Assembly: GCA_013359135.1 (NCBI GenBank)
Contig: JABWCN010000010.1
Span: forward strand, 1-64,000
Direction: 5' to 3'
DNA: 64,000 nucleotides
Source: Pseudobdellovibrionaceae bacterium
GTDB taxonomy: Bacteria; Bdellovibrionota; Bdellovibrionia; Bdellovibrionales; Bdellovibrionaceae
Below the pieces are notes generated by a model. The model saw only the letters and a program-made list of their open reading frames with translations, did not search any database and had not been told where the DNA came from. This document shows positions 1-64,000 of this stretch, one piece after another. The first letter of the stretch is position 1. Each line of letters opens with the position of its first letter. The position numbers and the translations under genes are program-made.

Positions 1-109
1 AACACCAACGGATGAGTTAAAAAAGTAAATCCAAGAACATATTGATGAACTTAAAAAATTAGACGCAGAGATTAAAAAAAGTTTTACGGCTGAAAAAGTC
101 GCTAACTTA

Positions 110-517
110 ATGATTTCATTTTTATTAAAGCAAGATGAAGATTTCAAATCAAGCATGGAGTCGGCATTATGGAAAAGTATCGATTTAAATCAAAAGAAAG
201 CGTTTGATAAAGTTCTTGGTTTAATTTTAATACTACAAAAACGTAATTTTCAAAAATATTTAAATCAGGAAGATGATTTTGGTCTAGAGAACCAAGCCGC
301 CGAAAAAATTCTTGAGGCTAAAAGGCAGTTTAAAAATGTTTTAGCCCTTCAAATTAAAGGAATTTTTGGACGAGTTGAGCGTAAAGAAATTGTCACAGCA
401 GAAGAGAATCTTAAAGTAAAAACAAAGAACATTTTAAATAAATATGGTCGTTCAGAAGATGTCATCGAGTTTGCTCGACTTGTTCGTGATCTATTAGGAA
501 ATTCATGGAACAAATAA
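110..517 (+). CDS. Helical hypothetical protein upstream of the RES toxin
   Basis: I do not recognise this 135-residue protein. It is rich in Lys, Glu and Leu, has no signal peptide or membrane segment, and looks helical throughout. The ATG at 110 has no good ribosome binding site. The same frame is open and coding-like upstream back to a TAA at 26-28, and reads sensibly on the other side of that TAA to the window edge. The gene may therefore be longer, either interrupted by a nonsense codon or started at a non-ATG codon. Its 3' end overlaps the toxin gene by 13 bases, which implies translational coupling. A role as chaperone or adaptor for the toxin is only inference. Confidence 0.55.
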   Translation: MISFLLKQDEDFKSSMESALWKSIDLNQKKAFDKVLGLILILQKRNFQKYLNQEDDFGLENQAAEKILEAKRQFKNVLALQIKGIFGRVERKEIVTAEENLKVKTKNILNKYGRSEDVIEFARLVRDLLGNSWNK

Positions 518-2883
518 CTCCTTATTTCATTTCATACAGCGTTGTTTTTTTGTGGTTAGCAGTTGTGACTAGCGGTGATAGAGTACAGGCTAACTTACGT
601 GTTCCAGGAGCTATTGTCGTATCGACTCGATCAAGTACCGCGATGGCAGTCAGTGAACAGCCTCAGCTTTATTGTGGGCACGCTGGGGGACAAATGGTGG
701 GCTGTTGGAATAAAGCAAAATACGACGAATGGGCTAGAAATCAGGGGCAAGCCGAACGATCGCAATCGTTTAATTCATCGTTTGACGGACAACGTATTAT
801 TATCGATCAATCTCAGTTAGATTATCAGTCTATAATTCAATTGCAAGCCGGTGGCTATGGTGACTCACAGTCTGGTAATAGCTCTGGTCAAGGAGTTCAG
901 CACAGAGAGAATCTTGAATATCAAATCACTTTGACTGATCCCAAAACTCAAAAGCCGTTGGTTGTAGATAATCGACTGACGACAGGGAACTCATTTGCAA
1001 AAGATACGTTAAAGCAAATTTCAGCGGCAGTACCTGTTGTTATGGATTTTCTAGATCGTCAAAAACAAATGCAACAAACTCGGGAACGTTTTCAGCAGCA
1101 GCTTAACTATGCTCAACAGCAGAGTGAAGCTCAAGTAAACAATCTTCGCCAAGAATCTCAAAATATTGCATTTCAAGCACAAGACAGCGACCGGCTGGGA
1201 TTAGTGAATCTGGGCGCGGGTCTTGTTGGATCGAAAGCTTTACTAAGTCCTGCACAGATTCGTGCGTCAGAAAAAATAAGAAAATTTCAAAACTCAGATT
1301 TACGTTTTAGTCAGTATCAGATGAATTCTGAAGCCTTTGAAATGTTGGATAAGCAACTAGCTAAACAAGTCAAAGAGGGACGTTGGTCAGAAATTCCAGC
1401 AATGGTAGAAGCATTGAGCTATGCTGATGTTCATGGAACTAAAATTGAACCTAAAAACTTGAAAAATATAGTCGGATCTGAAGGTATCATCAAAGTTGAT
1501 AGTTATCTGGATGAAAAAAAATTTAAGACAGAATTTAAATCTGAAAATGGCCAAATTGTTCGACGTATTACAAACCGCTATCAAGCTGTTTGGAAAGACT
1601 CTGAATCTTTAAAATACCTTTCTTCACAAGAGCGTGCTCAGTTTTTCTTGGGATCACTAGTTTTATCTCTGGGGGATGAAGCGATTGCAACGGGAGATTT
1701 ACTTAAAGGTTCTGGACTTTTGAAAATGGCACAAAGTATAGTGGATGGTTTACAAGGGTTGTCTGAGGGATTATCAGAAAGTTTGGTGGATTTGATTCAC
1801 GCAGTACCCGAACTCGCAAAATTAGCAGGCCAAGGAATCGTAGCGCTGGCAAATGATCCTGATGGCTCGTGGCAAACTGTAGTAGAGTTTACATCGAATT
1901 TGAACGAAGTTAAAGGCGCGATTATCAATTCGCTGAATCAAGATTATGAAAAATTAAAGTCAGGGTCAGCTTTTGAAAAAGGACATGTTATTGGTAAATA
2001 CACTATCGATATTATATCCTTGGTTGCAGTCTGTGGATCAGCCAGTGCTATTAAATCTGTGGCGACAGCTGGGCAATTAACTACGGCAATTCAAAGAGTG
2101 AAGTATGCAGAGAGGGTAAGCGCCCTTTTACCGGAAGTTGTATTATCTAAAGTTGGAGGCCCCATCGCTCAGGCCGCAAAAACTATCCAGAGCATGCCGG
2201 CGGCAATGCGATCGGGAATTAAATACTCAGCTGTTCGGCAGCCCGAGGTTGCTAATGCTATTGCTCAAGCCTATGAAAAGGCTCTGGTGTCGGGAGATAC
2301 TTTAACAGCGACATATTTAAAACGTATGGCCGCTTCCAAACAAAGTATCTCTGGCTCAGTTGAAGTTAGCAATATATTGAAGATGCACTCTTCACTGTCA
2401 GAAAAAATGAAGCTCGTAGAGAAAACAACAAAAGAAGGCCTATTTTCAAGAGCCATTTCAAGACAATACGAAGATCGTGTAACCCGTCAAATAGTAAAAA
2501 CCAAAATAACAGAAGTTTTTAGTAAATCACCAGTACAATTAATTAACGAACATCGCTTTACCATTGGTGGAGATCTTGGTCATTCAGGACTATATGTCTC
2601 GGAAGGTTCTCTCGGGGCGACGCGAGACTTATTAGCAAAAGAAACTGGTAAAAAAGTCAGTGAGTTGTGGATAGCTGAGCAAAGAATGAAGTTACATAAC
2701 CTTTTAGATCTAACGGATATAAAAACATTAGATACATTAGGTGTAACGCCTAAGATGCTAATCGATGAAGGCTATAATATTACTCATGTTATTGGTGACA
2801 CTGCAAAAAACAACGGTTTTCAAGGAATTATATTTAATTCTGCGAAAGATCCAAGTAAAGTTAATATAGTGATATTTAATTAA
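505..2883 (+). CDS. Secreted polymorphic-toxin-like protein with C-terminal RES-like NAD-cleaving domain
   Basis: The 792-residue product starts with a hydrophobic signal segment (about residues 5-28). A Gln-rich region with a coiled coil follows (about 184-222), then a stretch near 464-520 resembling the segment that precedes toxin domains in polymorphic toxins. The last 110 residues look like a RES domain: R684, E700 in a LYVSEGS context and S779 in a GIIFNSA context match the Arg-Glu-Ser triad, and the protein ends in an NIVIF strand. Known RES toxins destroy NAD+, which would poison a target cell. AGGA lies just upstream of the ATG. One sampled 60-base stretch (601-660) is 52% GC, against 33% in the next gene (2941-3000). 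The toxin role is inferred from domain order and the small genes downstream. Confidence 0.72.
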   Translation: MEQITPYFISYSVVFLWLAVVTSGDRVQANLRVPGAIVVSTRSSTAMAVSEQPQLYCGHAGGQMVGCWNKAKYDEWARNQGQAERSQSFNSSFDGQRIIIDQSQLDYQSIIQLQAGGYGDSQSGNSSGQGVQHRENLEYQITLTDPKTQKPLVVDNRLTTGNSFAKDTLKQISAAVPVVMDFLDRQKQMQQTRERFQQQLNYAQQQSEAQVNNLRQESQNIAFQAQDSDRLGLVNLGAGLVGSKALLSPAQIRASEKIRKFQNSDLRFSQYQMNSEAFEMLDKQLAKQVKEGRWSEIPAMVEALSYADVHGTKIEPKNLKNIVGSEGIIKVDSYLDEKKFKTEFKSENGQIVRRITNRYQAVWKDSESLKYLSSQERAQFFLGSLVLSLGDEAIATGDLLKGSGLLKMAQSIVDGLQGLSEGLSESLVDLIHAVPELAKLAGQGIVALANDPDGSWQTVVEFTSNLNEVKGAIINSLNQDYEKLKSGSAFEKGHVIGKYTIDIISLVAVCGSASAIKSVATAGQLTTAIQRVKYAERVSALLPEVVLSKVGGPIAQAAKTIQSMPAAMRSGIKYSAVRQPEVANAIAQAYEKALVSGDTLTATYLKRMAASKQSISGSVEVSNILKMHSSLSEKMKLVEKTTKEGLFSRAISRQYEDRVTRQIVKTKITEVFSKSPVQLINEHRFTIGGDLGHSGLYVSEGSLGATRDLLAKETGKKVSELWIAEQRMKLHNLLDLTDIKTLDTLGVTPKMLIDEGYNITHVIGDTAKNNGFQGIIFNSAKDPSKVNIVIFN

Positions 2884-2895
2884 GGGGGCATATCT

Positions 2896-3423
2896 ATGAC
2901 AATAAATGTTCAAGATAAAAATTTAGCGAATTTTATTAAGCTAGTTGAGGAATACACTCAGATCGATGTGTATGATAGTAAAAATGCAAGAAAGTTAAGT
3001 GATGAAATTCTAGAGTTTACAAAAAAAGTTCCTAATATAGCAGATACCTATTTTAAATATTGTGCTCAGCAGTCACTATCTGAAGGTACAGTGAAAAGTA
3101 TCTATCAGTTGGGAGGTATTATTTCTTATATGAATAGTAGTACGTCTCAATTTACCCAGAAAGAACTCGATATGTTCTATACTGTACAATATATGTTTGA
3201 TTGTTATCTAAGATTTCAACTGCCGTTTAATTTATGGCCTGAATTAGCCAAAAAATCTTGGAGCTATTTAGTTAATTTTATTAATGATAAGTATCAAAGT
3301 AAAAAGGATTTTGAATCAGAAACTCAAAGTCACTGGGGTGCAATGACTGAAAAACTGGATGAATTTCAGGATCACCCAAAGTACGGTCCTAAAATTCAAG
3401 CGCGTTTGACTGGTTATGTATAA
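2896..3423 (+). CDS. Candidate immunity protein for the RES toxin
   Basis: The 175-residue product has no signal peptide and looks alpha-helical and acidic. A strong AGGGGG ribosome binding site sits 7 bases before the ATG, and only 12 bases separate it from the toxin stop, so the genes are very likely co-transcribed. I do not recognise the family. A small soluble gene directly 3' of a polymorphic toxin is the usual place for the cognate antitoxin, which would bind and block the NAD-cleaving domain in the cytoplasm. That assignment rests on position alone. The gene is much more AT-rich than the 5' half of the toxin gene. Confidence 0.6.
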   Translation: MTINVQDKNLANFIKLVEEYTQIDVYDSKNARKLSDEILEFTKKVPNIADTYFKYCAQQSLSEGTVKSIYQLGGIISYMNSSTSQFTQKELDMFYTVQYMFDCYLRFQLPFNLWPELAKKSWSYLVNFINDKYQSKKDFESETQSHWGAMTEKLDEFQDHPKYGPKIQARLTGYV

Positions 3424-3434
3424 TCTTTTATAGA

Positions 3435-3854
3435 ATGAATCACCTCAAATTTTTTGGTACCAAAAATGAATTGATTGAAATCATCTTCACAGAAGATTTG
3501 CGCCTTTTTAAAAACAATAGCCAGAATCAAAATATAGATATTGAAGTTCAAGTAAAGAGTGGTGCTTGGACAAGCTCACGATTCCCTCAATATCTAGAGG
3601 CTGGATGTTTGATTTCATTTTTGAAGGATTTGAGAAGCCTTCTTAAATTTTCACTTTATGGTGCAAGTTTGCAGGATGATACTGAAATGTTGTTCATTAG
3701 GATCGCTTTAAGTAAAAATAGAAATGGAATATGGATATATGGGCATATCAGAGAGTTAGACCATAAGAACGAACTTAACTTCTCCTTCGATAGCACTCCA
3801 GAGTTATTAGCTTCCTTGCTCGATCAGATTGAAGCCATGCAGTTGGATGTTTAG
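3435..3854 (+). CDS. Small protein resembling WapI/DUF6228-type immunity proteins
   Basis: The 139-residue soluble protein has a pattern I associate with WapI-like immunity proteins: a central WTSSRFPQYL segment, a beta-rich middle (FIRIALSKN, GIWIYGHIREL) and a C-terminal helix (PELLASLLDQIEAM). The family match is by eye and tentative. It lies 11 bases after the previous gene with only a weak ribosome binding site, so it probably relies on coupled translation. It may be a second immunity gene, or an orphan immunity gene left from another toxin tail, which is common in such loci. Confidence 0.5.
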   Translation: MNHLKFFGTKNELIEIIFTEDLRLFKNNSQNQNIDIEVQVKSGAWTSSRFPQYLEAGCLISFLKDLRSLLKFSLYGASLQDDTEMLFIRIALSKNRNGIWIYGHIRELDHKNELNFSFDSTPELLASLLDQIEAMQLDV

Positions 3855-3990
3855 AATTTTTATTAGTCTTTTCGATAAATAGGCCTCACAGAGTAGAGTT
3901 CGATAAATAAGCTGCAGCTGATATATTTTCTATAAAATAGTACTTATATCTGCTCAAAGTGTGCATTAAATGTGTAGAACCCCAAAAACA

Positions 3991-4014
3991 AAAAAACCCG
4001 CTTGCGGCGGGTTT
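3991..4014 (-). terminator. Rho-independent terminator of tRNA-Gln
   Basis: On the minus strand an 8-bp stem (AAACCCGC with GCGGGTTT, 5-base loop) is followed by a T run. It begins ten bases past the 3' end of the tRNA gene. Confidence 0.85.
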
Positions 4015-4023
4015 GAAAATGGA

Positions 4024-4095
4024 TGGGGTACATGGACTCGAACCATGGAATGATAGAATCAAAATCTATTGCCTTACCAACTTGGCTATACCCCA
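4024..4095 (-). tRNA. tRNA-Gln (UUG)
   Basis: Read on the minus strand, the gene folds as a full cloverleaf: acceptor TGGGGTA with TACCCCA, D arm GCC/GGC, anticodon stem ATAGA/TCTAT with loop TTTTGAT (anticodon TTG), and T arm CATGG/CCATG around TTCGAGT. It closely resembles bacterial tRNA-Gln, including the weak first U-A pair. CCA is not encoded (the next bases are TCC), so the discriminator would be U and CCA must be added after transcription. Most tRNA-Gln that I know carry G at that position, so this is mildly unusual. Confidence 0.95.
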
Positions 4096-4100
4096 ATTGA

Positions 4101-4144
4101 AAAATTTGTCTTTTAAAGTATTTAATTAAGAAAAGACAAATTTT
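4101..4144. repeat. 14-bp perfect inverted repeat around the tRNA promoter
   Basis: AAAATTTGTCTTTT at 4101-4114 is exactly the reverse complement of 4131-4144, with a 16-base AT-rich gap. On the minus strand it ends in five T, so it could end htrA transcription. It could instead be an operator over the tRNA promoter. Confidence 0.8.
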
Positions 4145-4147
4145 CAA
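4119..4147 (-). promoter_or_regulatory. Likely promoter of tRNA-Gln
   Basis: The minus strand has TTGAAA (4147-4142), a 17-base spacer and TAAATA (4124-4119), which puts the start about 15-20 bases before the mature tRNA. The -10 box and most of the spacer lie between the arms of the inverted repeat at 4101-4144; the upstream arm covers the end of the spacer and part of the -35 box. Confidence 0.6.
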
Positions 4148-4190
4148 GTCTTTTTTTGTGTGCTCAAACAATAAGCTAGTTTTTGGCTGA

Positions 4191-5663
4191 TCATTCAGAA
4201 ATGGTGACTACGATGATCCTATTACCTCTAGCTATTCTGAAAGAATTTGTTTTTTTATCCAGTTTGGCAAAAACTTCTTTCGCTGTGCTTATCTCTGCCT
4301 TGTTGACATCTAAAATAAGGTCACCCATTTTTAATCCTGCAAGGCTAGCAAGGGTTCCAGGTTCAACAGAAATAATAATCGGCTTTGTTACCTCATCTGG
4401 AATATCCCATTGATCTCGTAGGCTGTCGGTTAGGTCTGCTACTGTAAAACCAAGATTGTTAGGGGCTTTTTGGCCCGTGGCTTTTTTGGTGTCTTTTAAT
4501 CTTTGGGAAATTTTCACATCACTAGGGCGTTCAATAACTTCAATTTGTAAATTGATTTTTTTACCATCTCTTAAAACCAGAGCCTTGGCCTTTTCTCCAA
4601 TTTTACTGTCAGCTACTGAATCCATCAAATCTGTAGAGTTTTTGATTTTTCTACTGTTGAACTCAAGTACAATATCATAGGGTTTCAATCCTGATTTATG
4701 AGCTGGTCCACCTCTTTCAATGCTAACTACGACGGCCCCAGTACTACCTTCCTCAAGCCCAATGTGTTCCGCAGCATTAGGATCTAAATCGCCAAGACTG
4801 ATTCCTATATATCCCTTTCTGATAGCACCTCTAGACTCTAACTCCGGGATAATGCGTTTGACTTCATCAATAGGAATTGCAAAACCAATCCCTTGGGCCC
4901 TGGCATCAATAGCTTGATTAACACCAATTACATAGCCCTTGGAGTTCACCAAAGGACCTCCAGAGTTACCTGGATTAATACTTGCGTCAGTTTGAATTAA
5001 AGGGACTTTGTTGATCTCTTCAAGATCTCTCCCCATTGATGAAATAATCCCTTTGCTCATTGAGTGACCATGGCCAAAGGGGTTTCCAAAGGCTGCGACC
5101 CACTCTCCAACATCTAAATCTTTACTGCTTCCTAGAGAAGCTGCCGGCAACTTTTGAGGGACATCAATTTTAATCAGAGCAACATCCAAACGTGAGTCAG
5201 AGCCAATCAATTTAGCCTGGTAAACTTTTTCCGATTTTTCAGTAAGCTGAACTTCGATGATATCAGCTCCCTGGATCACGTGATTGTTGGTTAATATCAA
5301 GCCGTCTTCACGAATAATAAACCCAGTTCCAAGGGACATTTTTTGAGGTTTGTTGGATCTGGGCTGAGGACGAACTCCATAGAATTGTTCAAAAAGTTCC
5401 ATTAGAGGATCACGATTTCTTTGCCCCCTAAAGACAGCACTCGTAGAAATATTAACTACCGTAGGATTAATAATTTTTCCCAGCTCCACAAAAAGATTTG
5501 CTGGGAGAGGATCACTAAGCTTGAGGGGTGGTGGTGGTTTAGATATAAATTGAGCTTGAATCTCATTTTGTGGGAACATAGATAAGAATATCCCAATTGT
5601 AAATACAGGTATAAAAAGCAGTTTATAAAATTTTAAAGTTTTTTTACTTCTACTAGTACTCAT
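4191..5663 (-). CDS. htrA: Periplasmic serine protease, HtrA/DegP family
   Basis: The 490-residue protein is a Do-type protease for periplasmic protein quality control. A signal anchor covers about residues 15-35. The trypsin-like domain shows H128 (TNNHV), D160 (RLDVAL) and S234 in GNSGGP. Two PDZ domains follow (about 275-370 and 395-485), matching DegP/DegQ domain order and length. The insert before the catalytic His is short, which resembles DegQ/MucD more than DegP. It stands alone on the minus strand, ending about 95 bases before the tRNA gene. Catalytic residues are intact, so it should be active. Confidence 0.93.
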   Translation of the reverse strand: MSTSRSKKTLKFYKLLFIPVFTIGIFLSMFPQNEIQAQFISKPPPPLKLSDPLPANLFVELGKIINPTVVNISTSAVFRGQRNRDPLMELFEQFYGVRPQPRSNKPQKMSLGTGFIIREDGLILTNNHVIQGADIIEVQLTEKSEKVYQAKLIGSDSRLDVALIKIDVPQKLPAASLGSSKDLDVGEWVAAFGNPFGHGHSMSKGIISSMGRDLEEINKVPLIQTDASINPGNSGGPLVNSKGYVIGVNQAIDARAQGIGFAIPIDEVKRIIPELESRGAIRKGYIGISLGDLDPNAAEHIGLEEGSTGAVVVSIERGGPAHKSGLKPYDIVLEFNSRKIKNSTDLMDSVADSKIGEKAKALVLRDGKKINLQIEVIERPSDVKISQRLKDTKKATGQKAPNNLGFTVADLTDSLRDQWDIPDEVTKPIIISVEPGTLASLAGLKMGDLILDVNKAEISTAKEVFAKLDKKTNSFRIARGNRIIVVTISE

Positions 5664-5933
5664 ATTCCACCTTCAGCTAATTTTAAGATTTGAAATAAAT
5701 ATTTGGATTCTTAAAACAATGTCAATGCAAAGGGCAAGCCTAAATAAAGAATTAATTTTTTGTAAATGAAAATGACTAAAGTGGAGTATAAATAAGTTTA
5801 AATGCACCCAGAAGAATTTTATTTTTTTTAGATAGTTAAGTAAGATGTTAAGGTTCCAAAATGATAATAATAAAGTGGGCTTTAGTTGCAAAATGGAACC
5901 AGACTATTTTGAGAAAATGGACATTATTGGGAA

Positions 5934-6179
5934 TTAATTTTTTACATAATGCATCTGTAGATCACTGATGACACTAAGAATAAGTTTATTCTCATCTTCT
6001 GTTAGGTTGTTGGTGGTTTTTTCTTTAAGCATAATGAGTAGATCAATATTAAATTTAGCCATATTCTTATCTTTTGCCATTTTTCCAGACTGAGGATCTG
6101 GAGCTAAGCCAAGAGACATCGCTGCACTTGATGCAATTGACATGATTAAGGTAGAGAAATTTGCACTCATATTATCCAT
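5934..6179 (-). CDS. DUF1844 family protein
   Basis: The 81-residue protein matches DUF1844: FSTLIMSIASSA, then an LGLAPDPQSGK turn, then the helix pair INIDLLIMLKEKT-like and NLTEDENKLI. The family is widespread in Deltaproteobacteria-type genomes and has no settled function. An AGGAG ribosome binding site precedes the ATG. It lies 21 bases after the pseudo-M48 gene on the same strand, so the two are probably one transcript. The small size and lack of a signal peptide suggest a cytoplasmic helical protein. Confidence 0.85.
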   Translation of the reverse strand: MDNMSANFSTLIMSIASSAAMSLGLAPDPQSGKMAKDKNMAKFNIDLLIMLKEKTTNNLTEDENKLILSVISDLQMHYVKN

Positions 6180-6200
6180 AATGTATCTCCTAGTTTAAAT

Positions 6201-7034
6201 CTATAAAGGACTGTGGCCTAATAATTTAATGATCCGCTTAGGAACTGGAGGATGGAATAAGTGGAACCAGCGGATTTTATTTTGTATAGGCTGAACAATA
6301 AACAAATGTCCAGTACCAGGCGGAACTATCTCTGGAAGAGTTTCAGAATAACCATTTAGCTTCCATAGAAGTTCACAATAGATACGCTTGTCTTTAAGAA
6401 CATTGCAGCTGGACTTGTCATTTTTGAAATAGGTTTCATAGTTTGCTATTGATTTTATAAAAAACCAGCAAATAAAATTAAATAGCTGAGAAAATGGCCA
6501 GTGGTTTTTTTTTAAATAGTAAGAAAATAAAAAAACATGATCCAAAATATTTCCTAAACTAATAGTGATGTTAGCTAGTACGCTAACGACGCCAAAGGCA
6601 AAGGTATCCATTCTTTGAATTTGATTCAAGCACAATAAAAGTACACACTTTAATTCATCCTTAGATAGGGTGTTTACTAGTTTTTCAGACAGGTAGATAG
6701 CCGGTTGATTCCAAAAAAGTCCCAGTGTAAATGCATTAATAGAGTTAGATTCATAAATCTGAATTTTTGGTTTTTCAGTATTTAATTCTTTACAAAAAGT
6801 TTCTAAAATTTGATTAACTCCATAAGCATCTTGTCCTGATAGCTCTCTACTTCTGAAGTAATTATGAAGTTTAAAGTCACCATAAACAAAGATCATAAGA
6901 TTAATGACTAAAGAAATAAAAAAACCTATGACTAAACCCAAGCGTTCAAAAAGTGAGTAGCCCAAAATTAAGAGGGAAAGACTCGATAATAAAATAAACA
7001 ACCAGACTTTGGTCGAACTTGAAATTGAAAACAT
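6201..7034 (-). CDS. M48/HtpX-like membrane protein lacking the zinc-binding HExxH motif
   Basis: The 277-residue protein has two N-terminal membrane segments (about 10-28 and 32-50), then a region laid out like HtpX: INAFTLGLF, a YLSEKLVNTLSKDEL helix, further hydrophobic helices and a C-terminal FHPPVPKRI, the usual end of M48 domains. Where M48 enzymes have HELAH, this protein has LCLNQ (134-138), so both metal His and the catalytic Glu are gone. It is therefore probably a pseudoprotease, perhaps a scaffold or regulator at the inner membrane. It is transcribed away from the moxR-bat operon. Confidence 0.75.
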   Translation of the reverse strand: MFSISSSTKVWLFILLSSLSLLILGYSLFERLGLVIGFFISLVINLMIFVYGDFKLHNYFRSRELSGQDAYGVNQILETFCKELNTEKPKIQIYESNSINAFTLGLFWNQPAIYLSEKLVNTLSKDELKCVLLLCLNQIQRMDTFAFGVVSVLANITISLGNILDHVFLFSYYLKKNHWPFSQLFNFICWFFIKSIANYETYFKNDKSSCNVLKDKRIYCELLWKLNGYSETLPEIVPPGTGHLFIVQPIQNKIRWFHLFHPPVPKRIIKLLGHSPL

Positions 7035-7188
7035 ACCGATTGCTATTATTCTTAAATATACTCATAGAAGCAATACTATTCCATTTAGCGTCAAACTTAA
7101 ATTTTCTAAAAAAAAAGAAGACGTCGGAGTAGGATACTTCATTGTGATCTTGTTTTTTTCAACAAAAGTTTTAGAGGAGATATAGGGA

Positions 7189-8181
7189 ATGGATGTCGAT
7201 ATAATGGCGCTGAATGCAGCTATTAAACAGGAAAGTCAGTTCATTGAAAAAATGAAACAAGAAATAAATAAGGTGATCGTTGGTCAAGCTGAAATGGTTG
7301 AAGGGATTTTGATGGGGTTATTGACCGGAGGCCATATTCTGCTTGAGGGGGTTCCTGGGTTAGCAAAAACTCTGACTATCTCTTCTGTGGCCCAGTCTAT
7401 TTCTTTAGGATTTCAAAGAATTCAGTTTACACCAGATCTTTTGCCTACAGATTTAATTGGTACTATGATTTTTAATCCTAAGTCGGGTGAGTTTGCTCCT
7501 AAAAAAGGCCCTGTTTTCACGAATATTGTTCTTGCTGATGAGATCAACCGTGCGCCAGCAAAAGTGCAAAGTGCGTTGCTCGAGGCCATGGCTGAAAAAC
7601 AAGTCACAATTGGTGAGCAATCTTATAAATTAGAAAACCCATTCTTAGTTTTGGCAACCCAAAATCCTTTGGAGCAAGAAGGAACGTATCCTTTGCCAGA
7701 AGCACAAATGGATCGTTTTATGTTTAAAATTAATGTTGTCTATCCTACAAAAGGTGATGAACTTGAAATTTTAAATCGTATGGGTAAGAATGAGAAACCA
7801 AAAATCAACTCTGTTATTTCTAAAGAAGATTTACTTCGTTCTTGTGAAAAGGCAGATATGATTTATGTTGATCAAAAAATCAAAAACTATATTGTCGATA
7901 TCGTGATGTCTACCCGAGAACCAAGTAAATACGGACTTAGTCGAATTGCTAATTTGATTCAAGTGGGAGGCTCACCAAGGGCAACGATCAGTTTATTAAG
8001 AGCAGCTAAAGCGCATGCCTTTTTAAGAGGTCGAGGTTATGTCACAGCAGAAGATATTAAAGCCATAGGTTACCATGTTCTTAGGCATCGTTTAATTTTG
8101 ACTTACGAAGCTGAAGCCGAAAACATCAAAACTGATGATGTTATCAAAGATATTTTTTCACAAATAGAAGTCCCCTCATGA
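7189..8181 (+). CDS. moxR: MoxR-type AAA+ ATPase, first gene of the Bat operon
   Basis: The 330-residue protein has Walker A GVPGLAKT (54-61), Walker B IVLADEINRA (113-122), a sensor-1 ATQNP segment (about 156-160) and the lid region typical of MoxR ATPases. These act as chaperones for the assembly or metal loading of partners with von Willebrand A domains, here probably BatA, BatB and the DUF58 protein. An AGGAG site precedes the ATG; a second ATG at 7204 is possible. It overlaps the next gene by four bases, so translation is coupled. Confidence 0.93.
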   Translation: MDVDIMALNAAIKQESQFIEKMKQEINKVIVGQAEMVEGILMGLLTGGHILLEGVPGLAKTLTISSVAQSISLGFQRIQFTPDLLPTDLIGTMIFNPKSGEFAPKKGPVFTNIVLADEINRAPAKVQSALLEAMAEKQVTIGEQSYKLENPFLVLATQNPLEQEGTYPLPEAQMDRFMFKINVVYPTKGDELEILNRMGKNEKPKINSVISKEDLLRSCEKADMIYVDQKIKNYIVDIVMSTREPSKYGLSRIANLIQVGGSPRATISLLRAAKAHAFLRGRGYVTAEDIKAIGYHVLRHRLILTYEAEAENIKTDDVIKDIFSQIEVPS

Positions 8182-9047
8182 TTCCTAAAGAGGTAATAAA
8201 AAAAGTTAAACTTATAGAAATTCAGACCCGAAAAATGGTGAATAACGTTTTTGCTGGTGAATATCATACCCACTTTAAGGGGCAGGGGATGACGTTTTCT
8301 GATTTTCGAGAGTATGTACCCGGAGATGATATTCGAACTATTTCTTGGCCATTAACAGCAAGAACGGGAAAAACTTTTATTAAAACTTTTGAAGAAGAAA
8401 GAGAACTCACTATCATACTAGCTGTTGATGTGAGTGGCTCAACAGATTTTGGCACCGGTTTGAACTTTAAGGGTGAAATTATCATATATCTTTCGGCATT
8501 GCTTGCTTATGCAGCTGAAAGAAATAAGGATCAAGTGGGTTTAGTTTTGTTTTCTGATCATGTAGAACACTTTATTCCTCCCAAAAAAGGTCGTGGGCAT
8601 TTGCAGCGCATGCTTAGAGATTTACTGTATTTTAAGCCAAAGCATAACAAAACCAAAATTTCTTCTTGTGCGCAGTTCCTTCAAGGCTTTTTGAAAAAGC
8701 GTGCGACTATTTTTTTGATGAGTGATTTCTTGGATCAAGATTATGATCAAAGTCTTAGGTTTTTAGCAAAAAAACATGAAGTAGTCGCTTGTGTGATAGA
8801 GGATCCCGCAGAAAAAAATATTCCAGACCTTGGGCTGATAGAGCTGCAAGATCCAGAAACAGGGGAAATACTTTTAGTAGATACCGCATCAACAGAATTT
8901 CAAGAAAAAGTTCGTAAAGCTAATTTTTACAGTAGTGAGCAGAAAGAAAAAAATTTAAAAAAAGCACAGATCGCAAAGGTTGCAATTTCCACTCATGATG
9001 ACTATGTACAGCCTTTATTAGAGTTTTTCAAAAGGAAGAAACGATAA
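8178..9047 (+). CDS. DUF58 protein with VWA-like domain
   Basis: The 289-residue protein has the DUF58 signature (FREYVPGDDIRTISW and the following AR) at about residues 37-55, then a VWA-like fold with an AVDVSGS metal-site motif near 78-84. DUF58 proteins almost always sit beside MoxR and Bat genes and are thought to be clients of the MoxR ATPase. No membrane segment is seen, so it is probably cytoplasmic. ATGA overlap with moxR upstream and taATG overlap with the next gene show tight coupling. Confidence 0.9.
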   Translation: MIPKEVIKKVKLIEIQTRKMVNNVFAGEYHTHFKGQGMTFSDFREYVPGDDIRTISWPLTARTGKTFIKTFEEERELTIILAVDVSGSTDFGTGLNFKGEIIIYLSALLAYAAERNKDQVGLVLFSDHVEHFIPPKKGRGHLQRMLRDLLYFKPKHNKTKISSCAQFLQGFLKKRATIFLMSDFLDQDYDQSLRFLAKKHEVVACVIEDPAEKNIPDLGLIELQDPETGEILLVDTASTEFQEKVRKANFYSSEQKEKNLKKAQIAKVAISTHDDYVQPLLEFFKRKKR

Positions 9048-10024
9048 TGGATTTACAGTGTGAATTTATTTTTCCCTTTGATCGAAGTACTACGGAATCT
9101 CAGAATACTGCTGAAGCTCCTGTAAAGGCCAAAGAATTAACTGTGGGGGATGTTTTTTATGCAGCTTGTTCATCCCCAGAGAAGATTACGGGAAACCATT
9201 TTTCACTTCTAGTAGAATCTTCGTCAGCCACAGATAAGTATTTGTTAAAATTATTATCTAATGAAAGCCAAGATAATAAATGGGTATTTAAATTTACTAG
9301 TTATCGAGTTGGCAAACATCAAATCCCAAAAATTGAACTTACAAATGAAGATGCTCAAAAATTGAATTTGGGTAGTTTGCAAATTCAAGTGAATTCTATT
9401 TTAAACCCTCAGGAGAAAGTGGAGCCTTTTGGGCCTATTAGCGGATTAACAATACCAATTCCACTGCTCTATTGGTTTTTGTTGGTCTTTGTTTTGTGTT
9501 CCTTTTTAGTTTCTTTGTCGACTTACTTTTTCTTGAAATGGCGTCGAAAAAAAATGTTGGCTCGTTTAGAAGAGTATGAAATTCACACTAGCCCACTACA
9601 ACAATTTTATAGTTCTTATCGTAAAGTTCAGAGAGAGAATGTTTTTCTTTACGGCAAAGAAGTAAATATTGCTGTAGAACCTCAAAGAATAGTTGAAATT
9701 ATTTCAGAAGTTGAAGAGGCTTTAAAGTTGTATTTACTAAGGAAATTCAAAACTCCAGCTCTAGAAAAAAGTTGGAAGTCTACGATTTATGATTTGAGCA
9801 AATATCACCATGAGTTCATGACATATCAATGTCAAGAACTTAAAGAAATAATCAAAGAGTTAGATAAAGCTAAGAAAGCAGATATAGAAAAAATAAGAGT
9901 CAAAGACTTACATCAAATTTTTGAAAAGGTACGTTTGTTCATTGAGTTTAGTGATAATCTGAACGAGGCACTTATTAAAAAAGACAAAACCTATCTAAAA
10001 AAATTGAAAAGCTTAAGAATATGA
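9047..10024 (+). CDS. Single-pass membrane protein of the Bat operon (DUF4381-like position)
   Basis: The 325-residue protein has a beta-rich N-terminal region without a cleavable signal, one membrane helix (about 140-165, LLYWFLLVFVLCSF) and a helical cytoplasmic C-terminal half. In Bat operons this slot usually holds a DUF4381-type protein of the same layout. The sequence is too divergent to assign with confidence. It overlaps the DUF58 gene by one base and is followed 10 bases later by batA. It probably anchors the MoxR/DUF58 pair to the BatA/BatB membrane complex (inference). Confidence 0.65.
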   Translation: MDLQCEFIFPFDRSTTESQNTAEAPVKAKELTVGDVFYAACSSPEKITGNHFSLLVESSSATDKYLLKLLSNESQDNKWVFKFTSYRVGKHQIPKIELTNEDAQKLNLGSLQIQVNSILNPQEKVEPFGPISGLTIPIPLLYWFLLVFVLCSFLVSLSTYFFLKWRRKKMLARLEEYEIHTSPLQQFYSSYRKVQRENVFLYGKEVNIAVEPQRIVEIISEVEEALKLYLLRKFKTPALEKSWKSTIYDLSKYHHEFMTYQCQELKEIIKELDKAKKADIEKIRVKDLHQIFEKVRLFIEFSDNLNEALIKKDKTYLKKLKSLRI

Positions 10025-10034
10025 GTGAAATTTT

Positions 10035-11045
10035 ATGAGTTTAAAAAACCCAGAGTATTTATTTTTATTAATTCCACTTTTTTTATCCTTGGGGTTTTAT
10101 TTTTGGACTTTAAAAAAAAGAACCCCCAGCTTACAGTTCTCCTCTTTGGATTTTGTTAGAAATAGAATTAAAACTTTGAGGATTTATCTTCAATACTTAC
10201 CGTTATTTTTAAAAATTATATCATTAATTTTAATTTTATATGCGTTAGCCCGTCCTCAGTTAGCAGATACTAAAGTTAAAAAAAATGTAGAAGGTATTGA
10301 TATTGTCATAGCTCTTGATATTTCAGACAGTATGCTTATTGAGGATATGAAACCTTTAAACCGTCTTGAGTCGGCAAAAGAAAAGATCAAAGATTTTGTT
10401 TCTAAAAGAACAAGCGATAAAATTGGAGTTGTTATTTTTGCAGGTGAGGCATTTACTTTGGTACCACCTACTTTAGATTATGAATTGTTATTAACTCGTA
10501 TTTCAGAAATAACAACTGCCCAGAATGCGCGTATCAAAGAGGGGACAGCTCTTGGTGTTGGACTTGCTAATGCAGTTGCAAGATTGAAAGACTCTCAAGC
10601 AAAAACACGAATTGTGGTTTTTATGACTGATGGAGAAAATAACAGCGGCACTATTGATCCAGAAACAGGATTAGAATTAGCTAAGGGCTATGGGTTAAAA
10701 ATTTATTCGATAGGAATTGGTAAGGATGGTCCTACTCGTATTCCTGTCTATACTAGGGATTTTATGGGTAATAAAATAAAAACCTATCAACCTTTTGAGT
10801 CAACAGTTAATGAAGATCTTTTACAAAAAATGGCCAGTGAAACTGGAGGTAAATACTTCAGGGCTTCAAAAGAAGATTCTTTAAAAGGTATTTTTGATGA
10901 GATTGATAAGTTAGAAAAAACAAAGATGGATGTTAACAAATACACCAAGTACACTGAACTTTTTCAAAGGTATTTATTTTGGGCCATTATTTTTTATCTA
11001 GGATCATGGATATTGAGTCTAACTTGGCTTAGAAAAGGACCATAG
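10035..11045 (+). CDS. batA: BatA: membrane-anchored von Willebrand A protein
   Basis: The 336-residue protein has two N-terminal membrane helices (about 8-26 and 53-73), a periplasmic VWA domain with MIDAS motif D95-I-S97-D-S99, an EGTALG loop and a TDGEN loop near 197, and a C-terminal membrane helix (about 312-332). This is the canonical BatA layout. Bat proteins were named for Bacteroides aerotolerance and are thought to build an envelope stress-protection complex through metal-dependent VWA contacts. One base separates it from batB. Confidence 0.9.
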   Translation: MSLKNPEYLFLLIPLFLSLGFYFWTLKKRTPSLQFSSLDFVRNRIKTLRIYLQYLPLFLKIISLILILYALARPQLADTKVKKNVEGIDIVIALDISDSMLIEDMKPLNRLESAKEKIKDFVSKRTSDKIGVVIFAGEAFTLVPPTLDYELLLTRISEITTAQNARIKEGTALGVGLANAVARLKDSQAKTRIVVFMTDGENNSGTIDPETGLELAKGYGLKIYSIGIGKDGPTRIPVYTRDFMGNKIKTYQPFESTVNEDLLQKMASETGGKYFRASKEDSLKGIFDEIDKLEKTKMDVNKYTKYTELFQRYLFWAIIFYLGSWILSLTWLRKGP

Positions 11046-11046
11046 A

Positions 11047-12108
11047 ATGCGATTTGAAAATCTTTCGGCCTTTTGGCTTTTATTGTTAGTACCTGCAATG
11101 TTAATATTGAGCTATTGGATTAATAAGTATTATGAGAAAAAAGTTGAGAAGGTTTTGGGAAAAAAAATGTTACCTTTTTTGACTCAATCATTGGATTTTA
11201 GAAAAAGAAAATGGAAATGGTTTTTACAATCATTGGTATTACTTCTTGCTATAGTGGCTTATGCAAGACCTCAATTAGGTCAAAATCAAACGACCATAAA
11301 ATCAGTAGGTTTTGAAATTATGTTGGCTGTAGATGTTTCGGAGAGCATGTTGGCAGAGGATGTGAAACCATCTCGTCTTGAACAAGCTAAATTAGAATTG
11401 GCAAGATTGTTAGATTTAATGCCAGGAAATAAAGTAGGATTGATTGCCTTTGCGGGTTCTGCGGCTTTGATTTCACCATTAACGAATGATAGCTCAGCTA
11501 TTAAGATGTATCTTGATTCGTTGAGTCCTCAAATGATCTCTAATCAAGGAACAAATTTTGAATCAGCATTGAAATACGCTACAGAGAGTTTTGAAAAAGG
11601 TGGAGTTGGAAATGATGGAAGTAGTAAAGTTACGCGAGTCATATTAGTTGCTTCTGATGGTGAAGATCAAGAAGAGGGTGCTTTGAAAGCAGCTCAAGAG
11701 CTGACACAAAAAGGAATTAGACTATTTACTATTGCTTATGGAACGGAAAAAGGAGCTACAATTCCTCAGCGTGATCGTTTTGGATATCTTAAAGGCAGTA
11801 AAGCAGATAAACAAGGAAAGACAATTATTACTGCTGTCAAAGGAGAATTTTTAAAGCAATTAGCAATAGAAGGTAAAGGCTCTTTTTACTTTTCGGTTTT
11901 TGGTGGTAATCATATAAATAATTTAGTTGAAGATTTCACAAATTTTGAAAAAGCCGAATTTGAAACAAAAGCAGTTATTGATTATGATGAAAAATTTCAA
12001 ATTTTTCTAGTTATGGCATTTATTATAGGTGTTTTAGAGTTACTTATTGGTGAAAGAAAAAATCAATTTAAATTCTGGAGAGGTCGTTATGCAGCTCCTC
12101 AAAAGTAA
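11047..12108 (+). CDS. batB: BatB: second membrane-anchored VWA protein
   Basis: The 353-residue protein has helices at about 7-25 and 57-75, a VWA domain with an intact MIDAS (D96-V-S98-E-S100), a DGEDQE loop and a C-terminal helix near 322-338. It is a paralogue of the preceding batA and shares the ARPQL segment after the second helix. The two VWA proteins are expected to form a membrane complex. Its last 20 bases overlap the start of batC. Confidence 0.9.
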   Translation: MRFENLSAFWLLLLVPAMLILSYWINKYYEKKVEKVLGKKMLPFLTQSLDFRKRKWKWFLQSLVLLLAIVAYARPQLGQNQTTIKSVGFEIMLAVDVSESMLAEDVKPSRLEQAKLELARLLDLMPGNKVGLIAFAGSAALISPLTNDSSAIKMYLDSLSPQMISNQGTNFESALKYATESFEKGGVGNDGSSKVTRVILVASDGEDQEEGALKAAQELTQKGIRLFTIAYGTEKGATIPQRDRFGYLKGSKADKQGKTIITAVKGEFLKQLAIEGKGSFYFSVFGGNHINNLVEDFTNFEKAEFETKAVIDYDEKFQIFLVMAFIIGVLELLIGERKNQFKFWRGRYAAPQK

Positions 12109-12919
12109 TTATGTACAGTCTCAGAAATTTTTCTATCAGCTATGTCTATTAACTATTTTTTTGGTAGGTTGTAATGGGGTTTTTCCAGATTTAAGAGCCA
12201 TTAAGGCTAATAATTTAGCGGCTAAGAAAATGAAAGATCAAAGTTTAAATGAAACCCAAAATGGATTTTTAGAAGCAATGAAGTGGGAGCCTTTTCAGGA
12301 AGAGGTGCATTTAAATCTTGGCACAACTTATGAGGTTCTTAAAGATCAAGAAAAAGCTTTACGTCTTTATCAAAATGTCGAAAAAATTTATCAAGAAAAA
12401 AAGAAAATTTTTTCAGAATATGATTGGGGTATTTTAAGTCCGAATCACTCCCTCATGCTACTTTTTGTATCTTACTTTAATCAGGCTCAGCTACTAGCCA
12501 GAGAGAATAAAATTGACGAAGCTTTAGAAAAGTATCAGCTAGCTCTTTCTTTAAATCCTGATTCGAAGGAAGTAAAAACGAACATTGAATTATTATTGCA
12601 ACAGCAACAAAATCAACAAGGTCAAGGAGAAGGTGATCAAAAAAACCAGCAGCAAAATAAAGATCAACAGGCTCAAAATAACTCTGGAAAAGATGGTAAG
12701 GACCAAAACAAGGACCAAGATAAAGATCAAGGAAAAGATAAAAAGGATAAGCAGTATTCAAGTTCTCCAAAATACAAGCCCCGGGAGTTTAAGGGGGACT
12801 TAAATAAGGATAGTGTAAATAAAATCTTTAGCGAAATTTCGCAGCAGGAAAAGAAAATGCAAACGCAATTTTCAAAGCAAAATCAGTCCAAGGAGTCACC
12901 TAATGAAAAGGATTGGTAA
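12089..12919 (+). CDS. batC: BatC: TPR lipoprotein
   Basis: I place the start at ATG 12089 because GGAGAGG lies just before it and the product then opens with a lipoprotein signal ending LVGC (C28). An in-frame codon at 12047 would bury that signal. The 276-residue protein has TPR-like helices at about 45-170 and then a very polar tail of Gln, Lys and Asp (about 172-235), typical of BatC. TPRs would mediate contact with BatA/BatB in the periplasm. It overlaps batB by 20 bases and batD by 17. Confidence 0.85.
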   Translation: MQLLKSNYVQSQKFFYQLCLLTIFLVGCNGVFPDLRAIKANNLAAKKMKDQSLNETQNGFLEAMKWEPFQEEVHLNLGTTYEVLKDQEKALRLYQNVEKIYQEKKKIFSEYDWGILSPNHSLMLLFVSYFNQAQLLARENKIDEALEKYQLALSLNPDSKEVKTNIELLLQQQQNQQGQGEGDQKNQQQNKDQQAQNNSGKDGKDQNKDQDKDQGKDKKDKQYSSSPKYKPREFKGDLNKDSVNKIFSEISQQEKKMQTQFSKQNQSKESPNEKDW

Positions 12920-14885
12920 ATTCAACTTTATTTTTCTTTTATTAGTAAGCTTTAGAAGCTTTTCACAAGTTGTTGTTCAGGCGGAAGTCTCAAGTAGTAA
13001 AGTGGGACTCAGCCAGCCATTCGAACTTGAAGTTAGTATTAGCACTTCTTCTCAGGCTGATATTTCAAAGCCAACACCGCCATCACTGAGCTCTCTGCAA
13101 ATTATAGGTTCAAGTCAGAGGACTCAGATTTCGACAAGAATGCAGCCGGGTCAAAATGGAATGGAATATGTGACTCAGAAAACCATGCAGTATAGTTATC
13201 AAATATTACCAACGCAATTGGGAAAGCAGATTATCAGTTCTTTCTCTGTGAATGTGGATGGTAAAGAGTATAAAACATCTCCTATTCAAATAGAGGTTGT
13301 AAAAGCGGTCTCTTCAGGAAGCAAAAATCAATTTGGGCAAAACCCAAGGACTCAAAAAAAAGGACAGCGCGTATCTCCTTTTGATGAGGAAGAGGATCCA
13401 TTTGCTCAGATGGATAGGATTGAAGAAGAAATGTTTAATCAATTACTAAAAAGAAGAGGACTGACAAACCCATTTAATAATCAAGAAGAAGAAGTTGGAC
13501 CTTCGGGAGCACCTAACAAAGAGCCCGAGTTTAGATCAATGCCAAAAAATCAAGATGAAGCTTTTTTTATTCAAGTTGAAGCTGACAAAACAGAAGTTTA
13601 TGAGGGGGAGCAAATTGTTGTTAGTTGGTACCTGATGACTCGTGGGCAAATTGAAAGTCTTGATAGAACTAAATTTCCCGACCTTAAAGGGTTTTGGAAG
13701 GAGATAATTGAGGAAGTTCCAGCTATTCAGTTTTATCAAGAAGTGGTGAATGGCGTACCATATAAGAAAGCTTTACTAGCGCGACATGCACTTTTTCCTT
13801 TAAAAGCAGGAGAAACGGTTATTGATGAGTTTAAAATTAAATCTAGAGTCAGAACAATGGACCATGGCTTTGGATTTAATGGCAAGTCTTATGAGTATAC
13901 CAAATCTTCACAGCGTGTGAAAATAAAGGTGAAACCTCTTCCTTTAGAAGGCCGCCCAATTAACTTTACAGGTGCTGTTGGTAAGTTTCAAATAAAGTCT
14001 TCTATTGAAGGTGGTGATATAGTAGCTCATCAGCCATTAAAAATGAAAATTAGATTTGAAGGCTTTGGAAATGCAAAGGGACTAGAGTTGCCAAGTATTA
14101 ATTGGCCTGAAGGATTAGAGCTTTTTGAAGTTAAGAATGATGCCAAATATCTAAAAAATGGACAGAGCTACAAAGAGTTTGAACTTATTTTAATTCCTAG
14201 AAAAGAAGGACCTTTAATAATTCCATCAATTGAATCTAGCTTTTTTAATCCAGAAACTGGAAAGTATTATACAGAAAAAACTCAAGAGATTCCAATAACT
14301 GTACAACCCGGAAATCAAGGTGCTGTGGCTGATAAGTTTAGAATTGGTGATAGCAGTAAAAAAAATCATGGTATTGAGAAAAGTCAAAGTCTGCCATTAC
14401 CCATACCTGAAATAAAAGGATACGAGAGAAGTGAATCCACATTAGGAGTAGTATGGCTTGTAGTGTATTTTTTAATTTTAATTTTTTTCTTTTTGTTTTC
14501 TATTTTTTCTTTTGGATGGTTTAAAGAAAGGAAAAATTTTAGAAAAGAATTACTTAGAAGAATACACTTATTAGAAGCTAATTGGAACAAAAGACAGAGT
14601 AAGGATAATTATATTGAAGTCACTAACTTATTTTATTTTGTTTTTGGAGCTCTAGCCGGTGAAGGTGGCGGATCAATGGAGATTGCTAAACTTATAGATA
14701 AGGTTCCAGCTAGTTTAAGACGAAAATATGAAAAAGAAATTATGGAGCAGTTTGAATATTTTCAAATGTTGAGTTTTGCTCCAGATCATATGACAAGTGA
14801 TTTAGAGAAAAATACACAAGTAAAGAATCAATTTGATAAAGTTAAAAAGTTATTACTAAATTGTGTGGATTTTAAAAATGCTTAA
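12903..14885 (+). CDS. batD: BatD: oxygen-tolerance/Bat complex membrane protein
   Basis: The 660-residue protein has a signal peptide (1-21), a large beta-rich periplasmic region of repeated immunoglobulin-like folds, one membrane helix (about 514-538) and a cytoplasmic helical tail. That layout and the operon position identify BatD. A strongly charged insert around 135-200 is likely disordered. It is thought to be the large scaffold of the Bat envelope complex. The stop overlaps the following transglycosylase start by eight bases, so the two are translationally linked. Confidence 0.87.
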   Translation: MKRIGKFNFIFLLLVSFRSFSQVVVQAEVSSSKVGLSQPFELEVSISTSSQADISKPTPPSLSSLQIIGSSQRTQISTRMQPGQNGMEYVTQKTMQYSYQILPTQLGKQIISSFSVNVDGKEYKTSPIQIEVVKAVSSGSKNQFGQNPRTQKKGQRVSPFDEEEDPFAQMDRIEEEMFNQLLKRRGLTNPFNNQEEEVGPSGAPNKEPEFRSMPKNQDEAFFIQVEADKTEVYEGEQIVVSWYLMTRGQIESLDRTKFPDLKGFWKEIIEEVPAIQFYQEVVNGVPYKKALLARHALFPLKAGETVIDEFKIKSRVRTMDHGFGFNGKSYEYTKSSQRVKIKVKPLPLEGRPINFTGAVGKFQIKSSIEGGDIVAHQPLKMKIRFEGFGNAKGLELPSINWPEGLELFEVKNDAKYLKNGQSYKEFELILIPRKEGPLIIPSIESSFFNPETGKYYTEKTQEIPITVQPGNQGAVADKFRIGDSSKKNHGIEKSQSLPLPIPEIKGYERSESTLGVVWLVVYFLILIFFFLFSIFSFGWFKERKNFRKELLRRIHLLEANWNKRQSKDNYIEVTNLFYFVFGALAGEGGGSMEIAKLIDKVPASLRRKYEKEIMEQFEYFQMLSFAPDHMTSDLEKNTQVKNQFDKVKKLLLNCVDFKNA

Positions 14886-17004
14886 AGTAAAAAACAAAGT
14901 CAAATTTTTATTATTAACACCTTTTTTTCTTTTTACTTATGCTGAGGCTGTCGTTTTGAATTTTCCAAAAGATTTAGAAGGAATGAAATTTACAAACCTA
15001 TATGAATTGAATGTAAGTGAGAAAATAAATAAAAAAGAAACTGCAAAGCTTCATCCATTAAGCCATTGGCGTTTTCTGGAGATTAACAAGCAGTACGATG
15101 AGTGTTTGAGTAAAGCGCCTAGTTTTTTTCAGAAGAATAAAACTATTCAGGGCTGGATTATGGTAGTTTGGTCACAGTGCCAGGTTAAAAGTATAGAAAA
15201 TAAAAAGTATGACAAATTGGGAGTTTTTTTAACTAATCTTGATAAAAACTCAAATCTCTTAGAGAAGGGGCCTTGGAAGAACTCTTTGGTCAACCAAACG
15301 CAAAAAATTATTTTAATGTTTATAAATAATGAAAAAGGGAGTGATTTTCACCTACAACAATTACTTCCTGAAATGAAAAAGTTTATATTTAAGACATTCT
15401 CTGTATGGAATAATGAAGTTAAGAAGTGGGCTCAAGGTCAGTTAGAAAAAGAGTTTCCAAGTTTGAATCCAATACGAAATGATAAAAATATCGTTTTAAA
15501 ACAAGCTACTGGACAAGTTAGTAATGAGTTATCAAATTTAACCATTGAGTCAAATGTAAAGGCAGAGGAGGCATTGTCTGTTGATAGCAAAAGTGGAGAT
15601 AATTTTGTTATTGAAAATCTTTTAATACTCAATAAGAAAGATAAACTGACAAACTTAGAACCATTTCTCAAAAAGTTAAGTATAGATAAGTTTAAAGTAG
15701 ATCGTGAAACTTTATTTGATTTGCTAAATAAAACTTATAGAAAAATGGAGTATGGGCAAATTATACAACTTAGCAATGATTTAGATAAGTATTTCCAGTA
15801 CTCACAGAATTATCCTAATTTTTTAATAATGGTAGCTAGATCATACCATTATATCGGTGACTATTCCAGGGCGCTATCAACATATAAAAGAATCATTGAT
15901 GATTTTTCCGAATCTGATGAACTTCAAGAGGCTTTGTTTAATTCAGGTTTAGTTCAACTTAGACAGAAAAATTTCTTTGAGGCTAAAAAGTATTTTGAAA
16001 CTTTGTATAGTTTAAAGAAAGATAAATATGACATTACTGGTAGGTATTGGTGGTTAAAAACACTTGAGTTAACTGGTGATAAAAGATTGTTGGATGAAAA
16101 AAATAAGTTTGTTCATGCTTATCCCTATTCTTATTTTGGTGTTAAGATTCAGCTGGAGGAAAATAAAAAAAGTTTAGATTTGTTTTCAGCAGAAAGTAAA
16201 TTACCTCATAGTCAGTGGGAATTGATGGGAGAACTTGAAGCGAACTGGTTCAGATTTAAAGAATTGAGTGAAAGAGGTTGGATACTTGAAGCCCAACAAG
16301 AGTTACAAAATTTTACTTTACCGACAAACCCTTTAAATCAGTATTATTTCACTCAAATTTTAGCTAAGGCTTCGCAGCATCCATTAGTAGTTCGAGTTAT
16401 GAATCAGTTACTGGAGACATCACAAGATATCCGTAGTGAAGAAATGATACGGAGTATGTACCCAATGACTTATTTTCAAAAGATTAATTCTGAGGCATTA
16501 AAATATAAGCTAGATCCATTCTTGATAATGAGTCTTATTAGACAAGAAAGTTCTTTTGGGCTTAAAGCGTTGTCTACATCAAATGCGGCTGGATTGATGC
16601 AAATGATCCAACCTACGGCTCTTGAGGTTGCAAGTAAGTTAAAACTTAAAATTCAGTTTCCCGAGGATCTTTATAAACCTGATGTTAATATTCCGATGGG
16701 AACATATTATTACAGTGAGGTTCTAAAAGATTTTAAAATGCACATTCCTTTAGCTTTAGCTAGCTATAATGCTGGTCCACATAAGATCAAAAGCTTTTTA
16801 GCGCTAAGATCTGAAACTAAAAATCTAATGACAGAATATGAAAAGCTTAATGATTGGGAGAATGAAATATGGATTGAAGAGCTACCGTGGGCCGAAACCA
16901 CAGGTTATGTGAAGTCAATCCTAAGAAATAGTTTGGTTTATAGGCTCTTACAAGGAAAACCAGTTGTTTATAAGTATGACTTTTGGCGAGAATTTTTGCT
17001 GTAG
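14878..17004 (+). CDS. slt: Soluble lytic transglycosylase, Slt70-like
   Basis: I choose ATG 14878, which overlaps the batD stop and gives a clean signal peptide, rather than GTG 14863. The 708-residue protein has a helical superhelix of TPR-like repeats (about 290-400) and a C-terminal SLT domain with catalytic E557 in RQESSF, followed by AAGLMQMIQPTA and ALASYNAGP. Such enzymes cleave the glycan strands of peptidoglycan in the periplasm, leaving 1,6-anhydro ends. The coupling to batD suggests that Bat function and wall remodelling are produced together. Confidence 0.9.
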   Translation: MLKVKNKVKFLLLTPFFLFTYAEAVVLNFPKDLEGMKFTNLYELNVSEKINKKETAKLHPLSHWRFLEINKQYDECLSKAPSFFQKNKTIQGWIMVVWSQCQVKSIENKKYDKLGVFLTNLDKNSNLLEKGPWKNSLVNQTQKIILMFINNEKGSDFHLQQLLPEMKKFIFKTFSVWNNEVKKWAQGQLEKEFPSLNPIRNDKNIVLKQATGQVSNELSNLTIESNVKAEEALSVDSKSGDNFVIENLLILNKKDKLTNLEPFLKKLSIDKFKVDRETLFDLLNKTYRKMEYGQIIQLSNDLDKYFQYSQNYPNFLIMVARSYHYIGDYSRALSTYKRIIDDFSESDELQEALFNSGLVQLRQKNFFEAKKYFETLYSLKKDKYDITGRYWWLKTLELTGDKRLLDEKNKFVHAYPYSYFGVKIQLEENKKSLDLFSAESKLPHSQWELMGELEANWFRFKELSERGWILEAQQELQNFTLPTNPLNQYYFTQILAKASQHPLVVRVMNQLLETSQDIRSEEMIRSMYPMTYFQKINSEALKYKLDPFLIMSLIRQESSFGLKALSTSNAAGLMQMIQPTALEVASKLKLKIQFPEDLYKPDVNIPMGTYYYSEVLKDFKMHIPLALASYNAGPHKIKSFLALRSETKNLMTEYEKLNDWENEIWIEELPWAETTGYVKSILRNSLVYRLLQGKPVVYKYDFWREFLL

Positions 17005-17082
17005 TTGTGAATAATGGCTTTTGTGTCATAGCTTCTAGATTATTGAATTGAATATTCTGGCGCCCTATTTTAAATTCATCCT

Positions 17083-18822
17083 ATGATGAAACAAAAATTT
17101 AATTTAAAAAATCCAGTTTTAATAGCTATCAAAAAAACAGGTTTGTGGTCATTAATCGTTGTTTATTTGTCTGCTTGTTCACACTTTTCAAAAAATAACG
17201 ATGTGGCAACAGTTGGTAATTCTTCAGATTTAAAAGAACAAAAATTAAGTTTGAATAAGGATGTTAGCACTTCAGATGTTAAAAAAGAGTTACCTTCATT
17301 TCATTTAGACGAAGATGTTTCTTCAAGTGCTGTTGTAACTGAGTTAGAGACAACTCCTACAGAAGTGAACTCTATGGTAGAAAAATGGATTAGCTATTTT
17401 CAAAATCGTGGTCGAGCCCATATGGAAAGATATTTGGCTAGATCAACACGTTATGAAAAGCTCATGAAAAAAGTTTTAAGAGATAATGGCTTGCCAGAGG
17501 ATCTATTTTATATTGCCCTAATTGAGTCTGGATTTACATCAAGTGCTACAAGTCATGCTTCTGCGGTTGGGTATTGGCAGTTTATCAGGGGAACAGGGAA
17601 ACGTTATGGGCTTGAAATTAACAAATTTGTAGATGAAAGAAGAGATCCCGTAGTTGCTACTCAAGCGGCTGCAGATTATTTTAAAGAACTTTACTCTATG
17701 TTTGGCTCTTGGTATCTAGCGATGGCTTCTTATAATGTTGGAGAGGGTAAAGTTAAGAGAGAAACTATTAAGAATGATACAAGAGATTTTTGGGAGATTG
17801 CTAAAAAGAAAAGATTGCCAAAAGAAACTATTAATTACATTCCAAAATATATCGCAGCGAAACTGATTGCTAAAAATCCTGATAAATATGGTTTTGATGG
17901 GATTGATTATTTGCCACCGATTGAGTTTGATACTATGGCTTTTGACTCGCCTGTAAATCTAAGAACTATGGCGGATAAGATGAACTATAACTATGAAGAT
18001 TTTAAAGCTTTAAATCCTAAATTTAAAGGTGAAGTTGCACCACTATCTAATAATAAGCTTGCATTGAGAATTCCTGTTGGCATGTTGGAGACTGCAAAAA
18101 CTGCAGCTTTAGAGGCTAAAGTTGATAAAGTTGAATTTATAGCTGACTCTGGAGCTACCCAAATCTACAAAATTCGTGGTGGTGAGTCTTTATATACGAT
18201 TGCTAAAAGATTTAGAACTACGGTTGCTTATTTACGCGACCTAAATGATCTTCCCAGAAAAAAACGTTTAAGAGCGGGAACTAAAATTTATGTACCAGAT
18301 CGCACTCCCCAGAAAGAAAGAACTAAGATAGCTGCTGTTGTGACACCAAAAAGTACTGTAGCAGAAACAGCGACCTCGACAACTGGCCCAGGTTTAAGTA
18401 GCAGTGAAGCTAGTATTAAAGAAAATAAAAGTTCTGAAGTTATTAGCGAGGGAGTCACTAAATACTATATTGTTCAAAATGGTGACTCTTTGTTTAGTAT
18501 TGCGCAAAAGTATAACACTACAGTTGGTGAGTTAAAAAAAATCAATCAAATCAAAAGAGGAAAATCATTAAGAGCTGGTGTTAAATTAAAATTGCCAAGT
18601 GATGAAGTTGAAAAAGGTAATAAAGTCCCTGATGAGTCGGCTAAAAATACAACTGGTTCAAGTCAAAAAAAAGTTAAAACAACTCGTTTCCATATAGTTA
18701 AGCGTGGAGACAGTCTTAAGAAAATTTCTATGAAGTACGATATTAATCTTAGTAAGCTAAAAAAAATTAATAGACTCGATAAATCAGCTAAACTTATCGT
18801 TGGTCAACGCATTACCTTGTAA
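17083..18822 (+). CDS. mltD: MltD-like membrane-bound lytic transglycosylase with three LysM domains
   Basis: The 579-residue protein begins with a lipoprotein signal (YLSAC, C32). The SLT domain has catalytic E148 in ALIESGF, followed by AVGYWQF and YNVGEGK. Three LysM peptidoglycan-binding repeats lie at about 361-405, 461-505 and 535-579. This is the standard MltD layout. It lies 78 bases after the Slt gene and may share its transcript. A terminator follows at 18865. Confidence 0.93.
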   Translation: MMKQKFNLKNPVLIAIKKTGLWSLIVVYLSACSHFSKNNDVATVGNSSDLKEQKLSLNKDVSTSDVKKELPSFHLDEDVSSSAVVTELETTPTEVNSMVEKWISYFQNRGRAHMERYLARSTRYEKLMKKVLRDNGLPEDLFYIALIESGFTSSATSHASAVGYWQFIRGTGKRYGLEINKFVDERRDPVVATQAAADYFKELYSMFGSWYLAMASYNVGEGKVKRETIKNDTRDFWEIAKKKRLPKETINYIPKYIAAKLIAKNPDKYGFDGIDYLPPIEFDTMAFDSPVNLRTMADKMNYNYEDFKALNPKFKGEVAPLSNNKLALRIPVGMLETAKTAALEAKVDKVEFIADSGATQIYKIRGGESLYTIAKRFRTTVAYLRDLNDLPRKKRLRAGTKIYVPDRTPQKERTKIAAVVTPKSTVAETATSTTGPGLSSSEASIKENKSSEVISEGVTKYYIVQNGDSLFSIAQKYNTTVGELKKINQIKRGKSLRAGVKLKLPSDEVEKGNKVPDESAKNTTGSSQKKVKTTRFHIVKRGDSLKKISMKYDINLSKLKKINRLDKSAKLIVGQRITL

Positions 18823-18864
18823 GTATTATTTATTAGCATGTCATAGACATAGCATCGCGATTTG

Positions 18865-18895
18865 AAGGTGACAGTTCTTGTCACTTTTTATTTTT
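18865..18895 (+). terminator. Rho-independent terminator after mltD
   Basis: A 6-bp stem GTGACA/TGTCAC (extendable by AA/TT and a G-T pair) with a 5-base loop is followed by TTTTTATTTTT. It probably ends the moxR-bat-transglycosylase transcript. Confidence 0.8.
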
Positions 18896-19021
18896 GTTCG
18901 ATACAAAAAATTAACTTAAGTAAAATCGATAGAAATATTAGGTACCTAGCCTTGTCTTAAGTTGACTAAAAGTCTACAGGTGAAAATTTTACATATCTAA
19001 AATATCATACAAGTCTAGCAC

Positions 19022-19062
19022 ATATCGCTTTTGCCATTAAAAATAGCGATATTATTTTTAAT
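19022..19062 (+). promoter_or_regulatory. Two mutually exclusive hairpins in the leader of the 19080 gene
   Basis: ATATCGCT (19022-19029) pairs perfectly with AGCGATAT (19045-19052). ATTAAAAATA (19036-19045) pairs perfectly with TATTTTTAAT (19053-19062). The first pairing excludes the second. The second hairpin ends just before the purine-rich ribosome binding site, so the fold could control initiation. Confidence 0.45.
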
Positions 19063-19079
19063 TAAAAGAGAGAGTATAT

Positions 19080-21473
19080 ATGAACCAAATATTTAAGTTC
19101 ATAATTTTATCAGTATCAGTTTTAGTTTTGAATAAAACTAAAGCTCTTGCTCAGAGTGCGGCTTGTCTTTCTAAATACACTTCGATGGATTTTAAAAAGC
19201 TCTCTGCTGACAAAAATAGTATTAATGTTGAGGATTTGGTTACGAAATTTATTGGTGTTATAGTATCTGTCGATATGTCACCTTTAACTCAAGAAAGTCT
19301 ACTAAAAGCTCACCTTAAGTTAGAAAGAAGTATTAGTACTAGCGAAATCGAAAGTATTCTTAAAGATTTAAATAATCAAGATCCACAAGAAAAAAACTTT
19401 GGTAAGAAAGTTGATTTTGTTAACGATGAACTAGAAAAACTAAACAAAATGTTGATTGAATTTGGTAAAGGTGAGGTACCTTGGCAAAAACGGATAAATA
19501 AACAGAAATACTTAGATGAAAAAAAGAAAAGTATTTTAGAGTCATTTAATGGAATCAAAATTATATTGAATATACTTAAAAGTGCAAATCTTACGACAAG
19601 TATGAAAGATCTGAATGCTAGATATGATTACTTTAGTGAGCAAGAAAAAATTTTGGAAAATAATTTATCTTTCATTGATAATTTTACTGTTTCAGTTGCC
19701 GATAAACTTCAACAATACCCACACCTAGCAGCAAAACTTAGTTCTTCTTTAAATATTTTAAGTACCACTAGAATTATGTTAGATTCAAATATTCGATTAA
19801 TTCAAAATGTGAAGTCTTTAATTGCATCTAAATTGAGAAATATAGCCACAGTTAAATCACTTGTTGAAAATGAGCAAGAGTTTTCTTATTTGACTATTCT
19901 TATTCAAAATGGAGTTTATTTTTCAAATATAGAAGAAAAACTAAATGAAATTAGCAAAAGTCAGAAAGGTTTAGTCGTAAATAATAGGTTACCAATTGTC
20001 GCAAGTGATTATAACAATGTATCGACAGCAAAAGTACGTGGCTTTGAGGTTAATACTGTATCTTCTTTGGAACAAAGAGATTTAGGAAAATTTTCATTGG
20101 CCAATAATTCAACTAAATTTAACCCTTCAAATAGTAGAAAAGAACACCTAAGTGAGGTGCGCAAAGAGACTCAGTTAGATGGTGAAGCATCTAAAAATAT
20201 TTTGGAGCAAAATACTATAGAGAAAGAATTAGAGCATTTTTTAAATGCCAACAAAATTTGGATTCCTGAACAAAACCTGAAACAGTTGATTAAAACTGAA
20301 TATCAATTAGAAGCAGTCAAATTAATATGCAGCAGATTAGGTAAGTCGTCAGGTGTTTTAGAAAATATATTTACAATAGTTGGTAGTTTTAAAAGTGAAT
20401 ATTCATACAAGGCGTTAAAGACCTCTTTCTTGGACGAATTTAGTTCTAAGTGGGGTGATGAGATGTCAGCTAACTTTTTTACAAAGTATCAGCATGGTAT
20501 CATTCAAATGGTAAAAGAAGTTATTGCTCCAATAAAATCACAAGAAGAATTAGATAATTTTTCTATTATTGTTAGAACTTCTTTAAATTCTACCGAATTT
20601 GACCAAGTTTATTCTTTATTAATGCGTAAGAGCAAACTTATGGAAGCCCTAACTCGGCTTAATCTAAAAACGAATGATGAGAATTTAAGTTTTGAAGAGT
20701 TTCGTGACAAAGTATTGAGTTTGAAAATGTCTTTCATAAAAACGAGTAAGCAATTAATTAAGGCATATAACTACGAAAATAGACCTATTTTAAAATTTGT
20801 GTTTATGGATAAGGAAACTAAAAAATTAACACTGGATGAGTTAAAAACAAAACAAATAAATGAATTTAATGCTATTTTAGATTTATTTCTAAATATCAAA
20901 AGAAATTCAACATACATGACTGAAGAAATGTCTAAACTTGTGAAGGATTTGCTTAATATGCCTTTGGATTTATGGAAAGCTCCAGAATGGAATCGTAAAA
21001 ATATTGATATTTTGAAATCTATATATATGGAGATTGTTTTATATAAATTGTCAAACTTCGATATAAATTCGATGGACAATTTTAAAAGATTTGCAGACAT
21101 TGTTAAGTTTCACTTCGATTTAAAGACTTTCGGACCTTCTGAAATTGAAATAGATAGAGATCTTGAACCTTATATTCTTAAGGTTATTTATCAGAAAATT
21201 TCAATTTTCCATGATCGAGTTTTAAAATCAAAATACACCGATATTGAGGGTGAGTTATTGAAAAATAATTCAGATTACTCCGCATTGATTATGAAAATGC
21301 TTTTTAAAAAAGCTAACGAATTATTTGTAAATGAATTCGTGGCTCTAGACTCAAAAGATAGAGAAATTTTTATATCAAACTACAAGCCCTTTAAAGGATC
21401 GGGAGCTTCTCGTAGTTATGGTTATTTCTATAATGAAAAAAATGAAAATGTTTTAAGAAGCTTAAGAAATTAA
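19080..21473 (+). CDS. Large secreted helical protein of unknown function
   Basis: The 797-residue protein starts with a signal peptide (residues 1-25, ending KALAQS). The remainder looks almost wholly alpha-helical, Lys/Asn/Leu-rich and without membrane segments. I recognise no domain. Cys residues are few: one follows the signal peptide and one lies mid-protein. The ribosome binding site is AAAAGAGAGAG. It has its own leader structure and stands between terminators, so it is a single-gene unit. The minus-strand RNA terminator overlaps its stop region. Export to the periplasm or beyond is the only supported statement. Confidence 0.85.
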   Translation: MNQIFKFIILSVSVLVLNKTKALAQSAACLSKYTSMDFKKLSADKNSINVEDLVTKFIGVIVSVDMSPLTQESLLKAHLKLERSISTSEIESILKDLNNQDPQEKNFGKKVDFVNDELEKLNKMLIEFGKGEVPWQKRINKQKYLDEKKKSILESFNGIKIILNILKSANLTTSMKDLNARYDYFSEQEKILENNLSFIDNFTVSVADKLQQYPHLAAKLSSSLNILSTTRIMLDSNIRLIQNVKSLIASKLRNIATVKSLVENEQEFSYLTILIQNGVYFSNIEEKLNEISKSQKGLVVNNRLPIVASDYNNVSTAKVRGFEVNTVSSLEQRDLGKFSLANNSTKFNPSNSRKEHLSEVRKETQLDGEASKNILEQNTIEKELEHFLNANKIWIPEQNLKQLIKTEYQLEAVKLICSRLGKSSGVLENIFTIVGSFKSEYSYKALKTSFLDEFSSKWGDEMSANFFTKYQHGIIQMVKEVIAPIKSQEELDNFSIIVRTSLNSTEFDQVYSLLMRKSKLMEALTRLNLKTNDENLSFEEFRDKVLSLKMSFIKTSKQLIKAYNYENRPILKFVFMDKETKKLTLDELKTKQINEFNAILDLFLNIKRNSTYMTEEMSKLVKDLLNMPLDLWKAPEWNRKNIDILKSIYMEIVLYKLSNFDINSMDNFKRFADIVKFHFDLKTFGPSEIEIDRDLEPYILKVIYQKISIFHDRVLKSKYTDIEGELLKNNSDYSALIMKMLFKKANELFVNEFVALDSKDREIFISNYKPFKGSGASRSYGYFYNEKNENVLRSLRN

Positions 21474-21481
21474 AATAAAGA

Positions 21482-21516
21482 AGCCTACAGTTATCTCTCC
21501 TGATATTCTGTAGGCT
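21482..21516 (-). terminator. Terminator of the c-di-GMP RNA
   Basis: A perfect 9-bp stem (AGCCTACAG with CTGTAGGCT, 17-base loop) is followed on the minus strand by TCTTTATTTT. It abuts the stop of the convergent 19080 gene. Confidence 0.75.
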
Positions 21517-21598
21517 AAGGGGAATGAAACCAATCCATGAATATTTTTATGTTTTTTATTCCTTCCATTTGTCACTCCGAATTTCCCTCGGGTTCTTA

Positions 21599-21689
21599 CC
21601 TTTGGTAGCTGGCTGGCATTGACTTTTGTGTCTGAAGCCCCTTTAGCTTTGCGTATTCATCTTTCGATGAGTTTGCCCTGAGGCAAAGG
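21599..21689 (-). promoter_or_regulatory. c-di-GMP-I (GEMM-I) riboswitch aptamer
   Basis: On the minus strand P1 is CCTTTG/CAAAGG. The core CAGGGCAAAC (21680-21671) is followed by P2 TCATC/GATGA closed by a GAAA tetraloop, then ACGCAAAGC, then a P3 arm containing GAC/GTC and the receptor-side GCCAGCCAGC. All conserved GEMM-I blocks occur in order and with normal spacing. The tetraloop and its receptor arm are both present, so ligand binding is expected. Confidence 0.92.
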
Positions 21690-21890
21690 AAGGTAATATC
21701 TTTTAGATATCTACCTCTAGGAAACCTCCTTTGTTAAGGCGTCATCTTCCATCTGACTTTGGGGCCCAATATTTCAGGACCTTATCGCTTACTTCCTACT
21801 TCCGTTTAGGATATGATTTAATAATACCAAGGTCTTAAAAAAAATCCACCTAAAAATTAAAAATACCCAATAATATCAATAATTTGTATC

Positions 21891-21919
21891 ATTATGATAA
21901 AAACATTGATAGTTGTCTA
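21891..21919 (-). promoter_or_regulatory. Predicted sigma-70-type promoter of the c-di-GMP RNA
   Basis: The minus strand has TAGACA (21919-21914), a 17-base spacer and CATAAT (21896-21891); each box has five of six consensus bases. A start near 21884 would give a transcript of about 400 bases. The promoter choice is a prediction, and AT-rich alternatives exist further down. Confidence 0.5.
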
Positions 21920-21943
21920 AAAGTGCTACGTTTTTTTTGAAAT

Positions 21944-21972
21944 TCAGTTTCAACCTGAAACTGAGCAGGTTG
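21944..21972. repeat. Overlapping inverted repeats upstream of the c-di-GMP RNA
   Basis: TCAGTTTCA/TGAAACTGA (21944-21952 and 21956-21964) is a perfect 9-bp repeat. CAACCTG/CAGGTTG (21951-21957 and 21966-21972) is a second, overlapping one. They lie 25 bases above the -35 box and could be a regulator site. Confidence 0.6.
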
Positions 21973-22003
21973 AAAAACTGGTATGAAGTTAAGCTTGTAA
22001 TTC

Positions 22004-22033
22004 AAAAAGTAGAATCAAAGGATTCTACTTTTT
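22004..22033 (-). terminator. Terminator of the OPT transporter gene
   Basis: A perfect 13-bp stem (22004-22016 with 22021-22033, 4-base loop) ends in five T on the minus strand and overlaps the stop codon of the transporter gene. Confidence 0.82.
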
Positions 22034-23906
22034 AGGAAGCCATGCTTTCGATGAGGATCAAAACTATTCCTATGATGGAACCACCAGCGATGATGCCTGC
22101 GCTGAGAGTTTCTTGATTTTCTACGAAGGCTTTATAGGAAAAAGCATTTTTGTCGGTAATTTTTTTACTGGCAAACCAAAAAAATAAACACCCAAGGGCC
22201 ATAGATAAAGAATCAGAAAAGCGTAATACAAAAGCTAAACCAAAACCGACAACAGAAAATGGAATTCGTCCTTTGAATTTTTTATTTAGTACTTCGAAAA
22301 CAATTCCAAGAATAGCTCCAACAACAACAGCTGTTTGGGCTGTAGGGTGAAGAGTAGAAAGTCCTTTAGTTAAAACTTCTGCAACTGCTTTCCAAATAGA
22401 GGCCCCAGGAAGAGGCAATTTATCTGAGGTGAATAAGGAAATATCACCATGGAATATTTGATAAAAGACTGGGACAGCAACTAAAGCTCCAGCAAATATA
22501 CCTAGAACGTGACCTATAGCTTGGTGTCTTGGTTTACCTCCAAGCATGTAACCTGGTTTAATATCCATTAATAAGTTACTTGCATTCAGAGAGACTTCAG
22601 ATGTGATTCCGGCCGTCATTAAATTGGTAGGTACATTACCAGGTGCCAAGATTGAGAAGGAAATTTGAGTTAATTTTCCAAGGGCTCCGCCAGGGGTAAT
22701 TCCTGTTTGTCCAGTAGAGTTTACCGCAATTAAGGTAAAAACAAAAACTAACGGAATGGCGATGATTCCCAATAAGAAATGAATATCAAACCAAATGTGA
22801 CCAAGGTAAACAGCTATGGCTCCAAAAATGGGAATACCTATAAATGAAATCCAAAGTGGAAGCTCAATTTTCTCTAACGGGTCAACGACTTTAATTTTAT
22901 CTTTATTCAAAAACTTTTTTACAGAGTTAATAATAATTTCTGGTTTAGAAAAAAAACTATAAAGAGATGATGTCGTCATCATAGCAACGCCACCCCATAA
23001 AGACCACATAGTTATACTTTTAAAAGAGGCCTGTGGAATAATTCCTTGATGAATTAAATAGGGTGCAAGAATAAAGTAATTTAAAAAACCACCCAATAAA
23101 AGTGAAACTCCCGTTTTGATATTCATTAGGCCTCCGGTACCAAACATCACAATAGAAGAATCAACTTGAATAGTGAGGTTTTTTAGAGGAGTTCCCCATA
23201 GTGCTGGAGTAAAGTGCTTGTATATAAGACTATCCCAGGTCTCAGGTATTCTAAGAAATGGAGCCTTGATTAGATTCATAACCGTTTCACTTCTTAAAAC
23301 TTCGATAGTGGCAGAAAATAAAGCTCCAAAAGTTAAAATTTTAGCTTTAAAAACACCAGCGACTCCTGAGTCAGTATGGAGAGAGTCTAGTACAATCCCT
23401 GAAGCTCTACCTTCTGGGAAAGGAAGTTGCTCGTCATTAATGTATCTTTTTTTCAAAGGAAAAGCAAAAAGAACTCCAAGGATAGATAAAATCACAATCC
23501 ACCAGAAGGTTTGCCACATGGGAATCACTTTTCCTGTGACCATCATATATGCTGGAAGTGAGGCCATCATCGGTGAAGTCATATATCCCGCGCTAGTGGC
23601 TATGGACTGCATGGCATTGTTTTCAAGGACACCCATTTCTGAACCGATTTTTAATTTTGATAAAACCTTGAAAAAAGCAAAAGACAAGATAACTGACGAG
23701 ATACCAACACCCAATGTCCAGCCAGTTTTAATCCCAACATACAAATTTGTCAGACTTAAAATTCCACCCAGTAAAACTCCAGTAAGAGCAGATCTGAGAG
23801 TTAGTTGAGGTTCATTTTCCTTAAAAACATTTTTAATCCACCAAGTGTCTTTCTCTTGAAGAGACATAGATGTTATTTGTTTTTCCGTAAGTTCATGAAT
23901 TGCCAT
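22032..23906 (-). CDS. OPT family oligopeptide transporter
   Basis: I place the start at the ATG whose first base is 23906, because GGGGG lies 8 bases before it; the frame is open 66 bases further up without a ribosome binding site. The 624-residue product has about 14-16 hydrophobic helices and the OPT-family glycine-rich segments, including TGVLLGGILSLTNLYVGIKT near the N-terminus and a TGQTGITPGGALG loop. OPT proteins are secondary importers of oligopeptides or metal-siderophore complexes at the inner membrane. That fits a cell living on prey protein, although the substrate cannot be told from sequence. It is a single gene with its own terminator. Confidence 0.9.
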   Translation of the reverse strand: MAIHELTEKQITSMSLQEKDTWWIKNVFKENEPQLTLRSALTGVLLGGILSLTNLYVGIKTGWTLGVGISSVILSFAFFKVLSKLKIGSEMGVLENNAMQSIATSAGYMTSPMMASLPAYMMVTGKVIPMWQTFWWIVILSILGVLFAFPLKKRYINDEQLPFPEGRASGIVLDSLHTDSGVAGVFKAKILTFGALFSATIEVLRSETVMNLIKAPFLRIPETWDSLIYKHFTPALWGTPLKNLTIQVDSSIVMFGTGGLMNIKTGVSLLLGGFLNYFILAPYLIHQGIIPQASFKSITMWSLWGGVAMMTTSSLYSFFSKPEIIINSVKKFLNKDKIKVVDPLEKIELPLWISFIGIPIFGAIAVYLGHIWFDIHFLLGIIAIPLVFVFTLIAVNSTGQTGITPGGALGKLTQISFSILAPGNVPTNLMTAGITSEVSLNASNLLMDIKPGYMLGGKPRHQAIGHVLGIFAGALVAVPVFYQIFHGDISLFTSDKLPLPGASIWKAVAEVLTKGLSTLHPTAQTAVVVGAILGIVFEVLNKKFKGRIPFSVVGFGLAFVLRFSDSLSMALGCLFFWFASKKITDKNAFSYKAFVENQETLSAGIIAGGSIIGIVLILIESMAS

Positions 23907-24000
23907 ATTTATCCCCCTAATATATAACCCAAGATCGGGATAGAAATACCTCCTTGTATCGAACTTAGTCAAAGGTAAAAATGCCTGATTTCAAATGAAA

Positions 24001-24795
24001 CTAAACAGGTAAAATTTCTGAAATCTTTTGGGCTATTCTGGTGAATTCTTGAGTTTCTTCGCTCGAAGTGTGGCTTTCAATGATCGGAATACCAGCTTCT
24101 GATGCGACACCAATTGAAGGGTTAAAAGGAACCTCTCCTAGTTTTTTAAAGCTTTTCTCCTGAATGTAATTATTAAGATCACCCTTTGCAAAAAGTTGAA
24201 TTTTCTCTCCATTGGATGGGTTAACCATATAACTCATATTTTCAATAATCCCCAGTATTGGAATTTGTACTCGTTGAAACATATCTATGGCTTTTTTGAC
24301 ATCGATAAGAGATATATTTTGTGGAGTGGTAACAACGATAGCACCACTAAGAGGAACTTTTTGGGCCAAACTGAGCTGAACATCTCCAGTGCCTGGGGGG
24401 AGATCTACTATAAGGTAATCTAATTCACCCCACTCAACGTCTCTTAAAAATTGATCCATTGCTTTAAAAAGCATCGGGCCTCGCCAAACAACAGCAGATT
24501 CTTCTTCGATCAAAAATCCAATGCTCATAATTTTTAATCGGTATCTTTCTATGGGAACTAGTTTCTGCTCAGGTGTGATGGCAGGTTTTTGTTTAAGACA
24601 GCCAAGCATTCTTGGAATACTGGGGCCATAGATGTCTGCATCTAAAAGTCCTACTTTGAAACGCTTAGCAAGAGCCAGAGCTAGGTGAGTACTGACAGTA
24701 GATTTTCCTACACCGCCTTTACCTGAACTGACGGCGATGATGTGTTTCACTTTGGGAATAGGTCTTTGTTGCTCAAATGGGTTGGGGGTGGCCAT
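24001..24795 (-). CDS. mrp: Mrp/ApbC-type Fe-S cluster carrier ATPase
   Basis: The 264-residue protein is a P-loop NTPase of the Mrp/NBP35 family with a deviant Walker A GKGGVGKS (25-32), DADIYGPS, DLPPGTGD and IENMSYM motifs. These proteins carry and transfer [4Fe-4S] clusters to apoproteins in the cytoplasm. The N-terminal DUF59 domain found in many Mrp proteins is absent, so it is the short form. The usual C-terminal CxxC cluster motif is not evident, which is an oddity. AAAGGAAA precedes the ATG. Confidence 0.9.
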   Translation of the reverse strand: MATPNPFEQQRPIPKVKHIIAVSSGKGGVGKSTVSTHLALALAKRFKVGLLDADIYGPSIPRMLGCLKQKPAITPEQKLVPIERYRLKIMSIGFLIEEESAVVWRGPMLFKAMDQFLRDVEWGELDYLIVDLPPGTGDVQLSLAQKVPLSGAIVVTTPQNISLIDVKKAIDMFQRVQIPILGIIENMSYMVNPSNGEKIQLFAKGDLNNYIQEKSFKKLGEVPFNPSIGVASEAGIPIIESHTSSEETQEFTRIAQKISEILPV

Positions 24796-24854
24796 AATTT
24801 CCTTTCTTGTAAGAACATTAGGATCTTGAAAAAACTTTGAAATATGGAGATAAT

Positions 24855-25370
24855 ATGATCCAGATGAATAATCAAGTCTTGTTGGTTATACAAATTGTGT
24901 TTGTGTCATTTTTCATTTGGTGGCTGTTGTTGAAAAAACGGGACGCTCCGAAACCGACAGTTTTAAATTTAGAAAAAGACTTGTTAATTCAAAGAGAATT
25001 AACAAGGAATAATTTTGAAGGCCCAATTCGCCCGCAAGAAAGAGAAGTTCATAACTTACCTAATGTGATTAGTCTGGAACAGCGCTTTACAAAAAAAAGT
25101 GCCAAAGAGATGAGTTCTTATTCAAGTGAAGTTTCCAAATATGATGCCATTGTCCTAGATATGGAAGCTAAAGTAACCAAAGCTAAGGCCCTTAATGTGA
25201 TTTTTATGTGGAACGGACATTGTTGGGATGCACACGAAGTATTAGGAGTTACTCCAGGAACTTCTATAAAAACAGTTGAATTAAGATTTAAAGAGTTACA
25301 TGCTCAATCAGATTCAGGCCAAAAGCTTTTTCTAGAAGAAGCTTTCAATTGTATAAAACAAAAATCTTAA
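24855..25370 (+). CDS. Membrane-anchored protein with degenerate J-like C-terminus
   Basis: I choose ATG 24855, with GGAG five bases upstream, over a TTG at 24837. The 171-residue protein has one N-terminal membrane helix (about 8-25), a polar linker, and a C-terminal segment AHEVLGVTPGTS followed by RFKELHAQSD and LEEAFNCIK. That order resembles helices I, II and III of a DnaJ domain, but the HPD loop that stimulates Hsp70 is replaced by HAQSD. It may be a J-like scaffold that cannot activate DnaK. Its stop overlaps the stop of the convergent cytochrome gene by four bases. Confidence 0.6.
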   Translation: MIQMNNQVLLVIQIVFVSFFIWWLLLKKRDAPKPTVLNLEKDLLIQRELTRNNFEGPIRPQEREVHNLPNVISLEQRFTKKSAKEMSSYSSEVSKYDAIVLDMEAKVTKAKALNVIFMWNGHCWDAHEVLGVTPGTSIKTVELRFKELHAQSDSGQKLFLEEAFNCIKQKS

Positions 25371-25804
25371 GGTGATGGAGCACTGGACTCAACAAGTTCT
25401 TCCTTATCTTGTTTAGGTTTCTTAAATAAAGAGTCTTGGCGATTATGATCATTTAGTTTTTCTTTATGTTGAAATTTGAGTTTACCTTTGTGGCAAGTAT
25501 AACAACTAGCCTCAGGCTCCGAGTTTACTCCATTCATTCCGTTGAGCTTTAATAGTTCAACAATTTTAATGTGTTTTAAAGCTACCTGATATGATTTCTT
25601 AGAATTATCTTTGAAGTTTTTGATATGATGACATTCATTACAAGTGACACCTAGTTGTCTTGATATCACAATCATTTCTTGCCTTATCTCTTCTTCAGTT
25701 TGTTTAAGTTTTTCAGCAACTTGAGCCTTAATAGTAAATGATGTCAACAGTATAAGGAACGCTACTAAATATTGAATATGAGACTGTTCAGATATTTTTA
25801 ACAT
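25367..25804 (-). CDS. Periplasmic di-haem c-type cytochrome
   Basis: The 145-residue protein has a signal segment (about 10-27) and two CxxCH haem-attachment motifs: C55-NE-C58-H59 and C101-YT-C104-H105. The layout, with CNECH followed by a helix and then a CYTCH near the end, resembles the small relatives of the photosynthetic reaction-centre cytochrome c subunit found in non-phototrophs. It probably carries electrons in the periplasm. Four bases separate it from the upstream gene on the same strand, so the two are an operon. Confidence 0.8.
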   Translation of the reverse strand: MLKISEQSHIQYLVAFLILLTSFTIKAQVAEKLKQTEEEIRQEMIVISRQLGVTCNECHHIKNFKDNSKKSYQVALKHIKIVELLKLNGMNGVNSEPEASCYTCHKGKLKFQHKEKLNDHNRQDSLFKKPKQDKEELVESSAPSP

Positions 25805-25808
25805 AATT

Positions 25809-26501
25809 CTACTTTGCTTGGAGGGGCTTACTATCTTGTGGTATCTGTTTTATATCTTTAGTTGAATTTACAGCAAGACAATCCTGCTCAGATTTTAACT
25901 GACTGAAGTTTTCGGTATATTTAAAATTGAAAGCAATCAATTTTTTAGCTTTATTTTCTTTATTGATCACAAGAAAGTTCTGATTGGGCTCAGTACAGTC
26001 ACTAGTGCTGATCTCATTCTGAGTGGCTAGAGTTATAACTGTATCTTTTTTTAGATTCGTGGGTTTATCTCTTGAAAAAGACAGAGCACCATGGGAGCTA
26101 ATAATAGTATTTGGTACAGGTTGGTCTTTTGAAACAACATTTGATGTTCCATTTTTCCAGTTTTGTTTTAGAACGGTATAATTAAGATTCTTCAATGATT
26201 TTGCTTTAGATATATCAAGAGCTTGTAATTTAATAAAACTTACTTCTATATAGGCTGGATCTTTGATAGAGGTCTTATTTAGATTTTTTCTGGCTATTCT
26301 GAATTCTTGATTGTTAAAATCAAAAAGTAGGTCGTAATCATCAGCGGCATCTGTTGTTAGTTTTAAAAGACAAGACTTGTTGTCATTATCCCATTGAGGT
26401 TGAAAATCATCTTTGGTAATACAGGTATTTTTTGCATTACTGTTTAAACTTATCACCATAGTTGTAGTAAGTAGCAAAACATATCTGAGTTTCGACATCA
26501 T
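25809..26501 (-). CDS. Secreted hypothetical protein co-transcribed with the cytochrome
   Basis: The 230-residue protein has a signal peptide (about 1-23, ending NSNAK) and then a probably beta-rich domain with five Cys residues that could form disulphides. I recognise no family. GAGGAG lies just before the first of two ATG codons. Tight spacing to the downstream di-haem cytochrome suggests the two act together in the periplasm, but no sequence feature shows how. Confidence 0.8.
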   Translation of the reverse strand: MMSKLRYVLLLTTTMVISLNSNAKNTCITKDDFQPQWDNDNKSCLLKLTTDAADDYDLLFDFNNQEFRIARKNLNKTSIKDPAYIEVSFIKLQALDISKAKSLKNLNYTVLKQNWKNGTSNVVSKDQPVPNTIISSHGALSFSRDKPTNLKKDTVITLATQNEISTSDCTEPNQNFLVINKENKAKKLIAFNFKYTENFSQLKSEQDCLAVNSTKDIKQIPQDSKPLQAK

Positions 26502-26694
26502 AAGATCTCCTCGTTGGCACTTACTCGGATTAATCTATAGTTTTTTTAACTGGATTAAGGTATTGGATATGGTTAATTGTTTTTGATTAGTTCCAAACCC
26601 TCGGAGCAAAATATGTCACTTTGACTAATTCTCTACAGTGGTTGATTTTTGTTTTTTAGACTATATTTGTCCAGTTAAAAAAAGGAGTCTTTCA

Positions 26695-28650
26695 ATGAAA
26701 TGGCAGTCTGTTTCTTTATTTGTCATAGCTTACTCTCTGAGTTCTAGCGCAAAACAAGAATGTTTAGGTTATTACGCTACAGAAAAAGACAATGCCAAGG
26801 TGAAGAAAGTTGGGCAGTCAAGGCAAACTGTAAAGAAAAAAGCAGAGTTAGTTTTAAGAGCTAATGTTGTAGATGTCTCTATTATAGGAAAATATTCAAA
26901 AGTTTATTTGCCAATGTTTCTACAGGCTTTTGAAACTGAATTTTCTGTTAGTATGAGGGACGATTATAAAGAAAAAATAACTAAAGTTTTTTTACATCCT
27001 GAGCAAATAACTCCGGCTGATGTAGAGTTTTTTGAATCATTTAGATCTGAGTATACTTTAAAAGTGAAAGATCAAGAGCGACAGGCAGAACTAATTTTAG
27101 CAAGGACTCGACCTGAAGCTACTAAAGATTCAAATAAAAGAGTAGATCTGACAAATGAAGAACTTGAGATTTTAAGAATTGCTAAAATTATTGGTCGTGA
27201 TTTTGATCTTTTTGAAGGTACCAAATATGAGGTTCCTGAGGCTGTGATCAAACAACTCAAAAAGAATTTTGTGAGCATGTTTACATTTGCTGGGAAAAAA
27301 ATATCTGAGCAAGAGTTCGAAGTTTTTTATCAAGAAAAGGTTATTGTTGATGATGTAATGGGAGATCAACGATATGATTTAGCTCAAGAGTATGATCCTA
27401 AATATGTAACCAAGGAAATGATTCAGGCTCGTAATAAAAGACGGATAAAACAAATTGCAGAATATGATAGCGACTATAGAAAACAACAGATTAAAGATAT
27501 CGAGGCCGACCCAGTATTAAGCGAGAATTACAAAAAATTGAATGAAATTTTGGATAATGATAAAGATTTAAGAGATGCTCTTTCTACTTTAAGATCAGAG
27601 TACTGGTATGATCATGGTAAGCGTTCATTGATAAGTGGAGGCAAGGAATTAGAGGATTTTATATTTGAAAAATTTAATGAGTTACGTAAATTGAGATTGA
27701 AAGTAAAAAACTTAGACGGTGAGTATGAAATTGATTACAAGATCATAAATAAACAACTTAGAGCTAATCATGAGTATTCAAGGTTTCTTAACGATTTGAA
27801 AAGTAAAAAGTTTATTTTGACAAAAAAATCAAAAGAAGCAAATCAAAAGTTAATTTCATTTTTAGAATCGGATATGGGCTTGCAGATTTTTAGAATGGCC
27901 CGAGATCTGAAAGTAAAAAAGCGTGAAGTTAATCAAGAGAATTTACTAATCTTGGTGGATAGTAAATTAGCTGACTTTGAAAGACTTAAAGAGTTTTCTG
28001 ACAACGATATAGCACGAACCTATCAAAATCTTATCGCTAAAACTAAAATGGTAAAAACAGCACTTACGTTAGAAGAAGCCACTGATATTCATAGAATTAT
28101 GTCCTACACCGACAATTTAAGATTAGGAGCTATTATTAAATTTGATCCTACATCTATGTTTGGTTTTTGTTTTGGTAGAGCTTTTTTTGGTAATATGATT
28201 ATGCAACAAAATGGAATTCATAAGGATTCAATCAAGAAAGTTTTTGTTTACGGCCCTATGAAGGGGGGACTTTTTGGATGGGGTTTCCATGTCGCTGTGA
28301 TGGTGGATAAAGAAGGTGGTGGTTATTGGGTCTTAGATCCTTCCCATGGAAAAGTGGAAACTATCGAAGATTGGTTTGCACATTATGAAAAAGCTTCGAA
28401 AGATGGAAGAATTAAGTTGGATTTCGCTAAAGGAGATCGTTTTGGTCGTAGTTTTTGGGGATCTCAAGACTGGGATTATTTAATGAATAATTATGATAGC
28501 GTATTGAATGAGCACTTGGGCACTAAATACAGATATTTCCATGATGTTCTTAATGCCTTAACATCGAAGCTTTTTAAAGAAGATAAAGACAAGTCTCTTT
28601 TTAGGAAAGCTTTGGATGGAGCTTTGGAAGGGTTAAATATTGGTTTTTAA
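26695..28650 (+). CDS. Secreted protein with protein-glutaminase-like Cys-His-Asp domain
   Basis: I place the start at ATG 26695, where GGAG and a signal peptide (MKWQSVSLF to SSSAK) fit; the frame is open further up. The 651-residue product has a long charged helical region (about 60-470). The C-terminal domain shows FGFCFGRA (C492), WGFHVAVMV (H532) and YWVLDPS (D548), followed by ETIEDWF. This order matches protein-glutaminase-type deamidases, which have a papain/transglutaminase fold and convert protein Gln to Glu. A secreted enzyme of this kind could act on envelope or prey proteins; the target is unknown. Confidence 0.72.
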   Translation: MKWQSVSLFVIAYSLSSSAKQECLGYYATEKDNAKVKKVGQSRQTVKKKAELVLRANVVDVSIIGKYSKVYLPMFLQAFETEFSVSMRDDYKEKITKVFLHPEQITPADVEFFESFRSEYTLKVKDQERQAELILARTRPEATKDSNKRVDLTNEELEILRIAKIIGRDFDLFEGTKYEVPEAVIKQLKKNFVSMFTFAGKKISEQEFEVFYQEKVIVDDVMGDQRYDLAQEYDPKYVTKEMIQARNKRRIKQIAEYDSDYRKQQIKDIEADPVLSENYKKLNEILDNDKDLRDALSTLRSEYWYDHGKRSLISGGKELEDFIFEKFNELRKLRLKVKNLDGEYEIDYKIINKQLRANHEYSRFLNDLKSKKFILTKKSKEANQKLISFLESDMGLQIFRMARDLKVKKREVNQENLLILVDSKLADFERLKEFSDNDIARTYQNLIAKTKMVKTALTLEEATDIHRIMSYTDNLRLGAIIKFDPTSMFGFCFGRAFFGNMIMQQNGIHKDSIKKVFVYGPMKGGLFGWGFHVAVMVDKEGGGYWVLDPSHGKVETIEDWFAHYEKASKDGRIKLDFAKGDRFGRSFWGSQDWDYLMNNYDSVLNEHLGTKYRYFHDVLNALTSKLFKEDKDKSLFRKALDGALEGLNIGF

Positions 28651-28800
28651 CTTTTTGACATTCCTCGAAAGATTCAACGAAGAATTTAACTAGAAGTTTC
28701 GAAAAGAATTAAATTTTTAACTCTTAGTTTGACCATAAAAATCAAATTAGGTACCCTTGCTTTTGTTTATAATTAGCAAGTATAAGAAAAGGGTGCCCTC

Positions 28801-30159
28801 ATGGAATCAAATAAGAATATCACTATAAAAAGACTGACAGATTTAAATACGCTTGTGAGCTTAAGTAAACGTAGAGGTTTTGTTTTTCAAAGTTCAGAGA
28901 TCTATGGTGGGCTTGCAAGTTGTTGGGATTATGGCCCTCTGGGTTCATTAATGAAATTAAATGTAAAACGTGCGTGGTGGAATGCTATGACTCGTAGGGC
29001 AGACATCGTTGGTATTGATGCTGCTATTTTGATGCATCCAATGGTTTGGAAAGCCTCTGGGCATGTGGATGGTTTCAGTGATCCCTTAGTTGACTGTAAG
29101 GACTGTAAAACCAGATTTAGATCAGATAACACAGAGTCGTATCTCAAAGACAAGAAATGCCCTCAATGTGGCTCGAAAAATTTATCTGAGCCAAGGCAGT
29201 TTAATTTGATGTTTAAAACTCACATGGGTCCTGTAGATGATGCTGCCAACGTGGTGTATCTCAGACCTGAAACAGCTCAGGGACATTTTGTTAATTTTCA
29301 AAATTGTCAACAGAGCTCTAGATACAAGATTCCTTTTGGTATTGCAGCTATTGGTAAGTCTTTTAGAAATGAAATTACGCCTGGAAATTTTGTTTTCAGA
29401 ACAAGAGAGTTTGAACAAATGGAAATGCAATATTTTGTAAAGCCAGGTACTGATGAAAAGTTCTTCGAACAGTGGAAAGAACTTCGTTGGAATTTTTATT
29501 TAAAATATAAGATTAATCCAGAAAATATTCGTTTTCAACCACATGGGCCTGGAGAGCTTGCTCACTACGCTAAAGCAGCAGTGGATGTTCAGTATAAGTT
29601 TCCAATGGGATTCAGTGAGTTAGAGGGAATTCATAATCGATCTGATTTTGATTTGTCTCAACATTCTAAATTTTCAGGAAAAAATCTTGAGTATTTTGAT
29701 GAAGCAAACAAAGAAAAATTTCTTCCTTATGTGATTGAAACTGCGGTTGGTTGTGATCGATTATTTTTAGCCTTTTTATGCGATGCTTATCGTGAAGAAG
29801 TGACTAAAGATGAAACTGGTTCAGAGGATACGCGAATCGTTCTAGGCTTACATCCTGACATTGCTCCCTATAAGGTTGCTGTTTTGCCTTTGTCTAAAAA
29901 AGAAGAACTAACTTCTGTTGCAGGAAAATTAAGAGATCAGTTGGCTGAGGATTTCGACACCCAGTATGATGAAACGGCCTCTATAGGAAAGAGATATCGT
30001 CGTCAGGATGAAATAGGAACACCTTTTTGTGTGACTGTTGATTTTGAAACTCTTAATGATCAGGCGGTGACAGTGAGGCATCGTGATTTAATGACCCAGG
30101 AGCGAGTCTCCATGAGTCAAATAAACAGTTATTTGGCAAGTAAATTAAGATCTTTTTAA
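28801..30159 (+). CDS. glyS: Glycyl-tRNA synthetase, alpha2 type
   Basis: The 452-residue class II enzyme charges tRNA-Gly. The N-terminal [20 protein letters not shown] segment, [19 protein letters not shown] motif 2 and the C-terminal anticodon-binding domain identify the homodimeric type rather than the alpha2beta2 bacterial type. Four Cys (C99, C102, C120, C123) form a likely zinc site. A perfect TATAAT box at 28768-28773 lies 28 bases before the ATG, but no convincing -35 is seen. The ribosome binding site is AAAAGGG. Confidence 0.96.
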
Positions 30160-30170
30160 AAGAAAAGGTG

Positions 30171-30197
30171 AGCTCCCTGGTTGTATTCTAGGGAGCT
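30171..30197. terminator. Terminator-like hairpin between convergent glyS and antiporter genes
   Basis: A perfect 8-bp stem AGCTCCCT/AGGGAGCT with an 11-base loop lies between two convergent stops. The T-rich side (CCTTTTCTTTT) is on the minus strand, so it best serves the antiporter gene, but it may work both ways. Confidence 0.7.
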
Positions 30198-30202
30198 AGT
30201 AA

Positions 30203-32452
30203 TCAATGTTTTAGCTGATTCCTTAGGGAAGATATTTTTTTTAAGTTACCTACGATCCAGATATAATCGTTGATTTGTAGTAAAGTCTCTGGATCTGGTA
30301 TTAGTTTTCTTTCGTTTTCTCTTTCTATTCCTACAATGACACCCTCAATTGACTCGCGCAGTTTGGTGTCTTTTATCCTTTTTCCGACTAAAGGACTTTC
30401 TTTTTCTAATTTTAAAAACTGTAATCCAAAATCAGTATTGGCTTCAGAAGTTACAATAGCTGGTTCAGATTTTGATGAAGTATTTAAATCATGTTCATAA
30501 TCGCGGAAAATTTTTTCGAATTGTTCATCAGTACTTAAAATTTTTAGTTTATCAAATGGCATCAACATCCAATCTTTTTTAGGTGCGAAAAATAATTTAC
30601 TGCCTCTTTCGATAAGTACCACGATTGAGTTAAATCTAGATCTGAAGGCAACGTCTTGAAGGGTTTTACCAACGAGCTCAGAATTAGGATTAACAATGAA
30701 ATCATAAAGCTTGTTCTCCCAAGGTGATAATTTAATTGTAGTATGTGGCTGAGATTCACCCCAGTTTAAATTAGCAACAAATTTGTTTTCCATTTTTTTA
30801 AAAAAAGAATTTGAAAAAAATGTTAAAAAGATAACGCTTGATAAAATCAAAAAAAGAATAAAAAGAGGTAAAGTATAAACAGGGATGATTTGTTTAAAAC
30901 AGTATATGGCTAGAATAAAAGCTGCACTATATCTAACAATTTGAATTCCCAATTTAAGATTATAAAGTCTTGAGGCTTCTTCTTTGTTAAGGGTCGGAGA
31001 AGTTTTTCCTTGAGTTAAAGCAGAGAAAAATGGCGAGCTAAGTAGTGTTGCAATCAAAACCAAAGCGATGGTAATATAAATACTCCAATTGTTATCAAAA
31101 CGGGTAATAAGAAAACTTTTAATATGTTTAGACAGTTGAAAAATGGCAACAATGAAAACGCTGCTAATAAGACTACGCCAACCGTATGCTTTCCATAGAA
31201 TGTGAATCAGACCAGTGTCAGTTCTTTCTTGATTCAAGGCACTTTGATAGCTGTGAATTTGTTTCCAAAATATAGGTGGAAGATTTTTTTCTAAAAATAA
31301 AAATGTTTTTTCTGAGTTTTTAATTAAATAAGGAGTTAAGAAGGTAGTTATGGCTGAAACGCTTACAGCAATAGGATAAAGAAATTCACTGGTGACTTTT
31401 AAGCTGCTACCAAGGGTTGCCATGATGAAGGAGAACTCACCAATTTGTGCTAAGCTAAATCCTGTCTTTAAAGAGTTTTTAGCGTCAACACCTGAAAGAA
31501 TGGCACCTATTGAGGTACTTAAAATTTTTCCAATAACGGTGATGACAGTTATAATGAGAATAGGATAGCCGAATTCCCAAATTTGGCTTGGATTAATTAG
31601 CATACCAATTGAAACGAAAAAAATAGCTCCAAACAAATCTTTGATTGGGTGAAGAATTTTTTCAATTTTTCCACCACTTTTAGTTTCAGCTAAAAGAGCT
31701 CCGATTAAAAAGGCACCTAGAGCCGGAGAAAAATCAACCTTGGTCACGATAATAACCATCAGAAGGCAAAGTCCTACAGAGGTTATCAATAGGCTTTCTT
31801 CACTAAGTAAAGATTCAATTTTTTTAAAAAATGTAGGGAGTAGATAAATACCAAGTGAGAACCAAAGTAATAAAAAAAAGCTTAATTTGCCAAGTGTAGT
31901 TAGTAATTCTTGTCCTGAAAAGCCATCAGATAAGGCAAAAGTAGTTAGTAAAGCCATCAGTAAAATGGCAAACAAGTCTTCAATTACGAGAACTCCAAAT
32001 ACTACATTTACATAATTTTTGGCTTTGATGCCAAGTTCTTCAAAGGATCTTACAATGATTGTAGTTGAAGAAATGGAAAGCATAGCGCCAAGGAATAGAC
32101 TATCAGTATTTTTCCATCCTAAAAATCTTCCGGTCACGAATCCAAGCGTCAACATGAACAAGACTTCAAAGCTTGCAATTATAGTTGATTTTTTTCCAAC
32201 TAAAGTAAGTTTTTTTAAGTTAAATTCAAGTCCCAGTCCAAAGAGTAGAAAAATAACTCCGATCTCGGCCCATACTGTAATGGAGGCAACATCAGTAACA
32301 GTAGGAAGCCATGGCCAATTAGGACCAACCAAGAAACCAGCAAGTAGATAACCAAGGACTACCGGTTGTTTTAGTTTTTTAAAGAGTAACGAAACCATTG
32401 CCGCTGTAACTAATATAAAACCCAGATCAGAAATCAGTACCGGTAAATGCAT
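30203..32452 (-). CDS. CPA2 monovalent cation:proton antiporter with two TrkA-C domains
   Basis: The 749-residue protein has about 12 membrane helices of the Na+/H+ exchanger fold (1-385), with GYLLAGFLVGPNWPW and the GVIFLLFGLGLEF signature of KefB/YbaL-like CPA2 carriers. Further helices follow (about 430-560), then two cytoplasmic TrkA-C-like domains (about 580-645 and 675-745). The NAD-binding TrkA-N domain of Kef proteins is absent, which suggests a different regulatory ligand. It would exchange K+ or Na+ for protons at the inner membrane. Confidence 0.9.
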   Translation of the reverse strand: MHLPVLISDLGFILVTAAMVSLLFKKLKQPVVLGYLLAGFLVGPNWPWLPTVTDVASITVWAEIGVIFLLFGLGLEFNLKKLTLVGKKSTIIASFEVLFMLTLGFVTGRFLGWKNTDSLFLGAMLSISSTTIIVRSFEELGIKAKNYVNVVFGVLVIEDLFAILLMALLTTFALSDGFSGQELLTTLGKLSFFLLLWFSLGIYLLPTFFKKIESLLSEESLLITSVGLCLLMVIIVTKVDFSPALGAFLIGALLAETKSGGKIEKILHPIKDLFGAIFFVSIGMLINPSQIWEFGYPILIITVITVIGKILSTSIGAILSGVDAKNSLKTGFSLAQIGEFSFIMATLGSSLKVTSEFLYPIAVSVSAITTFLTPYLIKNSEKTFLFLEKNLPPIFWKQIHSYQSALNQERTDTGLIHILWKAYGWRSLISSVFIVAIFQLSKHIKSFLITRFDNNWSIYITIALVLIATLLSSPFFSALTQGKTSPTLNKEEASRLYNLKLGIQIVRYSAAFILAIYCFKQIIPVYTLPLFILFLILSSVIFLTFFSNSFFKKMENKFVANLNWGESQPHTTIKLSPWENKLYDFIVNPNSELVGKTLQDVAFRSRFNSIVVLIERGSKLFFAPKKDWMLMPFDKLKILSTDEQFEKIFRDYEHDLNTSSKSEPAIVTSEANTDFGLQFLKLEKESPLVGKRIKDTKLRESIEGVIVGIERENERKLIPDPETLLQINDYIWIVGNLKKISSLRNQLKH

Positions 32453-32780
32453 TAGACCTCACCTTCATGATGTTTAAATTCTAGCAGAATGAAGATAGTC
32501 ACATTTATCAGCCAGAGCATGCAAGAATTTTTCACAAAAATGAGTTAATAAAAATATCATAAATTGGCAACACTAGAATAAATACGGAAGAACTTAAATC
32601 CCATTTTCTAGGTCTATTCTTTGATTTATGAGGAGTTAGTATAAGTATTAAATTTAAATGATGAATGTGAAAATAAAGAGAATCGTTTTCCTGCGTTAAA
32701 AATCAGTTTTTCTTTGCCTTTATGAGCGCCTTTTTGTCATAACAGTAAAAGGCAGGAAACGTTTAATAAAAGGAGATTTT
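32453..32780. other. Divergent intergenic region, antiporter to ppdK
   Basis: This 328-base AT-rich gap separates divergent genes, so it should hold two promoters, but I cannot pick either with confidence. The ppdK-proximal 80 bases are structured and listed separately. No small ORF with a ribosome binding site was seen. Confidence 0.6.
32684..32761 (+). promoter_or_regulatory. Structured leader candidate upstream of ppdK
   Basis: CGTTTTCCTGC (32684-32694) pairs with GCAGGAAACG (32752-32761) with one bulged T, enclosing about 57 bases. Inside, GCCTTTT (32728-32734) pairs with AAAAGGC (32747-32753), and a competing GCCTTT at 32716-32721 could use the same partner. The closing stem ends 10 bases before the ribosome binding site. 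I match it to no known riboswitch class. Confidence 0.45.
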
Positions 32781-35486
32781 GTGCAAACAACAACAACTCA
32801 GTCTCAGAGGGCCAAGGTGCCAGATCAATTTGTGTATTTCTTTGCGGCAGGAGAGTCGGAAGGTAATGCAGGAATGAAAAATATTTTAGGTGGTAAAGGT
32901 GCTAACCTTGCAGAAATGACAGCTTTAGGTTTACCTGTGCCTCCCGGGTTTACAATTTCAACCGAGATTTGCACACATTTCTATGAGAATAACAGTGAGC
33001 TTCCAGAATGGGTACGTCCCAAAGTTAAAGAAGCCATGGCAAGAGTTGAAAATAAAATTGGAAAAAAATTTGGTGATGTGAAAAATCCATTATTATTTTC
33101 TGTACGTTCAGGAGCTAGAGCTTCAATGCCAGGGATGATGGATACAATTTTAAATTTAGGATTGAACGATCAAACGGTTGAAGGGTTAGCGCAATCATCA
33201 AATAATCCACGCTTTGCCTGGGATTCTTATCGCCGTTTTATTCAAATGTATTCTGATGTTGTTATGGGAATGAACTCTTCTTTATTGGAAGTTACACTTG
33301 AAGATCTTAAAGAAGAAAGACATTACAAGTTAGATACTGAGTTGACGGTGGATGATTTAAAAAAATTGGTTAAAAAATTCAAAGAACTTGTCCACCAAAT
33401 GACAGGACAAAGTTTTCCCGCAGATCCTTGGGAGCAATTGTGGGGTGCCGTTTCTGCTGTTTTCAGATCGTGGAATACGCCTAGAGCTATAACATATAGG
33501 GAGTTACACAGTATTCCAGCTAGTTGGGGAACTGCTGTGAATGTACAATCTATGGTTTTTGGTAATATGGGTGATGACTCTGCAACAGGTGTAGCGTTTA
33601 CACGCGATCCATCGACCGGAGATAAGGATTTTTTTGGAGAGTATTTAATTAATGCACAAGGTGAGGACGTCGTGGCTGGAATTAGAACTCCACAACCAAT
33701 TACCAAAAAGGCTGCAGCAAAAACAGAGTTTAAATCTTTAGAAGAGATAATGCCTAAGGCATACTCTCAATTGGTTGAGATCTATAAAAAACTAGAGTCA
33801 CACTATCGTGACATGCAGGATATTGAGTTTACAATTGAAAAAGCAACTTTATGGATGTTGCAAACTCGTAATGGGAAAAGAACTGCAAAAGCGGCTTTGA
33901 AAATTGCATGTGATATGTTGGATGAAAAACTTATTACTGAAGATGAAGCTATTTTAAGAATTGAACCCCATTCTTTAGATCAACTTCTACATCCAACTTT
34001 AGATCCTAAAGCTCATAAAACTCAATTAGCTAAGGGGTTGCCTGCAAGTCCTGGTGGGGTTCATGGGCAGATAGTGTTTTCGTCAGAAGAGGCAGTAGAG
34101 TGGAAGGAAAAAGCCAAAAAAGTCATTTTAGTTCGTGTTGAAACTTCTCCAGAAGATATTGCAGGTATGGTTGCGGCTCAAGGTATTTTAACTACTCGTG
34201 GAGGTATGACGTCACATGCAGCTGTTGTGGCTCGAGGAATGGGTAAGTGTTGTGTTGCTGGTTGTGGAGATATCGAAGTCGATTATCGTAACGAAACCAT
34301 GAAGGTAAAAGGCTATGTTCTGAAAAAAGGAGATGTAATAACTTTAGATGGTGGAACTGGAGAAGTGTTTCTAGGAGAAGTGAAAACAATAGAGCCTTCA
34401 TTAGATCAATATTTTGAGCGAATTATGAAAGTTGCCGATCTAAAGCGTAAGTTAAAAGTGAGGACAAATGCGGACACTCCTAAGGATGCTCAAACAGCAA
34501 AAAACTTTGGAGCAGAAGGTATTGGTCTGTGTCGAACTGAGCATATGTTCTTTGGTGCTGATCGTATTGATGCAGTTAGAGAAATGATCATTGCAGATAA
34601 TAAAATAGATAGAGAGAAGGCTCTGTTAAAACTATTACCTATGCAAAGAAGTGATTTCTATGAATTGTTTAAGATTATGGATGGTTACCCTGTAACTATT
34701 AGGTTGTTAGATCCTCCTTTGCATGAATTTGTTCCTCATACAGATAAAGATACACAAGAATTAGCGACTAGAATTGGGATGGATTTTGAGAAGCTAAAAG
34801 CTAAAATCAAAAACCTTCATGAATTCAACCCTATGTTGGGTCACAGGGGATGTCGTTTAGCAGTGACTTATCCAGAAATTTATCAAATGCAAGTTCGAGC
34901 AATTGCTGAGGCAGCTTGTGATTTGATTAAAGAGGGTAAGAAGTTATCTCCAGAAATTATGATTCCACTTGTTGGTGTTGATCGTGAGTTAGAGATGCTC
35001 AGAGATTTAACGGTGCTTGAAGTACAAAAAGTACAAAAAGAAAAAACTGTGAAGTTTGAATACACAGTTGGTACAATGATTGAGCTTCCAAGAGCAGCGG
35101 TGACAGCAGATGCTATCGCTGAACATGCAGACTTTTTTAGTTTTGGAACAAATGACCTGACACAAACAACCCTAGGATTGTCTAGAGATGACGCTGGAAG
35201 ATTTTTGGGCTCCTATGTGAGTCAAGGAATTTTTGAAAAAGATCCTTTTGTTTCTATTGATAAGGTAGGGGTTGGAGCCCTAGTAAAAATGGGTGTTGAT
35301 CTTGGTCGTCGAGCTAAGCCTGATTTAAAGACAGGAGTTTGTGGTGAGCATGGTGGAGATCCTGAAAGTATTGAGTTTTTTCATAATGCAGGTCTTGATT
35401 ATGTAAGTTGTTCTCCCTACAGAGTTCCAATTGCTAGACTAGCGGCAGCTCGTTCGACTTTGCTTTCTCAAAAAGTGAAACATTAA
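32781..35486 (+). CDS. ppdK: Pyruvate, phosphate dikinase
   Basis: The 901-residue enzyme interconverts pyruvate, ATP and phosphate with PEP, AMP and pyrophosphate. It has the N-terminal ATP-grasp domain ([11 protein letters not shown] and the [13 protein letters not shown] loop), the swivelling domain with phospho-accepting H479 in GGMTSHAAV, and the PEP/pyruvate barrel ending with C854 in VCGEHGGDP. It is full length. The start is GTG, with AGGAG five bases before it. It is a single gene with its own terminator and structured leader, and probably supports PEP supply or reversible glycolysis. Confidence 0.96.
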
Positions 35487-35500
35487 TTAATTTTTTTTAA

Positions 35501-35518
35501 GGGCGTGATTTCACGCCC
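35501..35518 (+). terminator. Rho-independent terminator after ppdK
   Basis: A 7-bp stem GGGCGTG/CACGCCC with a 4-base loop is followed by TATTTATTTT. Confidence 0.85.
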
Positions 35519-35555
35519 TATTTATTTTCAATAATAAATTTTTTGTTAAGAGTGT

Positions 35556-35969
35556 TTAGTTTTTTAGGCCTGTATATAGCCGTGCTTTTTCAAGCCAGGC
35601 ATTTAGTTTTGTATTTTCTATTTTGTTCAGTTGACTCGTGCAAAATGATTTTTCTTTTTCATGGGTTTTGATTGTCAATGATTGAGTGCAACTAGCTATT
35701 TTTCTTTGGTTTGACGTTTTAAGTATTTCAACTATTTGAATCAGATTTTTTTTCATAAGTTCGTATGTATCTTTTGTTAATACAGTGATTTTTCTAACTT
35801 GGTTATTGGAAATATTGGATAACATGTAGGTAGTTTCCGTTTTGGTATTTGCTTCAGACAAGCTGTAGCCATTTTTAAAATAGCCTCGATCAATTGAAAT
35901 ATGCATGTGATAGGCTGAAGATACCAATGAAAAAAAAGTGACTAATAAACTTATGTAAAGTGATTTCAA
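35556..35969 (-). CDS. Small secreted protein coupled to an M48 protease
   Basis: The 137-residue protein has a signal peptide (1-18, ending VSSAY) and a small domain with two Cys. I recognise no family. It is translated from an ATG that overlaps the stop of the upstream protease gene by four bases, so the two are made in step. That arrangement is typical of a protease with an inhibitor, prodomain-like partner or substrate, but the sequence does not show which. Confidence 0.8.
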   Translation of the reverse strand: MKSLYISLLVTFFSLVSSAYHMHISIDRGYFKNGYSLSEANTKTETTYMLSNISNNQVRKITVLTKDTYELMKKNLIQIVEILKTSNQRKIASCTQSLTIKTHEKEKSFCTSQLNKIENTKLNAWLEKARLYTGLKN

Positions 35970-37810
35970 TTTTGAGATCCTTCATTATATGGCTTGTCAA
36001 CCTGGCTATTTTTTTGTGAAATTCGTGAAAAGTTTTTAATTTTTTCAAAACATTCTGAGTTTTTACCAGGACTACATCCTAAGCTTTCAGCAATTTTTGG
36101 CATACTAAAATAGATATCGTTGAGTCTAACTTCATCTAGAGGATGATTACGATTTAAATGTTTCATATCCATGCTTACACCTGTTAGTGCGATGCTTTTT
36201 AGTTCAAGGAGAGAAAATTTTTGTGTGCGAGTTTGTATTGGGAATTTTTGTTTTTCGTAATGAGAACGACAATAGTTAGATCCAAAAAAAGAATAAAGGC
36301 TTAGTTTTTCAAGATCAGTTTTTGGAGGATTTTCAATGAGATACTCTTCCATAGCAATAGAACCCCACATATCTGACATGGCTTCTGCTGTTTCTGAAGC
36401 TTTGTCAAAACCACCAAGGCATTCCATAAATTGATTATTTCTGTTTTGTAGACTTTGTTGATCATCAACATTTAAAGTAGTTCCTGATTTTTTGAACATT
36501 TCAGAAGTCTTCCTGGTTAGTTGTGTAGTGTCCTCTATTGAGGTATCCCTGAGCTTTGAGTTTTTAACAATACATTCTTTAGCTGAGTTGAAAGGGTAGT
36601 CTTCCTTGTCAATTTTTTTTACTAGTGGTGTGTATAACTGAACTTCTGTAGCATATTCAACGAAGGATTTACTCATGATATAATCATTGTTGATACGAAC
36701 AATCTTATCGTTTGGCAAAGAAGACTTAATTTCGTAAAGCGTTTTTTTATCCATAGGGTTTGTATTTATCGATGGTTTTATTAAAAAACTATCTAGCATT
36801 TCAGGATCAATTTTATCCAACCCTAAACTTAGAGAACATGAGCTGATACTATGGCCCATTTCATGTCCAATAATTCCAACTAATTGATTGTCAGGATAGT
36901 TTAAGATAGAATTACATATGACAAAAGTATGCAACGTGGGATAATAAAAAGCATTGGGACCATCAGCACAGCCACTTTTACTTAATTCTTTAGGCACTTC
37001 ATCTTCAAATTTGAACTTTAATGTCTCAATAGTTTCTTTTAATACCTTATTGTGCTTGTGAGACGCATTTTGATCAAAGATTTTTTGAAAAGATCTTTTT
37101 GCGATATCAATAAGTTCCAATGTTCGGTTTTTTCTCATTTTTTGAAAGATCTGAGCTTGTTGGTTTTTTGTAGCCTCCTCTGCAGGAGAAATTGCATTTG
37201 AGTAATTATATGCCATGTTAACTTTGTTTTGAAGATTAAAGACATTAGCGATCTCTTTTTGTGTCTTTTTACTGACCTTATCTGAGTTCAAAAAATCGAT
37301 CAAATCACTTATGGAAATGTCTTGATATTTTTGTTTTTTGCCGTTGGGAGGCCAGAAAAATTTTATTTGAGTTGATGATAAAGGCGAAAAAGTTGTCAAT
37401 TTTCCGTTTGTGTCGACTTTTAAATTGAAGAAGAGGGTGGAAGTGGGATCTGCGAGTAAGCTCATTCTGAAATCTTCAGACATATCTTTCTCTGAGTTGA
37501 GGGCCTTTGCTAATCGCGAACGTGCCTGAATTAAATCACTAGCCAGTGTATTTAGTTCTTCTGTCTTTTTTTTATCAAGAATTATTCCTGAATTTTGACT
37601 CCCTTTATAGTCACTTGAATTTGTGGAGTAGGGGTTACTATTTATTTTTGGACTGCGAGGATTAGAAAAAAAAGTTCCATCTGGTAGGGTTATTTCAGCT
37701 GGTGAAGCATCAAATAATCTACAATCTTTAGTGAGTCTGGAAACATCGCATTCTGGTGGGGTTGCATATGCAAAAAGTGTTAAAATAATAAAACACAATA
37801 AAATTCTCAT
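35966..37810 (-). CDS. Secreted zinc metalloprotease, M48-like
   Basis: The 614-residue protein has a signal peptide (1-16, ending FAYAT), a long N-terminal region and a gluzincin core with H316-E317-M-G-H320 (GIIGHEMGHS). A candidate third metal-ligand helix is ETAEAMSDMWG, and the NHPLDEVRLND segment is the usual end of M48 domains. Unlike HtpX it has no membrane helices after the signal, so it should work in the periplasm or outside. About eight Cys suggest disulphides. It is co-transcribed with the small secreted gene after it. Confidence 0.82.
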   Translation of the reverse strand: MRILLCFIILTLFAYATPPECDVSRLTKDCRLFDASPAEITLPDGTFFSNPRSPKINSNPYSTNSSDYKGSQNSGIILDKKKTEELNTLASDLIQARSRLAKALNSEKDMSEDFRMSLLADPTSTLFFNLKVDTNGKLTTFSPLSSTQIKFFWPPNGKKQKYQDISISDLIDFLNSDKVSKKTQKEIANVFNLQNKVNMAYNYSNAISPAEEATKNQQAQIFQKMRKNRTLELIDIAKRSFQKIFDQNASHKHNKVLKETIETLKFKFEDEVPKELSKSGCADGPNAFYYPTLHTFVICNSILNYPDNQLVGIIGHEMGHSISSCSLSLGLDKIDPEMLDSFLIKPSINTNPMDKKTLYEIKSSLPNDKIVRINNDYIMSKSFVEYATEVQLYTPLVKKIDKEDYPFNSAKECIVKNSKLRDTSIEDTTQLTRKTSEMFKKSGTTLNVDDQQSLQNRNNQFMECLGGFDKASETAEAMSDMWGSIAMEEYLIENPPKTDLEKLSLYSFFGSNYCRSHYEKQKFPIQTRTQKFSLLELKSIALTGVSMDMKHLNRNHPLDEVRLNDIYFSMPKIAESLGCSPGKNSECFEKIKNFSRISQKNSQVDKPYNEGSQN

Positions 37811-37952
37811 TTCTCTAGTTTAGCAAAGATTTTTTTTTATTCATTATTCAGATTATAAACTGTTATAAATTTGACTTTAGTCATATAGATAAAAGTCAGT
37901 GTTGATAAGCTAAAACTTCAAATATACAACTAAAATCTTGAGAACTTAGCTA

Positions 37953-37981
37953 TAGAAAAATTAATAAGAATAACTTATAAT
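37953..37981 (+). promoter_or_regulatory. Predicted promoter of the 38024 operon
   Basis: TAGAAA (37953-37958), a 17-base spacer and a perfect TATAAT (37976-37981) precede the small acidic gene, giving a leader of about 35 bases. Confidence 0.6.
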
Positions 37982-38023
37982 TATTCTATTCAGCGTATTT
38001 CATACTTTTCTAAAGGAAATTTT

Positions 38024-38218
38024 ATGGATGAAAATGATTTTGAAGGAACTTTGGTTCTTGAAAAAATGTTAGAAATTGATCAGCTTGATGCTTTTTACGA
38101 GGCTATTGACGATGATGATTTTGCTAGAGTTAAGGCACTGATGAAGAGGGCTAATCTTGATCATGAAACAATTGCTATGGTATTAAAAAAAATGCATAGA
38201 GCTGATGGTAAATATTGA
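38024..38218 (+). CDS. Small acidic protein ahead of the methyltransferase
   Basis: The 64-residue protein is rich in Asp, Glu and Met, with two or three predicted helices and no signal peptide. A good AAAGGAAA ribosome binding site and an upstream promoter make it a real gene. It lies 24 bases before the methyltransferase gene. I recognise no family. It could be an adaptor or a substrate of that methyltransferase, but nothing in the sequence proves a link. Confidence 0.75.
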   Translation: MDENDFEGTLVLEKMLEIDQLDAFYEAIDDDDFARVKALMKRANLDHETIAMVLKKMHRADGKY

Positions 38219-38242
38219 GAACGTATAACCAAGGAAATAATT

Positions 38243-39058
38243 ATGGACGCGATTGCAAGAACATCACTATTAACAGCAGCTATGCGTGCGGTAGAATCAA
38301 AACGTAGCGATAGTGAGGGGAAATTATTTGTAGATCCCTATGCAGAACTGTTAGCGGGTGAAGAAGGTATGGATATACTAAAAAGAGCTATCGCAGCTGC
38401 AGGGGATCAACCGGCAATTGCTGTTCGCACTTACTTCATGGATCAAAAAATTAGACAAGCTTTAGAAAATGGAGTCCGACAAATTGTGATGTTGGCATCT
38501 GGAATGGACACACGAGCATATAGACTTTCATTTCCTAAGGGATCTAAACTATTTGAGTTAGATAAAAAAGAGGTTTTAGAATATAAGCAAAAAAAACTTA
38601 GTCATATTCCATCACAATGTAGAAGGTTAGAAATTGCTGTTGATTTAACAGATGATTGGAAAAGTAAATTATTACAGGCAGGATTTAATCGCTCCGAATC
38701 TACTTTATGGATGGTCGAGGGACTGATTATGTATTTAAAAGAGCCACAGGTTGAAGTTTTGTTTGAAAGGATCAGTTCGTTGGCTTCTCCGGGAGATATA
38801 ATGCTTTTTGATATATTGAGCCGTACATTACTTGAATCGCCTTTTATGAAACCACAGTTACAATTTTTAGAAAGTATGGGGGCCACTTGGTACTTTGGTT
38901 CTGATGAACCAGAAAAATTTATGGAAAAATTTAAATGGAACGCTGTTGTTTTACAAACTGGAGAGGTCGTTCCTTCGCGATGGCCCTTTCCTGTGGCCCC
39001 AAGAAGTGTTCCAAACTTACCACGTGGTTTTTTAGTTGAAGCATTTAAATTACCCTAG
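38243..39058 (+). CDS. Class I SAM-dependent methyltransferase, TIGR00027/LCMT-like
   Basis: The 271-residue protein matches the TIGR00027 family, related to leucine carboxyl methyltransferases: ARTSLLTAAMRAVESKR at the start, FVDPYAELLAG, the SAM-binding VMLASGMDTRAYRL and the FELDKKEVLEYK strand that holds the ribose of SAM. LWMVEGLIMYL forms the later motif. Members methylate carboxyl or small-molecule substrates that are mostly unknown. It is full length and lies in the cytoplasm. Confidence 0.88.
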   Translation: MDAIARTSLLTAAMRAVESKRSDSEGKLFVDPYAELLAGEEGMDILKRAIAAAGDQPAIAVRTYFMDQKIRQALENGVRQIVMLASGMDTRAYRLSFPKGSKLFELDKKEVLEYKQKKLSHIPSQCRRLEIAVDLTDDWKSKLLQAGFNRSESTLWMVEGLIMYLKEPQVEVLFERISSLASPGDIMLFDILSRTLLESPFMKPQLQFLESMGATWYFGSDEPEKFMEKFKWNAVVLQTGEVVPSRWPFPVAPRSVPNLPRGFLVEAFKLP

Positions 39059-39186
39059 AGTTTGATTGAAGTATTAAACTGTTGGTCAATTTTTTGTAAA
39101 CCTCTACTACATTGTCATGCAAAAAGTGGCATTTTTAATTGAGTTAAATTAAAAGGTGAATAAGCTTGGTTATATTGAATTATAGC

Positions 39187-39202
39187 TGGCGCTAAGAATG
39201 CA
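39187..39202 (+). promoter_or_regulatory. Sigma-54-like promoter candidate upstream of 39249
   Basis: CTGGCGC at -24 and ATGCA at -12 are spaced as sigma-54 promoters require (12 bases between the G of GG and the G of GC). Three positions differ from the TGGCACG-N4-TTGCW consensus. The start would be near 39212, 37 bases before the gene. Confidence 0.35.
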
Positions 39203-39248
39203 TAGGTATTTACATTTGAACCCTAATCTTTAACAGGAGTTAATTCAA

Positions 39249-40124
39249 ATGATAAAATTCCAGAATGTTTTTAAGTTTAATGTAAGCTTATTGTTAGCTA
39301 CTAGTTTATTTTCGACCTACTCACTTGCTCAAAATACTTGTCCTGCAGGCTCTACTGACATCAAAGATACAAAGGCTAGCGGGCTAGTTGCCGAATATAT
39401 TTCTGCTCAAGACCAGAGAGTTAAAGAAGTTATGGAGCTTTTGGGTGTTGCAAAAGAATATTATAAAAAATCAGTGGATAGCCAAAAAAGAGATGAAATT
39501 CTAGCTGCCACTGTTAAAACTGTTGGAGTTATAGAGATGATCTATGGGCTTGCAAAAGATCCATCAATAGCAATTGATGGAGTAGGTGATTTTTTGTGGG
39601 GTTCTAAAATTGAAGAAGATGCTAAAAATATAAGATCGAGTGCATACAGAGAGTTACTTAAAATGGAAGACTTTGTTATTAATGAGAGACAGTCCACTAA
39701 TAAAGTTATTGCTGAGTTAAAAAATCAATCTTGTGTTTCTAATGAAAAATATTTAGAGATTGCAGGCAAGCTAAGAAAGTTAGCAACTGGTAGATTAGAT
39801 TATTTGAAAAAGTTTGCTACATTAACCTTGAAACAAGTTGATTCTATAAAATTAAAAAGAAACGTGAAAGTAGGAGTAAAAACAGCTGTCGCTGTTGCTA
39901 CAGGATTGGCTACTTTCAGTATGGTAAGAACTATGAAGTTAAATAGCGATACAATACTATTTTTAGGTTTACCTACTATTTTAACTGGAACTGTGACTGC
40001 AGCCGTTTCGGTTTCGGCCCTCGAAACTTATATGACTTCAAATAGTGATATTGATAGAATTGAAGCTATAAACAATCAAATTATTCAAGAAGTTACTCAA
40101 ATTGAAGCCCTTTTGAAAAAGTAA
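39249..40124 (+). CDS. Secreted hypothetical protein with two late membrane helices
   Basis: The 291-residue protein has a signal peptide (about 1-27, ending SLAQN), a helical region, and two hydrophobic segments near 205-222 and 234-252 before a short helical tail. It is therefore likely an inner-membrane protein with a large periplasmic part. A few Cys follow the signal. AGGAGT precedes the ATG. I recognise no family. The next gene starts only 13 bases later and also encodes an exported protein, so the pair probably act together. Confidence 0.8.
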   Translation: MIKFQNVFKFNVSLLLATSLFSTYSLAQNTCPAGSTDIKDTKASGLVAEYISAQDQRVKEVMELLGVAKEYYKKSVDSQKRDEILAATVKTVGVIEMIYGLAKDPSIAIDGVGDFLWGSKIEEDAKNIRSSAYRELLKMEDFVINERQSTNKVIAELKNQSCVSNEKYLEIAGKLRKLATGRLDYLKKFATLTLKQVDSIKLKRNVKVGVKTAVAVATGLATFSMVRTMKLNSDTILFLGLPTILTGTVTAAVSVSALETYMTSNSDIDRIEAINNQIIQEVTQIEALLKK

Positions 40125-40137
40125 ATAGAGGTTACTT

Positions 40138-40797
40138 ATCAAAAAATATTTTGTAGTTTTATTTTTAAGCCTACTTGTAGTTTCGCCAGTTTTTCCGAGG
40201 GATAGATTTACTATCCCTTTATCTGCAATGGATAAAAAACTTTATGAAGTGACTTATGAGAGTTGTCAAAATCATCCTTTTCTTGGTAAACAGGTTTTGG
40301 AAACTTTTCTTGATTCGGTTATTCGAGTTGGTAAGACCTATTCTGAGTTTTATATCAGTAATGAAGATCCATTATTGGTATATAAAACTAATAAGTTTAC
40401 ATCCCCTGAGTTAAATCAACTTATAAATTCTTTTGGATTTATTTTCGCTCTAGAAGAATGCTTTGGAAAAGATTCAAATTTGAAGAATATGTATGTGATT
40501 TCTTTGTTGTTAGTTGAGTCAATTCCCAAGGGATTAGGTATGTATAGTTTTTTGAAATCTTTCATAAAAAAAGGTTTTATGAGGTATATTAATCTAATTT
40601 TTTTAACTGTTAAAATTCCAGGATCAACAGAGCATAAATTCACTTACTCAGGTGTTGATAAAATCGTGGGAAAACTAAATAGTATTTATGATGAGCAGAT
40701 TAACTATCAAAAAGAACTTCTGCAGAGAGAAACTGATCCAATTAAAAGAAGTGCAATCCAACAAATGATTGTTGGATTGGAGGCTCTTAAAATATAG
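40138..40797 (+). CDS. Secreted hypothetical protein with apparent AUC start codon
   Basis: The first ATG in frame (40228) leaves a protein without export signal, but the same frame upstream reads KKYFVVLFLSLLVVSPVFP, a textbook signal peptide, directly after an ATC codon at 40138 with AGAGG six bases before it. No ATG, GTG or TTG is available between the in-frame TAG at 40126 and the signal. I therefore annotate 219 residues from AUC. A point change from ATG, real or a sequencing error, would look the same. The mature part is unrecognised. It follows the 39249 gene by 13 bases. Confidence 0.65.
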   Translation: MKKYFVVLFLSLLVVSPVFPRDRFTIPLSAMDKKLYEVTYESCQNHPFLGKQVLETFLDSVIRVGKTYSEFYISNEDPLLVYKTNKFTSPELNQLINSFGFIFALEECFGKDSNLKNMYVISLLLVESIPKGLGMYSFLKSFIKKGFMRYINLIFLTVKIPGSTEHKFTYSGVDKIVGKLNSIYDEQINYQKELLQRETDPIKRSAIQQMIVGLEALKI

Positions 40798-40819
40798 TCA
40801 GCCATGGTGTAATTTAATG

Positions 40820-41860
40820 CTACTCACCGATAAGTTCATCAGCGATAATTGGAAGTACACCAAATACTAGTGAAGTAATCAGTGGCCCAAGAAATAGTCC
40901 TGGTAGTCCCATAGTGATAACTCCGCCAATGACAGCCACGAAATTAATAATTCCCGGAACTTCTACTGTCCCAAAACTTGCTAGGTAAGGACGAATAAAG
41001 TTATCAGAGGCGCCGGAGATCGCACTGATAACTAAAAGCCCTATACCTGAAATATTATTTCCTGAAGCGAATGAAGACAAAGATAAAACGAGCGCAATAG
41101 GCCCAGCTCCAAGCAGAGGAATGAATGAAGCGATAAAAGTAATAAAATAGATCAAAAACCATTCACCGTATCCAAAAATCAAAGCACCAAGAGTAATTAC
41201 ACAAGCTTGAATAATGCCAGTAAGCACATTAGAGAGTAAAACTCCTTTGCTACTAGATTTCAAAACCTCAATGAATTTATCACCATTGTTTTTTTTGAAA
41301 CAAAAAAAACGATCAAAGATCGTTCTAATTTTTTGTTGATGGCTAAGAAAAAAGTAACTTGAAAGTATCAGTATCAAAGAAAATAAAAATAAGTTTGGAA
41401 CTTCAGATATAAACTTGCTGAATAAATCTAGTGTGAAACTAGTTACTTTTTTGGTTACTTGACTCAGATAAGATTGGACCTCTTCTGGAGAGATGCCTAG
41501 TGGACTAGATGCTTTTTGAATGAATTGTGTAGCTTGGTTTATGAGCTCGTTTAATTTATTAATATTTTCTGGATCATTTATCGTTTTAGATAATACGTTG
41601 GAGCCTCTGAGTAAAAAAGCTAGGGAAGGAGTTAGGATGATAAAGAAAATCACTCCAATGACTAAGTTTAAAGATTTTTTGATATGAAGACCTTTTTGAT
41701 TGAGATATCCGATCACAGGGCTCAGAGACAAGGCCAAGATTGCCCCTAAAACTATGGCGTAAAAAAAAGGGCGTAGAATGAATAAAAAGAAAAACAATAT
41801 TAGCAAGGTGCAAAGAATTTTAAGAACTTGACTTGTATTTTTTAGACCTAATTTATTCAT
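40820..41860 (-). CDS. AI-2E family transporter (PerM/YdiK-like permease)
   Basis: The 346-residue protein has the AI-2E family layout: two pairs of N-terminal helices, a soluble stretch (about 85-150), then four or five more helices with PLLGAGPIALVL and a GVITMGLPGLFLGPLI end motif. Members export small molecules or act as Na+/H+ antiporters; very few actually move AI-2. GAGGT lies before the ATG. It is a single gene facing the plus-strand operon at 41948. Confidence 0.9.
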   Translation of the reverse strand: MNKLGLKNTSQVLKILCTLLILFFFLFILRPFFYAIVLGAILALSLSPVIGYLNQKGLHIKKSLNLVIGVIFFIILTPSLAFLLRGSNVLSKTINDPENINKLNELINQATQFIQKASSPLGISPEEVQSYLSQVTKKVTSFTLDLFSKFISEVPNLFLFSLILILSSYFFLSHQQKIRTIFDRFFCFKKNNGDKFIEVLKSSSKGVLLSNVLTGIIQACVITLGALIFGYGEWFLIYFITFIASFIPLLGAGPIALVLSLSSFASGNNISGIGLLVISAISGASDNFIRPYLASFGTVEVPGIINFVAVIGGVITMGLPGLFLGPLITSLVFGVLPIIADELIGE

Positions 41861-41947
41861 AGCTTACCTCTTAAGGTTAAAAGATGAAATAGTTAAGATC
41901 TCATCTTATTAGTTGCACTCAATGAGAAAATTTATGACACTTTAAAA

Positions 41948-42415
41948 ATGAAAACAAATAAAAATAATAGAAAAGTACTTTTGATACTTCCTAGCTTTCA
42001 GATAAAATTTTTAAAATTTCTTTTTTTGTTAACTCTACTTATATGCACTTTATTTTATTTTTCTATATTTTTCTTTATTTCCTATTGGCGTGATCTAGGT
42101 TTACAAGCTGGGTTAGAGGCAAATAATGTTTTTTTTGATTTCTTGGAGCAGATGAAGATCACTTTGGGATATGTTTTAGTGGGGGTTATTTTTTTGACCA
42201 CATTATTAGTGACGACATTGGGATTGTATATGTCTAATAAAATGGCCGGACCAATTTATAATTTGGTAAAGTATTTTCAAGATTTATCTATTAGTGGCTG
42301 GACAAAGCCTATAGCCTTTAGAGCAAACGATTATTTTGTAGAACTGATGGAGTCTTTGAATCAATTTTTGGAGAAACAAGGAATTGCCAAAAAGGGAAAT
42401 AATGAGAATCACTGA
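41948..42415 (+). CDS. Two-helix membrane protein with HAMP-like domain
   Basis: The 155-residue protein has membrane helices at about 19-45 and 72-96, followed by a segment with the HAMP pattern: SNKMAGPIYNL, a connector, then NDYFVELMESLNQFL. No kinase, cyclase or methyl-accepting domain follows. It would be a truncated sensor-like module that may pair with another signalling protein in the membrane. Its stop overlaps the next start by 14 bases, so the partner is probably that gene's product. Confidence 0.78.
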   Translation: MKTNKNNRKVLLILPSFQIKFLKFLFLLTLLICTLFYFSIFFFISYWRDLGLQAGLEANNVFFDFLEQMKITLGYVLVGVIFLTTLLVTTLGLYMSNKMAGPIYNLVKYFQDLSISGWTKPIAFRANDYFVELMESLNQFLEKQGIAKKGNNENH

Positions 42416-42944
42416 TTTGCTACTTTTCTTGTGCGCACTAGTAGGGTTTATTTTGGGTGGAAACTACATGTTAACCAGTCAACTGGGGCGTAGTCCTTTG
42501 AAAGTCGATAAACTAATAGAAAGTTTAAAAAAAAATAAAGACTCCGATTTGAGTAAGGCCTTGTTGGTTGTGACGAAAAAGATAGCAGTTGAGGATAAAG
42601 ATAAAATCATGGAGACTCCCACAATAGCATTGGACACAAGCTATGATTCTAGAATTAATCACTTACAGTTTTTATTAGGAGTCAAAGAGTATAAAGAACG
42701 TGCTATCGCTTATATAGAGTCAGAGATTAAGAGCTTCTCTTTAGTTTCAATTTCTGAAGCTTCTTTGGTTTATTTAGATAAGTTGATGAACAGTTACTTT
42801 GAAATTCAAGGAGATGGGGCAAAAGCCTTAATACAGCTGCAGTATTTGAAGGATAAGCTTCCTCCTGAGTCCCTAGTTCAAGGACACCTTAAAAACTATG
42901 AAGCTTTATACTTTCAACGTTATCAAAATAGTCCCAATAAATAA
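42402..42944 (+). CDS. Membrane-anchored helical protein, partner of the HAMP-like protein
   Basis: I use ATG 42402 with AGGGAAAT before it, rather than a TTG at 42384. The 180-residue protein has one N-terminal membrane helix (about 5-25) and a helical region that could form TPR-like repeats. No family was recognised. The overlap with the HAMP-like gene indicates coupled translation. The pair precedes smc by 150 bases but the intervening DNA holds a short hairpin, so they are probably separate transcripts. Confidence 0.78.
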   Translation: MRITDLLLFLCALVGFILGGNYMLTSQLGRSPLKVDKLIESLKKNKDSDLSKALLVVTKKIAVEDKDKIMETPTIALDTSYDSRINHLQFLLGVKEYKERAIAYIESEIKSFSLVSISEASLVYLDKLMNSYFEIQGDGAKALIQLQYLKDKLPPESLVQGHLKNYEALYFQRYQNSPNK

Positions 42945-43096
42945 GCACGCGTTGCAAAAAAAGAACTCCGACGAGCCGCGTTTCCTAAGTATAAAGTTGA
43001 AACATAAAAAAAGCTCTATAAAAATCATTTGGCACTTTATTGCTCGTATTTTCAGATCATTGAAGTGAGTTCACTTTTTAAAAAAAGGATTGCCCC

Positions 43097-46000
43097 TTGA
43101 GAATTAAAAAACTTGAATTAGTAGGATTTAAGTCATTTAAGGATAAAACAGTTATTCAGTTTGATGCTGGGATCACCGGTATTGTTGGACCTAATGGTTG
43201 TGGTAAATCCAATATCGTTGATGCCTTGGTGTGGGTAATGGGTGAAATGTCAGCAAAAGATCTGCGTGGATCTACAATGACCGATGTTATTTTTGCCGGA
43301 GCAGAAGGATATTCGCCTCTTGGGATGTGTGAAGTATCTTTGACTCTTGAAAATGATGGTGGTCCGTTTCCAGCTAAATATTTAAAACATACAGAAATCA
43401 TGGTGACTAGACGTCTTCATCGTAATGGTGAGGGAGAATATTTTATCAATAAAGAACCTGCACGCTTGAAAGATGTGCAAGAAATTTTCATGGATACTGG
43501 AGCTGGCTCCAAGGGTTTTTCAATTATCCAGCAAGGTATGATCGGTAAAATTATAACGGCCAAACCAGAGGATCGTAGGCATTTGATAGAAGAAGCTGCT
43601 GGTATTACTAAATTCAAAGCGCGTAAAAAAGAGTCACAAAGAAAACTACAACAAACAGATCAGAACTTGATCAGATTACAAGACATTGTTGGTGAGTTAA
43701 AACGACAAATTGATAGTTTACAAAGACAAGCTCAACGTGCTGAGCGTTACCGTCACCTTAAAAATCAGATCGAGGATTTAGATCTTTGGTTGTCATCACG
43801 TCAATATTTGGATCTTAAATCTATAGCCGATGAAGCTGAAAGAATTTTTAGAGAGTCCCAAAGCCTAGAAGTTGAAGGGGAGTCTAAATTAGCTCAGTTG
43901 CAAGCTGATTTTGAAACATTAAAATTACAAACTCTTGAAAAAGAAAAAAAAGTCGAAGAGTTACAAAATACTTTCTACGAAAATCAATCACTAGTTTCAA
44001 AGAAAGAAATGGAAATTCAGCAGCTTAAGTTTGAGATTGAGCAAGCTCGTCGTAATGAACAAATGACTGGAAACTTGATGCAAGAGCAGCAAGCAAGATT
44101 AAGTCTTTTAAAAAGAGATCAGGAAAGTCTACAGGCTCAGTCAGAAGAGATGTACCAAGAGGTTAGTGATCTTGAAATTAAGTTTGCTCAACGAAATGAA
44201 GTTTTTGAAGCTGATCAACAAAGGATCCAAGAAGTTGATGATTTATTAACTGATAAGCGCAGAGAATTGTTTGCCGTAGGGCAGTCAGTAAGCTCTTTGG
44301 AAGCTAAGTCTCAGGCGCTTGAAGGGCAAATTGAGGATGGTGAGGAAAAAGAATCCAATGAACAACTTGTTGCTAATGAGTTAAGAGAAAAGAAATTAGA
44401 GTTTGTCGGGCGTCGAGATCGTATCCAAGAAGAGTTAGAAAACAATAAGCAAGCCTCTTTAATTTTGAATGAAGAAGTTCAAGGTATTGAAAGCCGTAAG
44501 AAAGAGCTTAATGATCAGTTAAGAATAAAGAAAATTGAAGTTGAAGAGTTTAAAGATTCTTTAGGGCAGGTGACCTCTAAGTTGTATGGTTTAGAGAATT
44601 TACAATCAAGTTTTGAGGGGTATGAGTCTGGAGTTAAGTCGGTTATGCTTTGGCAAAAATCCCAGTCAGAGAAAAAACAACTTCAAACAGAGATGCATGC
44701 TGATGGCTCTGTAACAACATATGCTTTGGATTCAACTCAGGACTCTGATGAAAGCTATTTTTATCCTGTTTCAGAGGTAGTAGAGGTTGAGCCTTCCTAT
44801 GAGGTGGCAATGGAGGCGGCCCTTGGGCAGCGACTACAGATGCTTTTGGCTCAAAATTCTGAGAAGCCTTTAGAGGCATTAGATTATTTAAAATCGACTA
44901 AATCGGGTCGCTCTAGTTTTTTAGCGGCGGATGCTATTCATGGATTCAATAAAGATCAAACTCCTAGTAACGAACCTGGTGTTCAATCGCTTTTGAAGGA
45001 TGTTGTTCGTTCCAAAGAACCATTTCACCAAACGGTGTCTTATTTTGTTGATGGAATAGCTGTTGTTGATAGTTTGAGAACTGCAATGGGTTTAAGGATC
45101 AGATATCCAGGGTGGAGTTTTGTCACCCTTGATGGGGATACTTTAACTGCAGATGGTATTCTTTCTGGAGGATCTGCGGAAGGTAATGAGTCTGGAATTT
45201 TACAGCGCAAGAATCAGATTAAAGATTTGACTGCCTTGAAAAACGAATGGGCAGGCAAATTAGCTTTAGCCCAAGCTGCTATGAAGAAAATGGAAGAAGA
45301 GTTGCAAGAGATTACTCTTCATTTTGATGTGGCTCAAAAGAAAAAAATAGAACAAGATATCCGACTTAGAGAATTACAAAAAGATATCGAGCGCGCAGAA
45401 CAAGAACTTTCTAATGCAGAATACGCTGTGGATCGACATGATCGTGAAATAAGAAAAACTCAAGATCAGTTGAATTCGCTTAGAGATAAATTGAATGAGA
45501 TGCAGACGGCTTTAGAAGAAGCTCGCATCAAAAAAATGGAACTTGAAGAAACTAGTAAGACTCTCGAGGAAGAGTTTGAAGAAAGCAACAGAGATTTCCC
45601 TGAATTACAGCGTGAAGTGACTGACTTACAAATCGAACTTGCGTCAAAGAAACAGCAAAATCTTGGTGTGACAAAACAGTTGGAGATGGTCTCTAAGTCA
45701 GTTCAAGATCTTGAAACTCAACTTTCACGAATGACAGAGGAAACTGAGCAATATTCTGAACAAATGACTGAAAGTCAGTATGCTTTGGAGGAGAAGAAAT
45801 TAGAGTTTGAAAAATGGCTGAATCATGTTGAAGAATTGAAACATGAGTTATCCATTGAAAAGAATACCTTTGAAGAACTTTCAACTCAGTTGACGGATAT
45901 GGCAGATGAGTTGTCATCCACACAAAGAGCAAAAAATGATCGTTTGACTCAAATGAACGAGGCTCAGTTAAAACTTGATCAGGCAAAAATGAAAGAACAA

Positions 46001-46735
46001 TATCTGATTGATCAGGTTCGTGAAAAGTATATGTTAGTGCTTCCCGAGGTTGTATACAAATACGCTGATCGTGGAGGCGATGCTTATCTTGCTGAAACTG
46101 AGCTCAAAGAACTGAAAGAAAAAATTTCTAAAATTGGTGAAGTGAACCTTTCAGCTATTGAGGAATATGAAGAAACATCAAAGCGTTATGAGTTTTTAAC
46201 TAAACAACACGATGATTTGGTAGAAGCTAAGGAGCAACTACGTAGAGTTATAGACCGAATTAATAGAATTTGTTCTAAGCGCTTTAAAGAAACATTTGAT
46301 TTAGTGAATGACAGATTTACTAGAGTATTTCCTGTTTTATTTGGTGGTGGAGAGGCTAAATTAGAGCTTCATGAAGACCCTGAAAAAGGTGAAATGGGTA
46401 TTGAAATTATAGCTCGTCCTCCAGGAAAGAAAATGCAAAATGTAAGTTTGATGTCGGGAGGAGAAAAAGCTTTGACGGCAGTAGCTCTTGTATTTTCTAT
46501 TTTCTTGGTGAAGCCGTCACCTTATTGTTTACTGGATGAGGTTGATGCTCCACTTGATGATGCTAACGTCTTCCGTTTCAATGATCTTGTCAGGGAAATG
46601 GCGAAACGTTCACAGATTATCGTGGTTACACATAACAAGCACACAATGGAAGTGGCTAAGAAACTATACGGAGTAACTATGCAGGAGCGTGGGGTTTCAA
46701 CAATGGTTTCTGTCAGTTTACAAGATATTAAGTAA
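43097..46735 (+). CDS. smc: Chromosome segregation ATPase SMC
   Basis: The 1212-residue protein has Walker A GPNGCGKS (31-38), long coiled coils flanking a hinge (about 540-690), the ABC signature LMSGGEKALT (about 1117) and Walker B YCLLDEVDAPLDD (about 1142). It condenses and segregates the chromosome, working with ScpA and ScpB, which are not in this window. The start is TTG, with AGGA nine bases before it. Upstream, AAGTG/CACTT followed by TTTTT (43063-43080) forms a short hairpin that could be a weak attenuator or operator. Confidence 0.96.
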   Translation: MRIKKLELVGFKSFKDKTVIQFDAGITGIVGPNGCGKSNIVDALVWVMGEMSAKDLRGSTMTDVIFAGAEGYSPLGMCEVSLTLENDGGPFPAKYLKHTEIMVTRRLHRNGEGEYFINKEPARLKDVQEIFMDTGAGSKGFSIIQQGMIGKIITAKPEDRRHLIEEAAGITKFKARKKESQRKLQQTDQNLIRLQDIVGELKRQIDSLQRQAQRAERYRHLKNQIEDLDLWLSSRQYLDLKSIADEAERIFRESQSLEVEGESKLAQLQADFETLKLQTLEKEKKVEELQNTFYENQSLVSKKEMEIQQLKFEIEQARRNEQMTGNLMQEQQARLSLLKRDQESLQAQSEEMYQEVSDLEIKFAQRNEVFEADQQRIQEVDDLLTDKRRELFAVGQSVSSLEAKSQALEGQIEDGEEKESNEQLVANELREKKLEFVGRRDRIQEELENNKQASLILNEEVQGIESRKKELNDQLRIKKIEVEEFKDSLGQVTSKLYGLENLQSSFEGYESGVKSVMLWQKSQSEKKQLQTEMHADGSVTTYALDSTQDSDESYFYPVSEVVEVEPSYEVAMEAALGQRLQMLLAQNSEKPLEALDYLKSTKSGRSSFLAADAIHGFNKDQTPSNEPGVQSLLKDVVRSKEPFHQTVSYFVDGIAVVDSLRTAMGLRIRYPGWSFVTLDGDTLTADGILSGGSAEGNESGILQRKNQIKDLTALKNEWAGKLALAQAAMKKMEEELQEITLHFDVAQKKKIEQDIRLRELQKDIERAEQELSNAEYAVDRHDREIRKTQDQLNSLRDKLNEMQTALEEARIKKMELEETSKTLEEEFEESNRDFPELQREVTDLQIELASKKQQNLGVTKQLEMVSKSVQDLETQLSRMTEETEQYSEQMTESQYALEEKKLEFEKWLNHVEELKHELSIEKNTFEELSTQLTDMADELSSTQRAKNDRLTQMNEAQLKLDQAKMKEQYLIDQVREKYMLVLPEVVYKYADRGGDAYLAETELKELKEKISKIGEVNLSAIEEYEETSKRYEFLTKQHDDLVEAKEQLRRVIDRINRICSKRFKETFDLVNDRFTRVFPVLFGGGEAKLELHEDPEKGEMGIEIIARPPGKKMQNVSLMSGGEKALTAVALVFSIFLVKPSPYCLLDEVDAPLDDANVFRFNDLVREMAKRSQIIVVTHNKHTMEVAKKLYGVTMQERGVSTMVSVSLQDIK

Positions 46736-46764
46736 TAGTTAGTTTTTAAATATAGGTGTGTTTT

Positions 46765-47952
46765 ATGATGGGTGAAGTTCAACAAACAACGATTAATTGG
46801 TTGATGGTTTCTGTCGCTATAATTATTTTTTTCATTTTTTTGCCTTTTATTTTAAAGGCCTTAAAAAGTAATAAAAGGAATGAAAAACGACTTACCAGTT
46901 CCGACAAATTAGATACTGTTACTATTGAACCACGCCAACTTACTGATGTTAATAAAGAGGTTTTGAGTGACATTCGGCCAGTAGTCAGAGAGCTTGAGCT
47001 AGTTGAAGCTATTTCTGATGGCAAAGAAGTTGAAAAAGCTTTGTCAAAAACTAGGGATAATTTATTTGGGCGTATAAAAAAAATCTTTCAGACTGACGAA
47101 CATTCATCATCTGTAATGGAGGACATAGAAGAGATCCTTTATACCTCTGATATTGGGCCTCAAACAGTGGTTTCCTTGATGGGAAAATTGGATGAGGATC
47201 TGTCCAAAGCGGAAAAGAAGAATTTTGAATTAGTAAAAGAGTCCTTGAAAAAAGAAATTTTACATATTTTTTCTCAAGTACCAGAAAATAACAGTACTGA
47301 TTTTGCCGAAACAATGAGTAAAATTAAATGGGCTTCTTCTGGTCCAACGGTAGTTATGATTGTCGGAGTTAATGGGGCTGGAAAGACTACAACTATTGGG
47401 AAATTGTCAGCTTATTTTGCGGGCCAAGGGAAAAAGATTTTAGTAGCAGCTGGAGATACTTTTCGTGCTGCAGCTCAGAGTCAATTAAAAGTCTGGACAG
47501 ATAGAGCTCAGGTTGAGGTATTTGCTCCCGAAGGTGTTAATGATCCTAGCGCTGTAGCTTTCGATGCTGTTGCCAAAGCGAAGGCGCAGAATTATGATTT
47601 GGTTCTGATAGACACAGCAGGTAGATTACATACTCAAACAAATTTGATGGAAGAATTAAAAAAAGTGAAACGCGTGATTCAGAAGAATATCCCTGAATCT
47701 CCTCATGAGGTGATCATTGTTTTGGATGCAAACTCTGGCCAAAATGCTTTAATCCAAGCAAAAGAGTTTCACCAATCCTTAGGGGTAACAGGAGTTGTTC
47801 TTACGAAAATGGATGGGACTGCAAAAGGTGGTGTTGCTATTGGAATTACCAACGAATTGAAGGTGCCAATTAAGTTGATTGGGGTTGGAGAGAAAATTTC
47901 AGATTTGAAGCCATTTTCTTCTATCGAGTATGTGGAGTCGATATTTAGTTAG
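46765..47952 (+). CDS. ftsY: Signal recognition particle receptor FtsY
   Basis: I use ATG 46765 (AGG eight bases before), not GTG 46756. The 395-residue SRP GTPase has G1 GVNGAGKTTT (about 200), DTAGR (about 283) and TKMDGTAKGG (about 347), with an NG domain from about 100. Unlike E. coli FtsY it has a true N-terminal membrane helix (about 8-30, NWLMVSVAIIIFFIFLPF) in place of a long acidic A domain. It docks ribosomes carrying membrane proteins at the inner membrane. It lies 29 bases after smc, as in many Gram-positive genomes. Confidence 0.95.
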   Translation: MMGEVQQTTINWLMVSVAIIIFFIFLPFILKALKSNKRNEKRLTSSDKLDTVTIEPRQLTDVNKEVLSDIRPVVRELELVEAISDGKEVEKALSKTRDNLFGRIKKIFQTDEHSSSVMEDIEEILYTSDIGPQTVVSLMGKLDEDLSKAEKKNFELVKESLKKEILHIFSQVPENNSTDFAETMSKIKWASSGPTVVMIVGVNGAGKTTTIGKLSAYFAGQGKKILVAAGDTFRAAAQSQLKVWTDRAQVEVFAPEGVNDPSAVAFDAVAKAKAQNYDLVLIDTAGRLHTQTNLMEELKKVKRVIQKNIPESPHEVIIVLDANSGQNALIQAKEFHQSLGVTGVVLTKMDGTAKGGVAIGITNELKVPIKLIGVGEKISDLKPFSSIEYVESIFS

Positions 47953-47985
47953 ACTTTTTTAGTTAATCTGCACACAATTAAAAAT

Positions 47986-48621
47986 ATGAAGGTATTTTTT
48001 ATTGTGATTTATCTTATGGGAGCCATTTTATTATCGAGTGAGTCCTCTATTGGTGGCATAATTGAGGGTAATAAAAAAAAGTTACCATCAATTTCGTACA
48101 CTCATATACTGGATTGCTTCCCTCAACTAAAGAATAATTCCTTGGAGTTTGATGTAGACTTAGACATTTTAAAAAAAAATATCGATCAATTTTCTCCTTC
48201 AGCTAAGTCTATAATGAGATATCGTAAAGTTATTTATGAAGATTTGATTAGTAGTGAAAGTAAATCTGACTCTCAAAAGAAGAGGTTAACTTTAAGTTTA
48301 GTCCATTTGAGAAATCAGCCAGAATACAGGATGTCGATAGAAAAAATTGATGATAAAATGACTGGCGAGATCATAAGTCTTCCCAAGGTCCATGAGATTA
48401 ATCCAAATAAAGAAATAATTAAAAGTTATTTGATCAATGCAAAAATTGAAGAGGATGAAACTTATTGGATTGACACAAAACTGAATAAATTAGAGTTTTC
48501 CTATAAAATAAGCAATGACTCCATTATAGAGCTAGACTTGTCTGATAAAAGTAAGCAAAAGCAGCTAAAATGTGAAAAAAGAAAAGATAGAGGAGTTCTT
48601 TGTCTTTGTCTTAAGAAATGA
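47986..48621 (+). CDS. Secreted hypothetical protein after ftsY
   Basis: The 211-residue protein has a signal peptide (about 1-23) and a mixed charged domain with three Cys in the last 25 residues (KCEKRKDRG then LCLCLKK). I recognise no family. It follows ftsY by 33 bases with only a weak ribosome binding site, so it may be the last gene of the smc transcript. A periplasmic location is the only supported statement. Confidence 0.75.
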   Translation: MKVFFIVIYLMGAILLSSESSIGGIIEGNKKKLPSISYTHILDCFPQLKNNSLEFDVDLDILKKNIDQFSPSAKSIMRYRKVIYEDLISSESKSDSQKKRLTLSLVHLRNQPEYRMSIEKIDDKMTGEIISLPKVHEINPNKEIIKSYLINAKIEEDETYWIDTKLNKLEFSYKISNDSIIELDLSDKSKQKQLKCEKRKDRGVLCLCLKK

Positions 48622-48701
48622 TTAAGATTTATCCAATCGCAAAAATGATACCTTTTGTGGTTTAATCCTGTGATGATGACATCAAGTTATAGAATAAACA
48701 G

Positions 48702-48729
48702 TTGATTATAAGCGTTTAGAATATATACT
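48702..48729 (+). promoter_or_regulatory. Predicted promoter of the zapA operon
   Basis: TTGATT (48702-48707), a 16-base spacer and TATACT (48724-48729) lie about 68 bases before zapA. Confidence 0.5.
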
Positions 48730-48797
48730 ATTTTTAGGTTTTTAATGAAGCTCAAGTTTAATAATTTTTAGACCAAGTTTTTAGGAATAGGATAGAA

Positions 48798-49181
48798 ATG
48801 ATTTCATCTAATTCAGATTTAGCAAAAAGAAATGTAGATTCACTTAAGATGCCTTCTGGAGGTTCTGCCACAAAGCAAACTGTGATGAGCTCTAAAGAGG
48901 GTCATACCTACGATTTTCATATTGCTGGACTTCCCTACAAACTTAAGACTAATCATGATGATGCCACGGTTCAGGAACTGGTTACATTTATTAATAAAAA
49001 AATGGAAGAATCTCTGGCGCAAACGAAAAATGGATCTTACCAAAATGCAGCTGTTTTAGCAGCTCTTAATATTGCGGAAGAATTAATCTTACTAAAAAGA
49101 AAAGCCCATCGTGAATTAGAAAAAGTAGAAGAAAAAATTCTTAAACTAGCTATCGATATTGAAAACTCAAAAAAAGTGTAA
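48798..49181 (+). CDS. zapA: Cell division protein ZapA
   Basis: The 127-residue protein has an N-terminal tail (about 1-30), the ZapA beta-alpha head (YDFHIAGLPYKLKTNHDD, VQELVTFINKKMEE) and a C-terminal coiled coil (about 75-125, ALNIAEELILLKRKAHREL). ZapA binds and bundles FtsZ at the division site. It is followed 11 bases later by ygfA, the neighbour it also has in many Proteobacteria, but without the 6S RNA gene that separates them in E. coli. Confidence 0.88.
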   Translation: MISSNSDLAKRNVDSLKMPSGGSATKQTVMSSKEGHTYDFHIAGLPYKLKTNHDDATVQELVTFINKKMEESLAQTKNGSYQNAAVLAALNIAEELILLKRKAHRELEKVEEKILKLAIDIENSKKV

Positions 49182-49192
49182 GAGAGAATGGT

Positions 49193-49780
49193 ATGTGTTC
49201 CCAAAGGCTCTCAAGTCAGCTCTCTAAAAAAGAGTTGAGAACGTATTTTAAAAATCAAATCAGCGAATTTCTTAAAAGAGAATCCGTTGAAGATTTGATT
49301 TCTAAATTGGGTAGACAGTTAGAGTTTTTTTTTAAAACACAGAAAGGTATTTGGGGAGTTTTTTCTCCTTTAAAAGAGGAGCCACCTATCTTGAGTTTTT
49401 TAGAAGAAAAACATAAGCAGAATGACTTAGTATGGGTTTATCCTAAAGTCACAGATAGTGTCCAAGGCTCAATGGAGTTTTACCTTCCTGAGAGTTTTGA
49501 GTTGAGTCACTGGGGAATTAATGAGCCAGCAAAAGGTAAAAAAATGGATAAATCTTTGATTCAAGGGATGTTGATTCCTGGATTGGGATTTAACCGTGGA
49601 GGGCAGAGGCTTGGTCGTGGAAAAGGTTTTTACGATCGCTACCTTCAAGATTTTAAAGGTACAAAAGTGGGTATTGGTTTTAGCACTCAACTTGTTGATG
49701 ATTCTTTTGAAGCTAACAGTTGGGATGTGAATATGGATTACTTAATAACTGAGAAAGAAGTTATTAAATTTAAAAAATGA
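49193..49780 (+). CDS. ygfA: 5-formyltetrahydrofolate cyclo-ligase
   Basis: The 195-residue enzyme converts 5-formyl-THF to 5,10-methenyl-THF with ATP. It shows the family features: SKKELRTYFK near the start, the WGVFSPLKEEPP substrate loop, and MLIPGLGFNRGGQRLGRGKGFYDRYL, the conserved ATP/folate-binding segment. It is full length. It lies in an evident transcript with zapA and probably with rny, 61 bases on. Confidence 0.92.
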   Translation: MCSQRLSSQLSKKELRTYFKNQISEFLKRESVEDLISKLGRQLEFFFKTQKGIWGVFSPLKEEPPILSFLEEKHKQNDLVWVYPKVTDSVQGSMEFYLPESFELSHWGINEPAKGKKMDKSLIQGMLIPGLGFNRGGQRLGRGKGFYDRYLQDFKGTKVGIGFSTQLVDDSFEANSWDVNMDYLITEKEVIKFKK

Positions 49781-49841
49781 GTTTGTTTTTTAAGACTTCA
49801 AGCTTGGAAGACCATTAACTTATTTTGAGAAAGGCATAAAG

Positions 49842-51407
49842 ATGGAGATTGTGATTTCGGTCTTTTTAGGGATTTTAATTGGTGGAGTGGTGATCTTTTT
49901 TGTTAAAAAATATAAAGATGACATTCAAAAAAAATCGGCAAGAATTGAAGCAGAAAAAATTATCAATAAAGCTAAAAATGAAGCTAATAAGCTAAAAAAA
50001 GATTCTGAAGCTAAGGCCAAGGATTTCGAAGCTAGAGCAAGAAAGAATTATGAGGCTGATATTCAGAAGCAAAAACAGCAGATGAAATCAAAAGAGCAGC
50101 AGCTTGAGAAAAAACTAAAAGAGTTAGATGATCTCAATAAGCAAAAACAAGAAGAGCATGAGAAGTTTCTGTTGGCGTTAAAAGATCGTGACGAAAAATT
50201 ATCTATTTCAGAGCAAAGATTAAAAGAGTTAGACAAAAAAGCCGAGCAAGAATTATCAGATTTGAAGTTGAAGCTACAAAATGTGGCACAAATGACTCAA
50301 GATGAAGCTAAAAGACAATTGATCAACTCTCTTGAAGAAGAAGCTAAATTAGAATCGGCGAAAAAAATTGTTGAGATTGAAACAGAAGCTCAAAGAGAGT
50401 CTAGTCAAAGAGTCAAAAAAGTTATAGCAACAGCTTTAGCTCGTTTTGCAGCGGAATACACATCAGAGAGAACAGTCAGTGTTCTAGCGCTTGAGAATGA
50501 TGAGATGAAGGGTAAAATCATTGGTCGTGAGGGACGAAATATAAGAACTTTAGAAGCTTTGTGTGGTGTTGACTTAATTGTTGATGATACTCCTGAGGCT
50601 GTTGTGATTTCAGGTTTTGATCCAATTCGTCGGGAAATTGCAAGGAAGACTATTGAAAAGTTAATGGAAGATGGTCGTGTTCATCCTGCCCGAATTGAGG
50701 AAGTGGTAGAAAAGCAAAAATCTGAGGTGATGAAGTCGCTTAGGGAAACTGGTGAACAAGTCATTCAAGAGCTTGGTATTGGTAATATACATCATGAGCT
50801 CGTTAAACTTGTGGGTTCAATGAAGTATCGTATGTCACAGGCTCAGAATGTATTGAATCATTCGTTGGAAGTGGCTCATATTTCAGGCCTGTTAGCAGCT
50901 GAATTGGGAGTTAATCCTAAAATTGCCAAACGAGCAGGTCTATTACATGATATTGGTAAGGCGATTGACCATGTTGTGGAGGGAAGCCATTCTTTCGTAG
51001 GCGCTGAGTGGGCTAAAAAGTACGGAGAATCTGAAGAGGTTTGTCATGCTATCCGAGCTCATCATGATGAGGAAAAGCCGGCAACAATTCTAGCTTGGAT
51101 TGTTCAAGCTGCTAATATTTTATCGCATTCTCGTCCTGGAGCAAGAAGACCGCAGATGGATAATTACATTCAAAGATTACATGACTTAGAATCTATTGGA
51201 AACAGCTTTGATGGCGTAGTTAAGACCTTCGCAGTTCAAGCTGGTAAAGAGATTCGTGTGGTTGTGGAGAGTTCAAAAGTTACCGATGAGTTTGCTGTGT
51301 TATTATCAAGAGACATTGCTAGAAAAGTAGAAAGAGAGATGCCTCAGCTTGGTTCTACTAAAGTAACCGTTGTCAGAGAAACTCGTTCTATTGATATGGC
51401 CAGATAA
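49842..51407 (+). CDS. rny: Ribonuclease Y
   Basis: The 521-residue endoribonuclease has an N-terminal membrane helix (2-22), a long coiled coil (about 25-185), a KH RNA-binding domain with [14 protein letters not shown] (about 223-237) and an HD domain with [10 protein letters not shown] (about 366) and [10 protein letters not shown]. It starts mRNA decay at the inner membrane, the role RNase E plays in other Gram-negatives. Its presence fits Bdellovibrionota. Confidence 0.95.
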
Positions 51408-51433
51408 AAATATTAATTATTGAAAGAGCAGTT

Positions 51434-52666
51434 ATGTCAGAATCATTGTTTTTGTCTCCTGAAGAACAGTTAGAAAGAATTTCTTTCGGCTGTGTAGATT
51501 TGATATCTAAAGAAGACTTATTGAAAAAATTAAAGAAAAGTCAGGCAACTAAGAGGCCACTTTTAATTAAGTTTGGAGCTGATCCTACGCGTCCCGACAT
51601 TCACTTGGGTCATACGGTCGTTATTAATAAATTGAAGACATTTCAAGATTTAGGACATCATATTCATTTTCTAATTGGTGATTTTACAGCGTTGATTGGA
51701 GATCCCTCTGGCAGAAATCAAACTCGGCCTATATTAACAAGAGAAGAGATTGAAGAGAATGCTAAAACCTATGCGAAGCAGATTTTTAAAATTTTAGATC
51801 CTGAAAAAACAGAGATTGTATATAATTCTAAATGGCTTGCACAGATGAACTCAATAGATTTTATTAGGTTATCAGCGCAATATACAGTGGCTCGAATTTT
51901 AGAAAGAGATGATTTCTCTAAAAGATATAAGTCTCAAACTCCTATTGCAATACATGAATTACTTTATCCACTAACCCAAGGATACGACTCAGTTGCTCTT
52001 AAATCAGATGTAGAACTTGGAGGGACAGATCAAAAATTTAATTTGTTAGTCGGTAGAGACTTACAGTCAAATTATGGAATTGATCCACAATGTGTTATCA
52101 CAATGCCTATACTTGAAGGCTTGGATGGTGTTAATAAAATGTCCAAATCCCTTGATAATTATATTTCTGTTGTAGATTCTCCAAAGGATATGTTTGGAAA
52201 AACAATGCGTGTATCTGATGAATTAATGTTCAGATACTATGAGCTTTTAACAAATTTTACTCCTTTTGAAATCTCAAAGCTTAAAGAAGAAGTAGCTCAG
52301 GGAAGTAAACATCCAAGACAAGTTAAGGTAGATTTAGCTAAGTTTTTAGTGGCAAGATTTCATTCTCAAGCAGAATCCCAAAATGCAGAAGAAGAGTTTA
52401 ATCGTATTTTTGTACAAAAGGGCTTGCCTGATCAGGTGGAAGAAAAAAGAGTGACTTCTGTTTTACAACAACCATTGAATCAACTTATGACAGCTTGGGG
52501 GTTATCTCAAACTAACTCTGAAGCAGTGAGACTAATTGAGGGTGGTGGAGTTAGTATTGACAATGAAAAAGTCACCAATAGCAAGCTAAAGCTTGATTTG
52601 ATGTCTGGAAATTCTTTTATCATCAAAGCCGGAAAGAAAAAGTTTTTAAAAGTTATTGTTGAATAA
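51434..52666 (+). CDS. tyrS: Tyrosyl-tRNA synthetase
   Basis: The 410-residue class I enzyme has the HIGH-type motif DIHLGH (55-60), KMSKS (235-239) and a C-terminal S4 RNA-binding domain (about 345-410). The [10 protein letters not shown] segment and length fit the TyrZ-like bacterial subgroup. A short 26-base gap to rny and 18-base gap to the ferredoxin gene suggest one transcript. Confidence 0.95.
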
Positions 52667-52684
52667 CAAAGAGGAAGTTTTGTT

Positions 52685-53092
52685 ATGAAAATTAAGTTTG
52701 TACCTCAAAATATTACCATCGAAGGTAGCACCGATAAGTCTTTGCTAGAACTAGCCTTTGATAATCAGATTCCTATAAAATCGATTTGTAAGGGGGTACC
52801 AAGTTGTGGTGAATGTCGTGTTAAAATTGCTCAAGGTGAAAACAATGTGAATCCTCCCTCAAGACTTGAGCAAAGTATTTTAGGAACTAATTATTTCCTA
52901 GATGGTCGTAGGTTATCTTGTCAGGTCAGATGTTTTGGAGATGTGACGATTGATATGCAAGAACAATTGTTGCGGGATGAAACTCAAAACAAAAAAATTC
53001 GTGGATTTAAATCAAACAAACAGTACGAGTCTAAAGCCGTTCTTGATACTATGATTCTTAAAGAGAAATCAGATGAACAGAGTAAAAAATAA
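52685..53092 (+). CDS. [2Fe-2S] ferredoxin, adrenodoxin/plant-like fold
   Basis: The 135-residue protein has the cluster ligands C35, C41, C44 and C79 in CKGVPSCGEC and RLSCQ contexts, the CX5CX2C...C pattern of [2Fe-2S] ferredoxins. A basic C-terminal tail of about 35 residues extends past the fold and is unusual. It carries electrons for an unknown reductase or Fe-S assembly step in the cytoplasm. It ends the tyrS transcript at a strong terminator that overlaps its stop codon. Confidence 0.88.
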   Translation: MKIKFVPQNITIEGSTDKSLLELAFDNQIPIKSICKGVPSCGECRVKIAQGENNVNPPSRLEQSILGTNYFLDGRRLSCQVRCFGDVTIDMQEQLLRDETQNKKIRGFKSNKQYESKAVLDTMILKEKSDEQSKK

Positions 53093-53117
53093 GAGGGCCG
53101 TTTAGCCCCCTTATTTT
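53091..53117 (+). terminator. Rho-independent terminator after the ferredoxin gene
   Basis: AAGAGGGC pairs with GCCCCCTT (one mismatch, 6-base loop), followed by ATTTTT. The stem begins in the stop codon. Confidence 0.82.
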
Positions 53118-53139
53118 TGCTTGTATCTTAAAAATACAA

Positions 53140-54129
53140 TTATAATTTTTGGATATTTAAGTGTACCATAGTTTGGTTAAGAAGTTGATAAGCAACCTCA
53201 CCGAATGTGATTGGCCCAGTGATGCCTTCTGTTTTTTTGCCTTCCAGTTCAGAGTACAAAAAGTTCAAGATGCAGTTACAAGAAAATAGAATTTGATCAG
53301 TGTTTTTTGGTAAGTTTTGCTTGAATGATCCTACATAGTCTTTTACAGCTCCAGCCTGCTTGTATTTTACACCAGTAAAAACAGGGGCATAGAAAATGAC
53401 TTCTTTATTTTTAGCATCAACATTTTGAAAGCTAACATTGATCATTGCTCCGGCGTAGTCTGCAACTAAAGGAAGTTTAACATCTAGCTTATTATTCTGA
53501 ACGTAGTCAGCAAAGTTTACTTTTTTTCCATTGACTAGAACTTCTTTTGCTTTGAAACCTGATTCAAGGAACTCTATAGTATCACCAGAACCTTGTTTGA
53601 AAATATTCACAATTCCAATTTCAGATACATACTCTTTTCCTAAATCCACTTGCATAACTAAAGCCTTGTCGCTACTAAACTCACCTGTTTGTCCGTTGAA
53701 AACTTTAGGTGTGATTTTACCCAAATCATTCAGGTTTACCCCTGTAATCCAGCCAACTAAAGGACGAGCTGCAAAATTTTTATACTCTGGTGCATGAGTC
53801 GCAAAAGATAAGTGAATTTGAGTCAGAGCGGGAAGCATTATAAGTCCAAAACCTGTTTCAGGAATGTCAGAGTAAACATTTTTGATGTTTGATTCATCAT
53901 AAAGTTTAACATTTATACCTTTTACATAGTTTGGTAATTCCGTAGCAAAAACTTTATCTTTAGTGATAAGTCCACCTTGCTCACTCATGAAGTAAGGGAT
54001 AGTTCCACCTACCCATTTTCCTTTGGGAAGAGTTTTTAGGATGTCTTCATCTGCTGCTAAAAAGTAAGACTTACCGCTGTTAATATTTTTAGTAATTTCA
54101 TCTTTTGTGTACATTTTATTATTATTCAT
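53140..54129 (-). CDS. FIST-like/DUF6976-type protein
   Basis: The 329-residue protein lacks a signal peptide and membrane helices. Its C-terminal part reads FSCNCILNFLYSELEGKKT then GPITFGEVAYQLLNQT, which resembles the end of FIST C domains (a conserved Cys, then GE). I recall this layout in a family named DUF6976, but the match is by memory. FIST domains bind small ligands in sensory proteins, yet no output domain is attached here. AAGGAG lies before the ATG. It is downstream of the 74-residue gene in one operon. Confidence 0.65.
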   Translation of the reverse strand: MNNNKMYTKDEITKNINSGKSYFLAADEDILKTLPKGKWVGGTIPYFMSEQGGLITKDKVFATELPNYVKGINVKLYDESNIKNVYSDIPETGFGLIMLPALTQIHLSFATHAPEYKNFAARPLVGWITGVNLNDLGKITPKVFNGQTGEFSSDKALVMQVDLGKEYVSEIGIVNIFKQGSGDTIEFLESGFKAKEVLVNGKKVNFADYVQNNKLDVKLPLVADYAGAMINVSFQNVDAKNKEVIFYAPVFTGVKYKQAGAVKDYVGSFKQNLPKNTDQILFSCNCILNFLYSELEGKKTEGITGPITFGEVAYQLLNQTMVHLNIQKL

Positions 54130-54157
54130 ATTTTTTTCTCCTTAATTGATTAAATGA

Positions 54158-54382
54158 TTAACCAAGTTTAGATATGTCCTTTTGAGCTGTAGGCAGATTT
54201 TGATTTTTTTCGAAGAGTTGATATAGTTCTAAAGCAGACTTTTGTAAGCTTCCTGGATCATTTTTAAAGTTTCTTTGGGCTGTTCCTAAGAAGATTTTGA
54301 TTGCTAGGAACTCAAACTCGATGTTTTTCGATCCATTGATAATATCTGTCCAAATTTTGCTGGATGCAGATGGTAATGCCAT
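54158..54382 (-). CDS. Small helical protein ahead of the FIST-like gene
   Basis: The 74-residue protein is helical, lacks a signal peptide and has a strong AAGGAG ribosome binding site. No family was recognised. It lies 28 bases before the FIST-like gene, so both are read from the promoter region with the inverted repeat at 54426-54461. It may be a regulatory partner (position only). Confidence 0.75.
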   Translation of the reverse strand: MALPSASSKIWTDIINGSKNIEFEFLAIKIFLGTAQRNFKNDPGSLQKSALELYQLFEKNQNLPTAQKDISKLG

Positions 54383-54686
54383 TATAAACTCCTTTCATAA
54401 TGTTTCGTTTAAATGCTTTTTAGAGTTTAAACACAAAAAAATAAATTATTGAGTGTTTAAAGGTTCAATACATCAAATCATGACTTAAGTTTGCTAAAAG
54501 AAATGTTAAGTTTTTTTCACTAAAAGATTTTAACAAATGTTAAATAAATGAAAGTAGTTGATTTAATAGCTAAATTTTAAATCTATTTAGTTATATGAAT
54601 AAAAATCATAAATGTTTTTTTGTATTAAATTACAAGTAAATTTGACTCAAAAAGAAAACCTTAGTTTTTAATAAGAATAACTAACT
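54383..54686. other. AT-rich intergenic region with a 9-bp inverted repeat
   Basis: The gap has no credible ORF. TTTAAACAC (54426-54434) is exactly complementary to GTGTTTAAA (54453-54461). On the minus strand TTGAAC, a 17-base spacer and TTTATT overlap it, a possible promoter of the 54382 operon under operator control. The rest is plain AT-rich DNA. Confidence 0.55.
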
Positions 54687-55076
54687 TCAAAAACTGCTAT
54701 GCTTCTTTTCTAAAATAAAATTACTCTTTAGTTTTTTTTCCAACTTTCTTGCTTGTTGTCTTTCCTTAACTCTGCTTTTATCTCCAAATCTATTAAGTAC
54801 TTCAAGCATATGATCAACAATTTTCGCGAGGGCAACATAGAGATTAGATTCAGCTTTTTCTATAGTTATTCCACTATATTTTCCTCCAACAACGTGAAGC
54901 TTAAGTTTGAAAAGATCAGGTCCTGCTTGTAGGGGGGAATTGACCATCTCTAGTGTGACTTGAATATTGCTTTTTTTTAATGCGCTAAACTTATCAATCA
55001 AAGCTTCAATTCTTTCTTGAACAACCGATCGAGCTAACTCTGATTTGTCTAAATTTTTAAATTTAATCTGAACCAT
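54687..55076 (-). CDS. HPF/RaiA-type ribosome-associated protein
   Basis: The 129-residue protein has the beta-alpha-beta3-alpha pattern of hibernation factors: IKFKNLDKSEL, VVQERIEALIDKF, three strands including LKLHVVGG and YSGITIEK, and the helix ESNLYVALAKIVDHMLEVL. A basic, charged tail follows. The length fits short HPF/YfiA forms rather than long HPF, which have a dimerising C-terminal domain. It would bind the 30S decoding site in non-growing cells, a sensible need for a non-replicating attack phase (inference). Confidence 0.8.
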   Translation of the reverse strand: MVQIKFKNLDKSELARSVVQERIEALIDKFSALKKSNIQVTLEMVNSPLQAGPDLFKLKLHVVGGKYSGITIEKAESNLYVALAKIVDHMLEVLNRFGDKSRVKERQQARKLEKKLKSNFILEKKHSSF

Positions 55077-55508
55077 ATTTGTTTCCCTTTCTTTGTTTAG
55101 TTAAAAGAGTTTTAATTTGGATGCTTTTGTTTTTAAGTCATTGGACTCTTCTATTGTTTTCAAGATCTAGGATTTACTTAAGTAAAATCTCCATGATCAG
55201 TACATATGTTATCTTAATGAATTTTTATGAATTGTTAAAATAGATAAAAAATATTCAAATTATACTTTAAAGCTATACAACAAATGAATCTTTACTTTTT
55301 GATTCTATATGAGTGGGGAGGGGGAACAAGGCTCATTTTCCTCAAAATGTTAGTATTTTTCAAAATAATACTATTTCTTTTGACAGATGTATGACTTTAT
55401 TCAGCATTGGATGCTGTTTTTAGATTAAAGTAGTTTATGACGTATTTAAGATATCTCAAAATGGCACATAATCTGCTCTGATCAACTAATAGATATTAGA
55501 GGGTTCAT
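55077..55508. other. Divergent intergenic region, HPF to 55509
   Basis: This 432-base gap has no credible ORF or RNA fold. It holds a perfect 14-bp palindrome TTTACTTAAGTAAA (55173-55186) on the HPF side, a G-rich run (GGGGAGGGGG, about 55314-55323), and a sigma-54-like promoter at 55462 on the other side. Confidence 0.6.
55462..55477 (+). promoter_or_regulatory. Sigma-54-like promoter of the 55509 gene
   Basis: TGGCAC (-24) and CTGCT (-12) stand at exactly the spacing sigma-54 needs, with only two positions off the TGGCACG-N4-TTGCW consensus. The start would fall near 55488, about 20 bases before the ATG. Confidence 0.5.
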
Positions 55509-55934
55509 ATGAGAAAAATAATAGTAGTAAGTATTTCTGTTGGATTAGTTTTTTTGATGTCTGGTTTCAATTATAAACAGCAGTCTCATCAAGCCAGATG
55601 GGGACGTTTTGTTGTTGGAGGCTTAAAGGGTTACTTTTGTACTTTAACTCCTCTGGAAAATGAAGTTCTTCAAAGTCACAATCAACAGATATACTCAGGG
55701 AAGATTCCTTCAGAGTTTTCTATTTTTTCTATTAATAAAAATCAGCAAAGAATAACTCATCAAAAAGAAATCTATATGTTAGAAAAATATGGTTCCGATA
55801 CAGACTATTTTTCCAGAAAATGGAAAGAAGCTCTTGCTGATGGACAAATGCCTACTACTATTCAATGGATAACCTCAAAAAATAAGATCGTTTATTTTAA
55901 AAACAATCAGTATCATGTTTGTGAGTTGAAATAA
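55509..55934 (+). CDS. Small secreted hypothetical protein
   Basis: The 141-residue protein has a signal peptide (about 1-20) and a basic domain with two Cys. I recognise no family. AGAGGG lies before the ATG. It is a single gene, probably driven by the sigma-54-like promoter upstream, so it may be made under a particular condition. It is convergent with the PhnD-type gene. Confidence 0.78.
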   Translation: MRKIIVVSISVGLVFLMSGFNYKQQSHQARWGRFVVGGLKGYFCTLTPLENEVLQSHNQQIYSGKIPSEFSIFSINKNQQRITHQKEIYMLEKYGSDTDYFSRKWKEALADGQMPTTIQWITSKNKIVYFKNNQYHVCELK

Positions 55935-55973
55935 TTTAACAAATAGGATCACTTTTGAAGATGATATAGAAGA

Positions 55974-56876
55974 TTATTTTTTTATAAATTCTTGGGCAGA
56001 CTTACCAAGAGATTTAAGAGTGTTCCTAATTTCATCATAATGAGTATCATCAACAGAGATTACTCCATTCATATTATAAAGCTTCATAAATGTGTCTTTG
56101 CCATACTCAGTCTCTAAAAAATCAATAAGAGCTTTTTTGATTTTAATTTTTAGATCCTCTTCCATTTCTCCTCTGAATACAATCGGGTCGTTGGGGATTG
56201 GATCTGTCAGCTTTAAAATCTCAATTTTATCAAACACATCAGGAAATTGGGTTAAAACTAGCTTACGAGCATCTTGGGGTTTACCATCTTTTTCAGGAGT
56301 ATAAAAGGTAGCACCTGCATCGACTTGTTTCTGATAGAGCATAGAAATAACGGTGTCATGTTTACCAGCAAAAACAAACTCTTTCGGCTTAATATTTTTT
56401 TTTCTTAGAAGTTCAGCTGGCATCAGAAAACCTGAAGTAGAAGCAGGGTCAACAAAAGCGAATCGCTTGCCATCAATGTCTTCAATTTTTTTTAAATGCC
56501 CTTTTCTAGTTATAATTTGTCCTTGATAGTATCTTTGACCGTAGTGGACTCCCATCAACTTGGCTTGAACTCCATATTTTTCATAGGCCAGAATATATCC
56601 AAAAGTATTCATAATGGCTACGTCTGCTTTTTTTGATCCGAAGGCTTCAACTACAGCGATATAACTTGTGGGGACTTTGACATCAAATGCCAAGCCAGTT
56701 TTTTCATGTAGAAACTGAGCCACTTTTTTTCCATTGTCTTCTAGAACTCTGGCATCTTGACCTGGAATTAGAAATAATTTGATTGGATTTTTTTCAGTCC
56801 CTAGATTGTGTGAAGATGTACAACTTACAGAAAAAAAAGCGGAACAAAAAATGATCAATGAAAGTCTATATAGCAT
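55974..56876 (-). CDS. PhnD-type periplasmic binding lipoprotein, orphan
   Basis: The 300-residue protein has a lipoprotein signal (VSC, C19) and the phosphate/phosphite/phosphonate binding-protein fold: FLIPGQDAR, VEAFGSKKADVAIMNTFGY, FVDPASTSGFLMPAELL and IPNDPIVFRGEM. In ABC importers of this class it delivers phosphonate or similar oxyanions. No permease or ATPase gene is adjacent, so it may serve a distant transporter or act as a sensor. No ribosome binding site is evident before the ATG. Confidence 0.88.
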   Translation of the reverse strand: MLYRLSLIIFCSAFFSVSCTSSHNLGTEKNPIKLFLIPGQDARVLEDNGKKVAQFLHEKTGLAFDVKVPTSYIAVVEAFGSKKADVAIMNTFGYILAYEKYGVQAKLMGVHYGQRYYQGQIITRKGHLKKIEDIDGKRFAFVDPASTSGFLMPAELLRKKNIKPKEFVFAGKHDTVISMLYQKQVDAGATFYTPEKDGKPQDARKLVLTQFPDVFDKIEILKLTDPIPNDPIVFRGEMEEDLKIKIKKALIDFLETEYGKDTFMKLYNMNGVISVDDTHYDEIRNTLKSLGKSAQEFIKK

Positions 56877-57004
56877 GCTTTATATCATTAACGTATTATT
56901 AAACAAAAAGGAATAAAATTAATTGGTTATGATTTGAAAAGTAAATAAAATTACTTTTTAATAGAGTAAAGTATTTATAACGTATTAGATGTAAAGGAAT
57001 TAAG

Positions 57005-57295
57005 ATGAAAATGTTGAGTGTTTTAGTGATGTCCAGTTTTTTATATATGTCCTGTGCTGAAAAAAGAATTTTGCCGGGATCAGATAATGTAAAAATTAGC
57101 AGAGATCAGCCTTCAGCAGAGTGTAAAAATCTTGGCCGCGTTCAGGGGAGAACAATTTCTGTTACTCCAAATCTTGAATTTGCAATTGAAGACATGAAGA
57201 AAGAAGCCTCTTATAAGGGTGCTAACTATGTAGTTATGGAAACAGCATCTGGATATGATACAGCAGTTTCAGGAACAGCCTTCTATTGTCCTTAA
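57005..57295 (+). CDS. DUF4156-type lipoprotein
   Basis: The 96-residue protein has a lipoprotein signal (YMSC, C17) and the DUF4156 pattern: a Cys in SAECKNLG, then DMKKEASYKGANYVVM and a final FYC. Members such as YjeI are small outer-membrane-directed lipoproteins of unknown role. AAAGGAATT precedes the ATG. An 8-bp inverted repeat AAAAGTAA/TTACTTTT (56937-56944 and 56951-56958) lies in its upstream region. Confidence 0.82.
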   Translation: MKMLSVLVMSSFLYMSCAEKRILPGSDNVKISRDQPSAECKNLGRVQGRTISVTPNLEFAIEDMKKEASYKGANYVVMETASGYDTAVSGTAFYCP

Positions 57296-57356
57296 ATGAC
57301 TTTCACCTAGTCAAAATTGTTTAATGTCTTGATTTAAGACTAGTTTTCAATCAACT

Positions 57357-57382
57357 GAATAGGATCGACGTTAATCCTATTC
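57357..57382. repeat. 9-bp perfect hairpin between DUF4156 and FecR genes
   Basis: GAATAGGAT (57357-57365) is complementary to ATCCTATTC (57374-57382), with an 8-base loop and no T run. It is more likely an operator or RNA processing site than a terminator. Confidence 0.6.
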
Positions 57383-57441
57383 TGATATCAATAAGTTGAA
57401 TGCTATAGAGTTTTTCTAAGGTCATGTGCTAATCTAGAAGC

Positions 57442-58533
57442 ATGAAAAATATCAAGAACGTATACCCTGTGGCTTTGTTTGTCTTTTTATTTCTTTTTAA
57501 AACAGTAGCTTTTTCCGAGGACCTTTATGGGATATTTATGGTGGTTAAAGGGGGTGTGGAAGTAGAGTCTTTGAAAACTGGGAAGACACTGGCAAGAGTT
57601 GGAATGAAGGTTTATCCAGGTGATAAAGTTTCAACGCAAAAAGAAGCTCGTGCTAAAGTGGTTATGTCTGACAGAAATGTTATGAATATTTCACCAGAGA
57701 CAGTCCTGACAATCAATAAATATGAAAATGATCCTAAATCCAATACTAAAAATGTAGAGCTAGAGTTAACTCAAGGTAAAGTAAGAAATAATGTAGAACA
57801 AAAATATGATGGAGATAAAAGTAAATTCATCATTAAAACTCCAACTGCGGTTGCGGGAGTACGAGGAACTCAGTTCTTAACTTCATTTGATAGAACTACC
57901 CAAATTACGGCGGTTATTACATTCAAAGGAGCTGTTCAAATGGCTCCAATATTACCCAATGGTCAAGTTTCATCTCAAGTGGTAACAATTAAGAAGGGTG
58001 AGACCTCTTCTGTGAAGCAAGGCCAAGATTCACCTGAACCTCCTAAAATTGTACCTAAAGAAGATTTGAATAAAGCTGAAAAAGAATCTCAAGCCAAAGT
58101 TCCTCCTAAGCCGGAAAATGAATCAACTGCAGTTGCAGATCAAAAAAGTGATGGAAAAGGAGATGGAGGAGAAAAAAAAGATACTAAATTAGATGATAAA
58201 AATAGAAAAGATAAAGATGTTAAAAAGAATGAAATTTCAGATCAGGCAAATGTAAATAGTGAGGGAAAAAGGGAGCCAGCCTCTGATATAAAACCTGGAG
58301 CCATTGATAAAGTAAAAGAATCAGTAATGATAGATAAAAAAGATTTAGATTTTCGAGATGCTAATAATATTAAACCACCAATGGTCGTAGACGTACCAAC
58401 TATCTTACCTGTTGTCACTAGACCTCCGACCATTATTCCACCAGCGCAACAAAATCCGATGATTGATGAGATAGTTCGAAGTAGAATAAATAAGACAACT
58501 GTTATTATTAGACCTGTAATTCCAAACAAGTAA
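57442..58533 (+). CDS. FecR-domain secreted protein
   Basis: The 363-residue protein has a signal peptide (about 1-27), a FecR domain (about 45-150) with LELTQGKVRNNV and TPTAVAGVRGTQF, and a long low-complexity tail rich in Lys, Asp and Glu and later Pro. It has no cytoplasmic part, so it is not a classical FecR sigma regulator. Such stand-alone FecR proteins are often found beside CHASE2 cyclases. It is followed 12 bases later by the TPR/barrel gene. Confidence 0.87.
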   Translation: MKNIKNVYPVALFVFLFLFKTVAFSEDLYGIFMVVKGGVEVESLKTGKTLARVGMKVYPGDKVSTQKEARAKVVMSDRNVMNISPETVLTINKYENDPKSNTKNVELELTQGKVRNNVEQKYDGDKSKFIIKTPTAVAGVRGTQFLTSFDRTTQITAVITFKGAVQMAPILPNGQVSSQVVTIKKGETSSVKQGQDSPEPPKIVPKEDLNKAEKESQAKVPPKPENESTAVADQKSDGKGDGGEKKDTKLDDKNRKDKDVKKNEISDQANVNSEGKREPASDIKPGAIDKVKESVMIDKKDLDFRDANNIKPPMVVDVPTILPVVTRPPTIIPPAQQNPMIDEIVRSRINKTTVIIRPVIPNK

Positions 58534-58545
58534 ACTGAGATAGCT

Positions 58546-60591
58546 ATGAAAAAACCACTTATTGTCTTATTGTTAACTAGTCAGATGGTATTTGGCTTAG
58601 GCCAACAAGTGACTTTACTTCAAAACCAACCTATAGTGATAGAGTATTACCATAATTTACCAGATGGAAAAGCCCTGTTTTTAACAGTGCTTGAGACTCA
58701 GACTAAAAAGAAAGCTTCAGTTGAATTAACTCCGTCTTTACAAGATAAAAAAATATTGGTTGGAGGTTTTAAAATTCAACTTGATATGAATAAGTTACCT
58801 AGTCAGAACTTAGAATTTTTAACTAAGTCAGGAGATAAGCTTTTTGCTCACGTCATTCCAAATGCAAATTCTAAAGATAATACTCTTTCTGTGGCTTTAT
58901 TTAATAAAGAATCTGAATGGCAAGCCTACACAGCTAATTTCTTAAATAAAGCTAACGAAGAACTATTGAAACAGCAAAAAAAAATTCAGCAAGAAGCCCA
59001 GAAAAACTTAAAAAATGTTAATTTTAATAATTCAGCAGCACTAGAAAAATTAAAAGAGAAAAATGAAACATTAATTAGATTGAATGATCGCATCCAAGAA
59101 CAAACTCGATTAAGCTTCGAAGCTCAAGAGGCCATAAAAAGAGAAGAATTATTGCGACAACAAGAGCTAAAAACTAAGCATGAACGAGAAAAAAATAAAC
59201 AACTTTCAAAGTTGAAAGCAGATAATGCTTTGATTTCTTACCAAAAACAAAACTTTAAAGAAGCTTCGCGACTATATGAAGAAGCAATTGCTCTTGATCC
59301 TGAAAATGATGAGTTTTATTATCGCTATGGAGTGAGTCTTTATAAAGTAAATAACTATAATAAATCTTTATCAGTTTTATCAATTGCTGAAGGCGGGGAG
59401 CAAGACCCTGTTGAGCATAAGTATTATGTGGCCTTAAATCATTTAAAGTTAAATGAATTAGATAAAGCTCTTTCTGAGTTTAAGGAAATAAGAGATGAAG
59501 ATGATAAAGCTTTAAGTCCAATTGCAGCTTTTTATGCAGGAAATTTAGAGTTAAACTCTAAGAGCTTTAAGACAGCCAGAGAAAATTTTCAGTATGTTTT
59601 AGATAAATCATCAGATCCTAAGTTAGATAAGGAAGCTGAATTAAAGTTGGAAGAGGTCGACAGACTTGAAAGTTTTTATGAAAGTCAGAAAGAAGTTTTC
59701 AAATACAGTCTGAGTGTTGGGCCTCAGTATGACGGCAATGTTTTAAATGTAGCAACACAAAACTTAGCAACTAATACAGAAGCTTATCGCTTACAGTACG
59801 GCGCTAGTTTGACGTATCATGTGTATAGAACTCTATCTTCACTGTATTCATTGCAATTTGATATTAATGATATGTACAGTGTTGATAAAAACTTTAAATC
59901 AGACAGTACGATTCAATCAGCTGATCCTTTAACTATGGGTGTGAAAGCTCCTATGAATCATCAGTGGAAGCTGTTTAGTAAAGATTTTAGTTCTAATATA
60001 GCTCCTTACATTACGACTTTATCAATGAGTAGTGAAGGTGGAAGTAGAAAGCAGATTATGTCTTCCCAAGGTTTTGGAGCTGATGTATCTTGGGCACAGT
60101 CAAAATCTTGGTCACATGTTATAAAAGCTGATTACATTATGGATAATTCAAGTCTTGAAGTTTCAACCCCTGAAGATAATCAATCTGCAAAAAGAACTAC
60201 CCTGGGATACAGTTTAATTAAAGTTCTGGATGATAAAGCAAGCAAATCTTTGATGGGTGATTTAAGTTATATTCAGAATAAGTCTGATGGTACTAATAAT
60301 AACTTTAATAAGACAATTTTAGGATTAACATACAGTTTTCCATGGTCAAAAACCTATAAGGGAGCTTCAAAGCTTGAGTATACAGATTTAAAATATCCAG
60401 ATAATTCCAATTTAAGAAAAGATAGTATTACTGTAGCTTCACTATCAGCAGTCAAAGACTTAAATAAAAATAAAAGCCTTTCCTTTAATTTTGCTTATAA
60501 TCTAAATAGTTCAAATGTTGATTCTTATAAGTACAACAAGATAGTATTGGGTTTTTTATTTACTTACACTGGCAATTATTCCAAAAAATAG
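58546..60591 (+). CDS. TPR protein with C-terminal outer-membrane beta-barrel-like region
   Basis: The 681-residue protein has a signal peptide (about 1-17), a coiled coil (about 140-225), TPR repeats (about 225-380) and a C-terminal half of alternating strands (about 390-681) ending in FLFTYTGNYSKK. This is the layout of TPR-barrel outer-membrane proteins, such as surface-lipoprotein assembly modifiers. The terminal residue is not the usual aromatic. Exporting or displaying the FecR protein is a possible role (inference). It is coupled to that gene by 12 bases. Confidence 0.75.
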   Translation: MKKPLIVLLLTSQMVFGLGQQVTLLQNQPIVIEYYHNLPDGKALFLTVLETQTKKKASVELTPSLQDKKILVGGFKIQLDMNKLPSQNLEFLTKSGDKLFAHVIPNANSKDNTLSVALFNKESEWQAYTANFLNKANEELLKQQKKIQQEAQKNLKNVNFNNSAALEKLKEKNETLIRLNDRIQEQTRLSFEAQEAIKREELLRQQELKTKHEREKNKQLSKLKADNALISYQKQNFKEASRLYEEAIALDPENDEFYYRYGVSLYKVNNYNKSLSVLSIAEGGEQDPVEHKYYVALNHLKLNELDKALSEFKEIRDEDDKALSPIAAFYAGNLELNSKSFKTARENFQYVLDKSSDPKLDKEAELKLEEVDRLESFYESQKEVFKYSLSVGPQYDGNVLNVATQNLATNTEAYRLQYGASLTYHVYRTLSSLYSLQFDINDMYSVDKNFKSDSTIQSADPLTMGVKAPMNHQWKLFSKDFSSNIAPYITTLSMSSEGGSRKQIMSSQGFGADVSWAQSKSWSHVIKADYIMDNSSLEVSTPEDNQSAKRTTLGYSLIKVLDDKASKSLMGDLSYIQNKSDGTNNNFNKTILGLTYSFPWSKTYKGASKLEYTDLKYPDNSNLRKDSITVASLSAVKDLNKNKSLSFNFAYNLNSSNVDSYKYNKIVLGFLFTYTGNYSKK

Positions 60592-60598
60592 ACTGTAT

Positions 60599-61087
60599 TT
60601 AATTTTTTTTAACCGCATTTAGCACTGTTAGTTCTAAATCGATGCAAGTTGTCACTGAAGGTATTGTATCGAGCATTCCCTTTTTTTTAATTTTAATAGT
60701 TACAGTGCAACCATTAGGAGTGATAGAGTTAATGGTATTGTCTTCATTAAGATCTACCTCTTCTGTATGAAGTTCACTTCCTTTTTGTTTAATCACTTTA
60801 CCATCATAAGATCGCATGACTCCATTACCTCTGATCGTTTCAATATGTACGAGCGTTATATTTTCCTTGTTTTTGAAAATATTTACCTCATAGCCATCTT
60901 TTTGAATGATAACACAAGAGTTGTCTTCAGGGTTAAATAGGCCTTCAAGGCTAGAACAGTCATGTTGATTTTCAACATAAATTTTTACTGCAGAATCTTT
61001 TGTATACGTTCCTAAATAATTACTATCTTTAGCAACCGATATATTTAAATTTGATAACAAAATAAACCATGTAATAACCTTTTTCAT
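60599..61087 (-). CDS. Secreted hypothetical protein, beta-rich
   Basis: The 162-residue protein has a signal peptide (about 1-19, ending SVAKD) and a beta-rich domain with four Cys (including HDC, SCVI, GCTV and TTCI contexts) that could form two disulphides. I recognise no family. AGGGAA precedes the ATG. It lies 7 bases after the convergent barrel gene stop, on the same strand as the cyclase gene and 112 bases after it. Confidence 0.78.
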   Translation of the reverse strand: MKKVITWFILLSNLNISVAKDSNYLGTYTKDSAVKIYVENQHDCSSLEGLFNPEDNSCVIIQKDGYEVNIFKNKENITLVHIETIRGNGVMRSYDGKVIKQKGSELHTEEVDLNEDNTINSITPNGCTVTIKIKKKGMLDTIPSVTTCIDLELTVLNAVKKN

Positions 61088-61199
61088 ACATTTCCCTTTA
61101 AAGTTTAGCTAACTCTCTACCTACTAGTAGTATTAGTAAGTAAATGCTTTAGTAAATTAAAAACTCAATAAAGGCAATCATTACATTTTTTTGATGTAT

Positions 61200-63878
61200 C
61201 TATTTTGTTTTCATTGTGTATACGCCATCCCAGTTTTCCTCAGGAGGTTCTTTAATAAAGTCTTCGCATCTATGAATAAATACTTTAGAAACTTTATCAT
61301 CAGGATGAATTCTTAGAGTTTCTTCAAATTTTTCTACAGCTTTAACGAAATTTTTTTGATGATAAAGTAAATATCCATCTTCAAAAGTCTTTAAAAAATT
61401 CAATTCTCTATTAGAATTTTTGTTGGCTATCAGTTCATAAATAGCTACAGGAAGGTTTTTCCCTTTTACTTTCACTTTATCAATTTCTCTTGCAATAAAG
61501 AACTCTTTGACTTCGTTGTAAGTACTCTCACTGATAACAATTCTGACTCCGTACTCTTTGGTAATACCTTCGAGTCTGGAAGCTAAATTAACGGAATCTC
61601 CCATCACAGTGTAGTTTTGAACAATGTTACTACCCATGTTACCCACACTCATTTCACCAGTATTAATTCCAATACCAATATCAATATGTGGTAAATTTTG
61701 ATTTGCAAATTCAATCTGAAGCTCCTTTAGTTTATCAAGGCTTTCAAGAGCACATTGGCAAGCTTGTGCAGCATGATTCTTATCTGTAATAGGAGCTCCA
61801 AAAAAAGCCATGACAGCATCTCCAATATATTTATCCAGTGTTCCTTTGTTTTTAAAAACAATCTCAGTCATTGGTGTTAGATATAAATTTAGAACACGAG
61901 ATAGCTCTTCGGGAGCTAGTTTTTCTGAAATAGTTGTAAAGCCTCTTACGTCAGAGAAAAAAACACTCATGCGCTGACGGCGACCTCCCAATTTCAGATT
62001 TTCATCTGATTTTAATAATTCATCAACAACTGCTGGTGAAACATACTTAGAGAAGGTGGACTTTAGTTGTTTCTTCTTTTTTTCTTCTGTGAAGTACTTA
62101 TAAAAAGTGACAGAAATATTACTTAATACCAAGTATATAATAAGAATTAAAAATCCAGAAAAGACGATATTTTTATTTTTAAAAAGAAAAAAGTCTATAA
62201 TAAGTAGGCAGGCAATAAGTATGTTAAGTGATACAAAAGAACTAATAGCTCCAAGGAAAGCCCAAATAAAAGAAAAGATAATTCCTAAGCTAAGAATAAT
62301 ATAAGGAAAAATTTTAGCTTCCAAATAAAGGTATGTCAGAAAATTTTCATCAAATAGATTGGCGAGCATAGTTAAATGGATTTCAGGTCCTGGATAATTA
62401 GCTTCAAGTGGGATTGTTCTTAAGTCATAAACACCTATGGCTGTAGCTCCTACTATAAGTGAACGACCTTTTAAAAAATCTTTTTTATTAACAGTTTCTG
62501 CAACTATATTAGATGTTTTTGTTTCTGGATTAATTTTTCGATTTAGAACTGTCATAGTTTCATTTGTGGTAAATAGTTCTTTAGCTGGAATATATGGTAG
62601 TGTCATTTGAGTTCCATAGTAGTTAATTAACACTCTTGCTGAGGTATCAACAGGAACTTGAAACTTAAGCTTATTGTCCGCATCGAAAATATTAAATGCT
62701 TTTATTTTTTTTTGATTTAAACTGCTATCTTTTTCAATAGCAATTTCAGCTCTATAGTTTTTTGAGACTAAATAAGATTGGAGAGATAAGGAGGGAATAT
62801 AACTCAAGCCAAGTCGATTTCCTGAGCGATAAAAAAGTGGATAACGACGTATATAGCCATCTCTATCCTGATCAGCTACGAAGCTAGCTGTATAGAGTGC
62901 TTTTTTTTGGATCATGTCTATGTTTGAAGTCCAATAACCATATTGAGGAATCGGATTAAATAAAGTTTTTTCAAAGATCCAAGACGTTATTTTCTCTAAG
63001 GAATGGTTCTCAATCTGATTGAAAGTTTTAAAATAAAGCTCTTTGATTTTAGTTTTATCTTCATCAGAAATAGGATCGTTTTTCAAAAAAGAAAGTTGTG
63101 AATTGTTGGTTTTATAAAGGTAAGGATCATTACTTGTTAACCACTCAAGACAATATTGGAAAAGTGCTTTATTTTGTTCTAATTGCAAGGCATTTTTTTG
63201 GAATGGATGAAGCTCCTCATAAGATTGTTTCCCAAGTGAAGAAATTTTATTAGCTTCTAGACGTTGATGAATATTGCTAAAAATAGGTTTAAATAAATCA
63301 TTCCATGGAAGTGATTCCAATATATCATCACTGTCGTCAATAGTTAGCGTAGCATTGAGTTTTACTAGTTCTTCACCACCGGTTTTTTTAAAAGCTTCAT
63401 TAATACAATAATCTTGAAATTTTATATTACTTTTTATGCCATTTTCACTAAAAGTACCTAGAACGAGTTTATCCGCATATTTTTCAATTGTAGCTGCTAA
63501 TTTTTCGTCGGCCTGAGTATTCCCTTTTTCTGGCTCAGAAAAAATAATGTCGAATCCTAAACTAGAAACTTCATATTTCATCAAGTTTTCGATCATATCA
63601 GCCATAAGATCTCGACTCCATGGCCAACGGCCAATTTCAGTCAAAGAATCATCATCGATAGAAACCAAAGCAACAGGAGCTTTGGTAGTTTTAGAAGGAG
63701 CAAGTTTGTATTTGAAATCATTGTATCTTAGGTCAAGAGTTTCAAAGGTCTCAAATAGGACTGAGTTTTTTTTTAGGTTATCAGGAGTATCCCTAAATTC
63801 ATAATACTGTTGACTAAAAATAAAAAAGACAAAAGATAAAGCAATCCCATAAAAAAGAGGTAGTTTTTCAATTTTCAT
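61200..63878 (-). CDS. CHASE2-domain class III adenylate/guanylate cyclase
   Basis: The 892-residue protein has an N-terminal membrane helix, a large periplasmic CHASE2 domain (about 40-500, with VALVSIDDDSLTEIGRWPW), a cluster of three membrane helices (about 515-600), and a class III cyclase domain (about 635-815) with VFFSDVRGFT (metal Asp near 640) and YIGDAVMAFFGAP. A TPR-like segment ends the protein. It makes cAMP or cGMP in response to an outside signal. The extra insert in CHASE2 (about 130-300) is unusual. It lies beside FecR and barrel genes that may feed its sensor. Confidence 0.93.
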   Translation of the reverse strand: MKIEKLPLFYGIALSFVFFIFSQQYYEFRDTPDNLKKNSVLFETFETLDLRYNDFKYKLAPSKTTKAPVALVSIDDDSLTEIGRWPWSRDLMADMIENLMKYEVSSLGFDIIFSEPEKGNTQADEKLAATIEKYADKLVLGTFSENGIKSNIKFQDYCINEAFKKTGGEELVKLNATLTIDDSDDILESLPWNDLFKPIFSNIHQRLEANKISSLGKQSYEELHPFQKNALQLEQNKALFQYCLEWLTSNDPYLYKTNNSQLSFLKNDPISDEDKTKIKELYFKTFNQIENHSLEKITSWIFEKTLFNPIPQYGYWTSNIDMIQKKALYTASFVADQDRDGYIRRYPLFYRSGNRLGLSYIPSLSLQSYLVSKNYRAEIAIEKDSSLNQKKIKAFNIFDADNKLKFQVPVDTSARVLINYYGTQMTLPYIPAKELFTTNETMTVLNRKINPETKTSNIVAETVNKKDFLKGRSLIVGATAIGVYDLRTIPLEANYPGPEIHLTMLANLFDENFLTYLYLEAKIFPYIILSLGIIFSFIWAFLGAISSFVSLNILIACLLIIDFFLFKNKNIVFSGFLILIIYLVLSNISVTFYKYFTEEKKKKQLKSTFSKYVSPAVVDELLKSDENLKLGGRRQRMSVFFSDVRGFTTISEKLAPEELSRVLNLYLTPMTEIVFKNKGTLDKYIGDAVMAFFGAPITDKNHAAQACQCALESLDKLKELQIEFANQNLPHIDIGIGINTGEMSVGNMGSNIVQNYTVMGDSVNLASRLEGITKEYGVRIVISESTYNEVKEFFIAREIDKVKVKGKNLPVAIYELIANKNSNRELNFLKTFEDGYLLYHQKNFVKAVEKFEETLRIHPDDKVSKVFIHRCEDFIKEPPEENWDGVYTMKTK

Positions 63879-63908
63879 AAAGATAGCTTCGGAGAATCTT
63901 TAAAAAGA

Positions 63909-64000
63909 TTAAGCTTTTTTTACGAACTCAGACTTAAGGTTTATCGCTCCAATACCATCAATTTTACAGGCAATATTGTGACCATCATGACCATCAACGA
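63909..64000 (-). CDS. C-terminal end of a gene running off the window
   Basis: On the minus strand the last 29 residues of a frame end at TAA (63911-63909), with no stop up to the window edge. The tail GHNIACKIDGIGAINLKSEF resembles the ends of fumarylacetoacetate hydrolase family proteins (GDxVEVxIEGIGxLRN), but 29 residues are too few to be sure. The gene lies 30 bases before the cyclase on the same strand, so the two may be co-transcribed. Confidence 0.5.
   Translation of the reverse strand, partial: VDGHDGHNIACKIDGIGAINLKSEFVKKA

Follow-up and report, generated by a model that had tools for sequence, protein, structure and literature searches.

A c-di-GMP-I riboswitch RNA with no ordinary gene behind it raises the question of what its output might be. 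Such an RNA lies on the minus strand of the window, by which we mean the whole stretch of 64,000 nucleotides analysed here (positions 1 to 64,000 of contig JABWCN010000010.1, assembly GCA_013359135.1, a Pseudobdellovibrionaceae bacterium), and the original prediction read it as a free-standing molecule of the merRNA type. merRNA is one of the most abundant RNAs reported in attack-phase Bdellovibrio; it has been called non-coding and proposed to act as a c-di-GMP sponge, with no ORF reported downstream of its riboswitch and no conservation found outside the Bdellovibrio lineage (PMC3627812). This sponge model has been open since 2013. Here we ask whether the window RNA is merRNA, and what its relatives reveal about the function of the molecule.

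A complete c-di-GMP-I aptamer in a terminated RNA

With cmscan, the c-di-GMP-I model RF01051 matches the window at 21687-21601 on the minus strand over its full length (model positions 1-87 of 87), with a score of 67.3 bits (gathering score 35; E-value in the window 5.2e-11). This assigns the RNA to the c-di-GMP-I class, whose aptamer it resembles in both fold and sequence, and agrees with the prediction of a complete GEMM-I aptamer giving a minus-strand hit at about 21599-21689. No other match occurs in the 3.84 Mb genome, which also has five GGDEF matches as potential makers of c-di-GMP. On the RNA strand, the aptamer is followed by about 85 bases and then by the long stem of a terminator:

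21601..21687, minus strand: c-di-GMP-I (GEMM-I, RF01051) aptamer, full-length model match
about 21516-21470, minus strand: intrinsic terminator, GCCTACAG...CTGTAGGC-TTCTTTATTTT, read from the sequence

The standard terminator scan passed over the stem GCCTACAG...CTGTAGGC, its loop being longer than 8. The stem and the T-rich tail TTCTTTATTTT nevertheless bear out the proposal that the RNA ends here.

c-di-GMP-I riboswitches are normally leaders of protein genes, whereas the sole frame downstream of the aptamer in the window is a micro-ORF, termed ORF2 below. In place of a same-strand protein gene directly downstream, there is the terminator and then a convergent gene of 797 aa (19080-21473, plus strand), which is the next gene. 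Hence, the original statement that no gene lies behind the RNA holds for ordinary genes, but it overlooked ORF2, which has a Shine-Dalgarno sequence and a stop codon between aptamer and terminator. The RNA stops where the convergent gene has its 3′ end, as might be expected of an ordinary cis riboswitch or of antisense control of a neighbour, in this case the 797-aa ORF. We consider such control extremely improbable: of the 86 relatives that could be tested, 85 have a terminator no more than 190 nt from the aptamer by our own scan; in many relatives other genes have come between the RNA and the tested neighbours, which are thereby displaced, yet the RNA persists; and one scan of the genome contigs found no relatives of the 797-aa protein.

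Orthology of the window RNA with merRNA

RF01051 is found in 89 of the 141 genomes of the order, in exactly one copy each, so that the original view of the window RNA as a second merRNA sequence was too narrow; across the phylum the count is 137 of 369 genomes, again with one copy each. Genome G004, which we take to be that of B. bacteriovorus HD100, has its aptamer at 1073868-1073951 on the minus strand. This falls inside the published merRNA at 1,073,741-1,074,185 on the same strand (PMC3627812).

The position of the RNA also recurs. In many members of families f1, f5, f6, f7 and f9, a DnaJ-like gene and an Mrp-type ATPase gene lie upstream of it and a convergent LysM/transglycosylase gene lies downstream, sometimes with other genes intervening; in the f10 genome, the Mrp gene alone is present, on the other side of the RNA. 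The window has the same gene order, except that an inserted oligopeptide-transporter gene separates Mrp from the RNA, which thus occupies the position orthologous to that in HD100. The two markers of this neighbourhood are:

24001..24795, minus strand: Mrp-type ATPase gene, upstream marker; a homologue precedes the RNA in HD100 and across families
17083..18822, plus strand: LysM/lytic transglycosylase gene, downstream marker; convergent homologue downstream of the RNA across families

Homology between the window and HD100 extends beyond the aptamer to AGGAGGTT, to both strands of a helix, P0, described below, and to a 3′ stretch of 23 bases, GGATTGGTTTCATTCCCCTTAGC, that is identical in the two. 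Since the aptamer is single-copy, the HD100 hit lies inside merRNA, the synteny recurs and the 3′ stretch is shared, the window RNA is, judged on these comparisons, the merRNA of another genus of Bdellovibrionaceae and an orthologue of the HD100 molecule. The original assignment to a free-standing, merRNA-type c-di-GMP-I RNA is thereby confirmed and, through synteny and the shared 3′ flank, raised to one of orthology. Like HD100 merRNA (PMC3627812), the window RNA is free-standing, with a GEMM-I aptamer, its own terminator, the same neighbourhood, the 3′ core GGATTGGTTTCATTCCCCTTAGC and a micro-ORF at the position of ORF2, and no ordinary gene follows. The published molecule is 445 nt long, as against about 325 nt for the window RNA if the start proposed below holds; it also has a further micro-ORF, ORF1, that the window RNA lacks, while the palindrome upstream of the window RNA is specific to its genus.

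GEMM-I RNAs from other classes of the phylum (families f22-f26) were considered as merRNA and rejected: their flanks differ, they show no Mrp or transglycosylase match, and they have no ending of the ORF1 type. One of these classes (L094-L107) has a single compact GEMM-I RNA per genome with the closing pair GAAGAGG / CCTCTTC. At several of these loci, an ORF with a queE-like start (..DGLLISE.., ..EIFHSIQGE..) comes after a terminator-like hairpin.

Promoter and 5′ end

The original prediction placed the promoter at TAGACA-17-CATAAT (21919-21891). This is one of five sigma-70-like matches, fewer than the 6.6 that chance would give, and its '-10' lies within a conserved palindrome; we rejected it on both counts. 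Two upstream blocks are conserved in the window's genus, namely ACTATCAACA-N3-TTATCA-N2-ATGATACAA, with slight variation, and TCATATCC. The second contains TATCCT, which resembles the -10 of HD100, where ACTTTGGTCGAGCTATCCTG precedes the published 5′ end of merRNA. The elements upstream of the aptamer are:

21887..21899, minus strand: palindrome TATCATAATGATA, a possible regulator site; TATCA-N3-TGATA in 6 of 6 congeners, overlapping the rejected -10
21808..21813, minus strand: favoured -10 element TATCCT, within TCATATCC, invariant in 6 of 6 genomes of the genus
21475..21800, minus strand: favoured extent of the transcript, about 325 nt, with predicted start

Given that the TCATATCC block resembles the HD100 -10, a start near 21800 (RNA of about 325 nt) appears more likely than one at 21884 (410 nt). 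The earlier 5′ boundary of 21884 is then probably about 80 nt too far upstream, with the HD100-like -10 at 21813-21808. It should also be noted that in one congener (G060, locus L027) about 29 bases are tandemly duplicated between the palindrome and the -10 block.

A micro-ORF upstream of the aptamer

Most relatives have a micro-ORF of 9-19 codons, ORF1, which has a strong Shine-Dalgarno sequence and lies 110-260 nt before the aptamer, and whose C-terminus is mostly DPPPK/E, KSPK or EPPK. Examples are MKNRIHDHHDEPPK, MRRRKFDHRDKSPK, MKRIFNHNDKSPK, MVKRPMDWRLDPPPK and MFKVPKERRLDPPPK, each ending at a stop codon. In HD100, ORF1 reads MRTHEHHDDELK before its stop and starts 170 nt before the aptamer; the mapped 5′ end lies 234 nt before the aptamer, and ORF1 is contained in the mapped merRNA transcript.

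In a set chosen with a residue pattern, ORF1 is present at 62 of 89 loci. A codon test along a minimum spanning tree finds 132 of its 245 single-base codon changes to be synonymous, where 56.7 are expected, and the last seven codons give z-values of +10.2 in frame and of -4.5 and -4.1 in the other two frames. To guard against the selection bias of this set, the test was repeated with ORFs chosen by their Shine-Dalgarno sequence alone. Such an ORF is found at 61 of 89 loci, whereas the opposite strand has one at 6 of 89; of the 61, 58 share their stop codon with the first set. The z-value is then +9.6, rising to +10.0 when each genus is represented by one sequence. Both sets give about +10 in frame and about -3 to -4 out of frame, values which are descriptive in that they treat the edges of the tree as independent. 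This codon pattern argues that ORF1 is under protein-level selection, which is the firmest new result of the analysis.

In the window's genus, ORF1 was not found by either strong or relaxed criteria in any of six genomes, and the proposed start site leaves little room for it. It is also missing in a few other genera, and family f5 is without it; therefore, ORF1 is dispensable. It is not part of the published definition of merRNA, and the window RNA adds a new merRNA variant, one without ORF1. As a separate observation, in the f10 genome (L016) a single RNA has three micro-ORF ends, LDPPPE-like or FPPPI, arranged in tandem 5′ of the aptamer.

A micro-ORF downstream of the aptamer

In family f1, the second micro-ORF, ORF2, has its start codon after the aptamer and its stop at the foot of the terminator. 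In the window it comprises:

21515..21568, minus strand: ORF2, 17 codons, MEGIKNIKIFMDWFHSP and stop; phase kept in relatives, core GGATTGGTTTCATTCCCCTTAG shared with HD100
21575..21578, minus strand: Shine-Dalgarno sequence GGAG of ORF2, 6 nt before the AUG, read from the sequence; relatives have GAGGTG or AGGTGA there

The peptide of HD100 is MEGTNTYKDWFHSP, and others are MEVKKVSKNYIMDWFHSP, MEGQFFSKIQDRFHSP, MSLENRFHSP and MERFFYSP, all followed by a stop codon. Of the 48 loci of the ATG class (ATGGAAG), 46 have an ATG-to-core distance divisible by 3, with in-phase lengths of 30, 33, 36, 39, 42, 45, 48 and 57; the exceptions are 28 and 47. The main genera have a Shine-Dalgarno sequence 6-8 nt ahead of the ATG. 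In several genera without the ATGGAAG start, the P0 strand GGAAGGA is itself the Shine-Dalgarno sequence of a later ATG.

At the codon level, ORF2 shows no synonymous excess (21 changes observed, 22.9 expected), and its core is invariant even at wobble positions. We accordingly do not regard it as a normal conserved peptide gene and retain it only as a frame-preserved ORF. Because the synonymous excess is absent, its conserved end may be an RNA element; we take ORF2 to be probably translated while its end is constrained at the RNA level. Families f7 and f9 have no clear ORF2, and neither micro-ORF is universal. Separately, L108 and L109 (family f27) have similar stretches downstream of the aptamer that end in ..ARPP.. 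before the stop, possibly another micro-ORF.

The invariance at this end could also be read as that of a trans-acting small RNA, in which UUUCAUUCCCCUUAG would pair with the Shine-Dalgarno regions of target mRNAs under the gating of c-di-GMP. UUUCAUUCCCCUUAG resembles an anti-Shine-Dalgarno sequence and is invariant in nucleotides, wobble positions included, in the main genera. However, it stands in frame as the end of ORF2, adjoins the terminator and is missing outside family f1, and we assign this reading a very slender probability.

Helix P0 and a possible alternative pairing

A helix, P0, sits below P1 (CUUUG/CAAAG) and closes the aptamer together with a variable hairpin. The pairing partners in this region are:

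21689..21693, minus strand: 5′ strand of P0, CCUUC, covarying with the 3′ strand across genera
21561..21566, minus strand: 3′ strand of P0, GGAAGG, directly behind the AUG of ORF2, from RNAalifold with 26 sequences
21725..21732, minus strand: Shine-Dalgarno-like AAAGGAGG, an orphan in that no start codon follows, which could pair with CUUCCUUU of P0/P1

P0 covaries between genera and within genus g18 (CCUUC/GAAGG, ACUUC/GAAGU, UCUUC/GAAGA), and f7 has the counterpart AAUCCUUC/GGAGGAUU. RNAalifold on the 26 sequences recovers P0 without being prompted, and one of its pairs occurs as C-G, A-U and U-A. The helix is rarely significant in single genomes, while combination at the genus level gives a Stouffer value of 6.4 against a null of simple base shuffling. 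Hence, the support for P0 derives from covariation and from the genus-level combination, not from single genomes.

Upstream of P0, most of the order retains (A)AGGAGG or (A)AAGGAGG without a start codon some 40-45 nt ahead of the aptamer. In the window, AAAGGAGG:CUUCCUUU would form an alternative helix of 8 bp, for which no clear covariation is seen. Folded without ligand, the window RNA gives -82.7 kcal/mol with the alternative helix and -76.7 kcal/mol with P0+P1+P2, both forced, and -86.7 kcal/mol when unconstrained; the energy model without ligand does not favour the ligand-competent fold. By these modelled values the alternative helix is energetically possible, and we keep it as a guess.

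The orphan site invites the proposal that merRNA titrates ribosomes. Here c-di-GMP would free the orphan AAAGGAGGU, which, with the micro-ORF sites and slow-terminating codons, would hold 30S subunits in non-growing attack-phase cells. Such a role would suit a full Shine-Dalgarno sequence that is kept without a start codon across most of the order and that can pair with the 5′ strand of P0/P1, and an RNA reported to be twice as abundant as tmRNA (PMC3627812). The probability we attach to it is nonetheless slender, given that the alternative helix lacks visible covariation and the energy calculation is equivocal.

Discussion

The best explanation of these observations is a stand-alone, single-copy c-di-GMP-I RNA with its own promoter and terminator, in which c-di-GMP switches the translation of micro-ORFs; we put its chance of being right at about even. 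Across the order, merRNA would then be a micro-operon: a c-di-GMP riboswitch RNA that carries conserved micropeptides or stalling leader ORFs, one or two per molecule, and whose switch has as its output their translation or the capture of ribosomes on them, a proposal that we believe about as strongly as we doubt it. c-di-GMP from GGDEF proteins would bind the aptamer and stabilise P1 and thereby P0. P0 would pair the bases directly after the ORF2 start codon or, in other genera, the Shine-Dalgarno sequence itself, and the ligand would thus lower ORF2 translation. Against such a switch, the AUG of ORF2 itself stays open in the ligand-competent fold, and only the bases that follow are paired.

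Where ORF1 is present, it would be translated from the same RNA as ORF2. Endings such as PPPK, PPPE or SP before the stop belong to a type known to slow elongation or termination. The proline-rich C-termini of the micro-ORFs could therefore make termination slow, and a ribosome held there could influence the folding or stability of this abundant RNA. Proline-rich arrest or leader peptides of the TnaC type likewise come from a short ORF with an end of this type; those leaders have a downstream operon while the merRNA micro-ORFs have none, and stalling in merRNA would be a prediction from sequence. A precedent for translated uORFs in riboswitch RNA is found in the B12 riboswitches of Mycobacterium tuberculosis (PMC11260477), although the uORF there serves a downstream protein gene and the window RNA ends after its micro-ORF.

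c-di-GMP buffering could be a by-product of merRNA abundance. It would instead be the sole function if merRNA were a purely non-coding sponge, present in bulk in attack phase and releasing c-di-GMP on prey entry, with micro-ORFs that are incidental or only stabilising. In attack phase, HD100 merRNA does yield about as many reads as all protein-coding genes combined (PMC3627812), the aptamer is the sole universal part, each micro-ORF having been lost in some lineages, and no ordinary gene lies downstream. The pure sponge nevertheless leaves unexplained the protein-level selection on ORF1, the preserved frame of ORF2 and the covarying P0 that reaches the ORF2 start, and we consider it doubtful, if still a contender.

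The larger result is that merRNA, by these comparisons, occurs across the order and that most relatives encode a selected micro-ORF in it. No report of ORFs within merRNA was found in the literature searched, where, apart from PMC3627812, two papers mention the RNA only in passing, and the descriptions of merRNA as having no downstream ORF and no conservation outside the Bdellovibrio lineage need revision. With one copy per genome throughout the order and a recurring neighbourhood, the RNA now offers a deep alignment for its dissection. A selected ORF inside merRNA shifts the question from the amount of c-di-GMP that the RNA soaks up to the effect of translating it. If the micro-operon proposal is true, merRNA would be an unusual riboswitch, with micro-ORFs as its whole output.
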